From: Burkholderiaceae bacterium
GTDB lineage: Bacteria > Pseudomonadota > Gammaproteobacteria > Burkholderiales > Burkholderiaceae
NCBI GenBank assembly: GCA_021166835.1
Contig: JAJPEN010000064.1
Span: 79,129 to 143,128 of the forward strand
Length of the DNA stretch: 64,000 nucleotides
Reading direction: 5' to 3'
Below the pieces are notes generated by a model. It saw nothing but the letters and a program-made list of their open reading frames with translations, had not been told where the DNA came from and made no database searches. The position numbers were made by a program, and so were the translations under genes. Of the stretch, positions 1 to 64,000 are shown piece by piece; the stretch's first letter is position 1, and each line of letters starts with the position of its first letter.

Positions 1-769
1 ATCCGCGTTGAATGGGGCGGCGCCTTCGTTAATGCTATTTTGATTGCTTACGTTGACAGGGGCAGTTCAACTTGAGATACATGGTTTTCTGCAAGTCTCC
101 GGCATCCGCGTGCGGTAAGGCGCCGAATGGTCGCATATTGTTTTCTCACGAGCTATTCACGTCTTTCTCTCTCTGACAGGGATCGACTCCACGGCGACGA
201 CCAGTTCGGCCAGTCGATCCGCCTCGAAGCCGAAGTCTCGAAGGCGCGCAGTATGCGCCCGATGCTCGGATGTTTCATTTTCGCGATCCTCTGGGCTGCA
301 GCGATTAGGGTCTCGAGTTGTCCGATCTCCGTTTCGATGACATCCTGCTGGCGTAACGCGCTAACCAGATCCTCATCATTTTGCTCTCCGCTGCGGGGTA
401 TGAATGCGATCGAAGGTACTTTCGATCATTTCACGGAATGCATTGTAAAGCGTGTGCACGGGGGGCCTTATGCGTAGCGGGTAACACTGGCGATCAGCTT
501 GAACTTTGCGCGACGTCTCGATGAATTCCTCGCTTCACTCGACACGATGCTAAACCGGAGCTGGGTAAGCGATATTTCCGTCGAATCAACGGACTGACGA
601 CCGCTGAAAGCCCGAAACGTCCCATTCGGCCGGAGATGTGCGATGGCCGATTCATCTGCGGGATAATCAGCAGCATAGAGCCTTGCGGCCATCATTGGCC
701 TCTCGAGCCGTACTTTCGAAGATCCGACCACAGAATCACGCCGGCATCGCGTCACGTGAGTACGTCGCC
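1..769. other. Region without a supported gene
   Basis: I see no convincing gene upstream of the fusion helicase. On the minus strand one frame stays open from about 430 down to a TAG at 153 and reads like protein (for example VSALRQQDVIETEIGQLE). It has no good start or ribosome site and is preceded by a stop, so it may be a decayed gene tail. The other open frames here have compositionally biased, unrecognisable translations. Confidence 0.4.
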
Positions 770-3700
770 ATGCAAGCCACGTTGCCTACGATCGAAGAGA
801 CGCACTCCGCCGTCCCGGCCAGTCACCTCGACGGCCTGGCCTGCCTGTCGATCGACGTCGAATCCAACCCCGACAAGAACAACCGAATCTTCAAGCTCGG
901 CGCGGCACGTTCGGACAGCGACGCAACGCTCGATCTCGACACCGGTCGCACCTCGAAGCAGCAAGTCGTACAGCGCCTGAACCAGTTCGCCCAAGGCGCC
1001 GACCTAGTTCTCGGTCACAACCTCCGCCGCCACGACCTCCCCGCTCTCGAAGCCCAGTTCCCGGGCCTCGATTGCCCGCGCCTCCCGATCCTCGACACGC
1101 TCGAACTCTCGCCGCTTGCTTTTCCACGCAATCCGTACCACCGCCTGATCAAGGCCTACAAGCTCGCCTCGGACAGTCGCAACGATCCGCTGAAGGACGC
1201 GCGCCTCGCGCTCGACCTGCTCGCCGAAGAGATCGAAGCGTTCGCGCAGATGAATGCGAACGATCCGACGTGGACGGGCGTCCTGCATTTCCTGTTGCGT
1301 GACGACGCGGCGCTGAGTCGTATCTTCGGAAAGCTTCGCGACAAACCCCCGCCAAACCTCGAGCAGGCGCGCAAGGCCGTTCGCAGCGGATTTTCCGATT
1401 CGTGTTGCTGTACCCGCCTCGAACAACTCCTGCGCGTCGACCTCGACGGAGACCTCGAACTTCGCTGGGCGCTCGCCTATAGCCTTGCGTGGCTGCGCGT
1501 CGCCGGTGGCAACTCGGTCCTCCCACCCTGGGTCTATGCCGCCGCCCCCAAGGTGCGAGCCCTCATCCAGGAGTTGCGCGAGATCGACTGCAGCCACCCG
1601 GACTGCGGCTACTGCAGGCATCAGCACAACCCCGAATCGCTGCTGCTGCAGAACTTCCAGCTACCCGGCTTCCGCGCAAAGCCGGCGAACCGGAACGGTG
1701 GCTCCCTGCAGCGCGACATCGTCGACGCGGGCCTGAAGCGCCGCAGCCTGCTCGCCATCCTGCCCACCGGCGGCGGCAAGTCGATCTGCTACCAGCTGCC
1801 CGCGCTCGCCCACTACTGGCGCAGCGGCAAGCTCACGGTGATCGTGTCGCCGCTGCAGTCGCTGATGAAGGATCAGATCGACAACCTGATCGCTCGCGGC
1901 ATCCAGTGCGCGGTCACGATCAACGGTCTGCTGACCGCGCCCGAGCGCACGGCCGCGCTGGACAAGATCCGACTTGGCGACGCTGGCATCGTGCTGGTTT
2001 CGCCCGAGCAGTTCCGCAACCGGCGTTTCGTCGAAGCGATCCGTCTGCGGCAGATCGCCACCTGGGTCTTCGACGAGGCGCACTGCCTGTCGAAGTGGGG
2101 CCACGACTTCCGCACCGACTATCTCTACGTGGCGCGCTTCATCCGCGAGAATTTCTCGGCGCAGGGCGCTCCGGTGGCCTGCTTTACGGCCACGGCCAAG
2201 CCGGACGTCATCGACGATCTGCTCGACCACTTCAAGGCGGAGCTCGGCCTCGAGTTGCAGCAGTTCCTCGGCGGGCACGAGCGCAACAATCTCGAATACG
2301 TCGTGGTTCCCGTGGAGGAGGCCGGCAAGGCGCAGCGCATCGTCGAGCTGCTCGCACGCGAACTGCGCCACGGCGGCGCGGGTGTCGTCTTCTGCTCGAG
2401 CCGCAGGAACACCGAGCTGTACGCCGAACTGATCGCGGCCTCGCGCCTGCGTTGCAGGCGCTTCCATGGAGGCCTGCAACCGAACGAGAAGAAGGAAATC
2501 CAGCAGGAATTTCTCGACGGTGCGCTCGATGTGATCACCGCCACCAACGCCTTCGGCATGGGCGTCGACAAGCCGGATATCCGCGTCGTCATCCATGCCG
2601 ATATTCCAGGCTCGCTCGAAAGCTACCTGCAGGAGGCCGGCCGCGCCGGACGCGACGGCAATCCGGCGAAATGCATCCTGCTCTTCGACGAGAAGGACGT
2701 CGAAGCGCAGTTCCGCCTCGCCGCCACTTCGCAGCTGAATCATCGCGATTTCGTCGGCTTGCTGAAGGGCATCCGTCGCCGCGTGCAGCGCTTTCGCAGC
2801 CCGGAGATCGTCGTCTCGGCGAAGGAACTGCTCGCCGAGTCGGAGGGCGTCGACATCGAGCTCGACGCCTCCGACGCCACCACGAAAGTCAACACCGCCG
2901 TGGCGTGGCTCGAGCGCAGCGGTTTCCTGAAGCGCAACGAGAACCGCAGCCGTGTGTTTCCGGCGAGTCTGCGCGTGGCGTCGCTCGACGAAGCGTTCGC
3001 GAAGATCCGTTCGGCGTCACTGAAGAACGAGGACAGGGAGCACTACGAGGCGGTCGCGACAGCGCTCTACCGCAACCCGACCCCCGACGGACTGAGCACC
3101 GACGACCTGCGGCTCGAGGCCGGTATCGCGCCGGAGGATTGCTTTCGCATCCTGCACGGCCTCGAGCAACTGGGCATTCTCGCCAACGATCTCGGGCTGA
3201 CGGCCACCGTCACCAAGGGCGTGAACGGCGCGTCCGACAAAGCGCTCGAGCGGCTCGATCGCTTCGAGCGCGCATTGCTGCAACTGATGACCGAGCAGGC
3301 GCCCGACGCCGGCACCGATGGCACGCCGCAGTTGTTGAGTATCCGCCCGATGTGCTCGGAGCTGCGTCGCCGGATGGAGCTGCCCGAGGGCGACCAGAGC
3401 GTGAACCCTGCACAGCTCTACAAGTGCATCCGCTCGCTCACGGAGAGCTTCGGCTCGGGTCACGAGCGGCGCAGCGCGATGCAGGTGCGCAAGGTGGGCG
3501 CCGACAGCCTACGCATCGAGCTGCATCGAAGCTGGCAGAACATCCGCGAGATCTGCGAGCGCCGGCGGGCCGTTTCGCGCGTGGTGCTCGCATGCCTGAT
3601 GTCGAAGGTTCCGGCGGACACGCGGCAGGCGAACTACCTCGTCGAATGCAAGGCGAAGGAACTGCTGGACGCGATCGACGCCGACCTCGAACTGCGCGGC

Positions 3701-5944
3701 AGCATCCAGGAACCGGCAACGGCGCTCGAGCACGCGCTGCTGTACCTGCACGAGACCGGCGTCATCCAGCTCGACAAGGGCCGCGCGGTGTTCCGCGCAG
3801 CAATGACGATCGAGATGAGCGGCGAAGACCCGAAGCGCCGCTTCCTGAAGGAAGACTACGCGCCGCTGCAGGAGCATTACCGCGAGCGCACGTTCCAGAC
3901 GCACGTGATGCACGAGTACGCGAAGCTCGGCGCGCAGAAGGCGGCCGGCGCGCTCGCGCTCGTCGCCGCGTACTTCACGTGGCCGCGTAGACGCTTCGTC
4001 AAGGAGTTCTTCCGGGGCCGCACCGAGCTGCTCGAGCTGGCGACCACCGACGATTCGTACCGGCGCATCGTCGACGCGTTGCGCCATCCCGTGCAGCAGG
4101 AGCTGGTGAAGAAGCCCGATCGCGGCAACCACCTGGTGCTCGCCGGCCCGGGCTCGGGCAAGACGCGGGTGCTGGTGCACCGCATCGCGTACCTGCTGCG
4201 CGTGCGGCGCATCGCCGGCACGCGCATCATCGCGCTGGCCTTCAACCGCAGTGCGGCCGCCGAGCTGCGGCGCCGTCTGTTCGTGCTCGTGGGCGACGAT
4301 GCGCAGGGGGTCACAGTGATGACCTATCACGCGCTGGCACTACGGCTCACCGGCACGAGTCTCGCCGGGTCCGAGTCGCAGGGTCGCACGATCGACTTCG
4401 ACAGGCTGCTCGGCGACGCGGTCGAATTGCTCGAGGGGCGCACCGACGCCTTTAACGACGCCGACGAGGCGCGCGATCGTCTGCTGCAGGGCTACGAGTA
4501 CATCTTCGTCGACGAGTACCAGGACATCAACCGCGTGCAGTACGCGCTGGTGAGCGCGCTCGCGGGCCGTCGACTGCCGGACGCCGATGGGCGTCTGAGC
4601 ATCATGGCGGTGGGTGACGACGACCAGAACATCTACGCGTTCAACGGCGCCAGCGTCGAGTTCATCCGGCGCTACCAGAAGGACTACGACGCCGAGATCA
4701 CGTACCTGGTCGAGAACTACCGCTCGACGCAGCACATCATCACCGCGGCCAATCACGTGATCCAGCCGGCGCGCGACCGGATGAAGATCGATCACCCGAT
4801 CCGCATCGACGCGCGGCGTGCCGATCATCCGCCCGGCGGGCGCTGGAGCAGCGTCGATCCGGAGAATGGCGGGCGTGTGCGGCTTATCGCAGCGCCCGCC
4901 GATGCGAACCGGCAGGCGCAGTTGGTCGCGGCGGAGATCGACCGCATCCGCCGGCTCGCGCCCGATACCGCGCTTGGAGACATTGCGGTGCTCGCGCGCA
5001 CGCACGAGGCGCTCGAGCCGATGCAGGCGCTGTGCGAGATCGACGGCATCCGCTATTCGATCGTGAAGCCGCAGGAGGCGGGCGGCGCGATCTCGCTGAT
5101 GCAGTCGCGCGAGGGAAGGCGCACGCTCGATGTCGTGCGCGGTTATCGTAAGGCCCTGCTGCTGCCAGCCGTGCTCGCTCGATGGCTTCGTGCACGCCTG
5201 CGCGCGCAGCCCGCCAATCCGGCCTGGCAGGATCTGTGCGCGGCAGCGGACGATCTGATGCTGGCGTTTCCGCAGACGAGTCTGCCGGTGCGCGAGGTCG
5301 TCGACTGGCTCTACGAGAGTTCGGGCGCCGCGCGTCGCGACGGCAGTGTCGATGCTTTGCGCCTGATGACTGCGCATCGCGCCAAGGGCCTAGAGTTCCG
5401 GCACGTGATCGTGATGGACTGCGGCGACTGGAATCGCTCGGAAGACGAACGCCGGTTGCTCTACGTGTCGATGACGCGTGCGAAGGAGACGCTGACGTTG
5501 TTTCGCGCGGACACGTCGTCGAATCCGTTCCTTGCCGATCTCGACGCAGTCGAGAGCGTCGTTGCGCTTGCTTCGGAAGCGCCGCGTGTACGACCGGAGT
5601 TGCAGACACGGTATCGATCGCTGAGCCCGGCGGACGTCGATATCGGCTTCGCTGGTCGGTATTCAGGAGAGCATCGCGTGCATGGCGACATCGCGCGCCT
5701 GGCGCCGGGCGATGCGGTGCAGATCCGCGATCGAGAACTGGTTACTGCCGGCGGTCATGTCGTCGGCAAGTTGTCGAAGAACACCAGTCTGCCGGATGGC
5801 AACTACGCGGCGAAGGTGACGGGCGTGATGGTGCGCGCGCGCGAGCACACGCCGCCGGCGTACCTGGAGTCGGTTCGTGTCGATCGATGGGAGGTGGTGC
5901 TGGTGGAGGCGGTGGAGCCGCCGGTCGAGGAACGCCGAAGCTGA
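770..5944 (+). CDS. Exonuclease-RecQ-UvrD fusion helicase
   Basis: A protein of about 1724 residues joining three DNA-processing modules. The N-terminus resembles a DEDD 3'-5' exonuclease: SIDVE at 27-31 gives the D and E, and GHN..RHD lies near 85. An SF2 RecQ helicase follows, with Walker A LPTGGGKS near 331, DEAH at 435-438 and the helicase C block GMGVDKPDIR near 595. The C-terminal third is an SF1 UvrD/PcrA-like helicase: Walker A AGPGSGKT at 1125-1132, DEYQD at 1248-1252, GDDDQNIYAFNG, TAHRAKGLEF and LLYVSMTRAKE. The ATG at 770 is preferred because upstream in-frame sequence is not protein-like; a start at 638 is possible. It stands alone next to toxin-antitoxin and nuclease genes, which suggests a role in defence or repair. 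That role is inferred from context. Confidence 0.93.
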   Translation: MQATLPTIEETHSAVPASHLDGLACLSIDVESNPDKNNRIFKLGAARSDSDATLDLDTGRTSKQQVVQRLNQFAQGADLVLGHNLRRHDLPALEAQFPGLDCPRLPILDTLELSPLAFPRNPYHRLIKAYKLASDSRNDPLKDARLALDLLAEEIEAFAQMNANDPTWTGVLHFLLRDDAALSRIFGKLRDKPPPNLEQARKAVRSGFSDSCCCTRLEQLLRVDLDGDLELRWALAYSLAWLRVAGGNSVLPPWVYAAAPKVRALIQELREIDCSHPDCGYCRHQHNPESLLLQNFQLPGFRAKPANRNGGSLQRDIVDAGLKRRSLLAILPTGGGKSICYQLPALAHYWRSGKLTVIVSPLQSLMKDQIDNLIARGIQCAVTINGLLTAPERTAALDKIRLGDAGIVLVSPEQFRNRRFVEAIRLRQIATWVFDEAHCLSKWGHDFRTDYLYVARFIRENFSAQGAPVACFTATAKPDVIDDLLDHFKAELGLELQQFLGGHERNNLEYVVVPVEEAGKAQRIVELLARELRHGGAGVVFCSSRRNTELYAELIAASRLRCRRFHGGLQPNEKKEIQQEFLDGALDVITATNAFGMGVDKPDIRVVIHADIPGSLESYLQEAGRAGRDGNPAKCILLFDEKDVEAQFRLAATSQLNHRDFVGLLKGIRRRVQRFRSPEIVVSAKELLAESEGVDIELDASDATTKVNTAVAWLERSGFLKRNENRSRVFPASLRVASLDEAFAKIRSASLKNEDREHYEAVATALYRNPTPDGLSTDDLRLEAGIAPEDCFRILHGLEQLGILANDLGLTATVTKGVNGASDKALERLDRFERALLQLMTEQAPDAGTDGTPQLLSIRPMCSELRRRMELPEGDQSVNPAQLYKCIRSLTESFGSGHERRSAMQVRKVGADSLRIELHRSWQNIREICERRRAVSRVVLACLMSKVPADTRQANYLVECKAKELLDAIDADLELRGSIQEPATALEHALLYLHETGVIQLDKGRAVFRAAMTIEMSGEDPKRRFLKEDYAPLQEHYRERTFQTHVMHEYAKLGAQKAAGALALVAAYFTWPRRRFVKEFFRGRTELLELATTDDSYRRIVDALRHPVQQELVKKPDRGNHLVLAGPGSGKTRVLVHRIAYLLRVRRIAGTRIIALAFNRSAAAELRRRLFVLVGDDAQGVTVMTYHALALRLTGTSLAGSESQGRTIDFDRLLGDAVELLEGRTDAFNDADEARDRLLQGYEYIFVDEYQDINRVQYALVSALAGRRLPDADGRLSIMAVGDDDQNIYAFNGASVEFIRRYQKDYDAEITYLVENYRSTQHIITAANHVIQPARDRMKIDHPIRIDARRADHPPGGRWSSVDPENGGRVRLIAAPADANRQAQLVAAEIDRIRRLAPDTALGDIAVLARTHEALEPMQALCEIDGIRYSIVKPQEAGGAISLMQSREGRRTLDVVRGYRKALLLPAVLARWLRARLRAQPANPAWQDLCAAADDLMLAFPQTSLPVREVVDWLYESSGAARRDGSVDALRLMTAHRAKGLEFRHVIVMDCGDWNRSEDERRLLYVSMTRAKETLTLFRADTSSNPFLADLDAVESVVALASEAPRVRPELQTRYRSLSPADVDIGFAGRYSGEHRVHGDIARLAPGDAVQIRDRELVTAGGHVVGKLSKNTSLPDGNYAAKVTGVMVRAREHTPPAYLESVRVDRWEVVLVEAVEPPVEERRS

Positions 5945-5989
5945 CGCACCGCTGCTCGCATTGGCGCTCTTGCACTACGAGCGTTGACG

Positions 5990-6050
5990 ACCGTATTCGG
6001 GGTGACAATCGCATGACTTCGGCCTGCAAGGCTTCCAACGTCCTTGGCAT
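5990..6050 (-). pseudogene. Remnant of addiction-module antitoxin N-terminus
   Basis: An ATG at 6050 opens MPRTLEALQAEVMRLSP, which matches the usual N-terminus of small 'putative addiction module component' antitoxins (pattern TLE..EAEVL.LP.ADRARLLERL). The reading frame leaves this similarity directly afterwards and no partner toxin is visible. It is probably a truncated or frameshifted relic. The match is short, so confidence is low. Confidence 0.35.
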
Positions 6051-6144
6051 GGCACCTCTTCAATTGCAGGACGGTTGATCCTGCGTAGGTTGCTACAGCC
6101 CGTCGCTCGGCTGAACGGACCAGCTTCATTTGGTAGTGATATGA

Positions 6145-6201
6145 GTCGGCCCTGCGAAATTCAGACTGCCGCGACGGCAGTCTGAATTTCGCAGGGCCGA
6201 C
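6145..6201. repeat. Perfect 27-bp inverted repeat, 3-nt loop
   Basis: The left arm 6145-6171 begins GTCGGCCCTGCGAAATTCAG and the right arm 6175-6201 is its exact reverse complement, separated by CGA. No poly-T follows on either strand, so it is not an obvious intrinsic terminator. Two facing transposon ends, a non-autonomous palindromic element or a cruciform site would all fit. Confidence 0.9.
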
Positions 6202-6440
6202 TACGTAGGGCGTGGGCCGGGATGCCTGTGTTGGAGGCGCGCGAGTTGGCCCCATTGGAGTTGCGGCACGCCTCGCGTTCCAGCGGGCATTTATTCGGTC
6301 GCCGATGGTCCGCAGGCCGACGCTCGAGGCGTGCTCTCCAATGTCCCGTTTTCTGGCGCAATCTCGCTTCACCCATCGCGTGACCTCCATCAACAGGCCC
6401 AAGGGTCTCCGGCGAAAAGAGCGTCGTCAACTGCGGTTGT

Positions 6441-6764
6441 TCAGTCGATCCGGATCTTAATGTTAAGCAGTTTTTCCGTCTCGGTTAGATCGTCGCTGTT
6501 TGCTATTTCTCTGACTTCATTAACAGTTTGAAGTGTTGATCGCAGTCGCTCGAGAATTCCCTCGATCATTGGGATTAAATCGGTTTCTTCAAAGTACATG
6601 GTGCAAACTGATTGGCGATCGTATCCATTCTTAGTTATGTTGAATCGAAGGGGGTGTGCGCGCGATCCAACTGCTTTTGCGAGATCTTCGGCTTCAATAC
6701 GAGAGACGAATTCGTGCGTGTCGTCGTAGATCGGCTTTGAGTTGGGTCCCCTGTAAACCCTCAT
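6441..6764 (-). CDS. Hypothetical protein, 107 aa
   Basis: I do not recognise the family. The protein starts MRVYRGPNSKPIYDD and is soluble, mixed alpha/beta and acidic towards its end, without signal peptide or membrane segment. The DNA is clearly richer in A and T than its surroundings, which suggests recent transfer. It is the last gene of a leftward set: 40 nt separate it from the 79-aa gene, and further upstream lie the VIT-VWA and MerR genes. Co-transcription is likely from spacing. Function unknown. Confidence 0.6.
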   Translation of the reverse strand: MRVYRGPNSKPIYDDTHEFVSRIEAEDLAKAVGSRAHPLRFNITKNGYDRQSVCTMYFEETDLIPMIEGILERLRSTLQTVNEVREIANSDDLTETEKLLNIKIRID

Positions 6765-6804
6765 AATTCCTCATTTGTGAATTTATTTTTCTTTCTCAAA
6801 GAGA

Positions 6805-7044
6805 TCACAGTTGATCTTTCAGGTGCTTGAGGATCGCCTGCGAATTCAGCTCTCGCTCGGCGATCTCCCGAATGGCGATGGCAAAGGCGTCCATGACGAG
6901 TAGCTTCGCCTTGATCGATTGAGGGTCGTTCACGTATGCCACCAGCATTTCGTCGAACCAGGCGACGACCGCGGTAGCCAACATCTCTTCTGGGGCGACG
7001 ATTTCGGGTGCGCCCTTTATCCGGCCTCGTATGGCCTTGGCCAT
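6805..7044 (-). CDS. Small hypothetical protein, 79 aa
   Basis: The family is unknown. The start at 7044 (MAKAIRGRIKG) is chosen because GAGGAG lies 6 nt upstream; an earlier ATG at 7050 directly abuts this ribosome site. The protein looks largely helical (for example WFDEMLVAYVND and AFAIAIREIAERELNSQ). It begins 13 nt after the end of the VIT-VWA reading frame and probably belongs to that operon. A small accessory or regulatory partner of the VWA protein would fit, but nothing in the sequence proves it. Confidence 0.65.
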   Translation of the reverse strand: MAKAIRGRIKGAPEIVAPEEMLATAVVAWFDEMLVAYVNDPQSIKAKLLVMDAFAIAIREIAERELNSQAILKHLKDQL

Positions 7045-7057
7045 CGTCATCTCCTCG

Positions 7058-9237
7058 TTAGTTCTTCTCAGCGACAGGAAGGTAAAAGCGATAGCCGACG
7101 GGGCTCGGCAGTGCCGCGCGAAGCTCCTCGGCAGTGACGGCGGACACCGAGGCCGCGGCTCGACGCGCCTCCCGAAGTGCTCTCCGATCGAACTTCTGCT
7201 CGGATACCTCGGCGGACTGAATGATGAGCCATGCGACAAGCGCGCTTTCCACTTCTTTGGTCTTCGCCGCGCACTCTCTTATTGGTTCGAGCCATTCTTC
7301 TGACAGGATCGAAGAGAGCTCTGAGATCGATGCCGGAATCGTATGCGACATCCGCCATTGTTCGTTGACGAGACGCGCGAGCGCCAGAATCGAATTCCGG
7401 CCATGCAGCAGTGGCGAGCGCCTCGCGAAGCGAGGTATGTTCGAATCAACTGCCATGTCATTGGTTCCGACGAACAGAGACTGTGACGCAAGAAGATGGG
7501 CAACGTGGCCGGCCTTGACACTGCCGAGCCCTCTCCACCCTGCCACGATCATCTGCGGCACCTTTACGCTGACCGGCAACGCCGCGGTCCGCTCGGCGTC
7601 GCGCGCTCCATTACGAGAACCATCGACGTCTGCTGCGTGACGAGTTGATAGCGCAGTGCGAACTCCGCTTGCTTCACCTCCGGCAACGAGAAAACCGCGA
7701 GGCCCGCAGCTACGCGAGCCAACGCGTCCTCCTGATCGTCGGCTCGACAGTGTCGAGCGGGCAAGACGAGCGAGACAGCTTGCGGTTCATCGTCGTTCCA
7801 TTGGAAGGTTATATTGCCCTCTGGCTGCACATCGAACCGCGCTATCGCATGTAACGTTTCCCCGCCAAACAACGCCCGCGGCACCGGCGCCATCCACTCC
7901 GGCTCGATCGGCCACCGCACCCGCACCTCCTTCGCCCGCGGCTGCCGCAACCGCGCCAGCAGCCGCATCAGCGCATCCTCGATCGACTCCTTCGGCGTCA
8001 CGAACTCCGCCGCGCCGCCCGTCTCCTGCGCCAGCCGCACGAGCAGGCTCTCCGCCGGGCTCGATCCGACCGCGACGACGAACACGCGCTGGTCGCGCGC
8101 CCGCGCCAGCTCGATGATCTCCTCGGTGTTCCACACCTCGCCGTCGGTGATCAGGAAGACGTCCGCATCGCGTCCTCTTTCGCCGCCGACCTCGAAGAGG
8201 GAGGCGAGGGCGCCGTGCATCTCCGTGCCGCCGAGATCCGCCTGCAGCGCTTGCGTCCACCGCAGGCACTCGGCGCGATGCGCTTCGTCGAGCGCTCGCA
8301 ACCCGTCGCGCTGATGCACGACGCTCGATCCGAACGCGCTCACCGACACGCGATCGGGCGCACTCGAGCGAATCAGCAGCCGAGCAACCGCCTGGCGCGC
8401 CTGCTCGATGCTGTCGCCGTTCATCGAGCCCGAGCAGTCGACGAGCACCTTGAGCGAGAGCGACGCTTCGTTCGCCGGGGCGCGCAGCGTCGGCAGGAAC
8501 GACGCGAGCGCGATCCAGCCGTCGCCGTCGGGTGCGACCATGGCGAGCGGGCGGCCCACGATTCCGTCGATCGTCACGACGAAGTCGCGGTCGAGCCGGC
8601 CTTCGATCTCGACGATGAGGCGCTGGTCGACGCGTCGCGTTGCGGCTGCATGGCTCGGGCAGGCGACGGTACCTTTCGCGAGCTCGCCGCCCAGTTCGAC
8701 GACGAAGCGCGCCGGATAGTCCGCGCCGAGGTCGGTTTCAGGCGCCGCATGCGGCGCGAGGCCGGCCGCGCCCGCATCGCCGAAGCGCGGCGCGATCACC
8801 GTCGGAATCGCGATGCGCACCTGCCCCTGCACGAACGACAGCAGCTGTCCGTAGCGCACTTCCACCGTCGCTTCCTCGCCCGCCAACAGGTTGCCGACCG
8901 ACACCGTGTACAGCCCGTCGGCGCTGCGCTCGAGCAGCACCGCCGAGTGGCCTTCGTCGATTGCTTCCTCGTAGCGTTTCTCGGCCTCCTTGCGCTCTGC
9001 GACGACGCCTGTCAGCCGGCGCTCGCCGAGCGTGAACGCCAGGCCGAGCAGCACCGCGCCGTGCGGCAGCGGGAACGTGTAGACGGCCTCGATGTTGTCC
9101 GGCGAGCGGTTCGCGTAGTGCTGACGGAACGTCGTCTGCAGCAGCAGCCCGTCGGCTCGCGCCGTGCCGGTGACTTCGACGAGCGGCACGGCTTGGCCGT
9201 TGCCGGTGCGCATCAGCGCCGGTTCGTACAAGTTCAT
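7058..9237 (-). pseudogene. VIT-VWA domain protein, split by a frameshift
   Basis: The ATG at 9237 opens MNLYEPALMRTGNGQAVPL. A VIT domain covers about residues 5-135, and a von Willebrand A domain follows with the MIDAS motif DCSGS at 267-271, then GGTEMHGA and LITDGEVWN. The first frame stops at 7564, just after LVTQQTSMVLVMER, with an unlike tail. The expected continuation (AALPVSVKVPQM, then GWRGLGSV) lies in another frame that runs to 7058. Removing one GC from the alternating C/G run at 7600-7606 joins both parts into about 726 residues, a usual length for this family. The start overlaps the MerR stop (ATGA), so the two are translationally coupled. The break could be a real mutation or a sequencing error in a GC repeat. 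Confidence 0.8.
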
Positions 9238-9704
9238 TGGCTGCGCTCCTTCCCTTTTCGGTGTTTGTCTCGGTTCATGTTGCTGTTCGTGTCTGTGTCG
9301 TGATGGATTCGCTGCATCACCCCGCCGACGCCGGCGAACAGCGCGCGCACCTGCTCGGGGCCGAGACCGGCGCGCGACGGGTCGACCATCAGCTCGACGC
9401 CCTCGGCGACGACGAGGTGCGACCAGACTTCCACGGTGCCCGCGCCGCGGGGCTTCGGCGGCACCTCGGGCGGCGCGCCCAGCAGCAGCTCGCGGATGCG
9501 TTCGAGCGAGAGCCCCGCCTGCGTCCACTTGCGGATCTGCAGTAGTTGCGCCAGGTGCTCGCCGGTGTAGTACGCCGCGCGCGTCTCGCCGATGGGCCGG
9601 TCGACCAGGCCGAGCTGGATGTAGTAGCGCACGGTGCGCGGCGGCAGTTCAGCCAGCGCGCAGAGCTCGTCGAGTCGGAAGTGGCGGGTCTCGGGGGCAG
9701 CCAT
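9234..9704 (-). CDS. MerR-family transcriptional regulator
   Basis: A 156-aa regulator with an N-terminal winged helix-turn-helix. FRLDELCALAELPPRTVRYY is followed by LGLVDRPIGETRAAYYT and HLAQLLQIRKWTQAG, the MerR recognition helix and wing pattern (about residues 8-75). The C-terminal half is a short linker and effector region without a cysteine metal-binding set, so it is not a classical metal sensor. Its TGA overlaps the ATG of the VIT-VWA gene, making a two-gene coupled operon. The upstream palindrome at 9723-9737 suggests self-regulation. Confidence 0.88.
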   Translation of the reverse strand: MAAPETRHFRLDELCALAELPPRTVRYYIQLGLVDRPIGETRAAYYTGEHLAQLLQIRKWTQAGLSLERIRELLLGAPPEVPPKPRGAGTVEVWSHLVVAEGVELMVDPSRAGLGPEQVRALFAGVGGVMQRIHHDTDTNSNMNRDKHRKGKERSQ

Positions 9705-9710
9705 GGTGCA

Positions 9711-9738
9711 TTTGTATCACCATGACTGTATAAGTCAA
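9711..9738 (-). promoter_or_regulatory. Promoter with palindromic operator for the MerR operon
   Basis: Read leftward, TTGACT (9738-9733) and TACAAA (9716-9711) are 16 nt apart. The near-palindrome TGACTTATACAGTCA (9723-9737) overlaps the -35 hexamer and spacer, the usual place for a MerR operator. The expected transcription start falls at about 9704, the A of the start codon, so the message may be leaderless. Confidence 0.5.
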
Positions 9739-9911
9739 GTGTCTTAATTTACGACGGTGACTCGGACTCGCACGGAGGGCTCCCGTCGATGCGGCCGATC
9801 GGGCCGTTCGGCCGCCTCGGGCTGTGAGGACGACCAACTCAGGACGTACATATCGAAACGGTTCTTTCTGCCGAACCCGCTACGAACAGTACGGCTACAC
9901 AGGAGCCCCCG

Positions 9912-10772
9912 ATGGTACGAAGACGATCAGGCGGTGCTTTCGACGACCTCGTCGATCTCGTCGCGATGCTTCCCTGGTGGGCCGGTGTCGGCCTCGCGGT
10001 GCTCGCGTATGTCTGGCTCGGTTCGTTCGCCGTGACCCCAGCCGCTTCGTCTCCGGGTGTCCGGCCGGGCGAGCACGCGGTGGCCGTGCTTCAGGGAACC
10101 GCTGCGTCGATCGGCAGGTATCTCGTCCCGTTCATCTGCCTGCTGGGCGCGGGCTTGTCAGCGTGGCGGCGGGCGAAACGCAGGTCGCTGGTGCATGACG
10201 CGACGAGAAACGACGCGGCGGGCGCGGTCGCTCGCATGTCGTGGCGCGAGTTCGAGATGCTGGTCGGCGAGGCTTTTCGTCTCGACGGATATCGCGTCGT
10301 CGAGACGGGCGGCGCGGGCGCGGACGGCGGCGTCGATCTCGAACTGCACAAGGGCGACGAGACCTTCCTCGTCCAGTGCAAGCAGTGGCGGGCCTATAAG
10401 GTGGGCGTCGAGGTCGTGCGCGAGTTGTACGGGGCGATGGCGGCGAGAGGCGCAGCGGGCGGGTTCGTCGTGACGTCGGGACGGTTCACGGGCGAGGCGC
10501 GTGCATTTGCCGCGGGGCGCAACGTCGAGCTCGTCGATGGCGGGCGGCTGGTGCGGATGATCGATCGGGTGCAGGCGACGAAGGCATCGAGCGATGCGCG
10601 CGGGGCGGGTGTCGTGCCGAATGCCGCGACCGCGTCGGGAAGCGCTTTGCGGTGTCCTTCCTGCGGCTCCGAGATGGTTCGTCGAAGTGCGAGGCGGGGG
10701 GCGAATGCGGGGAAGGCGTTCTGGGGCTGCTCGCGCTATCCAGCGTGCAAGGGGACGAGGTCGGTCGAATGA
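9912..10772 (+). CDS. Membrane-anchored Mrr-type restriction endonuclease with zinc ribbon
   Basis: A 286-aa protein. Two predicted membrane segments (about 20-42 and 67-84) are followed by an Mrr_cat PD-(D/E)XK nuclease domain (about 109-220) and a C-terminal topoisomerase-type C4 zinc ribbon. Visible active-site residues are E120, D142 in GGVDLE, and Q155/K157 in VQCKQW. Zinc ligands are C248, C251, C273 and C279. Mrr-family enzymes cut modified or foreign DNA; membrane-anchored versions with this layout are common but poorly studied. The ATG at 9912 follows AGGAGCCCC. It stands alone, next to toxin-antitoxin loci. A decayed copy of its zinc-ribbon coding sequence lies at 11950-12004. Confidence 0.88.
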   Translation: MVRRRSGGAFDDLVDLVAMLPWWAGVGLAVLAYVWLGSFAVTPAASSPGVRPGEHAVAVLQGTAASIGRYLVPFICLLGAGLSAWRRAKRRSLVHDATRNDAAGAVARMSWREFEMLVGEAFRLDGYRVVETGGAGADGGVDLELHKGDETFLVQCKQWRAYKVGVEVVRELYGAMAARGAAGGFVVTSGRFTGEARAFAAGRNVELVDGGRLVRMIDRVQATKASSDARGAGVVPNAATASGSALRCPSCGSEMVRRSARRGANAGKAFWGCSRYPACKGTRSVE

Positions 10773-10832
10773 CTCGAGCATCAGCCGTTCGGACAGCTGC
10801 TCGCTCTTGCGTCGGCGTGTAGTGTCGACTGC

Positions 10833-11051
10833 ATGAGGATCGCGACGGGGACAGTCGTCGGCGGCAAGGTCATCGTCCAGGGCGAGGCATTGCCCGAAGG
10901 CACTGTGGTGACGATTGTTGCCCGGGAGCCGGCCGAGCGCTTCGTCATTCCTCCGGAACTCGAGCCGGAACTCCAGGCTTCGCTGGCGGAAGCCGAGCGC
11001 GGCGAAACGATTTCCGCAGACCGACTACTGAGCCGTCTACGCCGCCGCTGA
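10833..11051 (+). CDS. Small antitoxin of a ParE-type module
   Basis: A 72-aa protein with an N-terminal beta-strand part (ATGTVVGGKVIVQGEALPEG) and a C-terminal helical tail (ELQASLAEAERGETISADRL). This pattern occurs in small antitoxins that precede RelE/ParE toxins, where the tail wraps the toxin. A ParE-like reading frame begins 5 nt downstream but is broken after about 25 codons. The antitoxin is therefore probably an orphan. Family assignment rests on shape and context. Confidence 0.7.
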   Translation: MRIATGTVVGGKVIVQGEALPEGTVVTIVAREPAERFVIPPELEPELQASLAEAERGETISADRLLSRLRRR

Positions 11052-11056
11052 GCCCG

Positions 11057-11185
11057 GTGTACGAGGTAGTCGTCACGAGGCGAGCGGCTGCCCAGATCGA
11101 ACGTGCCGCAGCCTGGTGGGCGAAGAACCGGGTAGGCAGGCGCTTTGACGCATCTCCCAAAACGGGAGATACTGTCCAGCGATGA
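11057..11185 (+). pseudogene. Truncated ParE/RelE-type toxin
   Basis: From a GTG at 11057 the frame reads VYEVVVTRRAAAQIERAAAW and then WAKNR, the typical start of a ParE toxin (about 95-100 residues when intact). After that the sequence is unlike ParE and stops at 11185 after 42 codons. The lost part is replaced by the higBA promoter and operator, and the stop overlaps the higB start. The toxin is almost certainly inactive. Confidence 0.7.
11145..11173 (+). promoter_or_regulatory. higBA promoter with palindromic operator
   Basis: TTGACG (11145-11150) and GATACT (11168-11173) are spaced 17 nt. Between them is a perfect inverted repeat, ATCTCCC (11152-11158), AAAAC, GGGAGAT (11164-11170), a likely HigA operator that overlaps the -10 box. 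The predicted transcription start is at about 11180, next to the higB ATG at 11182, so the leader would be absent or only 1-2 nt. Confidence 0.6.
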
Positions 11186-11490
11186 GGGTCATCGCAAAGA
11201 GCAGCCTGAAGAAGTTCTGGGAGCGCCCCGGTTGCTCCGATGCGCGAGGCCCGCTGCAAAGCTGGTACGAAGAGGCCCTCGAGGCGAAGTGGCGCCGGTC
11301 ACAGGACATCAAGGATCAGTACGCCAGCGCGAGCATCTGCGGCAACAACCGAGTGGTGTTCAACGTGGGCGGCAACAAATACCGACTCGTGGTCGAAGTG
11401 CAGTATCAGGCGGGGATCGTCTGGGTGAAGTTCGTCGGAACGCATGCGCAGTACGACCGCATCGACGTGGAGAGCGTGAATGACTATTAA
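11182..11490 (+). CDS. higB: HigB-type mRNA interferase toxin
   Basis: A 102-aa RelE-superfamily toxin that cleaves mRNA on the ribosome when free of its antitoxin. Family hallmarks are visible: SLKKFWERPGCSDARGPLQS, GNNRVVFNVGGNKYRLVV and VKFVGTHAQYDRIDVE. These match the HigB/YgjN type, including the basic and aromatic residues near the C-terminus. Length is normal. The toxin gene comes first and overlaps higA by 11 nt, the typical inverted order of this system. The gene sits inside a broken parE frame and has its own promoter. Confidence 0.93.
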   Translation: MRVIAKSSLKKFWERPGCSDARGPLQSWYEEALEAKWRRSQDIKDQYASASICGNNRVVFNVGGNKYRLVVEVQYQAGIVWVKFVGTHAQYDRIDVESVNDY

Positions 11491-11839
11491 GCCGATCCGA
11501 AACGACGACGACCTGAAGAAGGTGTTCCGTCGCCTGGAGAAGATTTTCCAGGCCGAAGAGGGGACGGCGCAGGCCGATGAGCGCGACGTTCTGGTGACGC
11601 TCGTCGAGGCCTACGAGAACAGGCACTACGACTTCGGACCCGCGGATCCGGTGGAGGCCATCAGGTTTCGCATGGAGCAGGAGGGACTGACGCCCCGCGA
11701 TCTGGAACCTTTCATCGGTCCGAGCGGGCGAGTGTCCGAGGTGCTGAACCGCAGGCGACCGCTCAGCCTGCGGATGGTCAAGCGACTGCACGACGGGCTG
11801 AAGATCCCGTACGAGAGCCTGCTGGCCGAGTTGCCCTGA
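11480..11839 (+). CDS. higA: HigA-type antitoxin
   Basis: A 119-aa antitoxin and repressor partner of HigB. It has the YgjM-like N-terminus (MTIKPIRNDDDLKKVFRRLE) and a C-terminal helix-turn-helix from about residue 60, EAIRFRMEQEGLTPRDLEPF with VSEVLNRRRPLSLRMVKRLH. Overlap with higB gives coupled translation. The perfect palindrome at 11152-11170 is the likely binding site for autoregulation. Confidence 0.93.
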   Translation: MTIKPIRNDDDLKKVFRRLEKIFQAEEGTAQADERDVLVTLVEAYENRHYDFGPADPVEAIRFRMEQEGLTPRDLEPFIGPSGRVSEVLNRRRPLSLRMVKRLHDGLKIPYESLLAELP

Positions 11840-12253
11840 CGCGCGGTGGAAGCCTTGGACTACGACGCCGCCCATGACTCAACGCTCCGTGATCCTGCAT
11901 AGCCTCATGGGGTGGTGAGCCGAACTGCTCCTGCCTGCGCCCACAAAGCCGCCGAAGTGCAAGACGGGACGAATGCGGGGAAGGCGTTCTGGGGTTGCTC
12001 GCGTTAGCGTCCTTGCGCTCGCCACGCGGGGTAGCGCAATGCCTACAGGAGTATCTGGACTCGTCGCACCGCGCGTAGCGCGGCCCGATCCAGGCTCCCA
12101 TGTTCGGATGTGACGCCAACGAGTTCGACGGTCGCCCAGGCGATCGACGCCTTCTCGACCGCTCGCCTTGCGCTGCCACTTCGCACAACGCATCGATCGG
12201 CAAAGCGGCCGGCGTCTGGTGACAAAAGGCACACAACCCGTTACGATTTCGAA
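11840..12253. other. Intergenic region with gene relics
   Basis: About 410 nt without an intact gene. Directly after higA a short stretch reads like a toxin tail (VEALDYDAAHD), too short to assign. At 11950-12004 lies a decayed copy of the Mrr zinc-ribbon coding sequence. On the minus strand 12043-12190 reads ASIAWATVELVGVTSEHG, which I cannot place. The region looks like accumulated recombination debris between toxin-antitoxin loci. Confidence 0.5.
11950..12004 (+). repeat. Decayed copy of the Mrr zinc-ribbon coding end
   Basis: The stretch GAATGCGGGGAAGGCGTTCT starting at 11971 and its flanks match 10681-10739, inside the C-terminal zinc ribbon of the Mrr gene, with a few substitutions and a short deletion. 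The copy is out of frame and has a stop soon after. The two copies are direct repeats about 1.27 kb apart that bracket the small antitoxin, broken parE and higBA. Confidence 0.75.
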
Positions 12254-12547
12254 GTGAAGACCTTTCGGTGGAATGCCGACAAGAACGCCGAGTTGCTGGC
12301 CGAACGTGGCGTGTCGTTCGAGCAGGTTGTAGTCGCTATCGAGGATGGGGGCCTGCTCGATGTTCTCGCGCATCCAAACACGAAGAAGTACCCGAACCAG
12401 CGCCTCCTGGTCGTGGCTTGGGACGGCTACGCCTACCTGGTGCCGTACGTCGAGGACGACGAGTATTACTTCCTGAAAACGGTCATTCCGAGTCGGAAGG
12501 CGACGCGTGAATACTTGAAGACCGGAGAGCCAGATGAAACGACGTGA
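12254..12547 (+). CDS. BrnT-like toxin of a type II toxin-antitoxin pair
   Basis: About 97 residues from a GTG at 12254: VKTFRWNADKNAELLAERGV, SFEQVVVAIEDGGLLDVLAHPN and a C-terminus with YYFLKTVIPSRKATREYLK. This is the BrnT/DUF497-like toxin pattern, a small RNase fold. The GTG start is chosen because upstream in-frame sequence to 12110 is not protein-like; no strong ribosome site is visible. The last 14 nt overlap the start of the next gene, a ribbon-helix-helix-like antitoxin, as in known pairs. Confidence 0.8.
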   Translation: MKTFRWNADKNAELLAERGVSFEQVVVAIEDGGLLDVLAHPNTKKYPNQRLLVVAWDGYAYLVPYVEDDEYYFLKTVIPSRKATREYLKTGEPDETT

Positions 12548-12863
12548 TCCTTTCGAGACCGAGATCCTCGAAGCCTATGAGTCCGGCAACCTCGAGTCGA
12601 TCGCGACCAAAGCCGAACTCGCTCGCCTGCGCGAGGCAGCGAGGGCGACAGCCGTCAAGGATCGCCGCGTCAATATCCGGATGTCCGCCGGCGACCTGCG
12701 CGACATCCAGGTGAAGGCGATGCAGGAAGGCATGCCGTATCAGACGCTGATTGCCAGCGTGCTTCACAAGTACGTCACCGGGCGGCTCGAGGAGCGCAAG
12801 CCCGAGCCGTCGCGACGCGCAGCGGAGTCCAGGAGGACATCGCCGCGCAACGACAGGCACTGA
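12534..12863 (+). CDS. CopG/BrnA-like antitoxin
   Basis: A 109-aa protein that begins inside the end of the BrnT-like toxin gene. The core VNIRMSAGDLRDIQVKAMQE, followed by GMPYQTLIASVLHKYVTGRL (about 46-87), is a ribbon-helix-helix DNA-binding motif in the arrangement found in antitoxins of this group. The N-terminal part is acidic and helical. The C-terminal tail (EERKPEPSRRAAESRR) is basic and low in complexity. It runs directly into an IS21-family remnant 17 nt downstream, so the original C-terminus may have been changed by that insertion. Confidence 0.82.
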   Translation: MKRRDPFETEILEAYESGNLESIATKAELARLREAARATAVKDRRVNIRMSAGDLRDIQVKAMQEGMPYQTLIASVLHKYVTGRLEERKPEPSRRAAESRRTSPRNDRH

Positions 12864-12879
12864 GGCTTCGCGCAGCCGC

Positions 12880-13158
12880 ACGGGCGCGGTGCTGTTCTTC
12901 CAGCTGATGAATCGGCGATACGAGCGCGCCTCGACCGTCCTGACCTCGAACAAGGGCTTCGAGGAGTGGGGCACGGTGCTGGGCGACGAGGTGATGGCTG
13001 CGGCGCTGATCGATCGCGTCCTGCATCACTGCCATCTCGTGAACATCCGAGGCAACAGCTTCCGGATGCGCGAGCACACGGCGCTTCGTCTCGCCGAGGA
13101 CCTCGAAGCCGAGGTCAGCAAAAGGTCCGACCGTACCAGGGCGAGGGCCGGGAACTGA
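12880..13158 (+). pseudogene. IstB-like ATPase fragment (IS21 family)
   Basis: An open frame without its own start reads LFFQLMNRRYERASTVLTSN, KGFEEWGTVLGDEVMAAALI and RVLHHCHLVNIRGNSFRMRE. This is the conserved C-terminal third of the IS21 helper ATPase IstB, which has about 250 residues when intact. The N-terminal Walker region and IstA are missing. IstB-type proteins help load the IS21 transposase; this fragment cannot do so. Confidence 0.85.
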
Positions 13159-13229
13159 ACGTCAACCGGGCGGTCGAACTGTGCAAATTTCGTCCGCCAG
13201 AAATGTGCAATTTTCGGCCGACGTTGACA
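12880..13229 (+). mobile_element. IS21-family remnant with one terminal end
   Basis: The istB fragment is followed by two copies of a GTGCAA(A)TTT motif (13181-13190 and 13205-13214) and a terminal GTTGACA at 13223-13229. Multiple short repeats of this kind at the tip are typical of IS21-family ends. No left end is seen, so the element is 5'-truncated and immobile. Confidence 0.65.
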
Positions 13230-13468
13230 GCCAAGGAGCGCGACCGCAGCGGCGCGCTGCTCTTGCGCGACTTCGTCAAGCACTCTTGCACGTTGCCCTC
13301 GAGTGGCTGCCGGAGGGGTGAATGTTGCGCCGTCGGAAGTCGGAGACTGCCTATTCAGCCGAGAAAGCTGCTACGAACGCTTCGATATCCGAATAATCGG
13401 ATTACAGGTAACTCGCACGGCGACCACAGGCGGTTCCGGAGCTGAGCCTCCCTCGCTTGTTCGACCCG

Positions 13469-13891
13469 TCACGCCTTCCGCCAAGGGTCGATCACGTCGA
13501 TGCCGCACTGCGCGAAGTCCTTGACGTTGCGCGTTGCCAAGCTGGCGCCCCTGGATCTGGCGATGGCGGCGATCACCGCATCGAACTGGCTGATCGGCTT
13601 GCCTGCGGTCTTGCGGGAGGCCGCGATCTCGGCGTAGGCATCAGCCGCGTCACTGTCGAAGCTCAACACCTGTCCGGCCAGGTCCTGATCGAAGATGGCC
13701 CGCACTGCGGCCAGCAGCGATGACTTGCGCTTGCTCTCCGCGAGCAGACGTACGCCGTACAGCAGCTCGCCCCGCGTGACGGTGGTCGTGAACAGCGCAG
13801 CTCGGGGCTGTGCGGCCAGCCATTTCAGGGCATGTGCGTCGGGTTCGGGCCGGAGCGTCTCGGACAGTACGTTCGTATCCAGGACGATCAT
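13469..13891 (-). CDS. VapC/FitB-type PIN-domain toxin
   Basis: A PIN-domain ribonuclease of about 140 aa. It starts MIVLDTNVLSETLRPEPD, with the first catalytic Asp in LDTN. The second acidic site is E in TRGELLYGVRLLAE and the third is D in ISQFDAVIAAIA, followed by SLATRNVKDF. The ATG at 13891 has GGAG 8 nt upstream and overlaps the antitoxin stop (ATGA); a TTG at 13897 is less likely. Such toxins cleave tRNA or other RNAs. The partner is the upstream FitA-like protein. Confidence 0.92.
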   Translation of the reverse strand: MIVLDTNVLSETLRPEPDAHALKWLAAQPRAALFTTTVTRGELLYGVRLLAESKRKSSLLAAVRAIFDQDLAGQVLSFDSDAADAYAEIAASRKTAGKPISQFDAVIAAIARSRGASLATRNVKDFAQCGIDVIDPWRKA

Positions 13892-14136
13892 TCCCAAGAC
13901 TCCAGCGGATCACGGATCGCTTCGCGCGCGGGCAACTCCAGTTCGACGCCGCCGAGTGGTTCCACGCGCGCGCGGATCGCTTCGATCAGAGAACTCGCAC
14001 GCATCGGTTCGGCGGAGAGCGCCGCCCGTAGGATGTCTCGCGCTTCGTCCTCCATCGACCGTCCGTGGACCGCTGCCTGAATACGCAGCCGGGCCTTCAG
14101 GTCATCGTCGATATTTCGGATAGTCATGGTCGCCAT
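13888..14136 (-). CDS. FitA-type ribbon-helix-helix antitoxin
   Basis: An 82-aa antitoxin and repressor. The N-terminus MATMTIRNIDDDLKARLRIQ, then AAVHGRSMEDEARDILRAAL, is the FitA/Arc-type ribbon-helix-helix. The C-terminal tail should mask the PIN toxin. AAGGAA lies 6 nt before the ATG at 14136. It is coupled to the toxin gene by an ATGA overlap. A perfect 9-bp inverted repeat and a promoter lie just upstream, consistent with autorepression by the complex. Confidence 0.9.
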   Translation of the reverse strand: MATMTIRNIDDDLKARLRIQAAVHGRSMEDEARDILRAALSAEPMRASSLIEAIRARVEPLGGVELELPAREAIRDPLESWE

Positions 14137-14149
14137 ACGAGTTCCTTAT

Positions 14150-14189
14150 TCAATGACTGCATTTTAGTCATTGATGTAACTTGGGACAA
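14150..14189 (-). promoter_or_regulatory. fitAB-type promoter and operator
   Basis: Read leftward, TTGTCC (14189-14184) and TAAAAT (14166-14161) are 17 nt apart. The -10 box lies within a perfect inverted repeat TCAATGACT (14150-14158), 7-nt spacer, AGTCATTGA (14166-14174). Binding by the antitoxin-toxin complex there would block transcription. Confidence 0.65.
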
Positions 14190-14210
14190 ACTTGTCGCGT
14201 TGGGTTGCCG

Positions 14211-14235
14211 AAAAACAAATCGGCGTCACGCCGAT
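14211..14235 (-). terminator. Intrinsic terminator (leftward)
   Basis: A 7-bp stem ATCGGCG/CGCCGAT (14219-14225 and 14229-14235) with a 3-nt loop is followed, on the minus strand, by TTTGTTTTT. It lies upstream of the fitA promoter and would stop leftward transcripts before the toxin-antitoxin operon. Confidence 0.5.
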
Positions 14236-14281
14236 CTCTTTCTGGGAATGGCACGAGGCGCTGACCCCACGAATTCAATCT

Positions 14282-14299
14282 AAATCGTTCTCATTTGCG
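14282..14299. promoter_or_regulatory. Putative Fur box
   Basis: AAATCGTTCTCATTTGC, on the other strand GCAAATGAGAACGATTT, is close to the usual Fur recognition sequence (AATGAGAA/TTCTCATT type). It sits about 35 nt before the DUF1513 start, where binding would repress under iron-replete conditions. Confidence 0.6.
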
Positions 14300-14333
14300 A
14301 TATGATCCGAAGCGATTCTCTCCGGGAGCCCGC

Positions 14334-15446
14334 GTGAACCGCCGTCACTTCCTGTTGCATCTCGGCGCTGCGCTCGGCGCCGCTTCCACGAGCCAACTGG
14401 CGCAGGCCGCCGTCGGCGGGACAGCCCTGCGGGTGGGCGGCGGCTGGCAGATGAACCAGCGCGAGTACCAGATCGGCGCGCTGCAGGTGGACTGGGCGCA
14501 GGGCAAGGTGACGACGCAGTTCGCCGTGACCACGCCCACGCTGCCGCACGCGATCGTGCCCGAGCCCGGCGGCGGCTTCCTGGCCGTCGCGACACGCCCC
14601 GGCATCTGGATGCTGCGCGTCGATGCCGAAGGAGCCGTTTCGCATCGCATCACCTCGGCCGACGAGGGCGACGCCCGCACTTTCGACGGCCACGTCATCG
14701 CCAGTCATGACGGGCGCTGGCTGTACACCGGCGAGACCGACCGCCAGACCGGCGCCGGCTGGGTGAGCGTGCGCGGCGCCGCCGATCTGCGCAAGGTTGC
14801 CGAACATCGCACGCACGGCATCGATCCGCACCAGATCCTCGTCGATCCGCAGGGCCGGCTCGTCGTGGCCAACGGCGGCATTCCGCGCACGCCCACGGGT
14901 CGCAAGCGCGACCTGGACGAGATGGCGCCGAATCTCGTGCTGATGAATCCCGAGAATGGCGAGAAGCTGGGCGAGTGGACGTTGCCCGACCGCAGGCTGG
15001 CTCCGCATCACATCGCATGGAACCGTCCGCTCGCCGGTGGTCCGCTTTTGCTCGGCATCGGACTGCAGGCCGAGCACGACGACCCGTCGCGTCGCCGCGA
15101 GGCGCCGTTGCTGGCGGTGTGGGACGGAAAGGAGCTGACGATCCCGACCCACATGGTGGCCGACGGCTACGCCGGCGACGTGGCGGCCGGGCCCAACGGC
15201 GGCTTCGTGCTCACCGCGCAGATGGCCGATCGCATCGTGCTGTGGCAGCCGCACGAGCCGTCCGAGCTGCTCACCATCGGCAAGATCCAGAATCCGTGCG
15301 GACTGTGGCCGCTGGACGACGCACCGGGCGTGGCGATCGGCGGCGGTCTGGGCCTGGCGCGCTGGCATCCCACGGAAGCAGCGCGCATGCTGCGTTGGCC
15401 CGCCGGCCTGTCGGCCGGCAACCATTGGGCGTTGTTGACCGGCTGA
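14334..15446 (+). CDS. DUF1513 family protein, Tat-exported, iron-regulated
   Basis: About 370 residues from a GTG at 14334, with CGGGAG a few nt upstream. The N-terminus NRRHFLLHLGAALGAASTSQ looks like a twin-arginine signal peptide, so the protein is probably periplasmic. The body has beta-propeller-like repeats and DUF1513 signatures: DGHVIASHDGRWLYTGE, THGIDPHQILVDPQGRLVVANGGI and LAPHHIAWNR. DUF1513 genes often occur with periplasmic iron-uptake proteins (EfeO/imelysin type). Here it is followed 57 nt later by tehB and preceded by a Fur box. The exact biochemical function is not known. Confidence 0.88.
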   Translation: MNRRHFLLHLGAALGAASTSQLAQAAVGGTALRVGGGWQMNQREYQIGALQVDWAQGKVTTQFAVTTPTLPHAIVPEPGGGFLAVATRPGIWMLRVDAEGAVSHRITSADEGDARTFDGHVIASHDGRWLYTGETDRQTGAGWVSVRGAADLRKVAEHRTHGIDPHQILVDPQGRLVVANGGIPRTPTGRKRDLDEMAPNLVLMNPENGEKLGEWTLPDRRLAPHHIAWNRPLAGGPLLLGIGLQAEHDDPSRRREAPLLAVWDGKELTIPTHMVADGYAGDVAAGPNGGFVLTAQMADRIVLWQPHEPSELLTIGKIQNPCGLWPLDDAPGVAIGGGLGLARWHPTEAARMLRWPAGLSAGNHWALLTG

Positions 15447-15503
15447 CACTAGCGCTGCGAGGCGCTACCGGCGATTTGTCTCATCACACGCAAGGAGGCT
15501 GAC

Positions 15504-16088
15504 TTGACCGCGGGAGCATCCGAAACGCCGGACCTGAACGCCAGACACGGCCTGAACCCGCCGCACAGCGAAGTGGTTCGCGCGTGCCGCGTCATCGAGC
15601 CGGGCAAGGCCTTGGACATGGGTTGTGGCGCCGGCCGAAACGCGCTGTATCTGAGCCAGCTCGATTTCGATGTGACTGCGGTCGACGCCAACCCGAGCGC
15701 CATCGGCATGCTGCGGTCCATCATCGAGCAGGAGGGGATCGACAACATCGAGGCCCGCGTCTACGACATCAATCTGGCGGATCTGGGTGCGACCTACGAT
15801 TTCATCGCCTGCACCGTCACCTTGATGTTTCTCGACCCGACGCGCGTCGATGCCGTGATCGCCGACATGCAGCAATGCACTCGGGCCGGCGGTCACAACC
15901 TGATCGTGGCCGCCATGAGCACCGACGAGTATCCCTGCCCGATGAATTTCCCGTTTACCCTGCGCACGGGGCAGCTGAGCGCTGCCTATGCCGGTTGGGA
16001 ACTGATCGAGTACAACGAGGATCTGGGCACGATGCACAATGGAGCGCGACTGCAGTTTGCCACCCTGCTGGCACGCAAGCCCGCGTGA
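15504..16088 (+). CDS. tehB: TehB-like SAM-dependent methyltransferase
   Basis: A 194-aa class I methyltransferase. The SAM-binding motif I is ALDMGCGAGRNALYLSQLDF, then VTAVDANPSAI. TLMFLDPTRV and HNLIVAAMSTDEYPCPMNFP with FTLRTGQLSAAYAGW match the TehB family, which methylates tellurite and confers resistance. The start is a TTG at 15504 with GGAGG about 6 nt upstream. It lies close behind DUF1513 and may share its transcript. It is convergent with the DUF748 gene, with 43 nt between the ends. Confidence 0.88.
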   Translation: MTAGASETPDLNARHGLNPPHSEVVRACRVIEPGKALDMGCGAGRNALYLSQLDFDVTAVDANPSAIGMLRSIIEQEGIDNIEARVYDINLADLGATYDFIACTVTLMFLDPTRVDAVIADMQQCTRAGGHNLIVAAMSTDEYPCPMNFPFTLRTGQLSAAYAGWELIEYNEDLGTMHNGARLQFATLLARKPA

Positions 16089-16131
16089 GGGCCGCACTCA
16101 CCCGGCAGTCGAAACCGCTCGATCTCCCGCG

Positions 16132-19100
16132 TCACTTCATGCCGAGACTCAACTCGGCGTGCGGCACCCAGGCTTCGGCAGTGCCGGGGTTCGCGTCACT
16201 GGCGGACGGGGTGGCCGTGCCCGACGACGGGGTGGCATCGGTCTTCACGGCGCCCAGGAACAGGCGGGCGGCAGCAACGCCCTTGCCGGCCAGGTAGTCC
16301 TTGACGGCCACGGCGCGCTTCACGGCCAGCTGGCGGATGTCGTTCTCGTTCACGTCGATGTGGGCCATCAGCGCCTTTTCCATGTCGGCCACCGGAATGT
16401 CGCGCAGCATGCCGATGGCGTTGCGCGGCTTGCCGGGGATGTCGGCACGGCGGTACAGCCGCTTGAGCAGTGCGGGGTACTCCGGCGAAGCGGTGATCGA
16501 CGCGCCGGCGTCGGGACCCGCGGCGGCGGCGTTGGCATCGGTGGCCTCCGCTTGCGCTGCCGAGGTCGAAGCCGGGGCCGGAGCGCTCGCGGCTGGCGCC
16601 CCGCTGCGTTGCTCGGCTGCCACCAACGCATCCAGGCGCTGACGCCTGGCCCCTTCGATCTCGGGTGACAGGCGGGCGCTGCCGATCACCGTGAGCTCGA
16701 GCCCCGGCCGGTCGGCCAGCGCCTTGGCCACGCGATCGAGCTGGGTGCGCGCCGCGGCGCTGAGCTGCGCGCTGCCGGCGGCGAACGCCACCTTCGACAG
16801 GTCCTGTCCGCTATCGCTGCCGCCCAGCGCGCGCGCCAGCAGGGTGAACGGCGCCGTGATGGCCTTGCCGATCAGATTGACGATGCCCTTGAAGATGACG
16901 TGACCCAGCGAGAACTGCGGGTCGTTGATCGAGCCGCTGATGGGCAAGTCCAGGTCGATCACACCATGGCTGTCGGCCAGCAGTGCGGTGGCCAGCTGCA
17001 CCGGCAGGCTGGCCGGCGCGCCTTCCACCGGCGCGCCGAACTCGAGCTGGTTCAGCACCAGCTTGTTGGTGGCCGTCAACTGGCCGTCGGGCTGGATCCT
17101 GTAAGCCACGTCCATGCTGAGCTTGCCGCGCTCGATGCCGTGGCCGGCGTACTTGACCGAGTAGGGCGACAGCGGCGGCAGATCCAGATCGGTCATCTTT
17201 GCCTGGATGTCCAGCGCCAGCGGGTGGGCCAGCGGGTTGATCCGGCCATGCACGCCCAACGTCGCCGTGCCTTGGGCCATGCCGCTCAGGCTCAGCTCGG
17301 CCATTTGCGGCTCTGCCCCCGGGGCCACCGAGCTGAAAGCGCCCAGCGTGCCGTCCAGGGCCGTGAGATCGGCCGAATAGTTGGGGCGGATGAAGTGATC
17401 GCTGAAGTCGATGTGCCCGCCCACGAGGCGCGTGGGGCCGAAGTGGATGATCGGCGCCAGCGGGTCTACCTCGGGTTCGGTCCGGGCTGCAGCCGGCCCG
17501 GGTGCTTCGTCGGACGCTTCCGAAACCGGAGTACCGGCGGCGGCAGTCGCCGGGCTGGCCGATGGCGCCTGATCGTCCGACTTGACGATGTCCTGCAGGT
17601 TGATGCGCCCGCTCGGGTCGATCGCGATGCGGGCAAAGAAGTCGGACAGCTGCGTGCTGCCGATGGTCACCTGCGGCGCGCGGTCGGGCGTCAATCGCAC
17701 GTCCAGCCCGTCCAGCCGCAGCTGCTTCCAGCTGAGCAGCTCCTCGCCTAGGCCGGCGCTCGTGCCCTCGGCCACGGGGGCCAACGGCGCCCGGGAGGCG
17801 GCCGGCGCCGCGCTGGCCGGGCGGGCGGCCTCGGCCGACTCCACGCTGGCCGACTTCACGTTTGCCGCCGTGCCCGGCCGGCTGTGGGTGCGCAGCTCGT
17901 CCACGCGGGCGTCGCCTTCGACCCGCACGCGCGGGCCGCGTGCGGTCTCGGCAAAATCGACCCGCCCCTTGAAGCTGGTGTCCGCGCGTAGCACCCGGAT
18001 GTTCAGCCGCTCGCCGAAATACGGCTCGAAGGCCTGCAACGGCAGGCGCTCGGCGTCCACGCGGCCGCGCGCCGACAGCGGCGCCTGCGCCAGCTGACCG
18101 CGCCAGGACAGCCGGCCCGGCTCGCCGCCCGAACGCCGACCCGTGCCCAAGCGCGCGCTCAGCTCGAGTTCCATGGGCTCCTTGCCCATCAGGTCGAGCT
18201 TGCGTCCCTCCATGCGCAGATCGGTGACTTCGGCGCGCACCGGCCGGGCCATCACCTCGTCGCGCCAGCCGACGGTGCCGCCGGCCAGCGCGAACTCGTT
18301 GATCCGAACCGCCCAGGGCGTATTCGCCGGGCCCTGCTCGCGCGCTGCCGGTTTCGAGTGGGCAGGCGCTTCGGTCGGCGCGGTTTCGGAGCCGGGCAGC
18401 CAGCGTTCGGCCATCCAGCGCCGGTGCGCATCGCGCTCGACCACCACGCGCGGGCCTTGCACGGCCAAGCGACCTACCGTGACGGTACGGCCCTGCGGGT
18501 CGAGCTGCACGTCGGCCAGCTCCAGTTTTTCGATGCGGGCCAGTTCATCGGCGGGCGTGTCGGGATTGCGGCTGCGCCGGCTCACGCGGGCGCCCTCGCC
18601 GCTCAGTTGCAGCTGGCTGAGCTGCACGCGCCTGGCGGTCACGCTCCAGGCGGGCGTGGCGTCCTGCTCCCTGGGCGGCGCCCATTGCAGGCTCGCATCG
18701 GCATCCAGCGTGCCGTCCAGGCGCGGCACCAGGTAAGGAGCCAGATAGGGCCCGGCCAGGGCCAGCGGTACGCTCGCGACCTGCACGCCGACCTCACCTC
18801 GAGCGGTGCTGACGCGGCCTGCGAATTTCAGCGCAGCGCCGGCTGCGTGCGCCGCCGGCGCAGTTGTGCTGCCCATCGCGCTGTCCGTCGCGCTGCCCGC
18901 CGCCGCCGCGGCGGCAGCCACCGAAGCCGCCGAAGCCGCCGCTGGCGCAGCCGCGCTGTCAGCCGATGCGGCAGCCGCCAGGGTGGTCGAACCCTCGAAA
19001 TCGAAAAGCTGCTGCAGCGGATAGGCGATGGAGCTGGCGCTGACTTCCAGGTTTTCGAGCCGCACAGCCGCGGCCGGCACATGCTCGCGCGCAGTGCTGT

Positions 19101-20292
19101 CGTCCTGCCAGTTCAGCGAGCCGCCGTGCACTGCCAGCTGGTCGATCCGCAGCGTGAGGGCATCGGCCTCGGCCGGCTTGTCCGCGACGCTATCGGACGC
19201 CGAGGAGGCGGCGGATGGCGACAGCAGATCGATGCGGCCGTCGCGGCTGCGGCGCACCGTCAGTTGCGGCCCCGTCAGCTTCACCGAGGCCAGGTGCAGC
19301 TTGCGCTCCAGCGGACGCAGCTCGGCAAGTTGCAGTTCGAGCGCATCGAAGGCCAGCGCGTCGGCGCCTTGGCGGTCGACGGCCTTCAGGGCGCTCAGCA
19401 TCAGGGATCCGGTCACGCGCAACGAGGGCTTGGGCGTCTGTTCGAACGCCAGGCGCAGATCGGCGTCGACGGTGCCCGCCTGCAGCCGCAGCGGCAGATC
19501 GGCCGGCAGGTAGCCCAGATAGGGCTTCAGATCGATGTGCGCCAGTTGCACGCTGGCATCGGTCTGCCGCGAGGGGGCGAACGGCAAGACCTGGGTCTGC
19601 GAATCGAAGCCGCTGCCGTTCAGGCGGAAGGCCAGCTGCGGCTGCACCTCGACCTCGCGCGCCGAGGGCAGGTTGCTGATGAACGGCAGCGCCAGATGCA
19701 GGTCGCGCACCTCCTGCACGCGATCGACTGCGCGATCGTCGAAGTCGATGCGCCCGCCCCGCAGCACGCTGTTGTACAGCGCAAAATGCAGCGGCCTGGA
19801 TGGCTGGGTTGGCTGGGCCTGCGCCGCCAGCCGCGCCAGGATGTCGTCGATGTCGTAGCGGCCCTCGCCCAGGTGGGTCAGCCGCAGCGCCGGATCATCC
19901 ACCTGCAGGGCGTTCAGCACCGGCCCCAGCCGCCACAGCGATTGCCACGAGGCGTCGAGATACAGCCGCTTGACGGTGAACTGATCCGGCGCACCGGCCA
20001 CGCCACCGACGGCCAGATCATGGACGGTCAGCTCGAGCGACCAGGGCCTGAAATCCACCTTGCCGATGCGCGTCGGCCGGCCCAGTTCCTGGCTGGCGAT
20101 CTTCTGGCCCTGCCACTGGAGCAGCGGCGGCACCGCCAGCCACAGCAGGCCCCACAGAAGCAACACGGCGCACACCGCCCACAGCAGCCGCCGCGCCCAG
20201 CGTCGCCAGGCGCTGGGCGCGGGCGGCGATGACTGTGTCGGCGGCTCGGCGGACTCGGCCGCCTCGGGCATTTCGGTTTCGCTGGACATCAC
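16132..20292 (-). CDS. DUF748 family large envelope protein
   Basis: A 1386-aa protein. A cytoplasmic Pro/Ser-rich start is followed by one membrane helix (about 32-56, LLWAVCAVLLLWGLLWLAV) and a very long periplasmic part. GRPTRIGKVDFRPWSLELTV and later IHFGPTRLVGGHIDFSDHFI and HPLALDIQAKMTDLDLPPLS are typical of DUF748, which belongs to the AsmA-like group linked to outer-membrane assembly and lipid transport. The C-terminus has a short OmpA-like stretch (KVAFAAGSAQLSAAARTQLD). Ala/Ser-rich linkers are present near 430-470. It is a single-gene unit; the link to lipid transport is family knowledge, not visible here. Confidence 0.88.
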   Translation of the reverse strand: MMSSETEMPEAAESAEPPTQSSPPAPSAWRRWARRLLWAVCAVLLLWGLLWLAVPPLLQWQGQKIASQELGRPTRIGKVDFRPWSLELTVHDLAVGGVAGAPDQFTVKRLYLDASWQSLWRLGPVLNALQVDDPALRLTHLGEGRYDIDDILARLAAQAQPTQPSRPLHFALYNSVLRGGRIDFDDRAVDRVQEVRDLHLALPFISNLPSAREVEVQPQLAFRLNGSGFDSQTQVLPFAPSRQTDASVQLAHIDLKPYLGYLPADLPLRLQAGTVDADLRLAFEQTPKPSLRVTGSLMLSALKAVDRQGADALAFDALELQLAELRPLERKLHLASVKLTGPQLTVRRSRDGRIDLLSPSAASSASDSVADKPAEADALTLRIDQLAVHGGSLNWQDDSTAREHVPAAAVRLENLEVSASSIAYPLQQLFDFEGSTTLAAAASADSAAAPAAASAASVAAAAAAAGSATDSAMGSTTAPAAHAAGAALKFAGRVSTARGEVGVQVASVPLALAGPYLAPYLVPRLDGTLDADASLQWAPPREQDATPAWSVTARRVQLSQLQLSGEGARVSRRSRNPDTPADELARIEKLELADVQLDPQGRTVTVGRLAVQGPRVVVERDAHRRWMAERWLPGSETAPTEAPAHSKPAAREQGPANTPWAVRINEFALAGGTVGWRDEVMARPVRAEVTDLRMEGRKLDLMGKEPMELELSARLGTGRRSGGEPGRLSWRGQLAQAPLSARGRVDAERLPLQAFEPYFGERLNIRVLRADTSFKGRVDFAETARGPRVRVEGDARVDELRTHSRPGTAANVKSASVESAEAARPASAAPAASRAPLAPVAEGTSAGLGEELLSWKQLRLDGLDVRLTPDRAPQVTIGSTQLSDFFARIAIDPSGRINLQDIVKSDDQAPSASPATAAAGTPVSEASDEAPGPAAARTEPEVDPLAPIIHFGPTRLVGGHIDFSDHFIRPNYSADLTALDGTLGAFSSVAPGAEPQMAELSLSGMAQGTATLGVHGRINPLAHPLALDIQAKMTDLDLPPLSPYSVKYAGHGIERGKLSMDVAYRIQPDGQLTATNKLVLNQLEFGAPVEGAPASLPVQLATALLADSHGVIDLDLPISGSINDPQFSLGHVIFKGIVNLIGKAITAPFTLLARALGGSDSGQDLSKVAFAAGSAQLSAAARTQLDRVAKALADRPGLELTVIGSARLSPEIEGARRQRLDALVAAEQRSGAPAASAPAPASTSAAQAEATDANAAAAGPDAGASITASPEYPALLKRLYRRADIPGKPRNAIGMLRDIPVADMEKALMAHIDVNENDIRQLAVKRAVAVKDYLAGKGVAAARLFLGAVKTDATPSSGTATPSASDANPGTAEAWVPHAELSLGMK

Positions 20293-20628
20293 GACGGAGG
20301 ATTGTGCCGGCTTCGGCAGCTTGCCCTACCCCCACCGCTTCCGATACGAAAAGATCGGCAGGCGCCATCCGCCACTCGATCGACAATGCGTCAACGACGA
20401 CGTCTTCCTGCGTCTCGCGGAGGGAGCGCTACCGTTTGATGCGTTCTCGCCCTTGGAATCGATTCCACGAGCGAGAACGCATCAAACGGTAGCCCCGTTC
20501 GAGCCGCTCCGATCAACATCCGGAGATCCATGAGCCTGTGGTTCCGGAGACGAAGAGTGTCACCTCCCGCGCCATGAAGATATACTGCGCGCACATCTTC
20601 AACCCCGGCGCCGGAGAATCACCTGATC
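20293..20628. other. Intergenic region with a nested palindrome
   Basis: About 335 nt between the divergent DUF748 and DUF2249 genes. Apart from the nested inverted repeat at 20430-20491 and a weak GAAGAT/ATCTTC repeat at 20576-20600, I see no gene or clear promoter. Short open frames that cross the palindrome are artefacts of its symmetry. Confidence 0.55.
20430..20491. repeat. Nested perfect palindrome (21-bp arms, inner 14-bp palindrome)
   Basis: The arms TACCGTTTGATGCGTTCTCG(C) at 20430-20450 and 20471-20491 are exact reverse complements. The 20-nt centre itself contains the palindrome TGGAATCGATTCCA (20454-20467). There is no T-run. It could form a cruciform, be a mobile palindromic element or be a protein site. 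Confidence 0.9.
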
Positions 20629-20934
20629 ATGAGAGAAGCCACCCGTTCGAGAACCGGAGCATCCGCCACGGCAGGCGAAGCGATCCACTCGACCATCGAT
20701 GTCCGTACGATCGCGCCGAACGAGCGTCACGGCCTGATCTTCTCCTCCTTCAATGCCCTGCCTCAGGGGGCTGCGCTGGAACTGGTCAACGATCACGATC
20801 CCGCGCCGCTGCACCGCCAGTTCAAGTCGAATCTCCACGGCCTCTTCACCTGGGACTACCTCGAGCAGGGCCCGGATCTCTGGCGCGTGCGCATCGGCAA
20901 GGCTCCCGGGAACTGCTGCGGCAGCTGCAGCTGA
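20629..20934 (+). CDS. DUF2249 domain protein
   Basis: A 101-aa protein. The core STIDVRTIAPNERHGLIFSS, then FNALPQGAALELVNDHDPAP and FTWDYLEQGPDLWRVRIGK, matches DUF2249, a small fold related to SirA/TusA. Such genes are often found near denitrification and haem genes, but not here. The cysteine-rich C-terminus (NCCGSCS) could bind a metal. GGAGAA precedes the ATG at 20629. Confidence 0.85.
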   Translation: MREATRSRTGASATAGEAIHSTIDVRTIAPNERHGLIFSSFNALPQGAALELVNDHDPAPLHRQFKSNLHGLFTWDYLEQGPDLWRVRIGKAPGNCCGSCS

Positions 20935-20948
20935 CGGGAGAGCGTCGC

Positions 20949-21125
20949 TCACCCGCTGAAGAACCCGAGCAGCGCCTGCGCCGTCTGCTCGGGCAATTCC
21001 TCGGGAATGAAGTGCCCGGCCGGCATCGCGTGGCCGCTGACGGAGCCGCCGCATTGCGTGCGCCACAGAGCTTGGCCGAGTCGCCGTAGCCGCGCAGATC
21101 GGGCAGCACGAGTCGGAAGTGCGGC
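20949..21125 (-). pseudogene. Alpha/beta hydrolase remnant
   Basis: On the minus strand, FRLVLPDLRGYGDSAKL (around 21070-21120) is the conserved oxyanion-region motif of alpha/beta hydrolases. A second part in another frame, MPAGHFIPEELPEQTAQALL with GFFSG and a stop at 20949, is the catalytic-His C-terminus. The roughly 200 residues normally between them, including the Ser nucleophile, are missing and the frame is broken. This is a deletion relic, related to haloacetate dehalogenase or epoxide hydrolase type enzymes. Confidence 0.7.
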
Positions 21126-21266
21126 GCGCGCCGTCGCGCGACGCGCTGCGAAACCGGGTCGGCAGCGCGGACTGTGTCGGCAGCCGGCAACCGCTGTGCG
21201 TACGATGCAGACGTCCCGACGCCGAGCCGCGGTTGCGGCTGGCCCACCGCGCAGGGGGCAAGCACC

Positions 21267-22130
21267 GTGACGACGCCCGATCGCATGCCCGCCGCGTTCA
21301 TCGGCCACGGCAGCCCGATGAACACGCTTGAAGTAAATCGCTACACGTCGGCGTGGCGCGATCTGGGCGCCAGGCTGCCGCGCCCGCGGGCGGTGCTTGC
21401 GGTCTCGGCGCACTGGTTCATCAAGGGCACGGCGGTCACCGCGATGCCGCGGCCGCGCGTCATCCACGACTTCTACGGTTTTCCGCGCGAGCTATTCGAG
21501 TTCGACTATCCGGCTCCGGGAGCGCCGGACGTCGCCGAAGAGATCGTCGACGTCGCAAAGCCGTCGTTCGTCGGCCTGGACCGCGACAGCTGGGGCATCG
21601 ACCACGGCACGTGGTCGGTGCTCGCGCACGTGTTCCCCGATGCGAGCGTGCCGGTACTGCAGCTCTCGCTGCACGGCGGCGCGCCGCTCGACTATCACCT
21701 CGAGCTCGCCGCACGCCTGGCGCCGCTGCGCGATCGCGGCATCTTCATCGTCGGCAGCGGCAACGTCGTGCACAACCTGCGCCGCATGAATCCGGCGCTC
21801 GGCGACACCGCCTACGACTGGGCCGAGCGCTTCGACGCGGAAGTGAAGACGGTGATGACCTCGGCCCCGTCGCGCCTGTCGTCGCTGATCTCACACCCGG
21901 ATTTCGCGCTCGCCGTGCCCACGCCCGAGCACCTGCTGCCGCTCGCCTATCTCGCCGGACTGTGCGAGGAGGCGGGCGAGCCGGCCCGCGCTTTCGCCGA
22001 AGGCGCCGCGATGGGATCGATCACGATGACGAGCTACCTGCTCGGCGCGATCGACCTGCCGCAGGGGCGGGCGGGAAACGGCAGCGCCTCGATGCCCGAT
22101 GCGGTGCCGCCGGAGCAGACGAACCTGTGA
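21267..22130 (+). CDS. ygiD: LigB/YgiD-type extradiol dioxygenase
   Basis: About 287 residues from a GTG at 21267 with a G-rich ribosome site. Class III extradiol ring-cleavage family (4,5-DOPA dioxygenase like). Metal-site motifs are AAFIGHGSPMNTLE (His), VSAHWFIKG (His), SWGIDHGTWSVLAHVFPDAS and GSGNVVHNLRRMN (His). The end motif TPEHLLPLAYLAG is also conserved. These zinc or iron enzymes open catecholic rings; the natural substrate of the bacterial homologues is uncertain. No partner genes of an aromatic pathway are adjacent. Confidence 0.9.
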   Translation: MTTPDRMPAAFIGHGSPMNTLEVNRYTSAWRDLGARLPRPRAVLAVSAHWFIKGTAVTAMPRPRVIHDFYGFPRELFEFDYPAPGAPDVAEEIVDVAKPSFVGLDRDSWGIDHGTWSVLAHVFPDASVPVLQLSLHGGAPLDYHLELAARLAPLRDRGIFIVGSGNVVHNLRRMNPALGDTAYDWAERFDAEVKTVMTSAPSRLSSLISHPDFALAVPTPEHLLPLAYLAGLCEEAGEPARAFAEGAAMGSITMTSYLLGAIDLPQGRAGNGSASMPDAVPPEQTNL

Positions 22131-22338
22131 AGCGTTCGTCCCGCGCCCGGATGAAAGACGCGTATCCTCGACGAAATCCGCGCCCGGGCCTCCCGATCGG
22201 ACCCGCGTGTCGTACTCGGACTGCAGGTGCCGCCAGAACCGGAGCCATGCCGAAGAACATTCCGGGTCGAGGTGCAGTGTCCTCGCTGACGGAGCGTTGT
22301 TCGTTCCATCGCTGCAATACTCGTCAAGGAGACTCCCC

Positions 22339-23439
22339 ATGCGACACCGACCGGCTCCGGCCGCCTTTCTCGCGGCGACCCTTTCCCTCCTCGTCGCGTT
22401 GCCGGTCGCAGCCCAGTCGGCGCCTCCCGGCTACCCCGCCGATTACCAGAAGGTAATCGACGCGGCGAAGAAGGAAGGCAAGGTCATCGTCTATTCGACG
22501 ACCGACACCAAGGCGGCCAATCCGGTCATCCAGGATTTCGAGAGCCTGTATCCGGGCATCAAGGTCGAATACAACGACATGAACAGCACGGAGCTCTACA
22601 GCCGCTATCTCAGCGAGCAGGCCTCGGGCAGCAAGAGCGGCGACGTCGTCTGGAGCTCGGCGATGGACTCGGCGATGAAGCTGGCGCGCAACTACGCGCT
22701 CGCCTACAGGAGCGTCGAGGCCCCGAAGCTGCCGAAGTGGTCGAACTGGGAGAACAAGGCCTGGGGCACGACGTACGAGCCGGCGGTCTTCATCTACAAC
22801 ACCCGGCTGATCAAGCCCGAAGAGGTGCCGAAGTCGCACGAGGCGTTCGCGAAGCTCGTATCGAGCGCCCCCGACCGGTTCCGCAACAAGGTGACCACCT
22901 ATGACGTCGAGAAATCGGCGGTCGGCTTCATGCTCGCAGTGCAGGACAGCCGCAACGATCCGCACTACCTGGACTTCCTGCGCGCCGTGGGCAAGGCCGG
23001 GCTCGTCGTGCAGTCGTCCACCGGAACGATGATGGAGCGCGTCTCGTCGGGCGAGAACCTGCTCGGCTACAACGTGCTCGGCTCCTATGCGGAAACGCGC
23101 GCCAGGACCGATCCGGGGCTCGGCGTCGCCTATCCCGTCGATTACACGCTGGTGCTGTCGCGCGTGGCCTTCATCAGCCGGAGCGCGACGAACCGGAACG
23201 CGGCGAAGCTGTGGATGGACTACCTGTTGTCGCGGCGCGGCCAGGACGTGCTCGCGAACAAGGCGAATCTCGCCTCGGTGCGCGACGACATCGAGGGCGA
23301 CAACGACGTCGACGGCATGACGAAGAAACTGGGCAAGGCACTGAAACCGATCCCGGTCGATCTGTCGCTGCTCGAGTACCTGGAGCAGGGCAAGCGTCTG
23401 GCCTTCATCAAGGAGTGGCGCGGCGCGATCGGCAAGTAA
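22339..23439 (+). CDS. ABC transporter substrate-binding protein, ferric-type
   Basis: 366 residues with a signal peptide (MRHRPAPAAFLAATLSLLVA, cleavage near AAQS). The mature part AKKEGKVIVYSTTDTKAANP, DFESLYPGIKVEYNDMNSTE and KAWGTTYEPAVFIYNTRLI belongs to the family 1/FbpA-like binding proteins for ferric iron, phosphonates or similar anions. AAGGAG precedes the ATG at 22339. It is the first gene of a three-gene importer. The hairpin directly downstream suggests that the binding protein is made in excess of the permease. Substrate not determinable. Confidence 0.9.
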   Translation: MRHRPAPAAFLAATLSLLVALPVAAQSAPPGYPADYQKVIDAAKKEGKVIVYSTTDTKAANPVIQDFESLYPGIKVEYNDMNSTELYSRYLSEQASGSKSGDVVWSSAMDSAMKLARNYALAYRSVEAPKLPKWSNWENKAWGTTYEPAVFIYNTRLIKPEEVPKSHEAFAKLVSSAPDRFRNKVTTYDVEKSAVGFMLAVQDSRNDPHYLDFLRAVGKAGLVVQSSTGTMMERVSSGENLLGYNVLGSYAETRARTDPGLGVAYPVDYTLVLSRVAFISRSATNRNAAKLWMDYLLSRRGQDVLANKANLASVRDDIEGDNDVDGMTKKLGKALKPIPVDLSLLEYLEQGKRLAFIKEWRGAIGK

Positions 23440-23443
23440 CGAC

Positions 23444-23482
23444 GTCCACTGCGGTCGTCCACTGCGGCCGTCCACTGCATCG
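23444..23482 (+). repeat. Three tandem 13-nt repeats
   Basis: GTCCACTGCGGTC, GTCCACTGCGGCC and GTCCACTGCATCG follow each other directly after the stop of the binding-protein gene. They probably arose by slippage; a role in mRNA stability is possible. Confidence 0.85.
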
Positions 23483-23491
23483 TGTTCGTCG

Positions 23492-23530
23492 CCGCCCCTG
23501 CCCGCTGTCGAAGGCGACGGGCAGGGGCGG
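23492..23530 (+). terminator. Strong hairpin between binding protein and permease genes
   Basis: A perfect 13-bp stem CCGCCCCTGCCCG / CGGGCAGGGGCGG with a 13-nt loop, followed by TTT only. It ends 19 nt before the permease ATG. It likely acts as a partial terminator or 3'-end stabiliser and does not fully stop the operon. Confidence 0.65.
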
Positions 23531-23549
23531 TTTCGCGACCGGCTCCACC

Positions 23550-25313
23550 ATGACCCGCCTCGGCCGACTTTCGGTTTCCCGCGTCGTCGTCGTCGTCCTG
23601 ACCGCGCTGGCGATCTATGCGCCGCTCGCGTTCATCGTCGTCCAGAGCTTTCTTTCCGAGCCCTTCTTCCTGCCCGACAAGGAATTCGGGCTGAGCGCGT
23701 TCCGCTTCGTCTTCGCCGATCCGGATTTCCACGACGCGCTGCGCGACGGTTTCCTGCTGGCCGGAGGGCTCGTCGTCATTGCCGTTCCGCTCGGCGCGAT
23801 GCTCGCGTTCCTGATCTCGCGCACCGATCTGCCCGGGCGCCGCTGGATCGAGCCGCTGATCCTGATCCCGGTGTTCGTCTCGCCGATGGTGCTCGGCTTC
23901 GGCTACGTCGTGGCGGCGGGCCCGGTCGGCTTCTTCTCGACCTGGGCTCACGACCTTCTGGGCTTCGTGCCGTGGAACATCTACTCGCTGCCGGCGATCA
24001 TCGTCATCGCGGGCCTCACGCACGTTCCCTATGCCTATCTCTACATCTCGTCCGCGCTGCGCAGTCTCGGCTCCGACGTCGAGGAAGCCGCGCGGACGGT
24101 CGGCGCCACGCCGCTGCAGGTGATGACGGCGGTGAGTCTTCCGATGGTGCGGCCGGCGCTGTCGTACGCGTCGGTGCTGCTCTTCTTCCTCGGGCTCGAA
24201 GTCTTCGGCCTGATGCTCGTGCTGGGCGACCCCGAGGGGCACCTGGTGCTGTCGACCTACCTGTACAAGCTCACCAACAAGCTCGGCATTCCTTCCTACC
24301 ACCTGATGGCGGCGGTCGCGATGGTGCTGATCGCCTTCACGATTCCGCTGGTGATGCTGCAGCGGCACCTGTTGCGAAGCGCCGGCCGCTATGCGACCGT
24401 CAAAGGCAAGGTCGCGCGTGCGCGCGTGCTGCCGCTCGGGCGCTGGCGCGTGCTGGCCGGCGCCGTCGTCGCGTTGTGGCTGTTCGTCGCGATCGTCGTG
24501 CCGCTGGCCGGCGTCGTGCTGCGCGCTTTCGTCACGCACTGGGGCATCGGCGTCTCGCTGGCCGACGTGCTGTCGGTGCGCGCCTTCCACACCGTCTTCG
24601 AGCAGGCGACGCTGATGCGGGCGATCGTCAATTCGATCCTGATCGGCGTGATCGGCGGCGCGTTCACCGTCGCGTGCTACACGGCGATCGCACTGGCGAT
24701 GCACCGCAAGCCGGACCGCGTCACGCAGTTCCTCGACTACAGCGTGCTGATCCCGCGCGCCGTCCCCGGCCTGCTCGCGGGCCTTGCCTTCCTCTGGGTG
24801 TTCCTGTTCGTCCCGATGTGGCTCGATCGGTCGCTCGGCGACGGCTGGCTGTCGGTGCTGCCGGCTGCCGACTGGCTGCGCGATCACGCGATCGAGCCGC
24901 TGCGCGACCTGCGATCGACGATCTTCAGCGTCTGGCTCGCCTACTCGGTGGTCTGGATGGCGTACGGCCTGCGCCTGATCTCGACGACGCTGCTGCAGGT
25001 GGCGCCCGAACTCGAGGAAGCCGCCCGCAGCGCCGGCGCGAAGCCGGCGACGGTGCGGCGAGGCATCACCGTTCCGCTGGCGCGCTACGGGCTGATCGGC
25101 TCGTGGCTGCTGATGTTCCTGATCTTCGAGCGCGAGTATTCCACCGGCGTCTACCTGCTCACGCCGGGCACCGAGACGATCGGCTCGATGCTGGTTTCGC
25201 TGTGGGCTACCGGCGCCATCGACATCGTCGCCGCGCTTTCGTTCATCAACATCCTGCTGGTCGTGATCGGCATGGGCGTGGCGCTGCGTTTCGGAGTGAA
25301 GCTGCATGATTGA
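23550..25313 (+). CDS. ABC transporter permease with two fused MetI domains
   Basis: About 587 residues and roughly 12 membrane segments in two homologous halves, as in FbpB/SfuB-type permeases. Each half has the EAA loop that contacts the ATPase: EEAARTVGATPLQVMTAVSL and EEAARSAGAKPATVRRGITV. The start MTRLGRLSVSRVVVVVLTAL at 23550 leads straight into the first membrane helix; there is no strong ribosome site. The end overlaps the ATPase gene by 8 nt. Confidence 0.9.
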   Translation: MTRLGRLSVSRVVVVVLTALAIYAPLAFIVVQSFLSEPFFLPDKEFGLSAFRFVFADPDFHDALRDGFLLAGGLVVIAVPLGAMLAFLISRTDLPGRRWIEPLILIPVFVSPMVLGFGYVVAAGPVGFFSTWAHDLLGFVPWNIYSLPAIIVIAGLTHVPYAYLYISSALRSLGSDVEEAARTVGATPLQVMTAVSLPMVRPALSYASVLLFFLGLEVFGLMLVLGDPEGHLVLSTYLYKLTNKLGIPSYHLMAAVAMVLIAFTIPLVMLQRHLLRSAGRYATVKGKVARARVLPLGRWRVLAGAVVALWLFVAIVVPLAGVVLRAFVTHWGIGVSLADVLSVRAFHTVFEQATLMRAIVNSILIGVIGGAFTVACYTAIALAMHRKPDRVTQFLDYSVLIPRAVPGLLAGLAFLWVFLFVPMWLDRSLGDGWLSVLPAADWLRDHAIEPLRDLRSTIFSVWLAYSVVWMAYGLRLISTTLLQVAPELEEAARSAGAKPATVRRGITVPLARYGLIGSWLLMFLIFEREYSTGVYLLTPGTETIGSMLVSLWATGAIDIVAALSFINILLVVIGMGVALRFGVKLHD

Positions 25314-26385
25314 ACTCGCCGTCGAGGATCTGTACCTGAGTTACGGCGCCAATCCCGTCCTGAACGGCGTTTCGCTGCAGCTGCAGCGCGGCGAGGTGGT
25401 GTCGCTGCTCGGCGCCTCGGGCAGCGGCAAGACGACGCTGCTGCGGGCCGTCGCGGGGCTTGAGCTGCCGTCGCGAGGGCGCATCACGATGGGCGAGCGC
25501 GTGCTCTTCGACGGCGCGACGCGAACGGAAATGCCGGTCGAGCAGCGCGATCTGGGAATCGTCTTCCAGTCCTACGCGCTGTGGCCGCACAAGACCGTCG
25601 AGGAGAACATCGGCTACCCGCTGAAGCTGCGGAAGGTTGGGGCGCACGAGCGGCGCGAACGCGTGCAGCGCATCCTCGGGCAGCTGGGCATGGGCGGGCT
25701 CGGCAAGCGCTATCCGGGCGAGCTCTCCGGCGGCCAGCAGCAGCGCGTGGCGATCGGGCGCGCGCTCGTCTACAACCCGCCGGTGCTGCTGCTCGACGAG
25801 CCGCTGTCGAACCTGGACGCCAAGCTGCGCGAGGAGGCGCGCGCCTTCCTGCGCGAGCTCATCCTGCGGCTCGGGTTGTCGGCCATTCTGGTCACGCACG
25901 ACCAGGCCGAAGCGATGGCGATCTCCGATCGCATCCTTCTGCTGAACGAGGGTCGCATCGAGCAGCAGGGCACGCCGCAGCAGATGTACGCGTCACCCGC
26001 GACGCGGTATTGCGCCGAGTTTCTCGGCAGCAACAACCGGATCGAGGGGCGGATTTCCGCCGTCGACGGCAGCGACGCGGCGCTGCAGGCCGCAGGCTGT
26101 TCGATTCGCGGCGTGGCCAACGGCGCCCTGCAGGAAGGGCAGCCGGCGGTGGCGATCGTGCGCGTCGAACGGATTCGTCTGCGCTCGACGCCGGCGCCCA
26201 ACAGCGTCTCGCTGCCGGTCTCCGCGAGCATGTATCTCGGCGACAAGTGGGAATACGTGTTCCGGCAGCCGGGCGGTGCGGAGGCGGACGGATTCGCTTT
26301 GCGCGCCTACGGCAGCGAGGCGCAGGTGCCGCAGCCGTGCTACCTGGAGCTGCCGCGGGAATCGGTGTGGATCTTTCCGGCGTGA
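25306..26385 (+). CDS. ABC transporter ATP-binding protein, FbpC/PotA type
   Basis: 359 residues. Walker A GASGSGKTT (about 37-45), Q-loop FQSYALWPHKT, signature LSGGQQQRVA, Walker B LLLDEPLSNLD and the switch His in VTHDQAEAMAISD are all intact. The C-terminal third is a TOBE regulatory domain. It couples ATP hydrolysis to the permease encoded just upstream. The gene start lies inside the permease end, so translation is coupled. Confidence 0.93.
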   Translation: MIELAVEDLYLSYGANPVLNGVSLQLQRGEVVSLLGASGSGKTTLLRAVAGLELPSRGRITMGERVLFDGATRTEMPVEQRDLGIVFQSYALWPHKTVEENIGYPLKLRKVGAHERRERVQRILGQLGMGGLGKRYPGELSGGQQQRVAIGRALVYNPPVLLLDEPLSNLDAKLREEARAFLRELILRLGLSAILVTHDQAEAMAISDRILLLNEGRIEQQGTPQQMYASPATRYCAEFLGSNNRIEGRISAVDGSDAALQAAGCSIRGVANGALQEGQPAVAIVRVERIRLRSTPAPNSVSLPVSASMYLGDKWEYVFRQPGGAEADGFALRAYGSEAQVPQPCYLELPRESVWIFPA

Positions 26386-26392
26386 CCCGGGA

Positions 26393-26737
26393 TCAGCCGC
26401 AGTTGCCGCCGCTGCAGCAGTTCCCGCTGTCGATGCGCACCGCGACGACCGACAACCCGCTCCAGCGCGCCAGTTCGGCCCGCGTGGGATAGCGTCCGGC
26501 GAGCGCCTGCCTGCCGTCGACCAGTACCAGCGGCAGTGCATCGGCGCCGACCGTGTCGATGTATGCCTTGACCTGCGCATCGCGCAGGAATTCGGCGGCG
26601 TCGCTGGCGAATTCGTAGTGCTCGATGTCGGCGCCCTGTTCGCGGGCGCGCGCGATTTCCGCCATCGCATCGAGACGGCTCCCGGCATTGCGCCCCGCTT
26701 CCGAACGTGCGGACTCGAAGATCTGGATGCGGGTCAT
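26393..26737 (-). CDS. ArsD-like protein lacking the N-terminal cysteines
   Basis: 114 residues. The thioredoxin-like core GADIEHYEFASDAAEFLRD and DALPLVLVDGRQALAGRYPT with RAELARW matches ArsD, the arsenite metallochaperone that hands As(III) to ArsA. The usual N-terminal CC...C site (FDPAMCCSTGVCG type) is absent: the protein reads IFESARSEAGRNAGS there. A C-terminal cluster remains (C107, C108, C113). GGAG precedes the ATG at 26737. There are no ars genes nearby, and it is convergent with the ABC operon. It may have lost arsenic delivery or bind metal only through the tail. Confidence 0.72.
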   Translation of the reverse strand: MTRIQIFESARSEAGRNAGSRLDAMAEIARAREQGADIEHYEFASDAAEFLRDAQVKAYIDTVGADALPLVLVDGRQALAGRYPTRAELARWSGLSVVAVRIDSGNCCSGGNCG

Positions 26738-26939
26738 CGAGGTGTTCTCCGGGAGGGGGAGCGATGCAAGACAGTTTCGCCCGGCTCGTGGGAGCGCGGA
26801 ATGATCGCGATCAATCCGGGTGTCCTTGCGCCTGTTGCCCGGCCCTGTCGGAGGGCGGGAGGTTCGCGACACCCATGCCAACCGGATGCGCGCCATGACT
26901 CCGAGCCATCGCCGCAACCGGTCATCGCGCAGTCAACGG

Positions 26940-27389
26940 ATTCACGACTCGTACGTCGTCATAGCGCTGACCATCGGCCAGGTCTCGCAGCCGGGCTGGA
27001 AGGACAACTTCTCGGTGCCGCTCGGCATCACCGGCGCCCAGGAGTTCATTCCGCTCGTGCTCGACGCGGTGAACCGGGGACGGCTTTCGCTCGAGGACGT
27101 CGCGCGACTCTGCGCACTTGCGCCGGCCAGGCGTTTCGGGCTGCATCCGAGGAAGGGCGCCATCGAGGTCGGTGCGGATGCCGACTTCACGATCGTCGAC
27201 ATGGCGAAGGAGAACGAGTTTCGCAAGGAGGACATGGCGACGCGCGCGGGTCATACGTCGTGGGAGGGGATGCGAACGCGCGGAATGCCGGTCTGCACGA
27301 TCGTGCGCGGAAGCATCGTGATGCAAAACGGCGAGATCGTTGCGCGCCCCGGCTCCGGGCGGTTCCACCCTGGGAAGGGCGTCCGGTAG
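26940..27389 (+). pseudogene. C-terminal fragment of a cyclic amidohydrolase
   Basis: The frame reads DNFSVPLGITGAQEFIPLVL, NRGRLSLEDVARLCALAPAR and FGLHPRKGAIEVGADADFTI, ending with TIVRGSIVMQNGEIV. This is the C-terminal part of a dihydroorotase/hydantoinase-type amidohydrolase. The first 250-300 residues with the metal-binding HxH and Lys are missing, so it is inactive. A short in-frame extension upstream to 26820 has no family similarity. Confidence 0.8.
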
Positions 27390-27441
27390 TATTTCTGCCA
27401 GCCCGACGCCGGTGGCGCCGGCGAGCCGACGGAGGCACGAC

Positions 27442-28935
27442 ATGCCGATCCGCATTCCGGTGCTTCTTCTCGTTGCCTTTGCGGTCTCGGTCGCCGCGAC
27501 GGTCCGGGCGGAGGGCTCGCCCGGTGGCGAGGCGATGCGGTCCGGCGCGGTGCCCGACCGCACGATGCAGATGGAGCGGCAGGACTTCGGCGTCCCACCC
27601 ACTCCCAGGCTTCACGGCGGCGCCATGCACGCGCCCACGCCGTCGAGCATTCCCGGCGGGCAGGCCGTCACCACTCGCGGCCTGATCGGGCTGCTCCAGG
27701 GGGGCCAGGCGCCGTACGTCGTCCTCGACGTGCTGGGCGGTTCCGAAACGCTTCCCGGCGCCGTTCCGGCCGCCTGGATGGCGCAACCCGGGTCGTACGG
27801 CGACGACGTTCAGCGGCAAGTGGAGCAGACACTCGAACGGCTGACCCAGGGCCGCAAGGACGTCGTGCTCGTCTTCTACTGCCTCTCGCCCGAGTGCTGG
27901 ATGTCGTACAACGCGTCGCTGCGCGCGATCCACGCGGGCTACCGCAACGTGCTCTGGTATCGGGGAGGCATCGAGGCGTGGAAGCAGGCAGGGTTGTCCA
28001 CCGCCGCGTCGGGACAGCAGGCCGCGGCGGCATCGCCGGCTGTTGCGCCGAAGGCCGCGCAGCCGCCTTCGCAAACGAAGTTCAGAGAGGTCGCACCGGT
28101 GGCTCGTGGCGCGGGTACGCCTGCGACTCGTCCACCCGCGGGAAGCGATCTCCGGATCGGCCAGACCCGGTTCTTCTCGTTCGCGCAGCCGCCCGGATGG
28201 CGCATCGGAGAGGAGGGGCAGTTCGCGCTGACGCAGGTCGCGCCCGACAACAGGGCGTTCACCCTGATGGTGGGCAACGCCGGATTGCCGGTGAACTATC
28301 CGCCCGATCGATTCGCCTACGAGAAGCTGTCCGCCCTGCGGCCGCAGAACCTGCAGCTCGGCCAGGGGCGTGCGGCCACGCCGGCCACCGGGTTTCGTCA
28401 GGCCGTGGAATATCCGGTCAGCTACGTCGCCGGCGGGGTCCCGTATCGCGGCGTGGCGAAGGTGTCGGTCGCGCCGGCCTACGACACGGCGACGATGGCA
28501 GTGACGGCGGCGCTCGCCGCGCAGGACCAGTGGGACGGCTATGCGTCGTGGCTGCCGCAGGTGGCGGGTCTGGTCTCCGCCACGAACGGAGCGGCTTTCG
28601 GCATGCGCGGGATCATGCAGCAGAACCTGCGCAACTCGGTGGCCTTCGGGCAGGCGGCGCAGCAGTACCGCGACTGGTCGCAGAAGAACTGGCAGGGTGT
28701 CGTCGATCAGCGCGACAGGAGCGTCGAGCGGCGCAACCTCGAGTTTCGCGAGAACCTGGGCGCGATCCAGACCTGGACCAATCCGTACGGCACGCCGCCG
28801 GTCGAATTGCCGACCACGAACCAGTACTACTGGACCGATCGGCAGGGACGCGTGCTCGGGACGGACGATCCCGCCGCGGATCCGAACGTCGGCTCGACCC
28901 TCGAATGGCGGCGCATGGAGCGGATGAAGCGGTAG
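27442..28935 (+). CDS. Secreted rhodanese-like CXXXXCW protein
   Basis: 497 residues with a signal peptide (PVLLLVAFAVSVAATVRAEG). A rhodanese-like domain lies at about 78-190. Its active loop is C147-LSPE-C152-WMSYNASLRA, followed by GYRNVLWYRGGIEAWKQAGL, the pattern of rhodanese proteins linked to PQQ-dependent alcohol oxidation. A Gln/Ala/Pro linker joins it to a second domain (about 235-390, FFSFAQPPGWRIGEEGQFAL), and the end resembles NQYYWTDRQGRVLGTDDP modules. GGAGG precedes the ATG. No PQQ genes lie nearby. The role is unknown; periplasmic sulfur or thiol chemistry is possible. Confidence 0.75.
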   Translation: MPIRIPVLLLVAFAVSVAATVRAEGSPGGEAMRSGAVPDRTMQMERQDFGVPPTPRLHGGAMHAPTPSSIPGGQAVTTRGLIGLLQGGQAPYVVLDVLGGSETLPGAVPAAWMAQPGSYGDDVQRQVEQTLERLTQGRKDVVLVFYCLSPECWMSYNASLRAIHAGYRNVLWYRGGIEAWKQAGLSTAASGQQAAAASPAVAPKAAQPPSQTKFREVAPVARGAGTPATRPPAGSDLRIGQTRFFSFAQPPGWRIGEEGQFALTQVAPDNRAFTLMVGNAGLPVNYPPDRFAYEKLSALRPQNLQLGQGRAATPATGFRQAVEYPVSYVAGGVPYRGVAKVSVAPAYDTATMAVTAALAAQDQWDGYASWLPQVAGLVSATNGAAFGMRGIMQQNLRNSVAFGQAAQQYRDWSQKNWQGVVDQRDRSVERRNLEFRENLGAIQTWTNPYGTPPVELPTTNQYYWTDRQGRVLGTDDPAADPNVGSTLEWRRMERMKR

Positions 28936-28984
28936 CGCTGCGCCGCCGGAAGTCGAGCCGGCCGGCAGCTTGCCTGCTCCGCGA

Positions 28985-29653
28985 TCAACCCGGGTTGCCT
29001 TCGGGTGCTCGACGACCCGCGTCGGCCGCCCCCGCGTACTGATCGACCGCCCCCGCCATCTCCTTCAGCACCTGCTCCATCGACTTGCTGCCGTATGGGT
29101 AGAACGCCTTCTTGTCGCCGTTCTTCCAGCGCTGCTTCAGCTGCGGATCGGACAGGTCCCAGTCGGGGCGGATCGAGCGCGTCAGCTCACGCAGCTCGCC
29201 GTGCAGCTCCGCGGTGGAAGGTCGGCCCCAGTAGTAGTACCCGTTCCAGATCCGGTGGATGCCAAGCTGCGGGCCGAGCAGGAAGGTGTGCGGGACCATT
29301 GGTTCGTGCGTCGTGTCGGTGTACTCGCAGATGTCGAGGTCGTCGCGCACGATCTTCCTTTCGTCGTAGAGGAACGGGTAGTGCGCGCCGAGCTGCTGGC
29401 GCAGGTTGTTGGTCGTGTGCCAGTCGTCGGTCGTGATGACGACGAGCTGGCAGGTGCCGACGACGAGCTGCGAATGGAAGGCCGTCAGCTCTTTCAGCTG
29501 TTCGCGGTCCTTCGGGCAGAAGAAGCCGCGGATCAGCACCAGCAGCATCGGGTCGTCGCGCGTCTGCAGAGCGGAGAGCCGTCGTTCGGTCTTCGTGTGG
29601 TCGGGCAGCACGTAGTCGGGGAAGGTCTTTCCGGGAGCGATGTCGGGTCGCAT
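28985..29653 (-). CDS. Redoxin-family protein (AhpC/TSA-like)
   Basis: 222 residues. MRPDIAPGKTFPDYVLPDHT, then LLVLIRGFFCPKDREQLKEL and LVVITTDDWHTTNN, is a thioredoxin-fold peroxiredoxin-like start with a single Cys in the FFCPKD loop. Later HTFLLGPQLGIHRIWNGYYYW is conserved in this group. The C-terminus is long and basic. The start at 29653 is chosen for its AGGAGG site; an in-frame start at 29692 is weaker. The next gene upstream on the same strand is the alpha/beta hydrolase. Thiol peroxidase activity is inferred. Confidence 0.8.
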   Translation of the reverse strand: MRPDIAPGKTFPDYVLPDHTKTERRLSALQTRDDPMLLVLIRGFFCPKDREQLKELTAFHSQLVVGTCQLVVITTDDWHTTNNLRQQLGAHYPFLYDERKIVRDDLDICEYTDTTHEPMVPHTFLLGPQLGIHRIWNGYYYWGRPSTAELHGELRELTRSIRPDWDLSDPQLKQRWKNGDKKAFYPYGSKSMEQVLKEMAGAVDQYAGAADAGRRAPEGNPG

Positions 29654-29688
29654 GGGCGAGGTCCTCCTGATGACGGATTCGCGTTGCG

Positions 29689-30438
29689 TCACGCCGCAGC
29701 GGTGCGGTCGTTCGACGGCAGATGGCGCAGGAACCAGTCGCGTGCGAGCGCCGCGACGGTGTCGAGGGTTCCGGGTTCCTCGAACAGGTGCGTCGCGCCC
29801 GGCACGATCTCGATGCGCTTCTCGCAGCGCAGCCGCGCCAGCGCCTGCTCATTCAGTTCGATCACCGGCACGTCGTCGCCGCCGACGATCAGCAGCGTCG
29901 GCGCGCGCACCCGCGGCAGCGCGTCCGCCGCGAGATCGGGTCGTCCGCCTCGCGAGACGACGGCGCGAATCGCCTCGGGCCGCAGTGCGCCGGCGACCAG
30001 CGCGGCCCCTGCGCCGGTGCTGGCGCCGAACAGGCCGAGCGCGAGCGAAGCGGTCGATTCGTAACGGGCCAGCCAGTCGGCCGCGCCGACCAGCCGTTCG
30101 CCCAGCAGCGCGATGTCGAAGCGCAGGTGCCGCGTCCGCTCGTCGACGCGTTCCTCCTCGGGCGTGAGCAGATCGGCGAGCACCGTGGCGAGTCCGGCCT
30201 CGTTGAGCACCTGTGCGACCCGTCGATTGCGCGGGCTGAAGCGGCTGCTGCCGCTGCCGTGGGCGAACAGCACGAGCCCCACAGCATCGGCGGGCAGCGC
30301 GAGGTCGGCTTCGAGCGCGACCGGACCGACGGGAATGCGCAGTGCGCGATGGTCGACGACGCTGCCCGCGCTGCGATGCGAATCGGCGCCGGCGGCCTTC
30401 GTCTCGCCGGCCGTGCGCCTCGTCGATGCGTCAGCCAT
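29689..30438 (-). CDS. Dienelactone hydrolase-family alpha/beta hydrolase
   Basis: 249 residues. The nucleophile motif is LGLFGASTGAGAALVAG (Ser in GAS-TG), the acid is in LLIVGGDDVPVIELN and the catalytic His is in PGATHLFEEPGTLDTVA. The oxyanion motif LVLFAHGSGSSRFSPRNR is conserved in this dienelactone-hydrolase-like group, often annotated as phosphoribosyltransferase-associated hydrolase. The ester substrate is unknown. The gene is followed 35 nt later by the redoxin gene in the same direction. Confidence 0.85.
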   Translation of the reverse strand: MADASTRRTAGETKAAGADSHRSAGSVVDHRALRIPVGPVALEADLALPADAVGLVLFAHGSGSSRFSPRNRRVAQVLNEAGLATVLADLLTPEEERVDERTRHLRFDIALLGERLVGAADWLARYESTASLALGLFGASTGAGAALVAGALRPEAIRAVVSRGGRPDLAADALPRVRAPTLLIVGGDDVPVIELNEQALARLRCEKRIEIVPGATHLFEEPGTLDTVAALARDWFLRHLPSNDRTAAA

Positions 30439-30543
30439 CTGGTACTTTCCCCGCTTGCTGCGGTAGGGGTTGCTCCCCGCAAGACTCGCTCCCGACCGCG
30501 AAGGCTTCCCGCTTTCTTCCGCGGGTCGCTGACGGATAGAGCC

Positions 30544-30726
30544 TCATTCCGGCGCCAGCAGCGTCACGCTCGGGAAGTAGCTGCGGTATCGGCGCACGTC
30601 CCGCGTCAGCAGCGGCATTCCTTCGACCGCCGAATGCGCGCCGATCAGGAAATCCGGCAGCACGCCCGACTTCTCTCCACCGGATCTGCGATACCGAACG
30701 AAGGCTTTTTCCGCAAGGAAGATGAA
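30544..30726 (-). pseudogene. C-terminal VapC/PIN fragment
   Basis: About 60 codons read AEKAFVRYRRSGGEKSGVLP, DFLIGAHSAVEGMPLLTRDV and RRYRSYFPSVTLLAP. This is the conserved last half of a VapC-type PIN toxin, including the catalytic D of PDFLIGAH and LLTRD. The N-terminal half with the first acidic residues is absent, and the frame begins at the end of the ferritin gene. No antitoxin is present. Confidence 0.8.
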
Positions 30727-30731
30727 ACGCC

Positions 30732-31196
30732 TCACATCTGCGCCTGCAGATAATCCTGCATCCCCACCTTGTCGATCAGCCCCTTCTGCCTGTCGAGCCA
30801 GTCGAGGTGCAACTCCTCGTCGTCGAGCATCTCGGCGAGCAGGTCGCGGCTGACGAAGTCGCCGCACTGTTCGCAGATGCCGATCGCCGAGCGCAGGTGG
30901 TCGATCGCTTCGCCCACGAGCTGGCGGTCGTAGTCGAGCTGTTTCGCGACGGTGTCGCGTGCATCGATCGCGCGCCGGCTCTCCATCGACGGTATGCCGC
31001 CGAGCAGCAGGATGCGCGCCATGATCCGGGCGGCGTGCTTCGTTTCTTCTTCGCTGTACGCGTGCTGCACGTCGGCGAGGCGCGGGAAGCCCCAGTGCCG
31101 GCAGGTGGCGTCGTGCAGCAGGTACTGCCGATGCCCGGTGAGTTCGAAGGAAAGATATCCGTTCAGCTCGCGAATGACGCGCGGATCGCCCTTCAT
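30732..31196 (-). CDS. Bacterioferritin-like protein with altered metal ligands
   Basis: 154 residues starting MKGDPRVIRELNGYLSFELT; the end MQDYLQAQM is typical of bacterioferritin. Ferritin ligands E18, E51, H54, E127 and H130 are at canonical positions. Two usual residues differ. The haem-ligand Met52 is Thr52 (EEETKHAARI), so haem binding is unlikely. Position 94, a ferroxidase Glu in E. coli Bfr, is Val, with Glu at 96. It may form mixed shells with a normal subunit or serve in DNA protection. The ribosome site is weak. Confidence 0.85.
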   Translation of the reverse strand: MKGDPRVIRELNGYLSFELTGHRQYLLHDATCRHWGFPRLADVQHAYSEEETKHAARIMARILLLGGIPSMESRRAIDARDTVAKQLDYDRQLVGEAIDHLRSAIGICEQCGDFVSRDLLAEMLDDEELHLDWLDRQKGLIDKVGMQDYLQAQM

Positions 31197-31347
31197 GTTC
31201 TTTTTCCGCCTTTTCGAATGTCCGGGTTCCGGAATGATGCATGCCGAAGCGGTGCAGTGCCAGACCCTGCGCACGCCGGCCCCATCGCCGGAGGCGCGAC
31301 CAGCGGCAGGAGCATCATTCCTTCGCCTCGGGAATCGAAGGAATCGA

Positions 31348-32859
31348 ATGAGTGCAATGCAGGAGACGGACACCGACGTCGACGCTCGCAGTCGCGGCTG
31401 GATCCTCGTCGCGCTGATGTTCGCGATGATGCTGGCCGCGATGGACACGACGATCGTCTCCACGGCGATTCCGCAGATCGTCGACGACCTCGGCGGCTTC
31501 GCGCGGATCACCTGGGTGTTCTCGATCTACCTGCTCGCGCAGACGGTGACGATCCCGATCTACGGGAACCTCGCCGACATGTTCGGCCGCAAGCCGGTGC
31601 TGGTGGTCGGCACGCTGGTCTTCCTCGCCGGTTCGGCCGCGTGCGCGTTGGCCTGGAGCATGGTTTCGCTGATCGTGTTTCGCGGGCTGCAGGGGCTCGG
31701 TGCCGGCTCGATCATGGCCACCGTCAACACGGTGGCAGGAGACCTCTATTCGGTTCGCGAGCGCGCGCGCGTCCAGGGCTGGCTGTCGAGCGTCTGGGGC
31801 GTGGCCGCGGTGGCCGGTCCGCTGCTGGGCGGCACCTTCGCCGAGCACGCGACCTGGCGCTGGATCTTCCTGATCAACCTGCCGATCGGCGCAGCCGCGC
31901 TCGGACTGCTCGTGCGCTTTCTTCACGAGAAGCCGCGGCACCGCGCGCATCGCATCGACTATGCCGGATCGGTGCTGATCCTGTGCACCGGATGCGTGCT
32001 GATCTTCGGCCTGCTGCAGGGCGGGCAGGCGTGGCCCTGGTTGTCGGCGCCCGGCGTCGGCATCTTCGCGCTGGCTGCCGGGCTGATCGTCGCGACCGTG
32101 TGGGTCGAAAGGCGCGCGGCCGAGCCGATCATGCCCGCGTGGCTGTGGCGCGACCGCGTGCTCGCAGGCACCAATCTGTCGATGATCGGCATGGGCGCCG
32201 TGCTGATGGGTCCGAACGTCTATCTGCCGACCTACGGGCAGTCGGTGCTCGGCCTGGGCGCCATCGTCGCCGGCTTCGTGCTCGCCAGCCTGAGCATCGG
32301 CTGGCCGCTGGCGTCGGCGCTGTCCGGACCGGTGTATTCGCGCATCGGCTTTCGCGACGCGGGCCTTGCCGGCGGTGCGCTGATGACGGCGGCCGCGTTC
32401 GCTTTTCTCGCCCTGCCCGACTCGCCCTCCGTGTGGCTGCTGGTGCTCGACCAGGTCGTGCTGGGCGCCGGCTTCGGTCTGCTGTCCACGCCGCTGCTGG
32501 TGGGCGTGCAATCGACCGTCGGCTGGGACAGGCGCGGCACGGTCACCGGCGCCAACATCTTCTCGCGCTATCTCGGGCAGACGCTGGGCGCGGCGCTCTT
32601 CGGCGCGATCTTCAATTCCGCGCTTCGCGAGCGATTGACCGGCGCATCGCCCGATCTGCGTGCACAGTTGCCGCAGCACGTGGACGAGGTGATCGACGCG
32701 CTGCACGGCGCGCATCTGTCGGCGCCTGCGCAGCAATACCTGCGCGAGGCGATCGGCGCGGCCACCGCGCACGTCTACGTCGGCCTTTCGGCGATCGCGG
32801 TGCTGACGTTGCTCGTGTTGCTGGTGGCGCCGCGGCGCTTCCGCCTGGCCGATACTTGA
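31348..32859 (+). CDS. MFS drug transporter, DHA2 (EmrB/QacA) type
   Basis: 503 residues with about 14 membrane segments. The family motifs are LAAMDTTIVSTAIPQIVDDL (motif D1), GNLADMFGRKPVLVVGTLVF (motif A) and WGVAAVAGPLLGGTFAEHAT (motif C), with WRWIFLINLPIGA. These identify a 14-TM proton-coupled multidrug or toxic-compound exporter. AAGGAATCGA precedes the ATG at 31348. It is divergent from the bacterioferritin gene and followed 21 nt later by selO in the same direction. Confidence 0.92.
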   Translation: MSAMQETDTDVDARSRGWILVALMFAMMLAAMDTTIVSTAIPQIVDDLGGFARITWVFSIYLLAQTVTIPIYGNLADMFGRKPVLVVGTLVFLAGSAACALAWSMVSLIVFRGLQGLGAGSIMATVNTVAGDLYSVRERARVQGWLSSVWGVAAVAGPLLGGTFAEHATWRWIFLINLPIGAAALGLLVRFLHEKPRHRAHRIDYAGSVLILCTGCVLIFGLLQGGQAWPWLSAPGVGIFALAAGLIVATVWVERRAAEPIMPAWLWRDRVLAGTNLSMIGMGAVLMGPNVYLPTYGQSVLGLGAIVAGFVLASLSIGWPLASALSGPVYSRIGFRDAGLAGGALMTAAAFAFLALPDSPSVWLLVLDQVVLGAGFGLLSTPLLVGVQSTVGWDRRGTVTGANIFSRYLGQTLGAALFGAIFNSALRERLTGASPDLRAQLPQHVDEVIDALHGAHLSAPAQQYLREAIGAATAHVYVGLSAIAVLTLLVLLVAPRRFRLADT

Positions 32860-32880
32860 ACGAAGGATGCACCCAAAGCG

Positions 32881-34371
32881 ATGGCTCTCGTCTTCGACAA
32901 TACCTATGCCCGCGAACTGGCCGGCACGTACGTGCCGTGGAAACCGGTTGCCGTGCCGCAGCCGCGGCTGCTGTTCCTGAACCGCGAACTCGCCGTCGAA
33001 CTCGGCCTGGACGCCGACGCGCTCGACGGCGAGGACCTCGCGCCGCTGTTCGCCGGCAACGTGTTGCCGGAGGGCGCCGAGCCGCTGGCGCAGGCCTATG
33101 CCGGCCATCAGTTCGGCATGTTCTCGCCGCAACTCGGCGACGGCCGCGCCGTGCTGCTGGGCGAGGTGATCGACCGGCGCGGGCGGCGGTGCGACATCGC
33201 GCTCAAGGGATCGGGCCGCACGCCCTTCGCGCGCGGCGGCGACGGCAAGGCAGCGGTCGGCCCGATGCTGCGCGAAGCGCTGATCGGCGAGTGGATGCAC
33301 GCAATGGGCATCCCGAGCACGCGCGCGCTGGCTGTCGTCGCCACCGGCGAACCCGTCTACCGCGAAGAGCCGCTGCCCGGCGCAGTGCTCACGCGCGTGG
33401 CGGCCAGCCACCTGCGCGTGGGAACGCTGCAGTTCTTCGCGGCGCGCGGCGAGCGAGACACGCTGCGCCGCCTGGTCGATTACGCGATCGCACGACACGA
33501 TCCCGATCTCGCGCACGAGCCCGATCGCTACGTGGCGCTGTTGCGCGCGGTCGCCGCCCGCCAGGCGCGGCTCGTCGCACAGTGGATGAACGTCGGCTTC
33601 ATCCATGGCGTGATGAACACCGACAACATGACGCTGTCGGGCGAGACCATCGACTACGGTCCCTGCGCCTTCCTCGAGGCCTACGACCCGGCAACGGTGT
33701 TCAGCAGCATCGACGAGGCGGGGCGCTATGCCTATGCCAACCAGCCGCGGATCGCGCGCTGGAATCTCGCGCGCCTCGCCGAGACGCTCGTGATGCTGAT
33801 CGCCGATCCGGACGACGAGGGCGCGGTGAAGCAGGCGGTGGCCCGGCTCACCGAAGCGATCGACGCGTTTCCCGCGCTGTACGAGGATGCGCTGCGCGAA
33901 GGGCAGCGCGCGAAGCTCGGCTTGCAGGCGGGGCCTTCGCAGGAGGCGGCGGCCGATGCGGCGCTCGTCGACGACTGGCTGGCGCTGCTGCAGGCGCAGC
34001 GGGTCGATTTCACGCTCGCCTGGCGCCGGCTGGCCGACGCCGCGCAGGGCGACGAGGCGCCGCTGCGCGCGCTGTTCACCGATTCCGCGGCGCTCGAGGC
34101 GTGGCTCGCGCGCTGGCGCGATCGGTGCGCGGCCGGCGACGGCTTCGCGCGCGCGCAGCGAATGCGGCAGGTCAACCCCTGGGTGATCCCGCGCAATCAC
34201 CGCGTAGAAGAAGCGCTGTCGGCGGCGTCGCGCAACGACGATCTCGGCGTCTTCGACGACCTGCTCGCTGCCTTGCGCAGGCCCTTCGACGAATCGGACG
34301 CGCAGGCGTATTACGCGGAGCCGGCCTCGCCGGAATCGACTGCGGAGTACCGGACGTTCTGCGGCACCTGA
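32881..34371 (+). CDS. selO: SelO/YdiU protein adenylyltransferase
   Basis: 496 residues, normal length. This pseudokinase transfers AMP from ATP to Ser, Thr or Tyr residues of target proteins in redox control. Family blocks visible are AGHQFGMFSPQLGDGRAVLL, LKGSGRTPFARGGDGKAAVG with MLREALIGEWMHAMGIPSTR, VGFIHGVMNTDNMTLSGETI and DYGPCAFLEAYDP. The end RTFCGT keeps the C-terminal Cys near the usual position. It starts 21 nt after the MFS gene and is probably co-transcribed with it. Confidence 0.95.
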   Translation: MALVFDNTYARELAGTYVPWKPVAVPQPRLLFLNRELAVELGLDADALDGEDLAPLFAGNVLPEGAEPLAQAYAGHQFGMFSPQLGDGRAVLLGEVIDRRGRRCDIALKGSGRTPFARGGDGKAAVGPMLREALIGEWMHAMGIPSTRALAVVATGEPVYREEPLPGAVLTRVAASHLRVGTLQFFAARGERDTLRRLVDYAIARHDPDLAHEPDRYVALLRAVAARQARLVAQWMNVGFIHGVMNTDNMTLSGETIDYGPCAFLEAYDPATVFSSIDEAGRYAYANQPRIARWNLARLAETLVMLIADPDDEGAVKQAVARLTEAIDAFPALYEDALREGQRAKLGLQAGPSQEAAADAALVDDWLALLQAQRVDFTLAWRRLADAAQGDEAPLRALFTDSAALEAWLARWRDRCAAGDGFARAQRMRQVNPWVIPRNHRVEEALSAASRNDDLGVFDDLLAALRRPFDESDAQAYYAEPASPESTAEYRTFCGT

Positions 34372-34482
34372 GGGGCACCTGAGCGCGCTTCGTCAGCCGC
34401 CCTGCGGCACCTTCGCGCGTTCGAGCGGCCATCGGATCGGCGGTCGTTGCGGTCGCGCCGGAGGGCCGCTGGCCGGCATCGT

Positions 34483-35463
34483 TCACAGCGTCGGTCCCTT
34501 CGAGTTCTTCGACGCGCGCTCGACTTCGCCGGCGCGCCGCTGCTGATCGGCCTGGCGCAGCGCCTGTTCGGTGGCCGCGATGCGCTTGTAGCCGCCGCCC
34601 ATGTCGACCACGCCGACCATCATGGTTTCGACGAGCGCCTTGTTGTCGCGCTTCGGCCGCAGGTCGGCCGAGACGACGACTCCGCAATCGGGCGTGAGGT
34701 TCACGCCGGCATCCGGATCGGCGGCGCCCATGCATTTGCCGAACAGCGGCGAGGCCTCGCCGATGCGTCGGCCGAGCGGATCGTAGGCCCAGGTGATGAT
34801 TGCCCGGCCGTCGCCGGGATCGAGGCGCCGGGTCGGCTCGCCGTACTTGGCGACGAGCGCCTTCTCGACCGCCTGCACCGTCATGTCCTGCCCGTCGGCC
34901 GGGCGCTCCTTGCGTGCGGCGCTCAGCACCCGCTCGTCTCCGGGCACGCCCATCGTGCCGACGAACCATTTGACTTCGCCGGGCTGCAGGTCTTCGCGCC
35001 GGGCGTTCATGCCGCGCGCCATCGCGTCGCGCTGCATCTCGGCCATGATCTGCCGGCCGGTGCGTTCCACCTGCGGCTTCGCGATCGTCGCATTGAAGCC
35101 CTGGCGGATCTTCTGGCCCTGCGAGTCGATCGTGAAGCCGCGCCCGGCTTCCTCCCTGACGACCAGCAGCGGGTGGCCGCACATCACCGTGGCGGCGGCT
35201 TCGTCCCAGCTCATGCCCGGCTGCACGCCGACCACGTCGACCGCAGGAGCGCCGGCAGCGCGGGGCGGCGTCTTCACCGCAGGCGGGCATTTCAGTTCGC
35301 CGCGCGCCGCGCGGGCGACTTCCTCGGCGCTCGCGCCTGCTGCGTTGGCGGCGGGGCCTGCGATCAGCGCGGCGGTGGCAGCCAGTGCGAAGAGACAGGG
35401 GATCGCGCGACGCCCGAGTGGGCCGGTCGCGCCGGCGTTCGTCCGGAATGCGGCCGTCGTCAT
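34483..35463 (-). CDS. Hypothetical secreted protein, 326 aa
   Basis: I do not recognise the family. A signal peptide is likely (IPCLFALAATAALIAGPAAN, cleavage near ANAAG). The mature part contains VGVQPGMSWDEAAATVMCGH, a pattern seen in small periplasmic lipoprotein-like repeats that precede a conserved Cys, and later KYGEPTRRLDPGDG and CVVV-type strands with pairs of Cys that could form disulfides. The start overlaps the end of the upstream secreted protein gene (ATGA), so the two are coupled and may act together. Confidence 0.7.
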   Translation of the reverse strand: MTTAAFRTNAGATGPLGRRAIPCLFALAATAALIAGPAANAAGASAEEVARAARGELKCPPAVKTPPRAAGAPAVDVVGVQPGMSWDEAAATVMCGHPLLVVREEAGRGFTIDSQGQKIRQGFNATIAKPQVERTGRQIMAEMQRDAMARGMNARREDLQPGEVKWFVGTMGVPGDERVLSAARKERPADGQDMTVQAVEKALVAKYGEPTRRLDPGDGRAIITWAYDPLGRRIGEASPLFGKCMGAADPDAGVNLTPDCGVVVSADLRPKRDNKALVETMMVGVVDMGGGYKRIAATEQALRQADQQRRAGEVERASKNSKGPTL

Positions 35464-36218
35464 TTTGCGAGTCCCTTGAACAACTGGATCACCTGGCCGA
35501 CCGACTGTATGGCCTGCGCTGCGTCGTTCGCGCCGGGGGGCGCACCCGCATACTGGCCCCCATCCATGGGCAGGACCGGACCGGAAGCCGTTCCGGCGCC
35601 GAAGCCCGCCATGCCGGCGCCGAGCCCGCTGTTCGCCGTGAGGTTGGAGAAGCTCAGCGCGTATTCGCGCTCGGTGCGCAACTGCTGGTTGCCGACGACG
35701 GCGAGTTGGGCCAGCGTCAGGTCCAGGCTGAAGACATTGCCGGGTACGGCGTTTCGCTTGCTGTATTGCAGGATGCGCTCGAACGAAGCCTCGCGCGCCT
35801 CGCCCGGCGCGAGCCGGAACTGCGGATCGGCGCCGTTGCGGCTGACCTCGCCGATCCCCTGCACGTAGCGCGCTTCCGATGTGCCCGAGCGGCCCCAGCC
35901 GTACGAGTGCCCCTGGTTGTCGGTGAGCGAGGCGCTGCCCACCCGGTAGCCGACGATGACGGGCTGGTTGCCCAGGTTCCGGATACGCAGCGTGGTGCGC
36001 ACGCTGTGATAGGCGGTGACGCGGCCCGTATCGGTGACGTTGACCTTGACCACCTGCGACATCAGCGGTCCGTCGACGCGGCAGTTCGGTGCGCCGTTGC
36101 AGGCATCCGCGGCGTTCGCGGAGTGCGCTACGCCGGCGAGCAGCAGAACAGCAAGCGTGTCGCGCAGCGCGGCGCGTGCCGGCGGGCGTCCGTCCTGAAA
36201 GAGAGTGCTCCTGCTCAT
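35460..36218 (-). CDS. Hypothetical secreted protein, 252 aa
   Basis: The family is not recognised. An N-terminal signal (RDTLAVLLLAGVAHSANA) is followed by a beta-rich domain: VVKVNVTDTGRVTAYHSVRT, then LRIRNLGNQPVIVGYRVGSA, resembling an immunoglobulin-like or DUF-type periplasmic fold. A Gly/Ala-rich region near 200-240 precedes a short amphipathic end (AIQSVGQVIQLFKGLAK). It is the first gene of a two-gene leftward operon, with its stop overlapping the start of the 326-aa protein gene. Confidence 0.7.
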   Translation of the reverse strand: MSRSTLFQDGRPPARAALRDTLAVLLLAGVAHSANAADACNGAPNCRVDGPLMSQVVKVNVTDTGRVTAYHSVRTTLRIRNLGNQPVIVGYRVGSASLTDNQGHSYGWGRSGTSEARYVQGIGEVSRNGADPQFRLAPGEAREASFERILQYSKRNAVPGNVFSLDLTLAQLAVVGNQQLRTEREYALSFSNLTANSGLGAGMAGFGAGTASGPVLPMDGGQYAGAPPGANDAAQAIQSVGQVIQLFKGLAK

Positions 36219-36313
36219 GACTTCCTCGCGAAGACGTTTGTCCTGCGGGGAAATCTAGGCCGGGGACGCGCGCGCCGCACCTCCCGAACGGGAGGGAATC
36301 GGGCCCTCGGCGT

Positions 36314-37432
36314 TCAGGCGCGGCGACTGCCGAGCAGCAGTGCGACCAGCTCGGCCTGGCGATGCGTTCCCGTCTTCTGGAAGAGGAGTTTCAGGTAGCC
36401 GCGCGCGGTGCCGTAGCCGATGCCGCAGCGCGCGGCCGCTTCACGCAGGCCGCAGCCCTCGGCGAGCTGCACCGCCAGACGCGATTCCGCGCGCGTGAAG
36501 CGGTAGCGCTCGCCGATCGCGCGCAGCTCGTCGCGTGCGTCGTGCGGTTCCGAGAACATGAGCAGCACGCAGGTGCGCGGCAGGTAGCCCAGGGTGCCGC
36601 CTCGCGCCGGCATTGCCCGGACCTCGAGCGTGCATCCGTTCGCGCCGTGCAGCGCGAGGCACTGGCCGCGCGGCACGAGGCCGAGCGCGGTGTCGAGGAT
36701 CAGCGCGGCGAGCGCCTGCCTGGCGGGCGGCAGCCGTGCCTGCAGGCGTCCGGCCTTCGATTCGACGACTGCGCCGTCGTGCAGCCAGCGCTCGAGCACG
36801 GGATTGGCGTGCCGCAGCGCGCCGCGCTCGTCGACCAGTGCGTAGCCCTCGGACAGCGCGTCCAGAGCGGCCAGGCCCAGGCGTTCCGACTGCATTGCCG
36901 TATCCAGCCGCATGCAGAAGGCGAGCGCGCGCTGGAAGTGCGGCGCGAGCGCCTGCATCGTGACGATGTCGTCGTCGTCGAACGGCGGCAATTCCGAGGG
37001 CCGGAACAGCGACAGATTGGCGACCATGCCCCGTTGCGCATACGGCGTCAGGCCGATCGTGTGCGCGAAGTACTGCGGGCGCATCCATTCGTTGAAGTAG
37101 GTGGAGCGCCGAAGAATGTCGGGATCGCCGGTGAACCGCGCCAGGCTCTCCGCCGTGCGCACGATGCCCGGGCGATGCAGCTGCGCGGTATATCGCGCCC
37201 ACGGGTTGTCGGGGTGGAAGTACAGCGGATTGAACTGCTGCAGCCAGCCCGACGTCACCCCCTGCAGCTCGACGATGCGGGTGCGACGCGCGGCGAAGTC
37301 GAGGAAGTAGAGCGCCTCCATGTTGCTGCCGTAGCGTTCGTGCAGCAGGCGCATCGCGTTGCCCCAGCCGCCGCCTTCCATCGGTGCGGCATAGATCGCC
37401 TCGATCAACTCGTCGGGGGGCTGCGTTCGCAT
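36314..37432 (-). CDS. LuxR-family transcriptional regulator
   Basis: 372 residues. The C-terminal 60 residues form a LuxR-type helix-turn-helix: FTRAESRLAVQLAEGCGLRE, AAARCGIGYGTARGYLKLLF and TGTHRQAELVALLL. The N-terminal part has a helical section and a PAS-like segment (AALDALSEGYALVDERGALR, then HANPVLERWL). Most frames upstream of 37432 are unlike protein, so MRTQPPDELIEAIY is the chosen start. It is divergent from the Bug receptor gene, 141 nt away, which it may control. Confidence 0.88.
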   Translation of the reverse strand: MRTQPPDELIEAIYAAPMEGGGWGNAMRLLHERYGSNMEALYFLDFAARRTRIVELQGVTSGWLQQFNPLYFHPDNPWARYTAQLHRPGIVRTAESLARFTGDPDILRRSTYFNEWMRPQYFAHTIGLTPYAQRGMVANLSLFRPSELPPFDDDDIVTMQALAPHFQRALAFCMRLDTAMQSERLGLAALDALSEGYALVDERGALRHANPVLERWLHDGAVVESKAGRLQARLPPARQALAALILDTALGLVPRGQCLALHGANGCTLEVRAMPARGGTLGYLPRTCVLLMFSEPHDARDELRAIGERYRFTRAESRLAVQLAEGCGLREAAARCGIGYGTARGYLKLLFQKTGTHRQAELVALLLGSRRA

Positions 37433-37573
37433 CGTGCGGCTCGCTCGCGCCGGCAGATCTACCTGAGGTGCGTCGTCGGATGATACCGGCCGGTGGCCGC
37501 GCGCGACAGTGCGCGCTCGCTCGACGCGCGGACACGGCAATGCATAATCGCAGGCACCTCGCGCTTCTTCCCG

Positions 37574-38605
37574 ATGCCCGATTCCGATTCGCGCCGTTTC
37601 CCTGCCTTTCCCGCAAGGCTGCGGCGCGCATTCGTCGCCGCGATGGCGTGGTTCGCGCTCGCCGGGTTTGCTGCGCCCGCGCGCGCCCAGCCGCTCGTCC
37701 TGCTGGTGCCCTACCCGGTCGGTGCGCTGTCCGACAGCGTCGCCCGCGTCGTCGCTCCGGCGCTCGCGCGCGTGCTCGACCGTCCGGTGGTCGTCGAGAA
37801 CCTGGGTGGAGCGGGCGGCGCGCTCGCTGCACGCAGGGCGCTGAAGGCTCCGGCCGACGGCGAACTGCTGCTGCAAGGCTCGCCCAACGAGCTGATCCTC
37901 GCGCCGATGGCGCAGCCTTCGGCCGGATTCGTCGCCGGCGACTTCCGCATGGTGCAGATCATCGGCTCGGCGCCGCTCGTCGTCGTGGCGCGCGCCGATC
38001 TGCCGGCGGCCAGCTTCGGCGAGCTGATCGAGCTGGCGCGTCGATCGGCGGCGAATGCGCCGCCGCTCAGCTACGGAAGCGTCGGCGTGGGGTCGCTGTA
38101 CCACCTGCTCGGCCGGCAGCTGGCGCAGCGCCTGGACGTGCCGATGACGCACGTTCCCTACACCGGGGGCGCCCCGCTGATGCGCGACCTGGCCGGTGGC
38201 GTGGTCGATTTCGCGATCATGCCGGCAGCCGCGTCCACTTTCGCGCTGGTCGACGACGGAAGACTGAAACTGCTCGGCACGCTCGAACCGCCGCAGCAGC
38301 ACCCGAGGCCGCGCCTGCGCTCGCTGCCCAGCCTGGCAGGAGACGCTCGCCTGCCAGGCTTCACCTGGTCGATCTGGTCCGGGTATTTCGTGCGCGCCGA
38401 CACGTCGCCCCGGCTCGTGCAGCGTCTGAACGAGGCGCTGGCGATCGCGCTGCGCGACCCGCAGGTGCGCGCGCGCCTCGAGGCGCAGGGAGCCGATCCG
38501 ATGCCCGCGATGGATCCCGGCGCGGCGCAGGCGTTCTATGAAGGCGAGATCGGGCGCTACGATGCGTTGGCGCCGAGCGGCGTCGCCGAAGGCGCGCCGC
38601 GCTGA
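37574..38605 (+). CDS. Bug-family tripartite tricarboxylate receptor
   Basis: 343 residues with a signal peptide (FVAAMAWFALAGFAAPARAQ). The mature part LVLLVPYPVGALSDSVARVV, VVVENLGGAGGALAARRALK and MTHVPYTGGAPLMRDLAGGV is typical of Bug receptors, periplasmic binding proteins for carboxylates that feed TctAB permeases. These are greatly expanded in Burkholderiales. No TctAB permease is adjacent, so it is an orphan receptor. Ligand unknown. Confidence 0.9.
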   Translation: MPDSDSRRFPAFPARLRRAFVAAMAWFALAGFAAPARAQPLVLLVPYPVGALSDSVARVVAPALARVLDRPVVVENLGGAGGALAARRALKAPADGELLLQGSPNELILAPMAQPSAGFVAGDFRMVQIIGSAPLVVVARADLPAASFGELIELARRSAANAPPLSYGSVGVGSLYHLLGRQLAQRLDVPMTHVPYTGGAPLMRDLAGGVVDFAIMPAAASTFALVDDGRLKLLGTLEPPQQHPRPRLRSLPSLAGDARLPGFTWSIWSGYFVRADTSPRLVQRLNEALAIALRDPQVRARLEAQGADPMPAMDPGAAQAFYEGEIGRYDALAPSGVAEGAPR

Positions 38606-38627
38606 GGCCAGCGTCCGGCGCGTCGCT

Positions 38628-38709
38628 CGGGACGCTCGCGCGACTCGTCCGGGAGCTCGCGCAACCCGCTCGGGAGCTCGCGCAACCCGCTCGGGATCCT
38701 CGTGCAACC
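38628..38709 (+). repeat. Four imperfect 21-22-nt tandem repeats
   Basis: Copies of CGGGAGCTCGCGCAACCCGC(T) start at 38628 (variant, 22 nt), 38650, 38671 and 38692 (variant, partial). The middle two are identical. The array fills the space between the convergent Bug and PPOX genes and reaches the PPOX stop codon. Confidence 0.85.
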
Positions 38710-39092
38710 TATAGCTGCATCTCGCAGCGCTCGACGTCGATCACCAGCGCGCCGCGCGCCCACGGGAACACGGCCTTCGCGCGGGCCGCGAGTTCGCCTT
38801 CGGTCTGTACGCTGCCCTTGCCGAAGACGACGCCGCCCTGGCCCGGGCCGCGCGAGCCGCGCACGCCGCGTGAAGCGGCCATCAGCTGGATGCGGTTGTC
38901 GCGCTTCAGGTTCTCCTCGGTGCGCTCGTAGTGGCCGGCGGGAAGAACGATGCGCGCTTCGTCGATGCCGATCCGGCGCGCGTAGTCGCCCCAGTTGCCG
39001 ACGAGATGCGGACCGTCGGAGCCCTGCGTGACGATGGCGACGAACTCGGCTTTCTCGAGCAGTTCGCGGGTGGTGGGGTCGAGCGTGGTCAT
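38709..39092 (-). CDS. Pyridoxamine 5'-phosphate oxidase-family protein
   Basis: 127 residues. The split-barrel start LEKAEFVAIVTQGSDGPHLV with GNWGDYARRIG, then IVLPAGHYERTEENLKRDNR and the end ALVIDVERCEMQL, are typical of small FMN- or flavin-binding proteins of the PPOX family. Enzymatic function is not defined for this subgroup. It stands alone, convergent with the Bug gene. The 187 nt upstream, before the riboswitch, hold nothing recognisable. Confidence 0.85.
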   Translation of the reverse strand: MTTLDPTTRELLEKAEFVAIVTQGSDGPHLVGNWGDYARRIGIDEARIVLPAGHYERTEENLKRDNRIQLMAASRGVRGSRGPGQGGVVFGKGSVQTEGELAARAKAVFPWARGALVIDVERCEMQL

Positions 39093-39278
39093 GTTTATTC
39101 CCTGGTCTTCTTGCGAACCGACGAGGATCGCGCTGCCTGCGCGTCCGCGAAATGATGTGGCTCAATTCGTCCCCCGCCGGCCGCAGCGCTCGCACGCTGA
39201 GGTCGCGACGACGTCGTTCCCCGCGGATTCCCTTCGTTTGACAACAGCCCCGTCGCGCTGCTCCAATTCACCTGCCTC

Positions 39279-39470
39279 CGAAGGGGAGTAGCTCACGGGG
39301 ATCGAACCTCGTGCTGCGGCGTCGTCAGTACGGATCCGGTTGCGGCTACGACCGATCGATCCCGGCGCCGCGGATCGGCACGCAGCAAGGCGCGCCGCTC
39401 GGCAAGACCGACGTCGGCGCGTGTTCCACGCAAGCCCGTCCTTGCCACGCGGGCCGAAGAGGCACTCCCC
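39279..39470 (+). ncRNA. yybP-ykoY (manganese) riboswitch before terC
   Basis: The leader of the TerC gene contains the conserved blocks of this class. GGGGAGTAGC is at 39283-39292, GGCAAGACC lies near 39399-39407, and GCCGAAGAGGC falls near the end. The 5' GGGGAGT can pair with ACTCCCC at 39464-39470, directly before the start codon, so Mn2+ binding should control ribosome access. The same riboswitch class precedes E. coli alx. The exact ends are estimated. Confidence 0.8.
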
Positions 39471-40514
39471 ATGATGAGCATCGGCACGCCGCTGATGTGG
39501 TCGTTGTTCGCGGCCTTCGTCGTCGTAGCGCTGCTCGTCGATTTCCTCGCGTTGAGGAGCCAGGGCGCGCATACCGTCTCGATGAAGGAGGCGGCCGTCT
39601 GGTCGCTGCTCTGGGTGGCCGTGTCGTTCGTCTTCGTCGGCTGGCTCTGGTGGCATCTCGGCGGCGCGTCGGGCGACGTAGCTGCCCGGGCGCTGGCGAA
39701 CGACAAGGCGCTCGAGTTCGTCACCGGCTACCTGGTGGAGAAGGCACTCGCCGTCGACAACATCTTCGTGTTCCTGATGGTGTTCACCTATTTCGCGGTG
39801 CCGGGCGAGTTCCAGAAGCGCGTGCTGATGGTGGGCATCCTCGGTGCGCTCGTGCTGCGTGCAGCGATGATCCTCGTCGGCGCGTGGTTGATCGTCCGCT
39901 TCCATTGGGTGCTGTACCTGTTCGGCGCGTTCCTCGTCTTCACCGGCGCAAAGATGTGGTGGGCCGCCGGCAAGGAGCCCGATCTCGCGTCGAACGCCGC
40001 GCTGCAGTGGATCAACCGGCGGCTGAAGGTTTCGCCCGGCTATGACGGCGAGCGCTTCTTCACGCGCGTCAATGGCGTGCGGATGGTCACGCCGCTGTTC
40101 GTCGTGATCCTGCTGGTCGGCATCGTCGACGTCGTGTTCGCGGTCGATTCGATTCCGGCGATCTTCGCGATCACGACCGACCCGTTCATCGTGCTGACGT
40201 CGAACGTGTTCGCCATCCTCGGTCTTCGCGCGATGTACTTCCTGCTCGCCGGCCTGCACGATCGATTCCACCTGCTCACCTACGGCCTTGCCGTCGTGCT
40301 GGTATTCATCGGCGCGAAGATGCTGCTGATCGACGTGTACAAGATTCCGGTGGCGTGGTCGCTCGCGGTCACGGTGGCGGTGCTCGCGGCGTCGATGCTG
40401 CTGTCGCTCGTCATTGCGCCGCGCGGCACCGGCGGCAGCGCTTATCCGTTCCGGGCAAAGCGCAGCGATGGGCCGTTGTCGGATGACGAGACCAAACGTC
40501 GACAGTCGCTGTAA
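39471..40514 (+). CDS. alx: TerC/Alx-family membrane protein
   Basis: 347 residues, about 9 membrane segments. Conserved acidic patches are present: VDFLALRSQ, LVEKALAVDNIFVFLMVFTY and ILLVGIVDVVFAVDSIPAIF, followed by TTDPFIVLTSNVFAILGLRA. These define the TerC family, of which Alx exports manganese. The manganese-responsive leader fits this role. Two ATGs (39471, 39474) are possible starts. Confidence 0.92.
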   Translation: MMSIGTPLMWSLFAAFVVVALLVDFLALRSQGAHTVSMKEAAVWSLLWVAVSFVFVGWLWWHLGGASGDVAARALANDKALEFVTGYLVEKALAVDNIFVFLMVFTYFAVPGEFQKRVLMVGILGALVLRAAMILVGAWLIVRFHWVLYLFGAFLVFTGAKMWWAAGKEPDLASNAALQWINRRLKVSPGYDGERFFTRVNGVRMVTPLFVVILLVGIVDVVFAVDSIPAIFAITTDPFIVLTSNVFAILGLRAMYFLLAGLHDRFHLLTYGLAVVLVFIGAKMLLIDVYKIPVAWSLAVTVAVLAASMLLSLVIAPRGTGGSAYPFRAKRSDGPLSDDETKRRQSL

Positions 40515-40625
40515 TTCGGCTGGCGGCAACAGCAACGCGATGCGGCCGTTTCGTCGTGTGGCAAGGTCCGAGCAGGGACGCCCTGGTCGGCGCCCGGACT
40601 GGTTTCCACTGAACAAGGGTGATCG

Positions 40626-41423
40626 ATGCTTCCCGAAGCTGCCTACACCGCGCGCGATGCGCGCGTCTATTGCGCCAGCACGCTCACGCGCGGCCCGTGG
40701 GATCCCGCGCATCAGCACGCGGGCCCGCCGGTCGCGCTGGTCTGTCGCGCGATCGAGCAGGCGGCCCGCGAGCACGGCCTGAGCCATATCGCCCGTCTCA
40801 CCGCGAACCTGTTGCGTCCGGTGCCGATCGGTGAACTCATCGTCGAGGTGGGCACCGACTACGTCGGGCGCAACGCCGCGCACTTCTCCGCGCATCTGCT
40901 GTCCGGCAACAAGGACATCGCGCGCTTCACCGCGCTCGCCCAACGCGAGACGCCGATCGACCTGCCGGATGCGCTTCCCGGGCATCCGCTACCGCAGGCT
41001 CCGCTGTCGCCCGACGAGTCGCCCCGGGTGGAGTTCCCCTTCGCCGGGCGGGCCGTCGGATACGCGGATTTCGTGGAGACCCGCATCGCCCGCGGAAGCT
41101 TCTGGAAGGGTCCGTGCGCGGTGTGGTTCCGCATGCGTCATCCGCTGCTCGCCGACGAAGATCCCAGCCCGTACCAGCGCGTCGCGGTCGTCGCCGATTC
41201 CGGAAACGGCGTGAGCGCGGTGCTCGACTACGAGCGCTACACCTTCGTGAATTTCGATCTCACGATCAACCTGCTGCGCCGGCCGATCGGGGAGTGGATC
41301 TGCCTCGATGCGCGCACGGCGCTCGGGCCCGGCGGCGGCGGTCTCGCCGAGTCGGCGCTGTACGACGAGAGCGGGCTGATCGGCCGGGCCACGCAGAGCC
41401 TGGCAGTGCGCACGAGGTCATGA
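40626..41423 (+). CDS. Thioesterase family protein (double hotdog)
   Basis: 265 residues. Two hotdog halves are visible: GPWDPAHQHAGPPVALVCRA with RLTANLLRPVPIGELIVEVG, and a second half with RVAVVADSGNGVSAVLDYER, FVNFDLTINLLRRPIGEWIC and LDARTALGPGGGGLAESALY. This is the TesB-like acyl-CoA thioesterase superfamily; the His-rich loop QHAG may take part in catalysis. Substrate chain length unknown. It converges on the MBL gene with 21 nt between. Confidence 0.88.
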   Translation: MLPEAAYTARDARVYCASTLTRGPWDPAHQHAGPPVALVCRAIEQAAREHGLSHIARLTANLLRPVPIGELIVEVGTDYVGRNAAHFSAHLLSGNKDIARFTALAQRETPIDLPDALPGHPLPQAPLSPDESPRVEFPFAGRAVGYADFVETRIARGSFWKGPCAVWFRMRHPLLADEDPSPYQRVAVVADSGNGVSAVLDYERYTFVNFDLTINLLRRPIGEWICLDARTALGPGGGGLAESALYDESGLIGRATQSLAVRTRS

Positions 41424-41444
41424 GCCGCTCTGCGGCGGGCGTGC

Positions 41445-42593
41445 TCAGAGCTCGACGGTGATTCCATCGTCGTCCTCGGCGAACACTGCCTCGAAGCCGA
41501 GCTTGCGCTGCCGGCCGGCCTCGCCCCAGGCCTCGTTCGTCGCGCAGCGGTAGTTGAAGACGAGCACCGGCGGCTGCACGAGCGAGCGCGCGACGATGCG
41601 CTGCACGGCTTCGGCGTCGGGGTGGCCGAAGATGCCGCCGTTCGTGCTGACGAGGAACTTCGGCGATCGCACGAGCGACATCAGCTCGTCGGTGGTGTTC
41701 GCCTTGCTGCCGTGATGCGCGACCTTCACGGCATCGACGTGCAGCGTGTCCTGCCCGCGCTCCCCGAGCAGCCGGCGCAGCGACTCGCAGACGACGTCGG
41801 GATGTGCGTCGGCGAGGAACAGCACGCTCTTGCCGGCCGGGTCGCCGGACGCCGACGCGCTCCCCGGTGCTGCGAGCTCGGCGAGGAACGCGATGCTCGA
41901 GCCGTTGGCCGCCGCATTGTCGGGGCGCGACTGCTTCTCGAGCAGCTCGTCGAGCTCGGGCGTGCTGCCGAGCAGGCCGTCGGCGGGGAGGTATTTCTTC
42001 TGTCGGGCCAGCACCGCCCACGCTGCCTCCAGATCGCCCGGATCGAAGTCGCGCACGTCCTTGCGCCATGCGTCGCGCATCCGGTCGAGCTTCGCCGGCG
42101 TGGGCGAGAGCAGCGTCAACGCCAGGCCGCCGGCCAGCTCGATGCGCGGCAGCGGCGCATCGCCGCGAACGGCGACCGGGCCGCCGTCGAAGGCGCGATT
42201 CCACTGCCCGGCGTCGAACCGCTGCGCGAGCAGCGCGCTGAAGAATTCGCCCTGTCGTCCGCCGAGCAGTCCGTGCGCCTGCTCCATGTGCCGCCAGCCG
42301 TTGAACCAGACGTCGCGCACCGTGAAGGGCCAGGGCAGCGGTTCGGCGAACAGGCGCACGAGGCCGTCGACGTGATCGGTGTCGACGTGCGTGAGCACGA
42401 CGAGCTCGATGCGGCGGTCGCCCGCCGGCAGCGACTTCAGCTGCGATTCGAGCGCGCTCCAGGCGCCGATCGGACCGCCGTCGATCAGCACGCGGCGCGT
42501 GCGCTTGCCCGCCCCGTATTCGATCCACAGGCAGTCGCCGTGCAGCGCCGGCAGCATGCGGATGCGGAAGAAGGTCTTCGCGGTTGCGGACAT
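41445..42593 (-). CDS. MBL-fold metallo-hydrolase, ComEC/Rec2-like
   Basis: 382 residues. The start FRIRMLPALHGDCLWIEYGA resembles the MBL domain of ComEC-type proteins. The zinc-binding motif is THVDTDHVDG (H69, D71, D73, H74). Further metal residues lie in VLFLADAHPD and VKVAHHGSKANTTDELM. FGHPDAEAVQRI and VLVFNYRCATNE follow. Such enzymes cut nucleic acids or phosphoesters. It is the third gene of a leftward operon, 7 nt after the CHAT gene; the second, closer metal-binding layout is intact, so activity is expected. Target unknown. Confidence 0.9.
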   Translation of the reverse strand: MSATAKTFFRIRMLPALHGDCLWIEYGAGKRTRRVLIDGGPIGAWSALESQLKSLPAGDRRIELVVLTHVDTDHVDGLVRLFAEPLPWPFTVRDVWFNGWRHMEQAHGLLGGRQGEFFSALLAQRFDAGQWNRAFDGGPVAVRGDAPLPRIELAGGLALTLLSPTPAKLDRMRDAWRKDVRDFDPGDLEAAWAVLARQKKYLPADGLLGSTPELDELLEKQSRPDNAAANGSSIAFLAELAAPGSASASGDPAGKSVLFLADAHPDVVCESLRRLLGERGQDTLHVDAVKVAHHGSKANTTDELMSLVRSPKFLVSTNGGIFGHPDAEAVQRIVARSLVQPPVLVFNYRCATNEAWGEAGRQRKLGFEAVFAEDDDGITVEL

Positions 42594-42600
42594 GGCCGGA

Positions 42601-45462
42601 TCAGAGTCTCCAGTCGGCGTCGCCGAAGGCGACGATGCACAGCGCCATCGGCAGGCTGTCGAGCAGCGCTTCGCGCCGCGCATCGAGAACCAGCTCGCCG
42701 AGCTGGTCAGCCTCGGCGCCACCGGCGCGCAGCAGGCGCGCGAGGATCTTCGAGCCCACGGCGACCGCGTGCTCGCCGAACACCGTGGCCATCGTCGAGA
42801 TCACCACCGCCGCGCCCGCCTGGCGGAAATACCGGATGTGGTTCGAGAACGGCTCGGCGGTGCTCGCGACATCGCAGCCGAGCAGGAACACGATCGGCGG
42901 CGGGGCGCCTTCGGGACGGACGTAGTCGCGCGGCAGCCGCAGCGTCGGCAGGAAGTCGCCGCCGATCTCCAGCTTCATGTCCTGCCTGCGGCCCTCGTTG
43001 TGCGGGAACGCGACGAGCAGGGCGGGCTTGCGCTCGCCGACGGTGTCCTTCCACGCTGTCCACGTCGCCGCTTCGAGCGTCGCGTCGCCGAAGCGCGGCG
43101 AGAGCAGCTCGAGCAGCGGCGTGCGCGCTTCCTTCGGAACCTGCGCGCTGAAGCCGAGCACCGCGCAGCGGCCGAGGTCGAGGCGGTCGCGTCCCTCGGC
43201 CGGCTCGGCCTGGATCACGACCTCGGCGTCATCGGGCCTGCCGAGCGCGGGGCTGTAGACGTGCCGCTCGATGACCTTGCGCAGTCCCCAGAAGCCCATC
43301 GGGCAGATATGCGCGGCGGGGTCCGCGCGCCCGGCGCAGTCGGACGGGCAGCGGCCGGTCTTCAGCGCCTCGCGATGTCCGGGGCAGACCCGCTTCGCGT
43401 CGGACGCCGGCGGCGGGTAGTCGTAGAAGAACTCGATTGGAACGACCGCGTCGGCTCGCGCGCTGACGACCTGGATGTGCGTGAGCGAGTCGTCGCGCGG
43501 ATCGAAGCCGCCGTGCGCCAGCTCGACGAACTGGTCCAGGCACAGCGCCGAATAGAGATCGGCGCCGATGCGCGCGAGGCGCACGAGCAGCTGCGGGTTC
43601 TCGCCCTGGTCGAGCCCGTCGGCGTGGTCGGCGATGCTGTGCGCGGCGTCTGACAATGCGCCGTTCAGCTGCAGCAGCGGATCGGCGATGCCTTCGAGGC
43701 TCGTCGCCCAGGCGCGCCGCTCGGCCACCGCGGTGAGGCGCGGCGTGCCGTCGGCCTCGCCATGGTTGAGGACGAGCGCGAGATCGAAGCGGCGCCGTGC
43801 GCCGAGATCGCTCCAGTCCTCGCGCACTTGCGCTTCGTCGAGCAGGGCGATGCCGTCACCGCACTGGTCGCGATGCTCGCGCACGCGCGTGCGCAGGCGG
43901 GCGGTCTGCAGCACGCGGCCGCGGTGCAGTACGCTGATGCGCGCATCGAAGGCGCCGGTCCTGCGCGGCGTGAAGACGAACTGCGCTTCGCTGCTCGGGC
44001 CCACGCGCGGCAGCTCGATCTCGCGCAGCATCGGCTCGTCGAACTGATCGGGCTCGTGCACGACGACCTGCAGCGTGTGGACGTCGCGATCCTTCGGCAG
44101 TTCGTGCTCGGGGAAGGGGGTGGGCGCGCTGTCCCAGCCCGCATCTTCGCGCGCGCCGATGCGCACGCACAGCATCACCGGCTCGCCGCGTACGTAGCCG
44201 TCGCGAATCGCTTCGAGCGTGTCGCCTGCCTTGCGAAGGCTGCGCTGCTGCAGATGGCGCGCGGGACGGCGTTCGTCGTCGCGGGCGCCGCGCGGCGGGG
44301 GCGGCGGGGGCGGCGGCGCCGGAATCGGATGCGACGCACCGGACGGCGCTGCCGGTCGCAACCGGGGACGCCAGTCCGGGAAGTTCGAGTTTCGCCGCGC
44401 CGTCCGATCCGCCGCCGGAGCGCGCGGCGACGCGGAAGGCAGCGGGGAAGCACGGGCTGCCCTGGCTGCCTGTCGAGCCGGTGCGCGCTCGCTGCGCTCG
44501 ATCAGCGCCGCGCCGAGCCACGCGACGTGGCCTGGTCCCATCGATCGCATCAGCGCGATGTCGAGCGGGCATCCCGACGACATCTGGCCGGTGAATTGCC
44601 GCAGCGCGCCGATGAACCGGTCGCGCGGCATCCCCGGGGCGACGACGACGCCATCGGCCTGCAGGTGCGCAGCCAGCGCGCGCAGCAGCGGTGCCGAACG
44701 GGTTGGCGATTCGGGGCCCGGTGCGGCGACGATGGCGAGCGCACAGCGCGGCGGCGACGCGGCTTCGAGTGCACGCGCGAGGGCGCGCGGCAGCGGATGG
44801 CCGAGCGCGAGCACCTCGACGCGAGGTGTGCGGCGCGATGCGATGACGACGCGCGCATCCGGCGACGCCGCCGCATCTCCCGTCCACGCCGCGGCGAGAC
44901 CTTCGCCGAGCGAATCGTCGGGCAGCGTCGCGATCGTGAACGGCCAGCGCCACTCGGTCGGCCGCTGCGGCGTCCACGAAGCGACCGCGTGCACGCCGGT
45001 GAGCCGTGCCGCGTCGTGCGACAGCAGTTCGACGAAGTCGAGCATGCGCTCGTCGTGCTCGTCGTCGCCGCGCACCTCGAGGCGAAGCGATGATGCGTCC
45101 GCTGCGAAAGCGTTCCACGCATCGGCCAGATGCGCGGCCGAGGGCCACTTGCGCAGGCGCACGGGAGCATGCGCGCCTGCCTCGGGCATCGGCGGCACGC
45201 TCCATCCGAGCAGGCCCGCCGCCGCGCCTGCGCGCAGCCGCTGCCATGCCGAGATGGCGTGCAGCAGTTCCACGAAAGCAGGCACCGTCGGCGCGGGGTC
45301 GGCCGCGTCGATCGCGGCAATGCGCTGCGACAGTTCCGGCGGCAGGGCGTGGCCGGGAGCCTTGCGATCGAAGTCCTGCAGCACGCCGAGCGCTGCGAGC
45401 GCCGCGACGAAGCGTTCGTCGTCGATGCCGAGGCTCCACGCGCCCAGGTGCCGGCGATCCAT
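42601..45462 (-). CDS. CHAT-domain protease, large multidomain
   Basis: 953 residues. The C-terminal third (about 660-953) is a CHAT domain, a caspase-like cysteine protease. The catalytic His821 is in LLVAFPHNEGR and Cys863 is in PIVFLLGCDVAST. A Cys cluster just before (C693, C705, C709, C720) may bind zinc. The middle (about 425-530) looks like a beta-sandwich. A linker with eight prolines sits at 383-390. The first 330 residues are helical and unrecognised, a likely sensor or adaptor part. The start MDRRHLGAWSLGID lies 16 nt after the patatin stop. CHAT proteases act in cell-death and defence systems such as the CRISPR-linked Craspase; the trigger here is unknown. Confidence 0.9.
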   Translation of the reverse strand: MDRRHLGAWSLGIDDERFVAALAALGVLQDFDRKAPGHALPPELSQRIAAIDAADPAPTVPAFVELLHAISAWQRLRAGAAAGLLGWSVPPMPEAGAHAPVRLRKWPSAAHLADAWNAFAADASSLRLEVRGDDEHDERMLDFVELLSHDAARLTGVHAVASWTPQRPTEWRWPFTIATLPDDSLGEGLAAAWTGDAAASPDARVVIASRRTPRVEVLALGHPLPRALARALEAASPPRCALAIVAAPGPESPTRSAPLLRALAAHLQADGVVVAPGMPRDRFIGALRQFTGQMSSGCPLDIALMRSMGPGHVAWLGAALIERSERAPARQAARAARASPLPSASPRAPAADRTARRNSNFPDWRPRLRPAAPSGASHPIPAPPPPPPPPRGARDDERRPARHLQQRSLRKAGDTLEAIRDGYVRGEPVMLCVRIGAREDAGWDSAPTPFPEHELPKDRDVHTLQVVVHEPDQFDEPMLREIELPRVGPSSEAQFVFTPRRTGAFDARISVLHRGRVLQTARLRTRVREHRDQCGDGIALLDEAQVREDWSDLGARRRFDLALVLNHGEADGTPRLTAVAERRAWATSLEGIADPLLQLNGALSDAAHSIADHADGLDQGENPQLLVRLARIGADLYSALCLDQFVELAHGGFDPRDDSLTHIQVVSARADAVVPIEFFYDYPPPASDAKRVCPGHREALKTGRCPSDCAGRADPAAHICPMGFWGLRKVIERHVYSPALGRPDDAEVVIQAEPAEGRDRLDLGRCAVLGFSAQVPKEARTPLLELLSPRFGDATLEAATWTAWKDTVGERKPALLVAFPHNEGRRQDMKLEIGGDFLPTLRLPRDYVRPEGAPPPIVFLLGCDVASTAEPFSNHIRYFRQAGAAVVISTMATVFGEHAVAVGSKILARLLRAGGAEADQLGELVLDARREALLDSLPMALCIVAFGDADWRL

Positions 45463-45478
45463 TGCAGCTCGCGAGCGA

Positions 45479-46588
45479 TCAGGCCAGGCCGTACCCGGGT
45501 GCGGGAAGGCCCGGCGACGGCGATAGCGCGAGCTTCGCACGCGTGCGCAGCGCGGCGTCGCACAGCGCGTATCCCCAGTTCATCAGCCGGCCCTGCAATC
45601 GTTCGTCGAACGCGGCCAGCCGTGTCGGCACTTCGTCGAGCTCGCCCGTGATCGTGCTGTCGGCGGCCAGCGGATCGGCAGCCTTGTAGTCGCCGATGCG
45701 CGTGCCGATGCCCCAGTACGCGCCGCGCTTGCGGCCCGCCTCGAACTCCGAGACGAGCCAGCGCTTGCGCAGCGCGCGCGTCTGGTCGATCAGGATGTCG
45801 CGCACGCGGCCGAGCTGCAGCACGTTGTCTTCCCAGGGCTCCTCGTCGATGCCGAAGGGCGCGCCCGCATCGCTCACCAGCACGAGGTCGACGCGATCGA
45901 CGAGCGATTCGAGTCCCATGTTGTCGTAGACGCCGCCGTCGGTGAGCACGACGCGGCTGCGCAAGGACGCGAGTTCCGGCGCCTTGCTGCCTTCGCGCCA
46001 TGCATCGGGGTCGGTATCGAGGACGATCGGCGAGAACACCGGCGGGAACGCGCTCGACGCGGCCACGGCGACGGACAGCGGCACCTGCGCCGCAGGGTTG
46101 ATGCCGAGCAGGTAGTCGGCGACGAAGTCCTGCCGGAAGCGGAAGCTGCGCCCGGTCTGCAGGCTGGTCGCGTAGAAGACGAAGCGCGGGTTCCCGGGAA
46201 GCGACGCGTCGGGAATGTCCTTCAGCATCGCGCCGGCGAAGAGATCCTTGTCGTAGCGGGCGGCGAGGAAGTCGCCGGCCGTCCTGAACGGCGTCAGCAG
46301 GCCCTTCAGGCCCGCGCCGATGTCGATCGTTCGGCTGCAGAACCTGCGCACCGGTTCGGCCACCAGCGAATCGAAGTTCGCTGCCCGTCCGTCGACGAAG
46401 CGCAGCTCCTTCCAGCGATGCGCGAGCACGCCGGCGAGGATCGAGCCGCCCGAGACGCTGGTGATGCGGTCGAGCCTGCCGAGCAGCCCCGCGTCGTTCA
46501 GCCGCAGCAGCGAGCCGAGTCCGAACAGCGTTGCGCGAAATCCGCCGCCGGACAGCGCGATGCCGATGGTATTGCCGTCGATCGCCAT
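45479..46588 (-). CDS. Patatin-like phospholipase
   Basis: 369 residues. The oxyanion hole GIALSGGGFRATLFGLG lies at 9-25. The nucleophile elbow is SVSGGSILAG (probable Ser49) and the catalytic Asp is D217 in VVLTDGGVYDNMGLESL, so the Ser-Asp dyad is complete. No signal peptide is present, so the enzyme is cytoplasmic and would attack the inner membrane from inside. Such lipases are frequent killer effectors in anti-phage systems. It is the first gene of a three-gene operon with the CHAT protease and MBL hydrolase. The 129 nt upstream hold no clear promoter. Confidence 0.92.
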   Translation of the reverse strand: MAIDGNTIGIALSGGGFRATLFGLGSLLRLNDAGLLGRLDRITSVSGGSILAGVLAHRWKELRFVDGRAANFDSLVAEPVRRFCSRTIDIGAGLKGLLTPFRTAGDFLAARYDKDLFAGAMLKDIPDASLPGNPRFVFYATSLQTGRSFRFRQDFVADYLLGINPAAQVPLSVAVAASSAFPPVFSPIVLDTDPDAWREGSKAPELASLRSRVVLTDGGVYDNMGLESLVDRVDLVLVSDAGAPFGIDEEPWEDNVLQLGRVRDILIDQTRALRKRWLVSEFEAGRKRGAYWGIGTRIGDYKAADPLAADSTITGELDEVPTRLAAFDERLQGRLMNWGYALCDAALRTRAKLALSPSPGLPAPGYGLA

Positions 46589-46717
46589 GATGCGCCGCCC
46601 TCCGTGCGGATCCCTTCCATCATCGTCGAACGAAGCGTACAGGCGCGCAAGCGCGGCGCATCGGATCGATCAACGATTTCGCACGGACTTCCGCATCGGG
46701 AGGATCGGCTCGTCGGA

Positions 46718-47440
46718 TCAGCTCGTCGGCTGCGGAATCGTCAGCCCTTTCGCCACCGCAGGCCGCTCCACGAAAGCGGCCAGCACGCGCGCCACCTCCG
46801 GGAAGTCGTCGAAGCCGACGAGATCGCGCGCGCCGTAGAAGCCGACGAGGTTGCGCACCCACGGAAAGATCGCGATGTCGGCGATCGTGTATTCGTCGCC
46901 CATGATCCACTTGCGCCCGGTGACGCGCTGCTCGAGCACTCGCAGCAGCCGCTTCGACTCGTTCACGTAGCGATCGCGCGGGCGCTTGTCCTCGAAGTCC
47001 TTGCCTGCGAACTTGTGAAAGAAGCCGACCTGCCCGAACATCGGGCCGATTCCGCCGACCTGGAACATCAGCCACTGGATCGTCTCGTAGCGGGCGGCCG
47101 GGTCGGCGGGCACGAAGGCCGGGCGGCTCAGGCGCGCGCACTTGTCGGACAGATAGATCAGGATCGCGCCCGACTCGAACAGCGGCAGCGGCTTTCCGCC
47201 GGGACCGTCCGGATCGATGATCGCCGGGATCTTGTTGTTCGGGTTCAGCGACAGGAACTCGGGCGAGAGCTGGTCGTTCGTCTCGAAGCTCACGCGGTGC
47301 GGCTCGTAGGGCAGCCCGGTCTCCTCGAGCAGGATCGACGCCTTCACGCCGTTGGGCGTGGGCAGCGAATAGAGCTGGATGCGATCGGGGTGGCGCGCGG
47401 GCCACTTCCTCGTGATCGGGAAGGCGGAGAGGTCGGTCAT
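46718..47440 (-). CDS. Glutathione S-transferase (YfcG/YghU-like)
   Basis: 240 residues. An N-terminal thioredoxin-fold domain has IQLYSLPTPNGVKASILLEE, then LSLNPNNKIPAIIDPDGPGG and PLPLFESGAILIYLSDKCA. A helical domain follows with QVGGIGPMFGQVGFFHKFAG. These match the Nu-class bacterial GSTs YfcG/YghU, which act as disulfide-bond reductases using glutathione. The start MTDLSAFPITRKW at 47440 follows a GGAGTTCC-like site. Same strand as the patatin operon but 129 nt away, so probably separate. Confidence 0.9.
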   Translation of the reverse strand: MTDLSAFPITRKWPARHPDRIQLYSLPTPNGVKASILLEETGLPYEPHRVSFETNDQLSPEFLSLNPNNKIPAIIDPDGPGGKPLPLFESGAILIYLSDKCARLSRPAFVPADPAARYETIQWLMFQVGGIGPMFGQVGFFHKFAGKDFEDKRPRDRYVNESKRLLRVLEQRVTGRKWIMGDEYTIADIAIFPWVRNLVGFYGARDLVGFDDFPEVARVLAAFVERPAVAKGLTIPQPTS

Positions 47441-47618
47441 CCGGGAACTCCAATAGGGGTATCGGGAAGGGTAGCGCTTCGCGCCTTTCCGTGACATCGA
47501 GCAAGCTTTTCGCCGATTCGCCGCTTCAGTTTTACGCGGCGCTGCCGAATACCGATCCGATGCAGTTGCCGATGGATCGGCGGTCCGCGCATCGTCCACG
47601 TCCACGGAGAAGAATCGG

Positions 47619-48971
47619 ATGAGTTCTGGGGCAGCGATCCGCGAGCCCGTGCGCGCGGGGCAGAGCGCCGGCGCTCCGGGCGAGGCAGCGCCGGTGCTGA
47701 GGCGGATTGCGCCGGGAGAGGTGCGCCTCGGCCATTTCATCCACGCGATCGACGGCTCGTGGCTCAGCCACCCATTCTGGAAGACGAAGTTTGTGCTCGC
47801 CGACCCGGCCGATCTGGCCGCGCTTCGGGCGAGCGCCGTCGAAGCGGTGCTGATCGACGAGGCGAGGAGTGTCGTCGAGGCGGAAGTGCGCCCGGCGCCG
47901 CCGCCGGCTTCACAGGCCGCAGTCCGCGTCGCGGAGCGAGCGCCCGCTTCTCCGAAGGCGCCGTCCGCCGATCCTGCTCCGCTCCCGCAGTCGTGCAGCG
48001 TCGTCGAGGAGGTCGCCCGCGCCGCGCAGATCGTCAACCGTTCCAAGCGCGTCGTGATGCAGATGTTCAACCAGGCGCGCCTGGGCAGGGTCATCGAGAC
48101 TGCACGCGTGCTGTCGGTGGTCGACGAGATCTCGTCGTCGGTGGCGCGCAATTCGTCGGCGCTCGTCACGCTCGCGCGGCTGAAAACCGCCGACGACTAC
48201 ACCTACCTGCACTCGGTGGCCGTCTGCGCACTGATGGTGAACCTCGCACGCCAGTTGCGGATCGGCGACGAGGCGCTCGTGCGCGAACTGGGCGTTGCGG
48301 GGCTGCTGCACGACATCGGCAAGATCGGCATTCCCGGGCAGGTGCTCAACAAGCCCGGGCGCCTGAGCGACGAGGAATTCGCGCTGATGCGGGAACATCC
48401 CGGCTACGGGCATCGGCTGTTGCGCGACGCCGGCACTGAATCGGAGATCGTGCTCGACGTCTGCCTGCATCACCACGAGAGGATCGACGGCCGCGGTTAT
48501 CCGGACGGCCTGTCCGGAGACGCCATCGGAATCTTTGCCCGCATGGGCGCGATCTGCGACGTGTACGACGCGGTGACTTCCCAGCGCGCCTACAAGACCG
48601 CGTGGGAAGCCGGCGATTCGCTCGCCCGGATGCTGAAATGGGAGGGACATTTCGATCCGGCGATCCTGCGCGCGTTCATCCGCAGCATCGGCGTGTATCC
48701 GGTGGGCACGCTGGTGCGACTGCGCTCCGATCATCTCGCGCTCGTGCTCGAGCTGAATGCCGAGGACCTCACGCGCCCGGTGGTGCGCGTGTTCCATTCG
48801 ATCGCCGGCGCCGCCCGCATCCCGCTGCGCGATCTCGATCTGATGTCACCTTCCGTCGACGATTCGATCGTCTCGCGCGAGAGCCCGCGCGACTGGAATC
48901 TCATGCCGTGGAAGGCGCAATGGAGCGCGCTGATGGGGTTGGGCCGGGGTCTCGTCGCCGGCGTCGGCTGA
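47619..48971 (+). CDS. HD-GYP c-di-GMP phosphodiesterase with DUF3391
   Basis: 450 residues. The N-terminal DUF3391 domain (RLGHFIHAIDGSWLSHPFWK and on) is followed by an Ala/Pro-rich linker and an HD-GYP domain: YTYLHSVAVCALMVNLARQL, GLLHDIGKIGIPGQVLNKPG and HHHERIDGRGYPDGLSGD (GYP). These metal enzymes break down cyclic di-GMP and so favour motility over biofilm. The upstream divergent 178 nt hold no clear promoter. The last stretch (YPVGTLVRL) is a common C-terminal extension. Confidence 0.93.
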   Translation: MSSGAAIREPVRAGQSAGAPGEAAPVLRRIAPGEVRLGHFIHAIDGSWLSHPFWKTKFVLADPADLAALRASAVEAVLIDEARSVVEAEVRPAPPPASQAAVRVAERAPASPKAPSADPAPLPQSCSVVEEVARAAQIVNRSKRVVMQMFNQARLGRVIETARVLSVVDEISSSVARNSSALVTLARLKTADDYTYLHSVAVCALMVNLARQLRIGDEALVRELGVAGLLHDIGKIGIPGQVLNKPGRLSDEEFALMREHPGYGHRLLRDAGTESEIVLDVCLHHHERIDGRGYPDGLSGDAIGIFARMGAICDVYDAVTSQRAYKTAWEAGDSLARMLKWEGHFDPAILRAFIRSIGVYPVGTLVRLRSDHLALVLELNAEDLTRPVVRVFHSIAGAARIPLRDLDLMSPSVDDSIVSRESPRDWNLMPWKAQWSALMGLGRGLVAGVG

Positions 48972-48975
48972 GATA

Positions 48976-49326
48976 TCAGGGCCTGTTCACACCACGATCG
49001 CCCCCTTCGTTCTCGCCGGCGGGCGCCGCGCCCATGCCGTCGAGCAGCGCCTCGATGCGGACGTGCTGCGTTTCGTCGCGCGTCTGTACCACGAGCAGGT
49101 TCGAGCTTGTCCACTCGACGTCCCCGAAGTTCAGCTCGTAGCCATCATGTGGACCGTGCGCGTGTTTCCCGTTGCCGACCGTGAAGTTGCCCTTCTCGGC
49201 GCCGGCCTCGTCGACCAGGCTGCGCAGTTCGATGTCGTCTTCCGGCAGGCCGCCGGCGATCAAGGCTTCGCGTGCGCGTTGCGCCTCGTCGAATCGCTCG
49301 AAACGTTTCATCAGTGTCTGTTGCAT
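48976..49326 (-). CDS. General stress protein 17M-like domain protein
   Basis: 116 residues from MQQTLMKRFERFDEAQRARE. The pattern FERFDEAQRAREALIAGGLP, EDDIELRSLVDEAG, with a later LLVVQTRDETQHVRIEALLD, is that of general stress protein 17M (YflT-like) domains with a ferredoxin-like fold. The middle (GNGKHAHGPHDGYEL) is His-rich. It converges on the HD-GYP gene with 4 nt between. No function is established. Confidence 0.75.
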   Translation of the reverse strand: MQQTLMKRFERFDEAQRAREALIAGGLPEDDIELRSLVDEAGAEKGNFTVGNGKHAHGPHDGYELNFGDVEWTSSNLLVVQTRDETQHVRIEALLDGMGAAPAGENEGGDRGVNRP

Positions 49327-49569
49327 GTCGTGTCCCGTCGCCACCGCGATCCGGTTCCGAGCGCTTACGACGCCGCTAGGCGGCAGCTGTGAGTCCGCCC
49401 GGGCCGGCGCCGACGATCGCGCAGTCGAGCATGGGGGTCATCGCGTGCCGGCTGCACGCGGCGTTCCCGCTCGCAGGCTTCGCCGCGATCGAATGACAAC
49501 GCGCCGCCGAGGGCCGTGGCGGCCGGCACTATGCTCGGGGAGATCGACACAACGAACACGGAGCGAATC

Positions 49570-50214
49570 ATGCGGATTCGGCTGTTCGCGATCGCCACGT
49601 TGCTCATGTCGCTTGCGTCGTTCGCCGCGCCGGCAGCGGCGCAATCGCTTCGATCGATCGGCGATTGCACGATCCGGCCCGGAACCCTTTGCCCCGGGGC
49701 CGACCTGCGGCGCGCCGACCTGCACGGGGCGGATCTGTCGAACGCGCAGTTCACGAACGCCGACCTGACGGGCGCCCGTCTCGACGGCGCGAAGCTGCGC
49801 GCGGCCAACCTTCAGCAGGCGAAGCTGCGCGAGGCCGACCTGCGCAACGCCGCGCTCGAGGACGCAGACCTGCTCGGCGCCCTGCTGCGTGGCGCCGATC
49901 TGTCGGGCGCCGATCTCTCCGATGCGAGGCTGCGCGACGCGCACCTTGCGAACGCGAGGCTGCAGGGCGCCACGCTACGCAACACCGACCTCACCGCTGC
50001 CGAGCTCCCCGGCGCGAATCTCGCCGATGCCGACCTGCGCCAGGCGCAATTGCGCGGCGCGGATCTGCGGGGCGCCTCGCTCGCCGGTGCGGACCTGCGC
50101 GGCGCCGACCTGCGCAGCGCGAACCTCGATGGCGCCAACCTGGAATCGGCGAAGACCGAGGGCGCGCAGTTCCTCGGCGCGACAACACAGGGCTGCCGCG
50201 GCTGTCCCCCATGA
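49570..50214 (+). CDS. Secreted pentapeptide-repeat protein
   Basis: 214 residues. A signal peptide (MRIRLFAIATLLMSLASFAA, cleavage near AAAQ) is followed by about 30 pentapeptide repeats of A(D/N)LXX type (for example GADLRRADLHGADLSNAQFT and on to the end), forming a right-handed beta-helix. The Cys at the start (GDCTIRPGTLCPGAD) and end (GCRGCPP) may form disulfides. GGAG precedes the ATG. Cytoplasmic relatives mimic DNA, but export argues for a structural or surface role here. Confidence 0.88.
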   Translation: MRIRLFAIATLLMSLASFAAPAAAQSLRSIGDCTIRPGTLCPGADLRRADLHGADLSNAQFTNADLTGARLDGAKLRAANLQQAKLREADLRNAALEDADLLGALLRGADLSGADLSDARLRDAHLANARLQGATLRNTDLTAAELPGANLADADLRQAQLRGADLRGASLAGADLRGADLRSANLDGANLESAKTEGAQFLGATTQGCRGCPP

Positions 50215-50287
50215 CGAAGCGCGCGGCGGACCTGCGGCAGACCCGCGGCGGACCCCGCCGCGGACCCGAGGCGGACTGCTGCGGCGC

Positions 50288-50599
50288 TCAGGCGAGCTTG
50301 TCGAGCGTGCCGGTCGCTTCGGCGAGCAGGTAGTAGAACGTGACGCGGTGCTTGCGCTGCGCCCCCTGCATCGTTGCGAGCACGGACCTGATTCCCGCGT
50401 CGGCCGCTTCGGCCGCCAGTCCCAGCTTCTTCGCCGCGAACCCGTCGCGAACGGTGACCAGTTCCGCGCGGTTCGTTCCGGCTACCAGCGAGGCATCGGC
50501 GTCGCGCAGCGCGATCCCGCAGTACTTGACGATGGCGGAGACCGCGCTCTCGTTCACGTTCGCCGTGTACTTGCGCAGGTCGGTCAGGTAGTTATCCAT
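50288..50599 (-). CDS. DUF2853 family protein
   Basis: 103 residues, MDNYLTDLRKYTANVNESAV, then IVKYCGIALRDADASLVAGT and KLGLAAEAADAGIRSVLATM with HRVTFYYLLAEATGTL. This is the DUF2853 family, helical, of unknown function. AGGATC-type purine site GGAGATCCTC precedes the ATG at 50599. It is convergent with the pentapeptide-repeat gene and divergent from the cytochrome operon. Confidence 0.85.
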   Translation of the reverse strand: MDNYLTDLRKYTANVNESAVSAIVKYCGIALRDADASLVAGTNRAELVTVRDGFAAKKLGLAAEAADAGIRSVLATMQGAQRKHRVTFYYLLAEATGTLDKLA

Positions 50600-50802
50600 G
50601 AGGATCTCCAGCGGCAACGGGGCTTGCGGCAGGTACTGCGGATGAAAGAGTAGCCCCGGGCTGCGCTCCCGAGGAGGCCGCCGGACTGCGAAGCGGCCGC
50701 TGCGTTTGATCGCGAGCAACGGTCTCGCGTTTCAGTTTCGTTTCACCGTGCGCGCGAAGAATGCGCTCGTTGCATTCGAGCGCTTCGCCCTGGTGAACTC
50801 CG

Positions 50803-51228
50803 ATGACCTTCGCCCGTTCTTCTTCCCGCCGGCATCGCACCGTGGGCCTGCTCTGCCTGACGCTCGCGCTGCCGATGGCGGGCGTGCGCGCGGCCGACAC
50901 CACGCCGGCACAGCAGCTCGCGCGCTGGAGCGCCGCTGCCGGCGCCTCCGGCGACGCCGCCCGCGGGCGTGCCTTCTTCACCAGCCGGCACGGCGCCGAA
51001 TGGTCGTGCGCATCGTGCCATGGCGATCCGCCGCTCGCCGCCGGGAGGCACCAGAGCACCGGCAAGACGATCGATCCGCTCGCTCCGGCGGCGAATCCCG
51101 CGGCGTTCACCGATGCCGCGCACGTCGACAAGTGGTTCCGGCGCAACTGCAAGGACGTGCTTGCCCGCGAATGCGACGCCCGCGAGAAGGCCGACGTGCT
51201 CGCCTACCTGATGGAGCTGAAGCGATGA
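50803..51228 (+). CDS. SHP-type c-type cytochrome (DUF1924)
   Basis: 141 residues. A signal peptide ends near VRAADT. One haem-binding motif CASCH lies in GAEWSCASCHGDPPLAAGRH, with ANPAAFTDAAHVDKWFRRNC, then EKADVLAYLMELKR as in sphaeroides haem protein (SHP), a small monohaem cytochrome whose reduced form binds oxygen. The gene is the first of an operon with DHC and cytochrome b561; its TGA overlaps the DHC ATG. Confidence 0.9.
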   Translation: MTFARSSSRRHRTVGLLCLTLALPMAGVRAADTTPAQQLARWSAAAGASGDAARGRAFFTSRHGAEWSCASCHGDPPLAAGRHQSTGKTIDPLAPAANPAAFTDAAHVDKWFRRNCKDVLARECDAREKADVLAYLMELKR

Positions 51229-51734
51229 TCGCCGCTCGCCCGTTCGCGCTTGTCCTGCCGTTGCTGCTGTCGCTGCTCGCGCTGTCCGCGCACGCAGGCC
51301 GGCGCGGAATGCCGCCCGACGTGCCGCAGGTCTACGCGAAGGAGTGCGGCGCCTGCCACGTCGCGTATCCGCCGGGTGCGTTGCCCGCCGTGTCGTGGCG
51401 ACGCATCGTCGACGGACTCGAGCGCCACTACGGAACCGACGCATCGCTCGACGATGCGTCGACCGCGCGCATCGACGAATGGCTGCAGCGCAACGCCGGC
51501 ACCTGGAAGCGCGTGCGCGAGGCGCCGCCGCAGGACCGCATCACGCGCTCGACCTGGTTCGAGCGCAAGCACCGCAAGGTCGATGCGGCTGTCTGGCAGC
51601 ACGCGAGCGTCAAGAGCGCCGCGAACTGCGGAGCTTGTCACCCCGGCGCCGAGCGCGGGTATTTCGACGATGACGACCTGCGCGTTCCGCCGGGACTGCC
51701 CGCGCGCTACCGGGGCGCCTGGAGCGACAACTGA
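51225..51734 (+). CDS. Dihaem cytochrome c (DHC)
   Basis: 169 residues. The signal peptide is MIAARPFALVLPLLLSLLAL with cleavage near SAHAG. Two haem-attachment motifs are visible: CGACH in VYAKECGACHVAYPPGALPA, and CGACH in AANCGACHPGAERGYFDDDD. SWRRIVDGLERHYGTDASLD is typical of DHC, which passes electrons to SHP. The start overlaps the upstream gene by 4 nt and the b561 gene follows after 16 nt. Confidence 0.92.
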   Translation: MIAARPFALVLPLLLSLLALSAHAGRRGMPPDVPQVYAKECGACHVAYPPGALPAVSWRRIVDGLERHYGTDASLDDASTARIDEWLQRNAGTWKRVREAPPQDRITRSTWFERKHRKVDAAVWQHASVKSAANCGACHPGAERGYFDDDDLRVPPGLPARYRGAWSDN

Positions 51735-51750
51735 GGCGAAGGAGAACAGC

Positions 51751-52479
51751 TTGCACATCACCACGATCCTGCCGCGCATCGCCGATGCGAAGCCCGCCTC
51801 GTCGCGCGGGCGACGCGTCGTCGACGCGCCGATCCGCATGTTCCACTGGCTGTTCGCGCTGAGCTTCATCGGCGCCTACGTCACCGCCGACGGCGAGCGC
51901 TGGCGCGCGATGCACGTCACGCTCGGCTATCTGTTCGCCGGACTGCTCGTGCTGCGCGTGCTGTACGGCCTGTTCGGACCGCGCCAGGCGCGTCTCGCGC
52001 CGCTGCTGAACCGCGCGGGCGGCGTTCGTCGGTGGCTGCGTTCGCTGCGGCAGCGACCGTTGCTGCAAGCCGACTGGCGTCAGGGCGAGAACCTGCTGAT
52101 CGCGCTGGCGATCGCCACGATGCTGTTCGCGGTCGTGCCGCTGACGCTCAGCGGCTTCGCGGTCTACCAGGAGTGGACCGGCGACTGGCTCGAGGACGTG
52201 CACGAGTTCTTCGGCAACGCCTTCCTCGCGGTGGCGCTCGCGCACGTCGGCGCGCTCGCCGGTTCGAGCCTGCTGCGCCGACGCAACCGCATGAAGCCGA
52301 TGATCACCGGCCGCATCGACGGCAACGGGCCCGATCTGGTGCCCGACGAGCGTCGCTGGCTGGCGCTGCTGCTGCTCGTCGCGGCTATCGCCTTCGTCGC
52401 CTGGCAGTGGATCGAGGCGCCGAACGGGCTCGTGCCGTGGCAGGCGATCGCGGCGATGGTTGCAAACGTCTTTTCCTGA
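51751..52479 (+). CDS. Cytochrome b561-type membrane protein
   Basis: 242 residues from a TTG at 51751 with GGAGA 7 nt upstream. Four to five membrane segments are seen: IRMFHWLFALSFIGAYVTAD (haem His), MHVTLGYLFAGLLVLRVLYG, LLIALAIATMLFAVVPLTLS and VHEFFGNAFLAVALAHVGAL (two haem His). This is the Ni/Fe-hydrogenase-type cytochrome b561 that takes quinol electrons and feeds DHC and SHP in the periplasm. Confidence 0.92.
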   Translation: MHITTILPRIADAKPASSRGRRVVDAPIRMFHWLFALSFIGAYVTADGERWRAMHVTLGYLFAGLLVLRVLYGLFGPRQARLAPLLNRAGGVRRWLRSLRQRPLLQADWRQGENLLIALAIATMLFAVVPLTLSGFAVYQEWTGDWLEDVHEFFGNAFLAVALAHVGALAGSSLLRRRNRMKPMITGRIDGNGPDLVPDERRWLALLLLVAAIAFVAWQWIEAPNGLVPWQAIAAMVANVFS

Positions 52480-52484
52480 TCCGC

Positions 52485-53936
52485 TCAGCCGCGCCGGAGC
52501 TCCGACCCCAACGCTTGCTCGATCGCGATCCCGATGCGCAGCAGCCGCTCGTCGTCGCCGGGCAGCGCGTCGATCGCCATGCCGACGGGAAGCGCCGCGC
52601 TCGTCGTTCCGCAGGGAATCGTCAGTCCCGGCGCTCCCGTCACCGTACCGGGTTCCGTGTTGCGGATGTAGGCGGGGAACACCGGCGAGGGCTCCCCGGC
52701 AATTCGCACGAACTCCTCGCCGATGCGCGCTGCGGGTAGCGGCGTGGTCGGGAACACGAGCGCCGCGATGCGATTCGATTCGAAGCAGCGCCGCCACGCG
52801 CGCTGCAGCGCGGGTCGCAGCTCGCGCATCGCCCGCCGGTATTCCCCGAGCGTGGGCGCGCTCGCGTCGACCAGGCCCTCGAAGGCGTGGCGGACATCGG
52901 GACTGGCGATGCGTGCGACGAGCGCGTCGAAGTCGAATGCGAGACCGTGGCGCGACCAGTAGTCGCGCAGCGCCGGCAGCGTTTCGTAGCGCGCGATCGT
53001 CATGCCGGCTGCGGCGGTGAGCGCAGCGACATCGTCGACTTCGCAGCGCACGAACTCGGCTCCCGCATCGCGAAGGCGCTCGAGCGCCGCGTTCGCGGCT
53101 TTCGCCGTGTCGTCGTCGAGCGGTGTCCAGAAATGACGCGTCGGCACGCCCAGTCGCAGGCCGCGCAACGGCTCCTCCTGGCGCCAGCGCGCGCCTTCGC
53201 GCGCGGCAATGCCATCGTCGGTGCCCCGGCGCGCGGCGCGCCCGGTCACCACCGCATCGAGCAGCGCGCAGTCGGCGACGCTGCGGGCGATCGCCCCCGG
53301 CGTGTCGCGCGTCGTCGAGATCGGCACGATTCCCTCGGTAGGCCAGCGTCCGGTGCTCGGGCGAAAGCCCGCCACCCCGCACAGCGCCGCCGGAATCCGC
53401 ACCGAGCCGCCGGTGTCGGTGCCGATCGCGGCAGGTGCGGCGAGCGCGGCAACCGCGGCGCCGGCGCCTCCGCTCGAGCCGCCCGCAATGCGATCGGGCG
53501 CGTGCGGGTTGCGTACCGCGCCGAAGGCGGCGTTGTCGTTCGTGATGCCCAGCGCGAACTCGTGCAGGTTCGTCTTGCCCAGCGCGAGCGCGCCGGCGTC
53601 GAGCAGGCGCTGCGCGACCGCGCTGCTCGTTCGCGGTACGTGCCCGCGCAGTGCCGGACTGCCCGCCGTCGTCGGCAGGCCGGCGACGTCGACGTTGTCC
53701 TTGAAGGCGAGCGGTACGCCGTGCAGCGGGCCGCGCGCCGCCGGTTTTCGGTCGGCCGCGGCAGCCGCCTTCGACAGGCCCTCGGCATCGACGTGAATCC
53801 AGGCGTTCGAATCGCGGGTGCGCGCGATCGCGTCGAGCAGCGCGCGAGCGTACTCGGCGCAGCTCATCTCGCCGCGGGCGATCCGGCCTGCGGCCTGTGC
53901 CACGCCGAGCGCGGCGATGTCGTGCGGCGCGTTCAA
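52485..53936 (-). CDS. Amidase signature family enzyme
   Basis: 483 residues from a TTG at 53936 that overlaps the upstream stop (TTGA). The Ser-cisSer-Lys triad is complete: K79 in LAFKDNVDV, S154 in AGGSSGGAGAAVAAL and S178 in GTDTGGSVRIPAALCG. The enzyme hydrolyses carboxamides to acid and ammonia. It is the last gene of a leftward set with an SDR, a MoaF-like and an NTF2-fold protein, facing an importer operon, which fits catabolism of an amide-containing substrate. Confidence 0.92.
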   Translation of the reverse strand: MNAPHDIAALGVAQAAGRIARGEMSCAEYARALLDAIARTRDSNAWIHVDAEGLSKAAAAADRKPAARGPLHGVPLAFKDNVDVAGLPTTAGSPALRGHVPRTSSAVAQRLLDAGALALGKTNLHEFALGITNDNAAFGAVRNPHAPDRIAGGSSGGAGAAVAALAAPAAIGTDTGGSVRIPAALCGVAGFRPSTGRWPTEGIVPISTTRDTPGAIARSVADCALLDAVVTGRAARRGTDDGIAAREGARWRQEEPLRGLRLGVPTRHFWTPLDDDTAKAANAALERLRDAGAEFVRCEVDDVAALTAAAGMTIARYETLPALRDYWSRHGLAFDFDALVARIASPDVRHAFEGLVDASAPTLGEYRRAMRELRPALQRAWRRCFESNRIAALVFPTTPLPAARIGEEFVRIAGEPSPVFPAYIRNTEPGTVTGAPGLTIPCGTTSAALPVGMAIDALPGDDERLLRIGIAIEQALGSELRRG

Positions 53937-54322
53937 GACGTCGCCGAGACGATCGAATGCGTGTCGGCGAACTGCTCGAAGCGAACGATCTTCCCGCTCT
54001 CCACTTCCCAGACGTGCACGACGCGCGCATGCATGGGCTTGCCCGTCGCGCGGAAGCTGCCCGAATAGGCGCCGACCGCAGCCACCCGGCGATCGTCGGC
54101 GATCAGGCATTCGAGTTCGAAGCGAAAGCCTTCCCAGTCGCGCAGGATCGGCGCGAACACGCGCGCGACGATCTCGTCGCGCCCGGTGAAGGTTCCGGCC
54201 AGCGGCGAGCCGGCCGCCTCGGTCCAGCGTGCCTGCGGCGCGAGGTCGGCGAGCATCGCGTCGAGGTCGCCGGCGGCGGAAGCGTCGTAATGGGCCTGGA
54301 CTACATCGCGCGGCGTGCGCAT
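53933..54322 (-). CDS. NTF2-fold (SnoaL-like) protein
   Basis: 129 residues. MRTPRDVVQAHYDASAAGDL with DAMLADLAPQARWTEAAG, then VHVWEVESGKIVRFEQFADT, is typical of SnoaL-like polyketide-cyclase or ketosteroid-isomerase-like proteins with a cone-shaped pocket. No clear catalytic pair can be named. Position between the MoaF-like and amidase genes suggests a small enzyme or binding protein in the same pathway. Confidence 0.88.
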   Translation of the reverse strand: MRTPRDVVQAHYDASAAGDLDAMLADLAPQARWTEAAGSPLAGTFTGRDEIVARVFAPILRDWEGFRFELECLIADDRRVAAVGAYSGSFRATGKPMHARVVHVWEVESGKIVRFEQFADTHSIVSATS

Positions 54323-54353
54323 CGGAACGGCTCCTTGTCGAGGGCGCGAAGAA

Positions 54354-55142
54354 TCAGACCGGCTGCGCGTCGGGCGGATAGAAGGTCATCGACACCTTGC
54401 GGATGAACGCGCCCGCCGGGTTGTTCGCGATCTCGCCGCTGCCGGCCACGCCGAGGAACTTGCCGGTGGAGCGCATCCGGCCGAAATCGAAGACGAACAC
54501 CGAAGCGACGGGAATCAGGAACTCGCGGAAGGCGAACACGTAGCGGTTCTCGTCGAACTTCCAGTAGCTGGCGAGGTCGACGTCGCCCTGGCCGCGTTGC
54601 ACGCCGACCAGGCACTGCCAGGCGTAGCGCTGCGAGTTCAGGTACGTGTGCTCGTAGGTGTGCTGCGGGCTGTAGACCTGGTGCGTGCGCAGGCCGATCA
54701 GGTCGCGCGTGGGCGACGGCACGAAGCCGGTGGCGGCCGATTCGTCGTCGCCGACGATGCCGGCGGTGAAGGTCTGCATCGGCCGCGGCTCGCCGGGCGC
54801 TTCGTTCGGCTCGCGCACGCGCGTCTCGATCGCCAGCGCGCGTTTCGTGCGCGTGTCGAACACGAGCGTCAACGCGACCGTCGGGCGGCCGGCGAAGGTG
54901 AGGTCGACGAAGTGCAGGTCCGGAGCCAGCTCGATCGCTTCGTACCAGTCGACGCCCTCGCCGGACTCGTCGCGCCACGCGGCGAGGTGGCGCCCGCGCG
55001 GCTGCAGCTCGACGAAGCGCTCGCCGAAGCGCAGGCGCAGCGTCCTGCCGATCCAGGCATCGGTGCAGGGCAGGCGGTTGGTGGCGATGCCTGCGGCGAA
55101 GTCTTCGTAGTTCTTCCAGTCGGCGGGTCGTGCGTCGTTCAT
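54354..55142 (-). CDS. MoaF-family protein
   Basis: 262 residues. MNDARPADWKNYEDFAAGIA with TNRLPCTDAWIG, then QVYSPQHTYEHTYLNSQRYA and KFDENRYVFAFREFLIPVAS match the MoaF family (first seen in the Klebsiella monoamine regulon and named for molybdenum-cofactor biosynthesis). Two lipocalin-like barrels are expected. There are no moa genes here, so a pathway-specific role in amine or amide catabolism is more likely. The gene lies 24 nt downstream of the SDR and 31 nt before the NTF2-fold gene. Confidence 0.85.
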   Translation of the reverse strand: MNDARPADWKNYEDFAAGIATNRLPCTDAWIGRTLRLRFGERFVELQPRGRHLAAWRDESGEGVDWYEAIELAPDLHFVDLTFAGRPTVALTLVFDTRTKRALAIETRVREPNEAPGEPRPMQTFTAGIVGDDESAATGFVPSPTRDLIGLRTHQVYSPQHTYEHTYLNSQRYAWQCLVGVQRGQGDVDLASYWKFDENRYVFAFREFLIPVASVFVFDFGRMRSTGKFLGVAGSGEIANNPAGAFIRKVSMTFYPPDAQPV

Positions 55143-55166
55143 CCGGTCGATCTCCTCGCGGCGGCC

Positions 55167-55976
55167 TCAGCCCGCGCGCGCGTGTTCAGGCGCGAAGGCG
55201 ATCGTGGGCAGGTCGACCGCGGAAGCGCCGCCGTCGACCATCAATGACGTGCCGGTGATCATTCGTGCGCGCGGCGACGCAAGGAAGAGCACGGCATCGG
55301 CGATCTCGTCGGGCTCGGCCGGGCGGCCGAGCGGTACGTCCTGCGTCACCAGGCCATAGGCCTCGGCGACGTCGCGCAGCCTGCGTTGCGCAACGAGCGC
55401 GCGCATCTGCTCGTCGGCCATCTCCGTTCTCACCCAGCCGGGGCAGACGGCATTGGCGCGCACGCCGTGCCGCCCGAAGTCGCGCGCGATCGAGCGCGTC
55501 AGTCCGAGCAGCGCGTGCTTCATCGTCACGTAGCCGACGACGTCGGGTCCGGAAAAATGCCCCGCCAGCGACGAGACGATCACGATCGAGCCGCCGCGCG
55601 CGATGAGATCGGGCATCGCCTCGCGTGCGCAGACGAAGGCGGTATCGAGATTCAGCCGCGTGGCCCGCGCCCAGGCAGCGTCGTCGGTTTCGAGCAGCGC
55701 GCCGACGCCGTGCCCGCCTGCATTGGCGACGAGCACGTCGATGCCGCCGAAGCGCTCGTGCGTTCGCCGCATCGCCTCGCGCACCGCCTCGGTGTCGGCG
55801 GCGTCGCCGGCGACGACGAGCCCGCCGATCGGCTCGGCGACCCGTTCGAGCACGTCGCGCCGCCGTCCCATCAGCGCCACCTGTCCGCCCGCCTCGACGA
55901 AGCGCCGCGCCACGGCGGCGCCGATCCCGGTGCCGGCGCCGGTGACGAACGCGACCTTCCCGCTGAACTCGCCCAT
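55167..55976 (-). CDS. Short-chain dehydrogenase/reductase
   Basis: 269 residues. The NAD(P)-binding motif TGAGTGIG is at 12-19, NAG at 85-87, catalytic Ser near 135 (IVIVSSLAGHF), Tyr149 and Lys153 (GYVTMKHAL). The end GTSLMVDGGAS is typical. D/R choice after strand 2 (GRRRD) suggests NADP preference, uncertain. It is the first gene of the leftward operon, facing an aldehyde dehydrogenase gene across a regulatory region. Confidence 0.93.
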   Translation of the reverse strand: MGEFSGKVAFVTGAGTGIGAAVARRFVEAGGQVALMGRRRDVLERVAEPIGGLVVAGDAADTEAVREAMRRTHERFGGIDVLVANAGGHGVGALLETDDAAWARATRLNLDTAFVCAREAMPDLIARGGSIVIVSSLAGHFSGPDVVGYVTMKHALLGLTRSIARDFGRHGVRANAVCPGWVRTEMADEQMRALVAQRRLRDVAEAYGLVTQDVPLGRPAEPDEIADAVLFLASPRARMITGTSLMVDGGASAVDLPTIAFAPEHARAG

Positions 55977-56021
55977 CGCGCGCTCCGTTGCTCGTTCGAG
56001 GCCAGTCTAGGCCGGCGCAGT

Positions 56022-56142
56022 CCGGCCGGTCTTGTCCGAACGTGCACTGCGTGTGCACCGACAGCGCACGGACGCGCACGAGGACTGCGGCCCCGGTGCA
56101 CCGACGTGCAACGCGCAATGCGCTGTCGGACAAACGTCGGCC
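56022..56142. promoter_or_regulatory. Divergent control region with paired inverted repeats
   Basis: CCGGCCGGTCTTGTCCGA (from 56022) has a near-identical inverted partner whose complement is CCGGCCGACGTTTGTCCGA (56142 backwards to 56124). A second inverted pair, CCGACAGCGCA, is at 56058-56068 and, on the other strand, 56119-56129. GTGCAC repeats lie between. Such symmetry suggests that one regulator controls both operons; no regulator gene is adjacent. Confidence 0.6.
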
Positions 56143-56169
56143 GGCGCGCCGGCCTACAGTGCGTCGCAT

Positions 56170-57669
56170 ATGGAGTGCTCGACGAGCCGCAACCGCAATC
56201 TCGATCGCATCCCGCTGCTGCTGCGCGGAAGCCTCGGCCATTTCATCGACGGCGCGATGCGCGCGCCGTGCGCCGGCCGTCATCGCGCGATCGTCGACCC
56301 GGCCACCGAACTGACGATCGCCGAGGCGGCCGACGGCGATGCCGAAGACGCGCGCGCCGCGGTGGCGGGCGCGCGTGCCGTCTTCGAGTCCGCCGCATGG
56401 AAGCGCACGCGTCCGGCCGACCGCGAGCGGATGCTGTGCCGGCTCTCCGAGCTCGTGCTCGCCAACGGCGACGAGCTGAGCGCGCTCGAAACGCTGCAGG
56501 GTGGCAAGCTGCGCAGCGTCGCCCGTCGCATCGACGTCGAGAGCGGCGCCGAGTTCGTCCGCTACATGGCCGGGTGGGCGACCAAGCTCGAAGGCCAGAC
56601 GATCGACAACTCGATTCCGCTTCCCGGCCGCCAGTGGGTCACCTACACGCGGCGCGAGCCGATCGGCGTCGTCGCGGCGATCGTTCCGTGGAACTTCCCG
56701 CTGGCGATCGCGCTGTGGAAAGTAGCGCCGGCACTCGCCGCCGGCTGCACCGTCGTGCTCAAGCCGTCCGAGGAGACGCCGCTCACCGCACTGCGCCTGG
56801 CCGAGCTGGCGATCGAGGCGGGCTTCCCCGCCGGCGCGCTGAACGTCGTCACCGGCGGCGCGGAGGTCGGGGCAGCGCTGGCCGCGCATCCCGACGTGCG
56901 CAAGATCTCGTTCACCGGCTCCACCGAGACCGGCAAGCGGGTCGGCCACAGCGCCGTCGACAAGCTCGCGCGCTTCACGCTCGAGCTGGGCGGCAAGTCG
57001 CCGGCGATCGTGCTGGACGACGCCGATCTCGATGAAGCGGCCGCAGGCATCTGCGCCGGCATCTTCCTGCACCAGGGCCAGGTCTGCACGGCCAGTTCGC
57101 GCCTGCTCGTGCAGCGCGGCGTGCGCGATCGCCTGCTCGATCGTCTCGTGCGCGCCGCGCGTGCGCTTCGCATCGGCTCGGGCTTCGATCCGCGCACGCA
57201 GTTCGGTCCGCTCGTCTCCGCGCGGCACTTCGAGCGCGTGATGGCCGCGATCGAACGCGGGCGCGACGAGGGCGCCGCGCTCGCCACGGGCGGTGCGCGC
57301 TGCGGCGAGGCGGGCTGGTTCGTCGAGCCGACGATCTTCGTCGACGATTCGGCGGCCACGTCGATCGCGCGCGAGGAAGTGTTCGGGCCCGTGCTCACCG
57401 CGACCGCCTTCGACGACGTCGACGAGGCGATCCGGCTGGCCAACGACACGCCCTACGGACTGGCGGCGAGCGTCTGGACGAAGAGCCTGTCGGCCGCGCA
57501 CCGCATCGTTCCGCTGCTGCACGCGGGTATCGTCTGGGTCAATTCCCACAACGTGCTCGACAACGCGCTGCCCTTCGGCGGCGTTCGACAATCGGGCGTC
57601 GGCCGCGAGCTGGGTCGCGCGTCGGTCGAGTCGTTCACCGAGATCAAGAGCGTGTGCCTGGCCGTATGA
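56170..57669 (+). CDS. NAD(P)-dependent aldehyde dehydrogenase
   Basis: 499 residues, normal length. IVPWNFPLAIALWKVAPALA, the NAD loop FTGSTETGKRVG, catalytic Glu272 in LELGGKSPAIV and Cys306 in GQVCTASSRLL are intact, as is EEVFGPVLTATAF. It oxidises an aldehyde to an acid, similar to betaine- or phenylacetaldehyde-type enzymes. The ATG at 56170 fits family length; in-frame upstream sequence is not family-like. It overlaps the GMC gene by 4 nt. Confidence 0.93.
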   Translation: MECSTSRNRNLDRIPLLLRGSLGHFIDGAMRAPCAGRHRAIVDPATELTIAEAADGDAEDARAAVAGARAVFESAAWKRTRPADRERMLCRLSELVLANGDELSALETLQGGKLRSVARRIDVESGAEFVRYMAGWATKLEGQTIDNSIPLPGRQWVTYTRREPIGVVAAIVPWNFPLAIALWKVAPALAAGCTVVLKPSEETPLTALRLAELAIEAGFPAGALNVVTGGAEVGAALAAHPDVRKISFTGSTETGKRVGHSAVDKLARFTLELGGKSPAIVLDDADLDEAAAGICAGIFLHQGQVCTASSRLLVQRGVRDRLLDRLVRAARALRIGSGFDPRTQFGPLVSARHFERVMAAIERGRDEGAALATGGARCGEAGWFVEPTIFVDDSAATSIAREEVFGPVLTATAFDDVDEAIRLANDTPYGLAASVWTKSLSAAHRIVPLLHAGIVWVNSHNVLDNALPFGGVRQSGVGRELGRASVESFTEIKSVCLAV

Positions 57670-59336
57670 ATACCGATTTCGATCGCATCGCCGGCGAGAG
57701 CTTCGATCACGTGGTCGTCGGCGGCGGCAGCGCCGGTTGCGTCGTCGCGGCGCGCCTGGCGCTGGCCGGGCGCAGCGTGCTGCTGCTCGAGGCGGGTCCG
57801 CCCGACGACGACTGGTTCATCCGCATGCCGGCCACCTTCGTTCGCGTGATCGGCACCGAGCGCACGTGGATGTATCGCACCGAGCCGCAGCCGCACGCGG
57901 CCGGCCGCATGCTGCACGTGCCGCAGGGGCGCACGCTCGGCGGCGGCAGTTCGGTCAACGCGATGGTCTACATCCGCGGCACGCCGGCCGATTACGACGG
58001 CTGGCGCGATGCGGGCTGTACGGGCTGGGGGTGGAGCGACGTGCTGCCGGTGTTCGTTCGCTCCGAACGCAACGAGCGCTTCGCCGGCCCGTGGCACGGC
58101 ACCGAGGGCCTGCTGCACGTCAGCGATCCGCGGCACCGGCACCCGCTGTGCCGCGCCTTCGTCGCCGCCGCGCGCGAGATCGGGCTGCCGGCCAACGACG
58201 ACTTCAACGGCGAGCGCCAGGAGGGCGTCGGCTTCTACCAGACCACGACCTTCCACGGCCGGCGCGACAGCACGGCGGCGAGCTTCCTGCGCGCCGCACG
58301 CGACCAGGACAAGCTCGTCGTGCGCACCGGCGCGCACGTGCTGCGCGTGCATTGCGAGGCCGGACGCGCGCGTGCCGTCGTTTGGCGCGACGCCGCCGGT
58401 CATGAGCGCGTGGCGCATGCGCGCTCGGACATCGTGCTCGCCGCCGGCGCGCTCGCCACGCCGAAGATCCTGCAGCTGTCGGGAATCGGGCCGGGCGACG
58501 AATTGCAGCGCTTCGGCATCCCGGTCGTCGCGCCCCTGCCCGGCGTCGGCGGGAACTTCCACGATCATCTCGAGGTCGGCGTCTACGGCCGCGCGCGGCG
58601 CGCGAACAGCCTGGCCGGCAACGACGCGGGCGCGCGCGCGATGTGGCACGGACTGCGCTGGTTCGGCTCGCGCACCGGGCTGCTGACGTCGAACGTCGTC
58701 GAATGCGGCGGTTTCGTCGACACCGCCGGCGAAGGACGGCCCGACCTGCAGTTCCACGTGCTGCCCGTGCTGGTCGGCGACGTCGATCGCGAGCCGCACG
58801 CCGGTCACGGCCTGTCGATCAACCCCTGCTTCCTGCGACCGCGCTCGCGCGGACGCGTCGGCCTGTCGGGCGCCGATCCGATGGCGCCGATCCGCTTCGA
58901 CGGCGGATACCTGAGCGAAGCGGAGGACGTGCATACGCTGATGCGTGGCGTGCGACTCGCGCGGCGCATCCTGCGCGCGTCGGCGATGCAGCGTGTGGTG
59001 AGCGCGGAGATCGAGCCGGCGGCGGCCGAGGCGATCGACGATGCAGCGCTCGAGGCCTACGTGCGCGCTCGCGCCAAGACGGTCTATCACCCGGCGGGCA
59101 CCTGCCGGATGGGCGTGGACCCGATGGCGGTCGTCGACCCGCAGCTGCGCGTGCACGGCGTCGGTGGGCTGCGCATCGCCGACGCTTCGGTGATGCCGGC
59201 GCTGCCCAGCGGCAACACGAATGCGCCGACGATCATGATCGCCGAGCGCTGCGCGCAGTTCCTGCTCGAGGGCGACGCGCCGGCGCAGTCGGTGCTTGCG
59301 CCGTCGAAGCCGTCGCGCCGGGCCGCGCACGCATGA
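57666..59336 (+). CDS. GMC-family alcohol oxidoreductase (choline dehydrogenase-like)
   Basis: 556 residues. FAD motif HVVVGGGSAGCVVAARLAL, then GGGSSVNAMVYIRGTPADYD, ATPKILQLSGIGPGDELQRF and the active-site His in YHPAGTCRMGVDPMAVVDPQ, with Asn in LPSGNTNAPTIMIAER. The enzyme oxidises an alcohol to the aldehyde that the upstream dehydrogenase would use. Both neighbours overlap it by 4 nt (ATGA), so it is tightly co-translated. Confidence 0.93.
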   Translation: MNTDFDRIAGESFDHVVVGGGSAGCVVAARLALAGRSVLLLEAGPPDDDWFIRMPATFVRVIGTERTWMYRTEPQPHAAGRMLHVPQGRTLGGGSSVNAMVYIRGTPADYDGWRDAGCTGWGWSDVLPVFVRSERNERFAGPWHGTEGLLHVSDPRHRHPLCRAFVAAAREIGLPANDDFNGERQEGVGFYQTTTFHGRRDSTAASFLRAARDQDKLVVRTGAHVLRVHCEAGRARAVVWRDAAGHERVAHARSDIVLAAGALATPKILQLSGIGPGDELQRFGIPVVAPLPGVGGNFHDHLEVGVYGRARRANSLAGNDAGARAMWHGLRWFGSRTGLLTSNVVECGGFVDTAGEGRPDLQFHVLPVLVGDVDREPHAGHGLSINPCFLRPRSRGRVGLSGADPMAPIRFDGGYLSEAEDVHTLMRGVRLARRILRASAMQRVVSAEIEPAAAEAIDDAALEAYVRARAKTVYHPAGTCRMGVDPMAVVDPQLRVHGVGGLRIADASVMPALPSGNTNAPTIMIAERCAQFLLEGDAPAQSVLAPSKPSRRAAHA

Positions 59337-60085
59337 ACGCGAACGCCGAACTGCTGCGCCTGGACCGCGTCGGCGTGTCCTTCGGCGGCCTGCACGTGCT
59401 CGCCGACATCGATTTCGCGGTGGGCGCCGGCGAGATCGTCGGCCTGATCGGGCCGAACGGCGCCGGGAAGTCCACCTGCTTCAACGTCGTCACGTCGATC
59501 TACCGGCCGGATCACGGCGAGGTTCGCCTGGACGGGCAGCCCATCTCGGGCCTTCGTCCCGATCGCGTCTGCAGGCTCGGCATCGCGCGCACCTTCCAGC
59601 TGGTTCGTACCTTCCAGCGGATGACCGCGCTGCAGAACGTACTGGTCGGTGCGACCTACGGACGGCACGCCGCCGGCCGCGATTCGATGCGCGTGGCGCA
59701 CGAGGCGCTCGATCGCGTCGGCCTGGGCGCGCAGGCAGCGCGCGAGGCGGCGCACATGACGCTGTCCGATCGCCGGCTGCTCGAGATCGCGCGCGCGATC
59801 GCCACGCACCCCAAGGTGCTGCTGCTCGACGAGCCGATGGCCGGACTGAACGCCACCGAGATCGGGCAGATGATCGACACGATCCGCCGCATCCGCGACG
59901 AGCTGCGCGTGAGCGTGCTGTGGGTCGAGCACAAGGTCGATGCGATCATGAAGCTGTGCGATCGCGTCGTCGTGCTCGATCACGGCGAGAAGATCGCCGA
60001 CGGCACGCCGGCGCAGGTCGTGGCGAACCCGCAAGTCATCGAGGCCTACCTTGGCGAAGCGCCTGCTCGAGATCCGATCGCTTGA
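59333..60085 (+). CDS. livG: ABC transporter ATPase, LivG-type
   Basis: 250 residues. Walker A GPNGAGKST (about 41-49), Q-loop ARTFQLVRTFQRMTALQNVL and Walker B LLLDEPMAGLNATEIGQM are intact. The signature motif is unusual: MTLSDRRLLEIARAIATHP replaces the common LSYGQQR. This ATPase pairs with LivF to drive a branched-chain amino-acid-type importer. It overlaps both neighbours. Confidence 0.9.
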   Translation: MNANAELLRLDRVGVSFGGLHVLADIDFAVGAGEIVGLIGPNGAGKSTCFNVVTSIYRPDHGEVRLDGQPISGLRPDRVCRLGIARTFQLVRTFQRMTALQNVLVGATYGRHAAGRDSMRVAHEALDRVGLGAQAAREAAHMTLSDRRLLEIARAIATHPKVLLLDEPMAGLNATEIGQMIDTIRRIRDELRVSVLWVEHKVDAIMKLCDRVVVLDHGEKIADGTPAQVVANPQVIEAYLGEAPARDPIA

Positions 60086-60773
60086 CGTGCATTACGGCGA
60101 CGCGCACGTGCTGTTCGACGTCGACCTGCACGTCGACGAGGGCGCGATCGTCTCGCTGGTGGGCGCCAACGGCGCGGGCAAGTCGACGCTGCTCAAGGCC
60201 GTCTCGGGGCTGGTCGCGCCCACCGACGGCGAGATCCGCTTTCGCGACCGCTCGATCGTCGGCATGGCCGCGCAGGAGATCGTCGGCATCGGCATCTCGC
60301 ACGTGCCGGAAGGGCGGGGGCTGTTCGCGCAGATGACCGTGCTCGAGAACCTGGAACTGGGCGCGTATCCGTCGCGCCAGCGCCCGCGCATGCGCGAATC
60401 GCTCGCGCGGGTCTTCGGGCTGTTCCCGCGGCTCGACGAGCGGCGCGGGCAGAAGGCGGGGTCGCTCAGCGGCGGCGAGCAGCAGATGCTGGCGATCGGC
60501 CGGGCGATGATGGCCAACCCGTCGCTGCTGATCCTCGACGAACCCTCTCTCGGGCTGAGCCCGATCATCGTGCGCACGATGTTCGAACTGGTGCGCACGC
60601 TCAACGAGCAGGGAATGACGATCCTGCTGGTCGAGCAGAACATCCACCAGGCGCTGCAGGTGGCGCACCACGCCTACGTGCTGCAGACCGGTCACATCGT
60701 GATGCAGGGCAGCGGCCCGGCGCTCCTCGAAGATCCCACGGTCCGCAAGGCCTACATCGGAAGCCTCGCCTGA
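60051..60773 (+). CDS. livF: ABC transporter ATPase, LivF-type
   Basis: 240 residues from a TTG at 60051, which overlaps the livG end by 35 nt. Walker A GANGAGKSTLLKAVSGL, PEGRGLFAQMTVLENLELGA, signature LSGGEQQMLAIGRAMMANP, Walker B LILDEPSLGLSP and VEQNIHQALQVAH are all present. Normal LivF length. Confidence 0.93.
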   Translation: MAKRLLEIRSLDVHYGDAHVLFDVDLHVDEGAIVSLVGANGAGKSTLLKAVSGLVAPTDGEIRFRDRSIVGMAAQEIVGIGISHVPEGRGLFAQMTVLENLELGAYPSRQRPRMRESLARVFGLFPRLDERRGQKAGSLSGGEQQMLAIGRAMMANPSLLILDEPSLGLSPIIVRTMFELVRTLNEQGMTILLVEQNIHQALQVAHHAYVLQTGHIVMQGSGPALLEDPTVRKAYIGSLA

Positions 60774-60774
60774 G

Positions 60775-61665
60775 ATGCTGGAGATTCTCTCCCCGCGGCT
60801 GGTCGGCGAGCTGCTCGTCAACGGGCTGCTGTTCGGCGCGATGTACGGCGTGGCCGCGATCGGGCTGAGCCTGATCTTCGGCACGATGCGCATCATCTTC
60901 CTCGCGCAGGGGGCGATGATCGTGCTGGCCGGCTATTGCGCCTACTGGGCCTTTGCGCTGCTCGGCGTCGACCCCTATGTGACGATGATCGCGCTGCTGC
61001 CGGTGTCGCTCGTCGTCGGCGCGGCGATCTACCAGCTGCTCTTTCGCCGCGCGGCCGCAATCGAGGACAAGAACACGTCGCTGCTGATCGCCGTCGGCCT
61101 GATGTTCATGCTCGAGAGCCTGATGTCGGTGGCCTGGACGCCCGATCCGCGCTCGATCACGACGACCTACACGGCGACCAGCTTCGACGTGGGGGGAATG
61201 CCGGTCTCGATCACGCGCTCGATCGCCTTCGTCGTCGCGCTGGTCGCTACCGCGCTCGTCACGCTGTTCCTGAAGCGCACGCTGATCGGCAAGGCAGTGC
61301 GGGCGGTCTCCGAGAACATGACCTCGTCGATGCTCGTCGGCATCTCCCCGCATCGCGTGAACATGGTCGCCTTCGCGGTCGGCATCGCGCTGGCCGGCGT
61401 GGCCGGCTGCACGCTGGCGAGCACCTACGCGATCGATCCGTATTTCGGCTTTCTCTTCAGCCTGAAGGCGCTGATCGCGCTCGCGCTGGGCGGCCTGGGC
61501 AACGTCGGCGGCGCGCTCGCCGGCGGACTGCTGCTCGGCGTCATCGAGAGCGGCTCGTCGTTCTTCATTCCCGGCTGGGGCGACGCGATCGGCTACCTGG
61601 TGTTCCTGCTCGTGCTGATGTTCCGCCCCGAAGGACTGTTCGTGCGCTCGGTGAAGAAGGCATGA
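60775..61665 (+). CDS. livH: Branched-chain amino-acid-type permease, LivH
   Basis: 296 residues, about 8 membrane segments. LVNGLLFGAMYGVAAIGLSL and IFGTMRIIFLAQGAMIVLAG start the protein; RAVSENMTSSMLVGISPHRV and AVGIALAGVAGCTLASTYAI, then ALIALALGGLGNVGGALAGG, are LivH hallmarks. It starts 1 nt after livF and overlaps livM by 4 nt. Confidence 0.92.
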   Translation: MLEILSPRLVGELLVNGLLFGAMYGVAAIGLSLIFGTMRIIFLAQGAMIVLAGYCAYWAFALLGVDPYVTMIALLPVSLVVGAAIYQLLFRRAAAIEDKNTSLLIAVGLMFMLESLMSVAWTPDPRSITTTYTATSFDVGGMPVSITRSIAFVVALVATALVTLFLKRTLIGKAVRAVSENMTSSMLVGISPHRVNMVAFAVGIALAGVAGCTLASTYAIDPYFGFLFSLKALIALALGGLGNVGGALAGGLLLGVIESGSSFFIPGWGDAIGYLVFLLVLMFRPEGLFVRSVKKA

Positions 61666-62735
61666 AGACGAACGCATCTTCGCTGGCCGCGCTCGTCGCT
61701 TTCGTCGTCGTGCTGGCCTGCGTGCCCCTGGTGCCGGGCGCGCTCGACCACTACGGCGCCTACTACCTGTTCCTGGTCTTCGTGCACATCGTGCTCGCGC
61801 AGAGCTGGAACCTGGTTGCCGGCTACGCCGGGCAGATCAGCCTGGCGCAGCACGCCTTCTTCGGCATCGGCGGCTACACCACCGCGATCGTCGCCACGCG
61901 GCTGCTTTCCGACGAGACCTTCTATTTCAACCCCTTCGCGATGCTCGCCGCGGGCGTGGTGGCGGCGCTGTTCGCCGCGGCGATCGGCGTGCCGCTGCTC
62001 TCGAAGCTCGCCGGCGACTACTTCGCGCTCGGCACGCTCGGCTTCGGCGAGATCGTGCGCGTCGTGCTGGTGAAGGGCGGCTCGTTCACCGGCGGCTCCT
62101 TCGGCATCGCGATGTCGCCGGCGCCCTTCGACACGCTCGCGCCGCACTACTGGGTGGGGCTCGGACTCGCGGTGGCGGCCACCGCCGCGGTCTACGCGGT
62201 TTCGCGCTCGCGTCTCGGGCTCGCGCTGATGGCGGTGCGCGAAGACCCGATGGCGGCGGCGGCCAGCGGCGTGAACGTGCTTCGCTTCAAGGTGCTGGCC
62301 TTCGCGATCGGCGCGTTCTTCGCCGGCATCGCGGGGAGCCTCTATGCCTTCTACGTGTTCTCGGTGAGTCCGGTCGGTTTCCTGAACCTGAACTGGACGC
62401 TCTATCCGATCCTGATGTGCGTGATGGGCGGCAGCGGCACCGTGTTCGGCCCGGTGATCGGTGCATTCCTGATGACCGCCGTCTTCTCGGCGGCCACCTT
62501 GTGGCTGCCCGCCGCGCACCCGATCCTGTCGGGCGCGATGATCATCGCGGTCATGCTGTTCATGCCCAATGGAATCCTCCGCGTGCGCGTCGCTCGCAGC
62601 CGTCGCGCGCCAGGTGGGGGGTGGAGACCGAAACGGCTGCTGCGCGGTATCGAACAGCCCCCGGGCTCCGTCGGCGTCGCAACCCGCGCGCCGGCGGGCT
62701 CGTGGCGTGGGGCACAACCCGGAGAGGAACCATGA
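61662..62735 (+). CDS. livM: Branched-chain amino-acid-type permease, LivM
   Basis: 357 residues, about 9-10 membrane segments. VAGYAGQISLAQHAFFGIGG, KLAGDYFALGTLGFGEIVRV, AVREDPMAAAASGVNVLRFK and MGGSGTVFGPVIGAF are LivM motifs. The C-terminal 40 residues after MPNGILRVRVA are an unusual basic, Gly/Pro-rich extension. The stop overlaps the livK ATG. Confidence 0.92.
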   Translation: MKTNASSLAALVAFVVVLACVPLVPGALDHYGAYYLFLVFVHIVLAQSWNLVAGYAGQISLAQHAFFGIGGYTTAIVATRLLSDETFYFNPFAMLAAGVVAALFAAAIGVPLLSKLAGDYFALGTLGFGEIVRVVLVKGGSFTGGSFGIAMSPAPFDTLAPHYWVGLGLAVAATAAVYAVSRSRLGLALMAVREDPMAAAASGVNVLRFKVLAFAIGAFFAGIAGSLYAFYVFSVSPVGFLNLNWTLYPILMCVMGGSGTVFGPVIGAFLMTAVFSAATLWLPAAHPILSGAMIIAVMLFMPNGILRVRVARSRRAPGGGWRPKRLLRGIEQPPGSVGVATRAPAGSWRGAQPGEEP

Positions 62736-63940
62736 AGACGAGCAGTTGGTGGAAGGTCGCCGCGGTGGCGGCGGCCGCGACGATCGCGCAGGCGGGTCTC
62801 GCCGCGCCCAAGGAGATCCTGATCGGGGCGCCGATCTCGCTGACCGGCCTGCTCGCACCCGACGGACTCGACCAGAAGTGGTCGTACGAGCAGGCGGTGG
62901 CCGACGTCAACGCGAAGGGCGGCATCTTCATCAAGGAGGCGAACAAAAAACTGCCGGTGCGGCTCGTCATCGCCGACGACCAGAGCGACCCGGCGAAAGT
63001 CACCGACGCGATGGAGCGGCTGATCAAGATCGAGAAGGCCAACCTGCTGCTGTCCACGCACGGCGGCGACCTGAACATGGCGGGTGCGCTGGCGGCCGAG
63101 AAGTACAAGAAGTTCTACATGATCACGACCATGTGGCCTCACATGTGGGCGCCGAAGAAGTTCAAGTGGTCGGCCTTGTTCTTCTACGACGCCGGCGGCG
63201 GCGCCGAGGTTCCGTTCAAGATCTGGCAGACGCTTCCCGAGAACGAGCGGCCGAAGAATCCCGCGCTCGTCATGGAGGATTCGCCCGACGGCCAGGGCTT
63301 CGGCGGCGCCTTCAAGGCGATGGCGAAGAAATACAACGTCAGCTTCGGCATGGACGAGCCGTGGGCGATGGGCTCGAAGGACTACTCGTCGTACATCCTG
63401 AAGATGAAGGCCAAGGGCATCGACTCGGTGCTGCTGTTCGGCAACCCCACCGACGCGATCACGCTCGTGCGCCAGATGAAGGAGCAGAACTTCAGCGTCC
63501 CGTACCTGCACGGCTGGAAGGGAACCTGGACCAACGAGTTCCACGAAGCGCTCGGCGCCGACTCGAACTACATCCTGGCCGACGGCTTCTGGTCGATGGA
63601 CCTGCCCTATCCGGGCGCGAAGGAGCTGGGCGAGCGCTACATGAAGGACAAGGGCAAGGGTAGCGTCGTCGTCGGCATGTTCTACGCGAACGCACAGGTG
63701 CTGCTGAAGGCGATCGAGAAGACCGGATCGCTCGATCCGAAGACCGTGCGCGACGCGGTCGCCGGCCACGAGTTCAAGGACACGGTACAGGGCGATGTGA
63801 CCTTCACGCCGGCCGGACTGGGAGAGATCACCAGCACGGCCAACCAGTGGTGGAAGGACAAGCTCGAGCTGGTCTACCCGCCGCGCCAGGACGGCTGGAA
63901 GCTCAAGCTCGCGCCGGCCTGGGACCAGCGGAGCAAGTAG
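62732..63940 (+). CDS. livK: ABC transporter substrate-binding protein, LivK-type
   Basis: 402 residues. A signal peptide (VAAVAAAATIAQAGLAAPKE) is followed by a type I periplasmic-binding fold: EILIGAPISLTGLLAPDGLD, YEQAVADVNAKGGIFIKEAN and LVIADDQSDPAKVTDAMERL. A strong site (GGAGAGGAACC) precedes the ATG at 62732, so it is likely made in excess. The insertion MWPHMWAPKKFKWSALFFYD and later WSMDLPYPGAKELGERY resemble aliphatic-amide or aromatic binding relatives more than leucine-binding protein. Confidence 0.93.
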   Translation: MKTSSWWKVAAVAAAATIAQAGLAAPKEILIGAPISLTGLLAPDGLDQKWSYEQAVADVNAKGGIFIKEANKKLPVRLVIADDQSDPAKVTDAMERLIKIEKANLLLSTHGGDLNMAGALAAEKYKKFYMITTMWPHMWAPKKFKWSALFFYDAGGGAEVPFKIWQTLPENERPKNPALVMEDSPDGQGFGGAFKAMAKKYNVSFGMDEPWAMGSKDYSSYILKMKAKGIDSVLLFGNPTDAITLVRQMKEQNFSVPYLHGWKGTWTNEFHEALGADSNYILADGFWSMDLPYPGAKELGERYMKDKGKGSVVVGMFYANAQVLLKAIEKTGSLDPKTVRDAVAGHEFKDTVQGDVTFTPAGLGEITSTANQWWKDKLELVYPPRQDGWKLKLAPAWDQRSK

Positions 63941-63969
63941 CTTCGCAAGCCGGCGCGCGGCTCCGGCGC

Positions 63970-64000
63970 GGGGGGGGGGGGGGGGGGCCCCCCCCCCCCC
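63970..64000. other. Poly-G / poly-C run at the window end
   Basis: About 18 G are followed directly by at least 13 C up to the window edge. A perfect homopolymer palindrome of this size is much more likely a sequencing or assembly artefact, or a contig end, than a biological terminator. Confidence 0.7.

Follow-up and report, generated by a model that had tools for sequence, protein, structure and literature searches.

Linkage of a CHAT protease gene to a predicted gated MBL nuclease and a patatin suggests a protease-switched bacterial death system

Introduction

Three adjacent leftward genes in a Burkholderiaceae bacterium, encoding a patatin-like phospholipase, a CHAT-type protease and an MBL-fold protein, raise the question of whether the three act together and, if so, on which protein the protease acts. 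We addressed this in a window of 64,000 nucleotides (the whole stretch of DNA analysed) and at related loci of other genomes and plasmids. In the available sections of Tuck et al. 2025 (PMC12799240), gated MBL pro-nucleases are opened by partner-protease cleavage: the protease partner of HamM cleaves two insertions, each after a single isoleucine, and each CanC insertion has a conserved glycine required for defence. The principle of a protease-opened nuclease is thus already known, and its publication in 2025 qualifies the initial annotation, which knew no named system with just these three parts. That view otherwise stood, as our searches of open-licence PMC papers turned up no account of the three genes together; the available parts of PMC8195603, PMC12419801 and PMC11090510 hold nothing on it. 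The main text of PMC12799240, as available, contains neither CHAT nor patatin, and its Fig. 4A mentions additional families of proteases, CHAT possibly among them.

Results

The genes run in the order patatin, CHAT, MBL on the minus strand, with gaps of 16 and 7 nt, between a GST gene and an acyl-CoA thioesterase gene; the ORF coordinates confirmed this layout as first annotated. No additional gene lies between CHAT and MBL in this operon, so that no CanB position is filled. Catalytic residues are intact in all three proteins. The patatin (369 aa; 45479..46588, minus strand) is placed by its profile match in the PF01734 phospholipase family (Pfam E 7.5e-16), with a Ser/Asp dyad. S46 and D217 were invariant among 22 aligned patatins; the originally proposed D217 was retained, and the catalytic serine moved from S49 to S46.

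The CHAT protein (953 aa; 42601..45462, minus strand) had no Pfam match: PF12770 itself was unmatched, as were the caspase families, and a profile search of the PDB, started from the CHAT alignment, gave no sequence match to a CHAT relative. The best structural matches of its predicted model in a PDB comparison were separase and TPR-CHAT, and H821 and C863, previously described as intact, are invariant in 47 aligned rows. We conclude that the protease is a clan CD enzyme, its CHAT fold assigned by prediction and its His/Cys dyad by invariance. The model divides the protein into an N-terminal alpha/beta domain that may be a sensor (residues 1-337; 44452..45462, minus strand), an Ig-like beta-sandwich (residues 402-550; 43813..44259, minus strand) and the CHAT domain, which also rests on the PDB comparison (about residues 555-953; 42604..43800, minus strand). 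No recurrent Pfam family was found among 22 N-terminal pieces of CHAT proteins, and the suspicion from sequence that this domain is a pseudo-CHAT was dropped, as none of the 22 pieces had a CHAT match by Pfam. Neither six caspase proteins of canu-like loci nor six CanB-like proteins (canu-like by gene order, and not KaeCanABC itself) showed any relation to the CHAT protein by hhalign, and viral contigs held no relative of it.

The MBL protein (382 aa; 41445..42593, minus strand) carries the annotated HxDxDH motif at residues 69-74, reading HVDTDH. Profile matches, the model and fold comparison suggest a gated pro-nuclease: its best PADLOC models were LmuA, Avs1a and RTasMBL, its profile also matched ComEC, and its predicted structure was closest to the ComEC nuclease domain. 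This upholds the earlier assignment to a family used as defence nucleases. Phage records yielded one weak MBL match.

In the one MBL model, built from 37 sequences, overall pLDDT was 81, and runs below 50 occurred only at residues 105-112, 205-211, 213-215 and 217-230. Both places are family insertions with a conserved motif, which we designate gating loops 1 (residues 105-112; 42258..42281, minus strand) and 2 (residues 205-230; 41904..41981, minus strand). The window motifs are GLLG-G and GLLG-S, with predicted Leu-Gly cut sites after G111 and G209, respectively. Leu-Gly occurs in both loops in 37/37 sequences, and L110 and G111 are invariant.

The two loops of one protein also resemble each other. 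Paired motifs are identical in L029 (GLLGA), L035 (DELG), L039 (DRLG) and the canu-like L040 (ESLGA), and a shuffle test of the residues around LG showed the motifs to be more alike within one MBL than between MBLs (p 5e-5 for 12 CHAT-linked rows below 62% identity; p 0.0018 for 6 rows below 50%). Among 300 control window pairs, 2 gave p<=0.002, 3 p<=0.01 and 13 p<=0.05. The test ignores the tree, and shared ancestry may explain part of the signal, which we take as support rather than proof.

Does the gene set recur elsewhere? The CHAT protein search recovered 26 relatives among the best 7,993 candidates scored, and one scan of genome contigs gave 37 CHAT loci, many from Thauera and Accumulibacter genomes and together covering Pseudomonadota, Thermodesulfobacteriota, Myxococcota, Bacteroidota, Actinomycetota and one Methanoperedenaceae archaeon. 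An MBL gene lies directly downstream of CHAT in 36/37, the exception (L008) being a contig end. The CHAT-MBL gap is -32 to 45 bp in 34 of these 36; the others are L017 (103 bp) and L024 (426 bp, with a broken CHAT frame). Where at least 900 bp of upstream sequence was available, a patatin lies upstream of CHAT in 25/32 loci, within 64 bp in 23 of them; L031 has a spacing of 528 bp and L036 two intervening genes. Recurrence of the trio, raised as a check in the initial annotation, was thus borne out. Seven of the 32 loci have no upstream patatin (L003, L021, L027, L033, L034, L035 and L037), and five of those genomes have no close patatin at all, only those of L021 and L037 encoding one elsewhere; the patatin is therefore dispensable. 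CHAT-MBL is the core, and the patatin is a frequent addition.

We also sampled the class to which Thauera butanivorans belongs, in 369 genomes including its own (G001). CHAT relatives were present in 2/369 and strong MBL matches in 5/369. G001 and G089 carry patatin-CHAT-MBL, G355 (L077, 2291-6539) has a Tle1-type phospholipase, a gated-type MBL and a CHAT protein with a TPR-S domain, and G270 (L079, 3704-8405) has a tight operon of patatin, caspase, CanB-like and MBL genes, which by gene content is canu-like with a patatin of its own. In G347, neither protease nor lipase was near the MBL among the genes scanned. A nuclease paired with a clan CD protease and a phospholipase was therefore found in 4/5 MBL genomes, or 3/4 without the chosen centre G001.

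MBL relatives were found on 54 plasmid records, 40 of them conjugative, and surroundings were inspected for 20 of the 54 (17 via MBL matches and 3 via CHAT matches). Six loci (L040-L044 and L048) showed the canu order of caspase gene, middle gene and MBL; at L041 a Tle1-type phospholipase precedes the caspase. Annotated Avs1a adjoins a serine protease or Avs1b at L056-L059, L061 has a serine protease by the MBL, and L045 has a caspase on both sides of it. ABC-3C loci were recognized by annotation (L046, L052) or Pfam (L053), no clear protease adjoins the MBL at L047 and L049, and L038, L039 and L060 carry a more distant CHAT-MBL pair.

In the 59-row MBL tree, CHAT-linked MBLs form a 42-row clade with moderate support (94/82, just below the 95/80 mark for a firm branch). 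Its sole member without a CHAT label, L054, adjoins a CHAT-AAA-subtilase protein. Next to this clade come the caspase-linked rows (82/61, weak), and Avs1 and ABC-3C rows stand apart (100/99). The ComEC-like fold, the disordered Leu-Gly loops, the similarity of their motifs and a clade beside canu together argue for CHAT as the most likely cutter and activator of the nuclease; of the actions first proposed for CHAT, this protease-to-nuclease step is the best reading of the pair. Self-cleavage of CHAT found no support.

Alternatively, the main targets of the protease might be the patatin or proteins of the cell, with the MBL protein independent or restraining. The patatin does adjoin CHAT in most loci, and some CHAT-family proteases cut other proteins (Craspase and Csx30). 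The constant partner, however, is the MBL rather than the patatin, and the paired conserved Leu-Gly loops sit in the MBL; we regard this alternative as improbable. Cleavage of the patatin, also proposed initially, is not supported: we saw no cut motif specific to the patatin, and stretches similar to its GLLG and DYLLG (GLLS and DYVIG) occur in the patatin by the L040 caspase locus.

The nucleases' sister position to those of canu, glycine loop sites, an Ig-like domain and a downstream nuclease gene could belong to what is simply a canu system with a diverged caspase. Its MBL gene downstream, with two loops predicted to be disordered and bearing conserved glycines, is indeed present in the window; a caspase CanA was not found by hhalign, Pfam or structural matches, nor a CanB partner by hhalign, and we consider this reading very improbable. 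Opening of the MBL by a CHAT protease is the reading we carry forward.

Related patatins also accompany other proteases. L062 (6577-10872) and L064 (6084-10455) combine a related patatin with a HETTH metalloprotease and an MBL, as do L082 (5462-10099) and L083 (5462-10117), directly before DUF1837 and DEAD/DEAH helicase genes, which we take to be HamA and HamB (Hachiman-like). The L082 cluster also lies after a CBASS cyclase. On the plasmids L080 (5540-9807) and L086 (5438-11040), the protease is an S8 peptidase (subtilase). Patatin matches fell on 49 plasmid records; of 7 inspected, 4 had a protease and an MBL, and L081, L084 and L085 did not. The metalloprotease-MBL pair of L074 had no patatin match, and the weaker metalloprotease relatives L075 and L076 had neither MBL nor patatin on the available stretch. 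The patatin is thus a mobile partner of caspase-, subtilase- and metalloprotease-MBL pairs too.

The patatin tree, whose root is arbitrary and in which L031 is an extreme long branch, requires at least three changes of the CHAT label. The patatin of L026 joins a subtilase-linked one (90/86); those of L029, L030 and L055 join a metalloprotease-linked one (100/100, on a long branch). Patatins have probably been exchanged between systems, because these last three are together in the patatin tree but separated in the MBL tree, where L029 and L030 lie inside the main CHAT clade, apart from L055.

Distant operons vary further. At L036, genes for an AAA ATPase and a trypsin-STAND protein separate patatin from CHAT; L037 contains a second CHAT with a downstream STAND NTPase, and in L034 a clostripain-family protein lies downstream. 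In the archaeal L035 (4233-15206), the CHAT protein is fused to a caspase domain and is followed by a caspase-FGE protein. Partner exchange of this kind would be usual for conflict systems. By eye, the upstream genes of L035 resemble phage-tail or injection-machine parts. In L054 (4431-9741) the MBL gene precedes the CHAT-AAA-subtilase fusion; its host, Quisquiliibacterium, is also the host of the L021 system.

Nearness to defence genes, suggested initially as a further check, was not apparent. A PADLOC scan of flanks (115/191 flanking proteins, 27 loci, 10 near-duplicate loci left out, without a control) matched 35 families, and the 25 listed had one member each, so that the flanks sampled show no clear sign of a defence island. 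Small tandem ORFs at 11182-11839 and a PIN-like ORF at 13469-13897 were seen by eye in the window; one window protein each matches PADLOC PD-Lambda-2_A and _B, probably these tandem ORFs, and they are toxin-antitoxin-like.

The flanks, the housekeeping neighbours in the window and the many Thauera and Accumulibacter loci would suit a non-antiviral operon for stress-triggered cell death or for lipid and nucleic-acid turnover in activated-sludge and soil bacteria. Against this stand an occurrence that is sparse within the class yet extends to several phyla and one archaeon, the conjugative plasmids that carry related MBLs, and the STAND, trypsin, caspase or clostripain partners of distant operons. 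We think such a role unlikely and prefer a defence function.

Discussion

We consider it likely that this operon drives programmed death (abortive infection) through a protease switch, with CHAT opening an MBL DNase and the patatin as a second effector; it probably defends against phages by cell suicide, as a relative of canu built on a different protease. CHAT would stay inactive until its N-terminal or Ig-like part receives an infection cue. Once active, it would cleave the MBL protein in two loops over the active site, after Gly111 and Gly209, as the MBL sequence and loops and the mechanism of relatives suggest. The opened MBL would degrade DNA, as expected from its family, and the patatin, from its fold and recurrence, may attack membrane phospholipids.

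More tentatively, phospholipase, protease and MBL nuclease may constitute a general bacterial death module, of which the window operon is the CHAT form. An interchangeable protease (CHAT, caspase, subtilase or thermolysin-like metalloprotease) would license destruction of DNA and membrane together, and the phospholipase (patatin or Tle1-type) would have been recruited several times independently. If the CHAT-MBL reading is true, CHAT, a relative of separase and Craspase, joins trypsin-like proteases and caspases as an unlocker of pro-nucleases. The reading makes residue-level predictions, namely the two cuts given above, and points to a membrane-lipid hydrolase as a second arm that recurs in such systems. 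There is a loose analogy with eukaryotic cell death, in which one protease class triggers DNA and membrane damage.

Among known systems, type III-E CRISPR Craspase (TPR-CHAT, Csx29) shares the CHAT protease fold but differs in its N-terminal domain and predicted substrate, and the operon has no gRAMP or CRISPR genes. Lamassu resembles the operon in that the MBL protein matches the LmuA model; a PADLOC scan of 38 other proteins of the window returned no LmuB, the LmuB/SMC-like partner of that system. AVAST type 1 (Avs1) and nuclease-protease Hachiman (HamMAB) share an MBL pro-nuclease with a protease, although in the available sections of PMC12799240 theirs is trypsin-like and part of a fusion with a STAND or HamA protein, with the MBL gene upstream. 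The three operon proteins had no trypsin, STAND, Avs1b or Avs1c match, the Avs1a score was 203.6 bits against an NCBIfam cut-off of 420, and Avs1 nucleases branch apart from the window MBL.

Canu (CanABC), as described in the same sections of PMC12799240, resembles the window operon in that the protease gene lies upstream of one for a gated MBL nuclease, the nuclease has two inserted loops bearing conserved glycines, and the protease protein includes an Ig-like fold. It differs in having a caspase instead of CHAT and a CanB, whose relative is absent from the window operon, which has an extra patatin; loops of the canu loci seen here are mostly Glu-x-[Phe/Tyr/Leu]-Gly, whereas the window has Leu-Gly. 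The patatin-protease-MBL clusters L062, L064, L079, L080, L082, L083 and L086 differ in their protease, which is a caspase, S8 subtilase or HETTH metalloprotease, and several of their MBLs are distant from that of the window, but they share with our operon a related patatin, a protease and an MBL.
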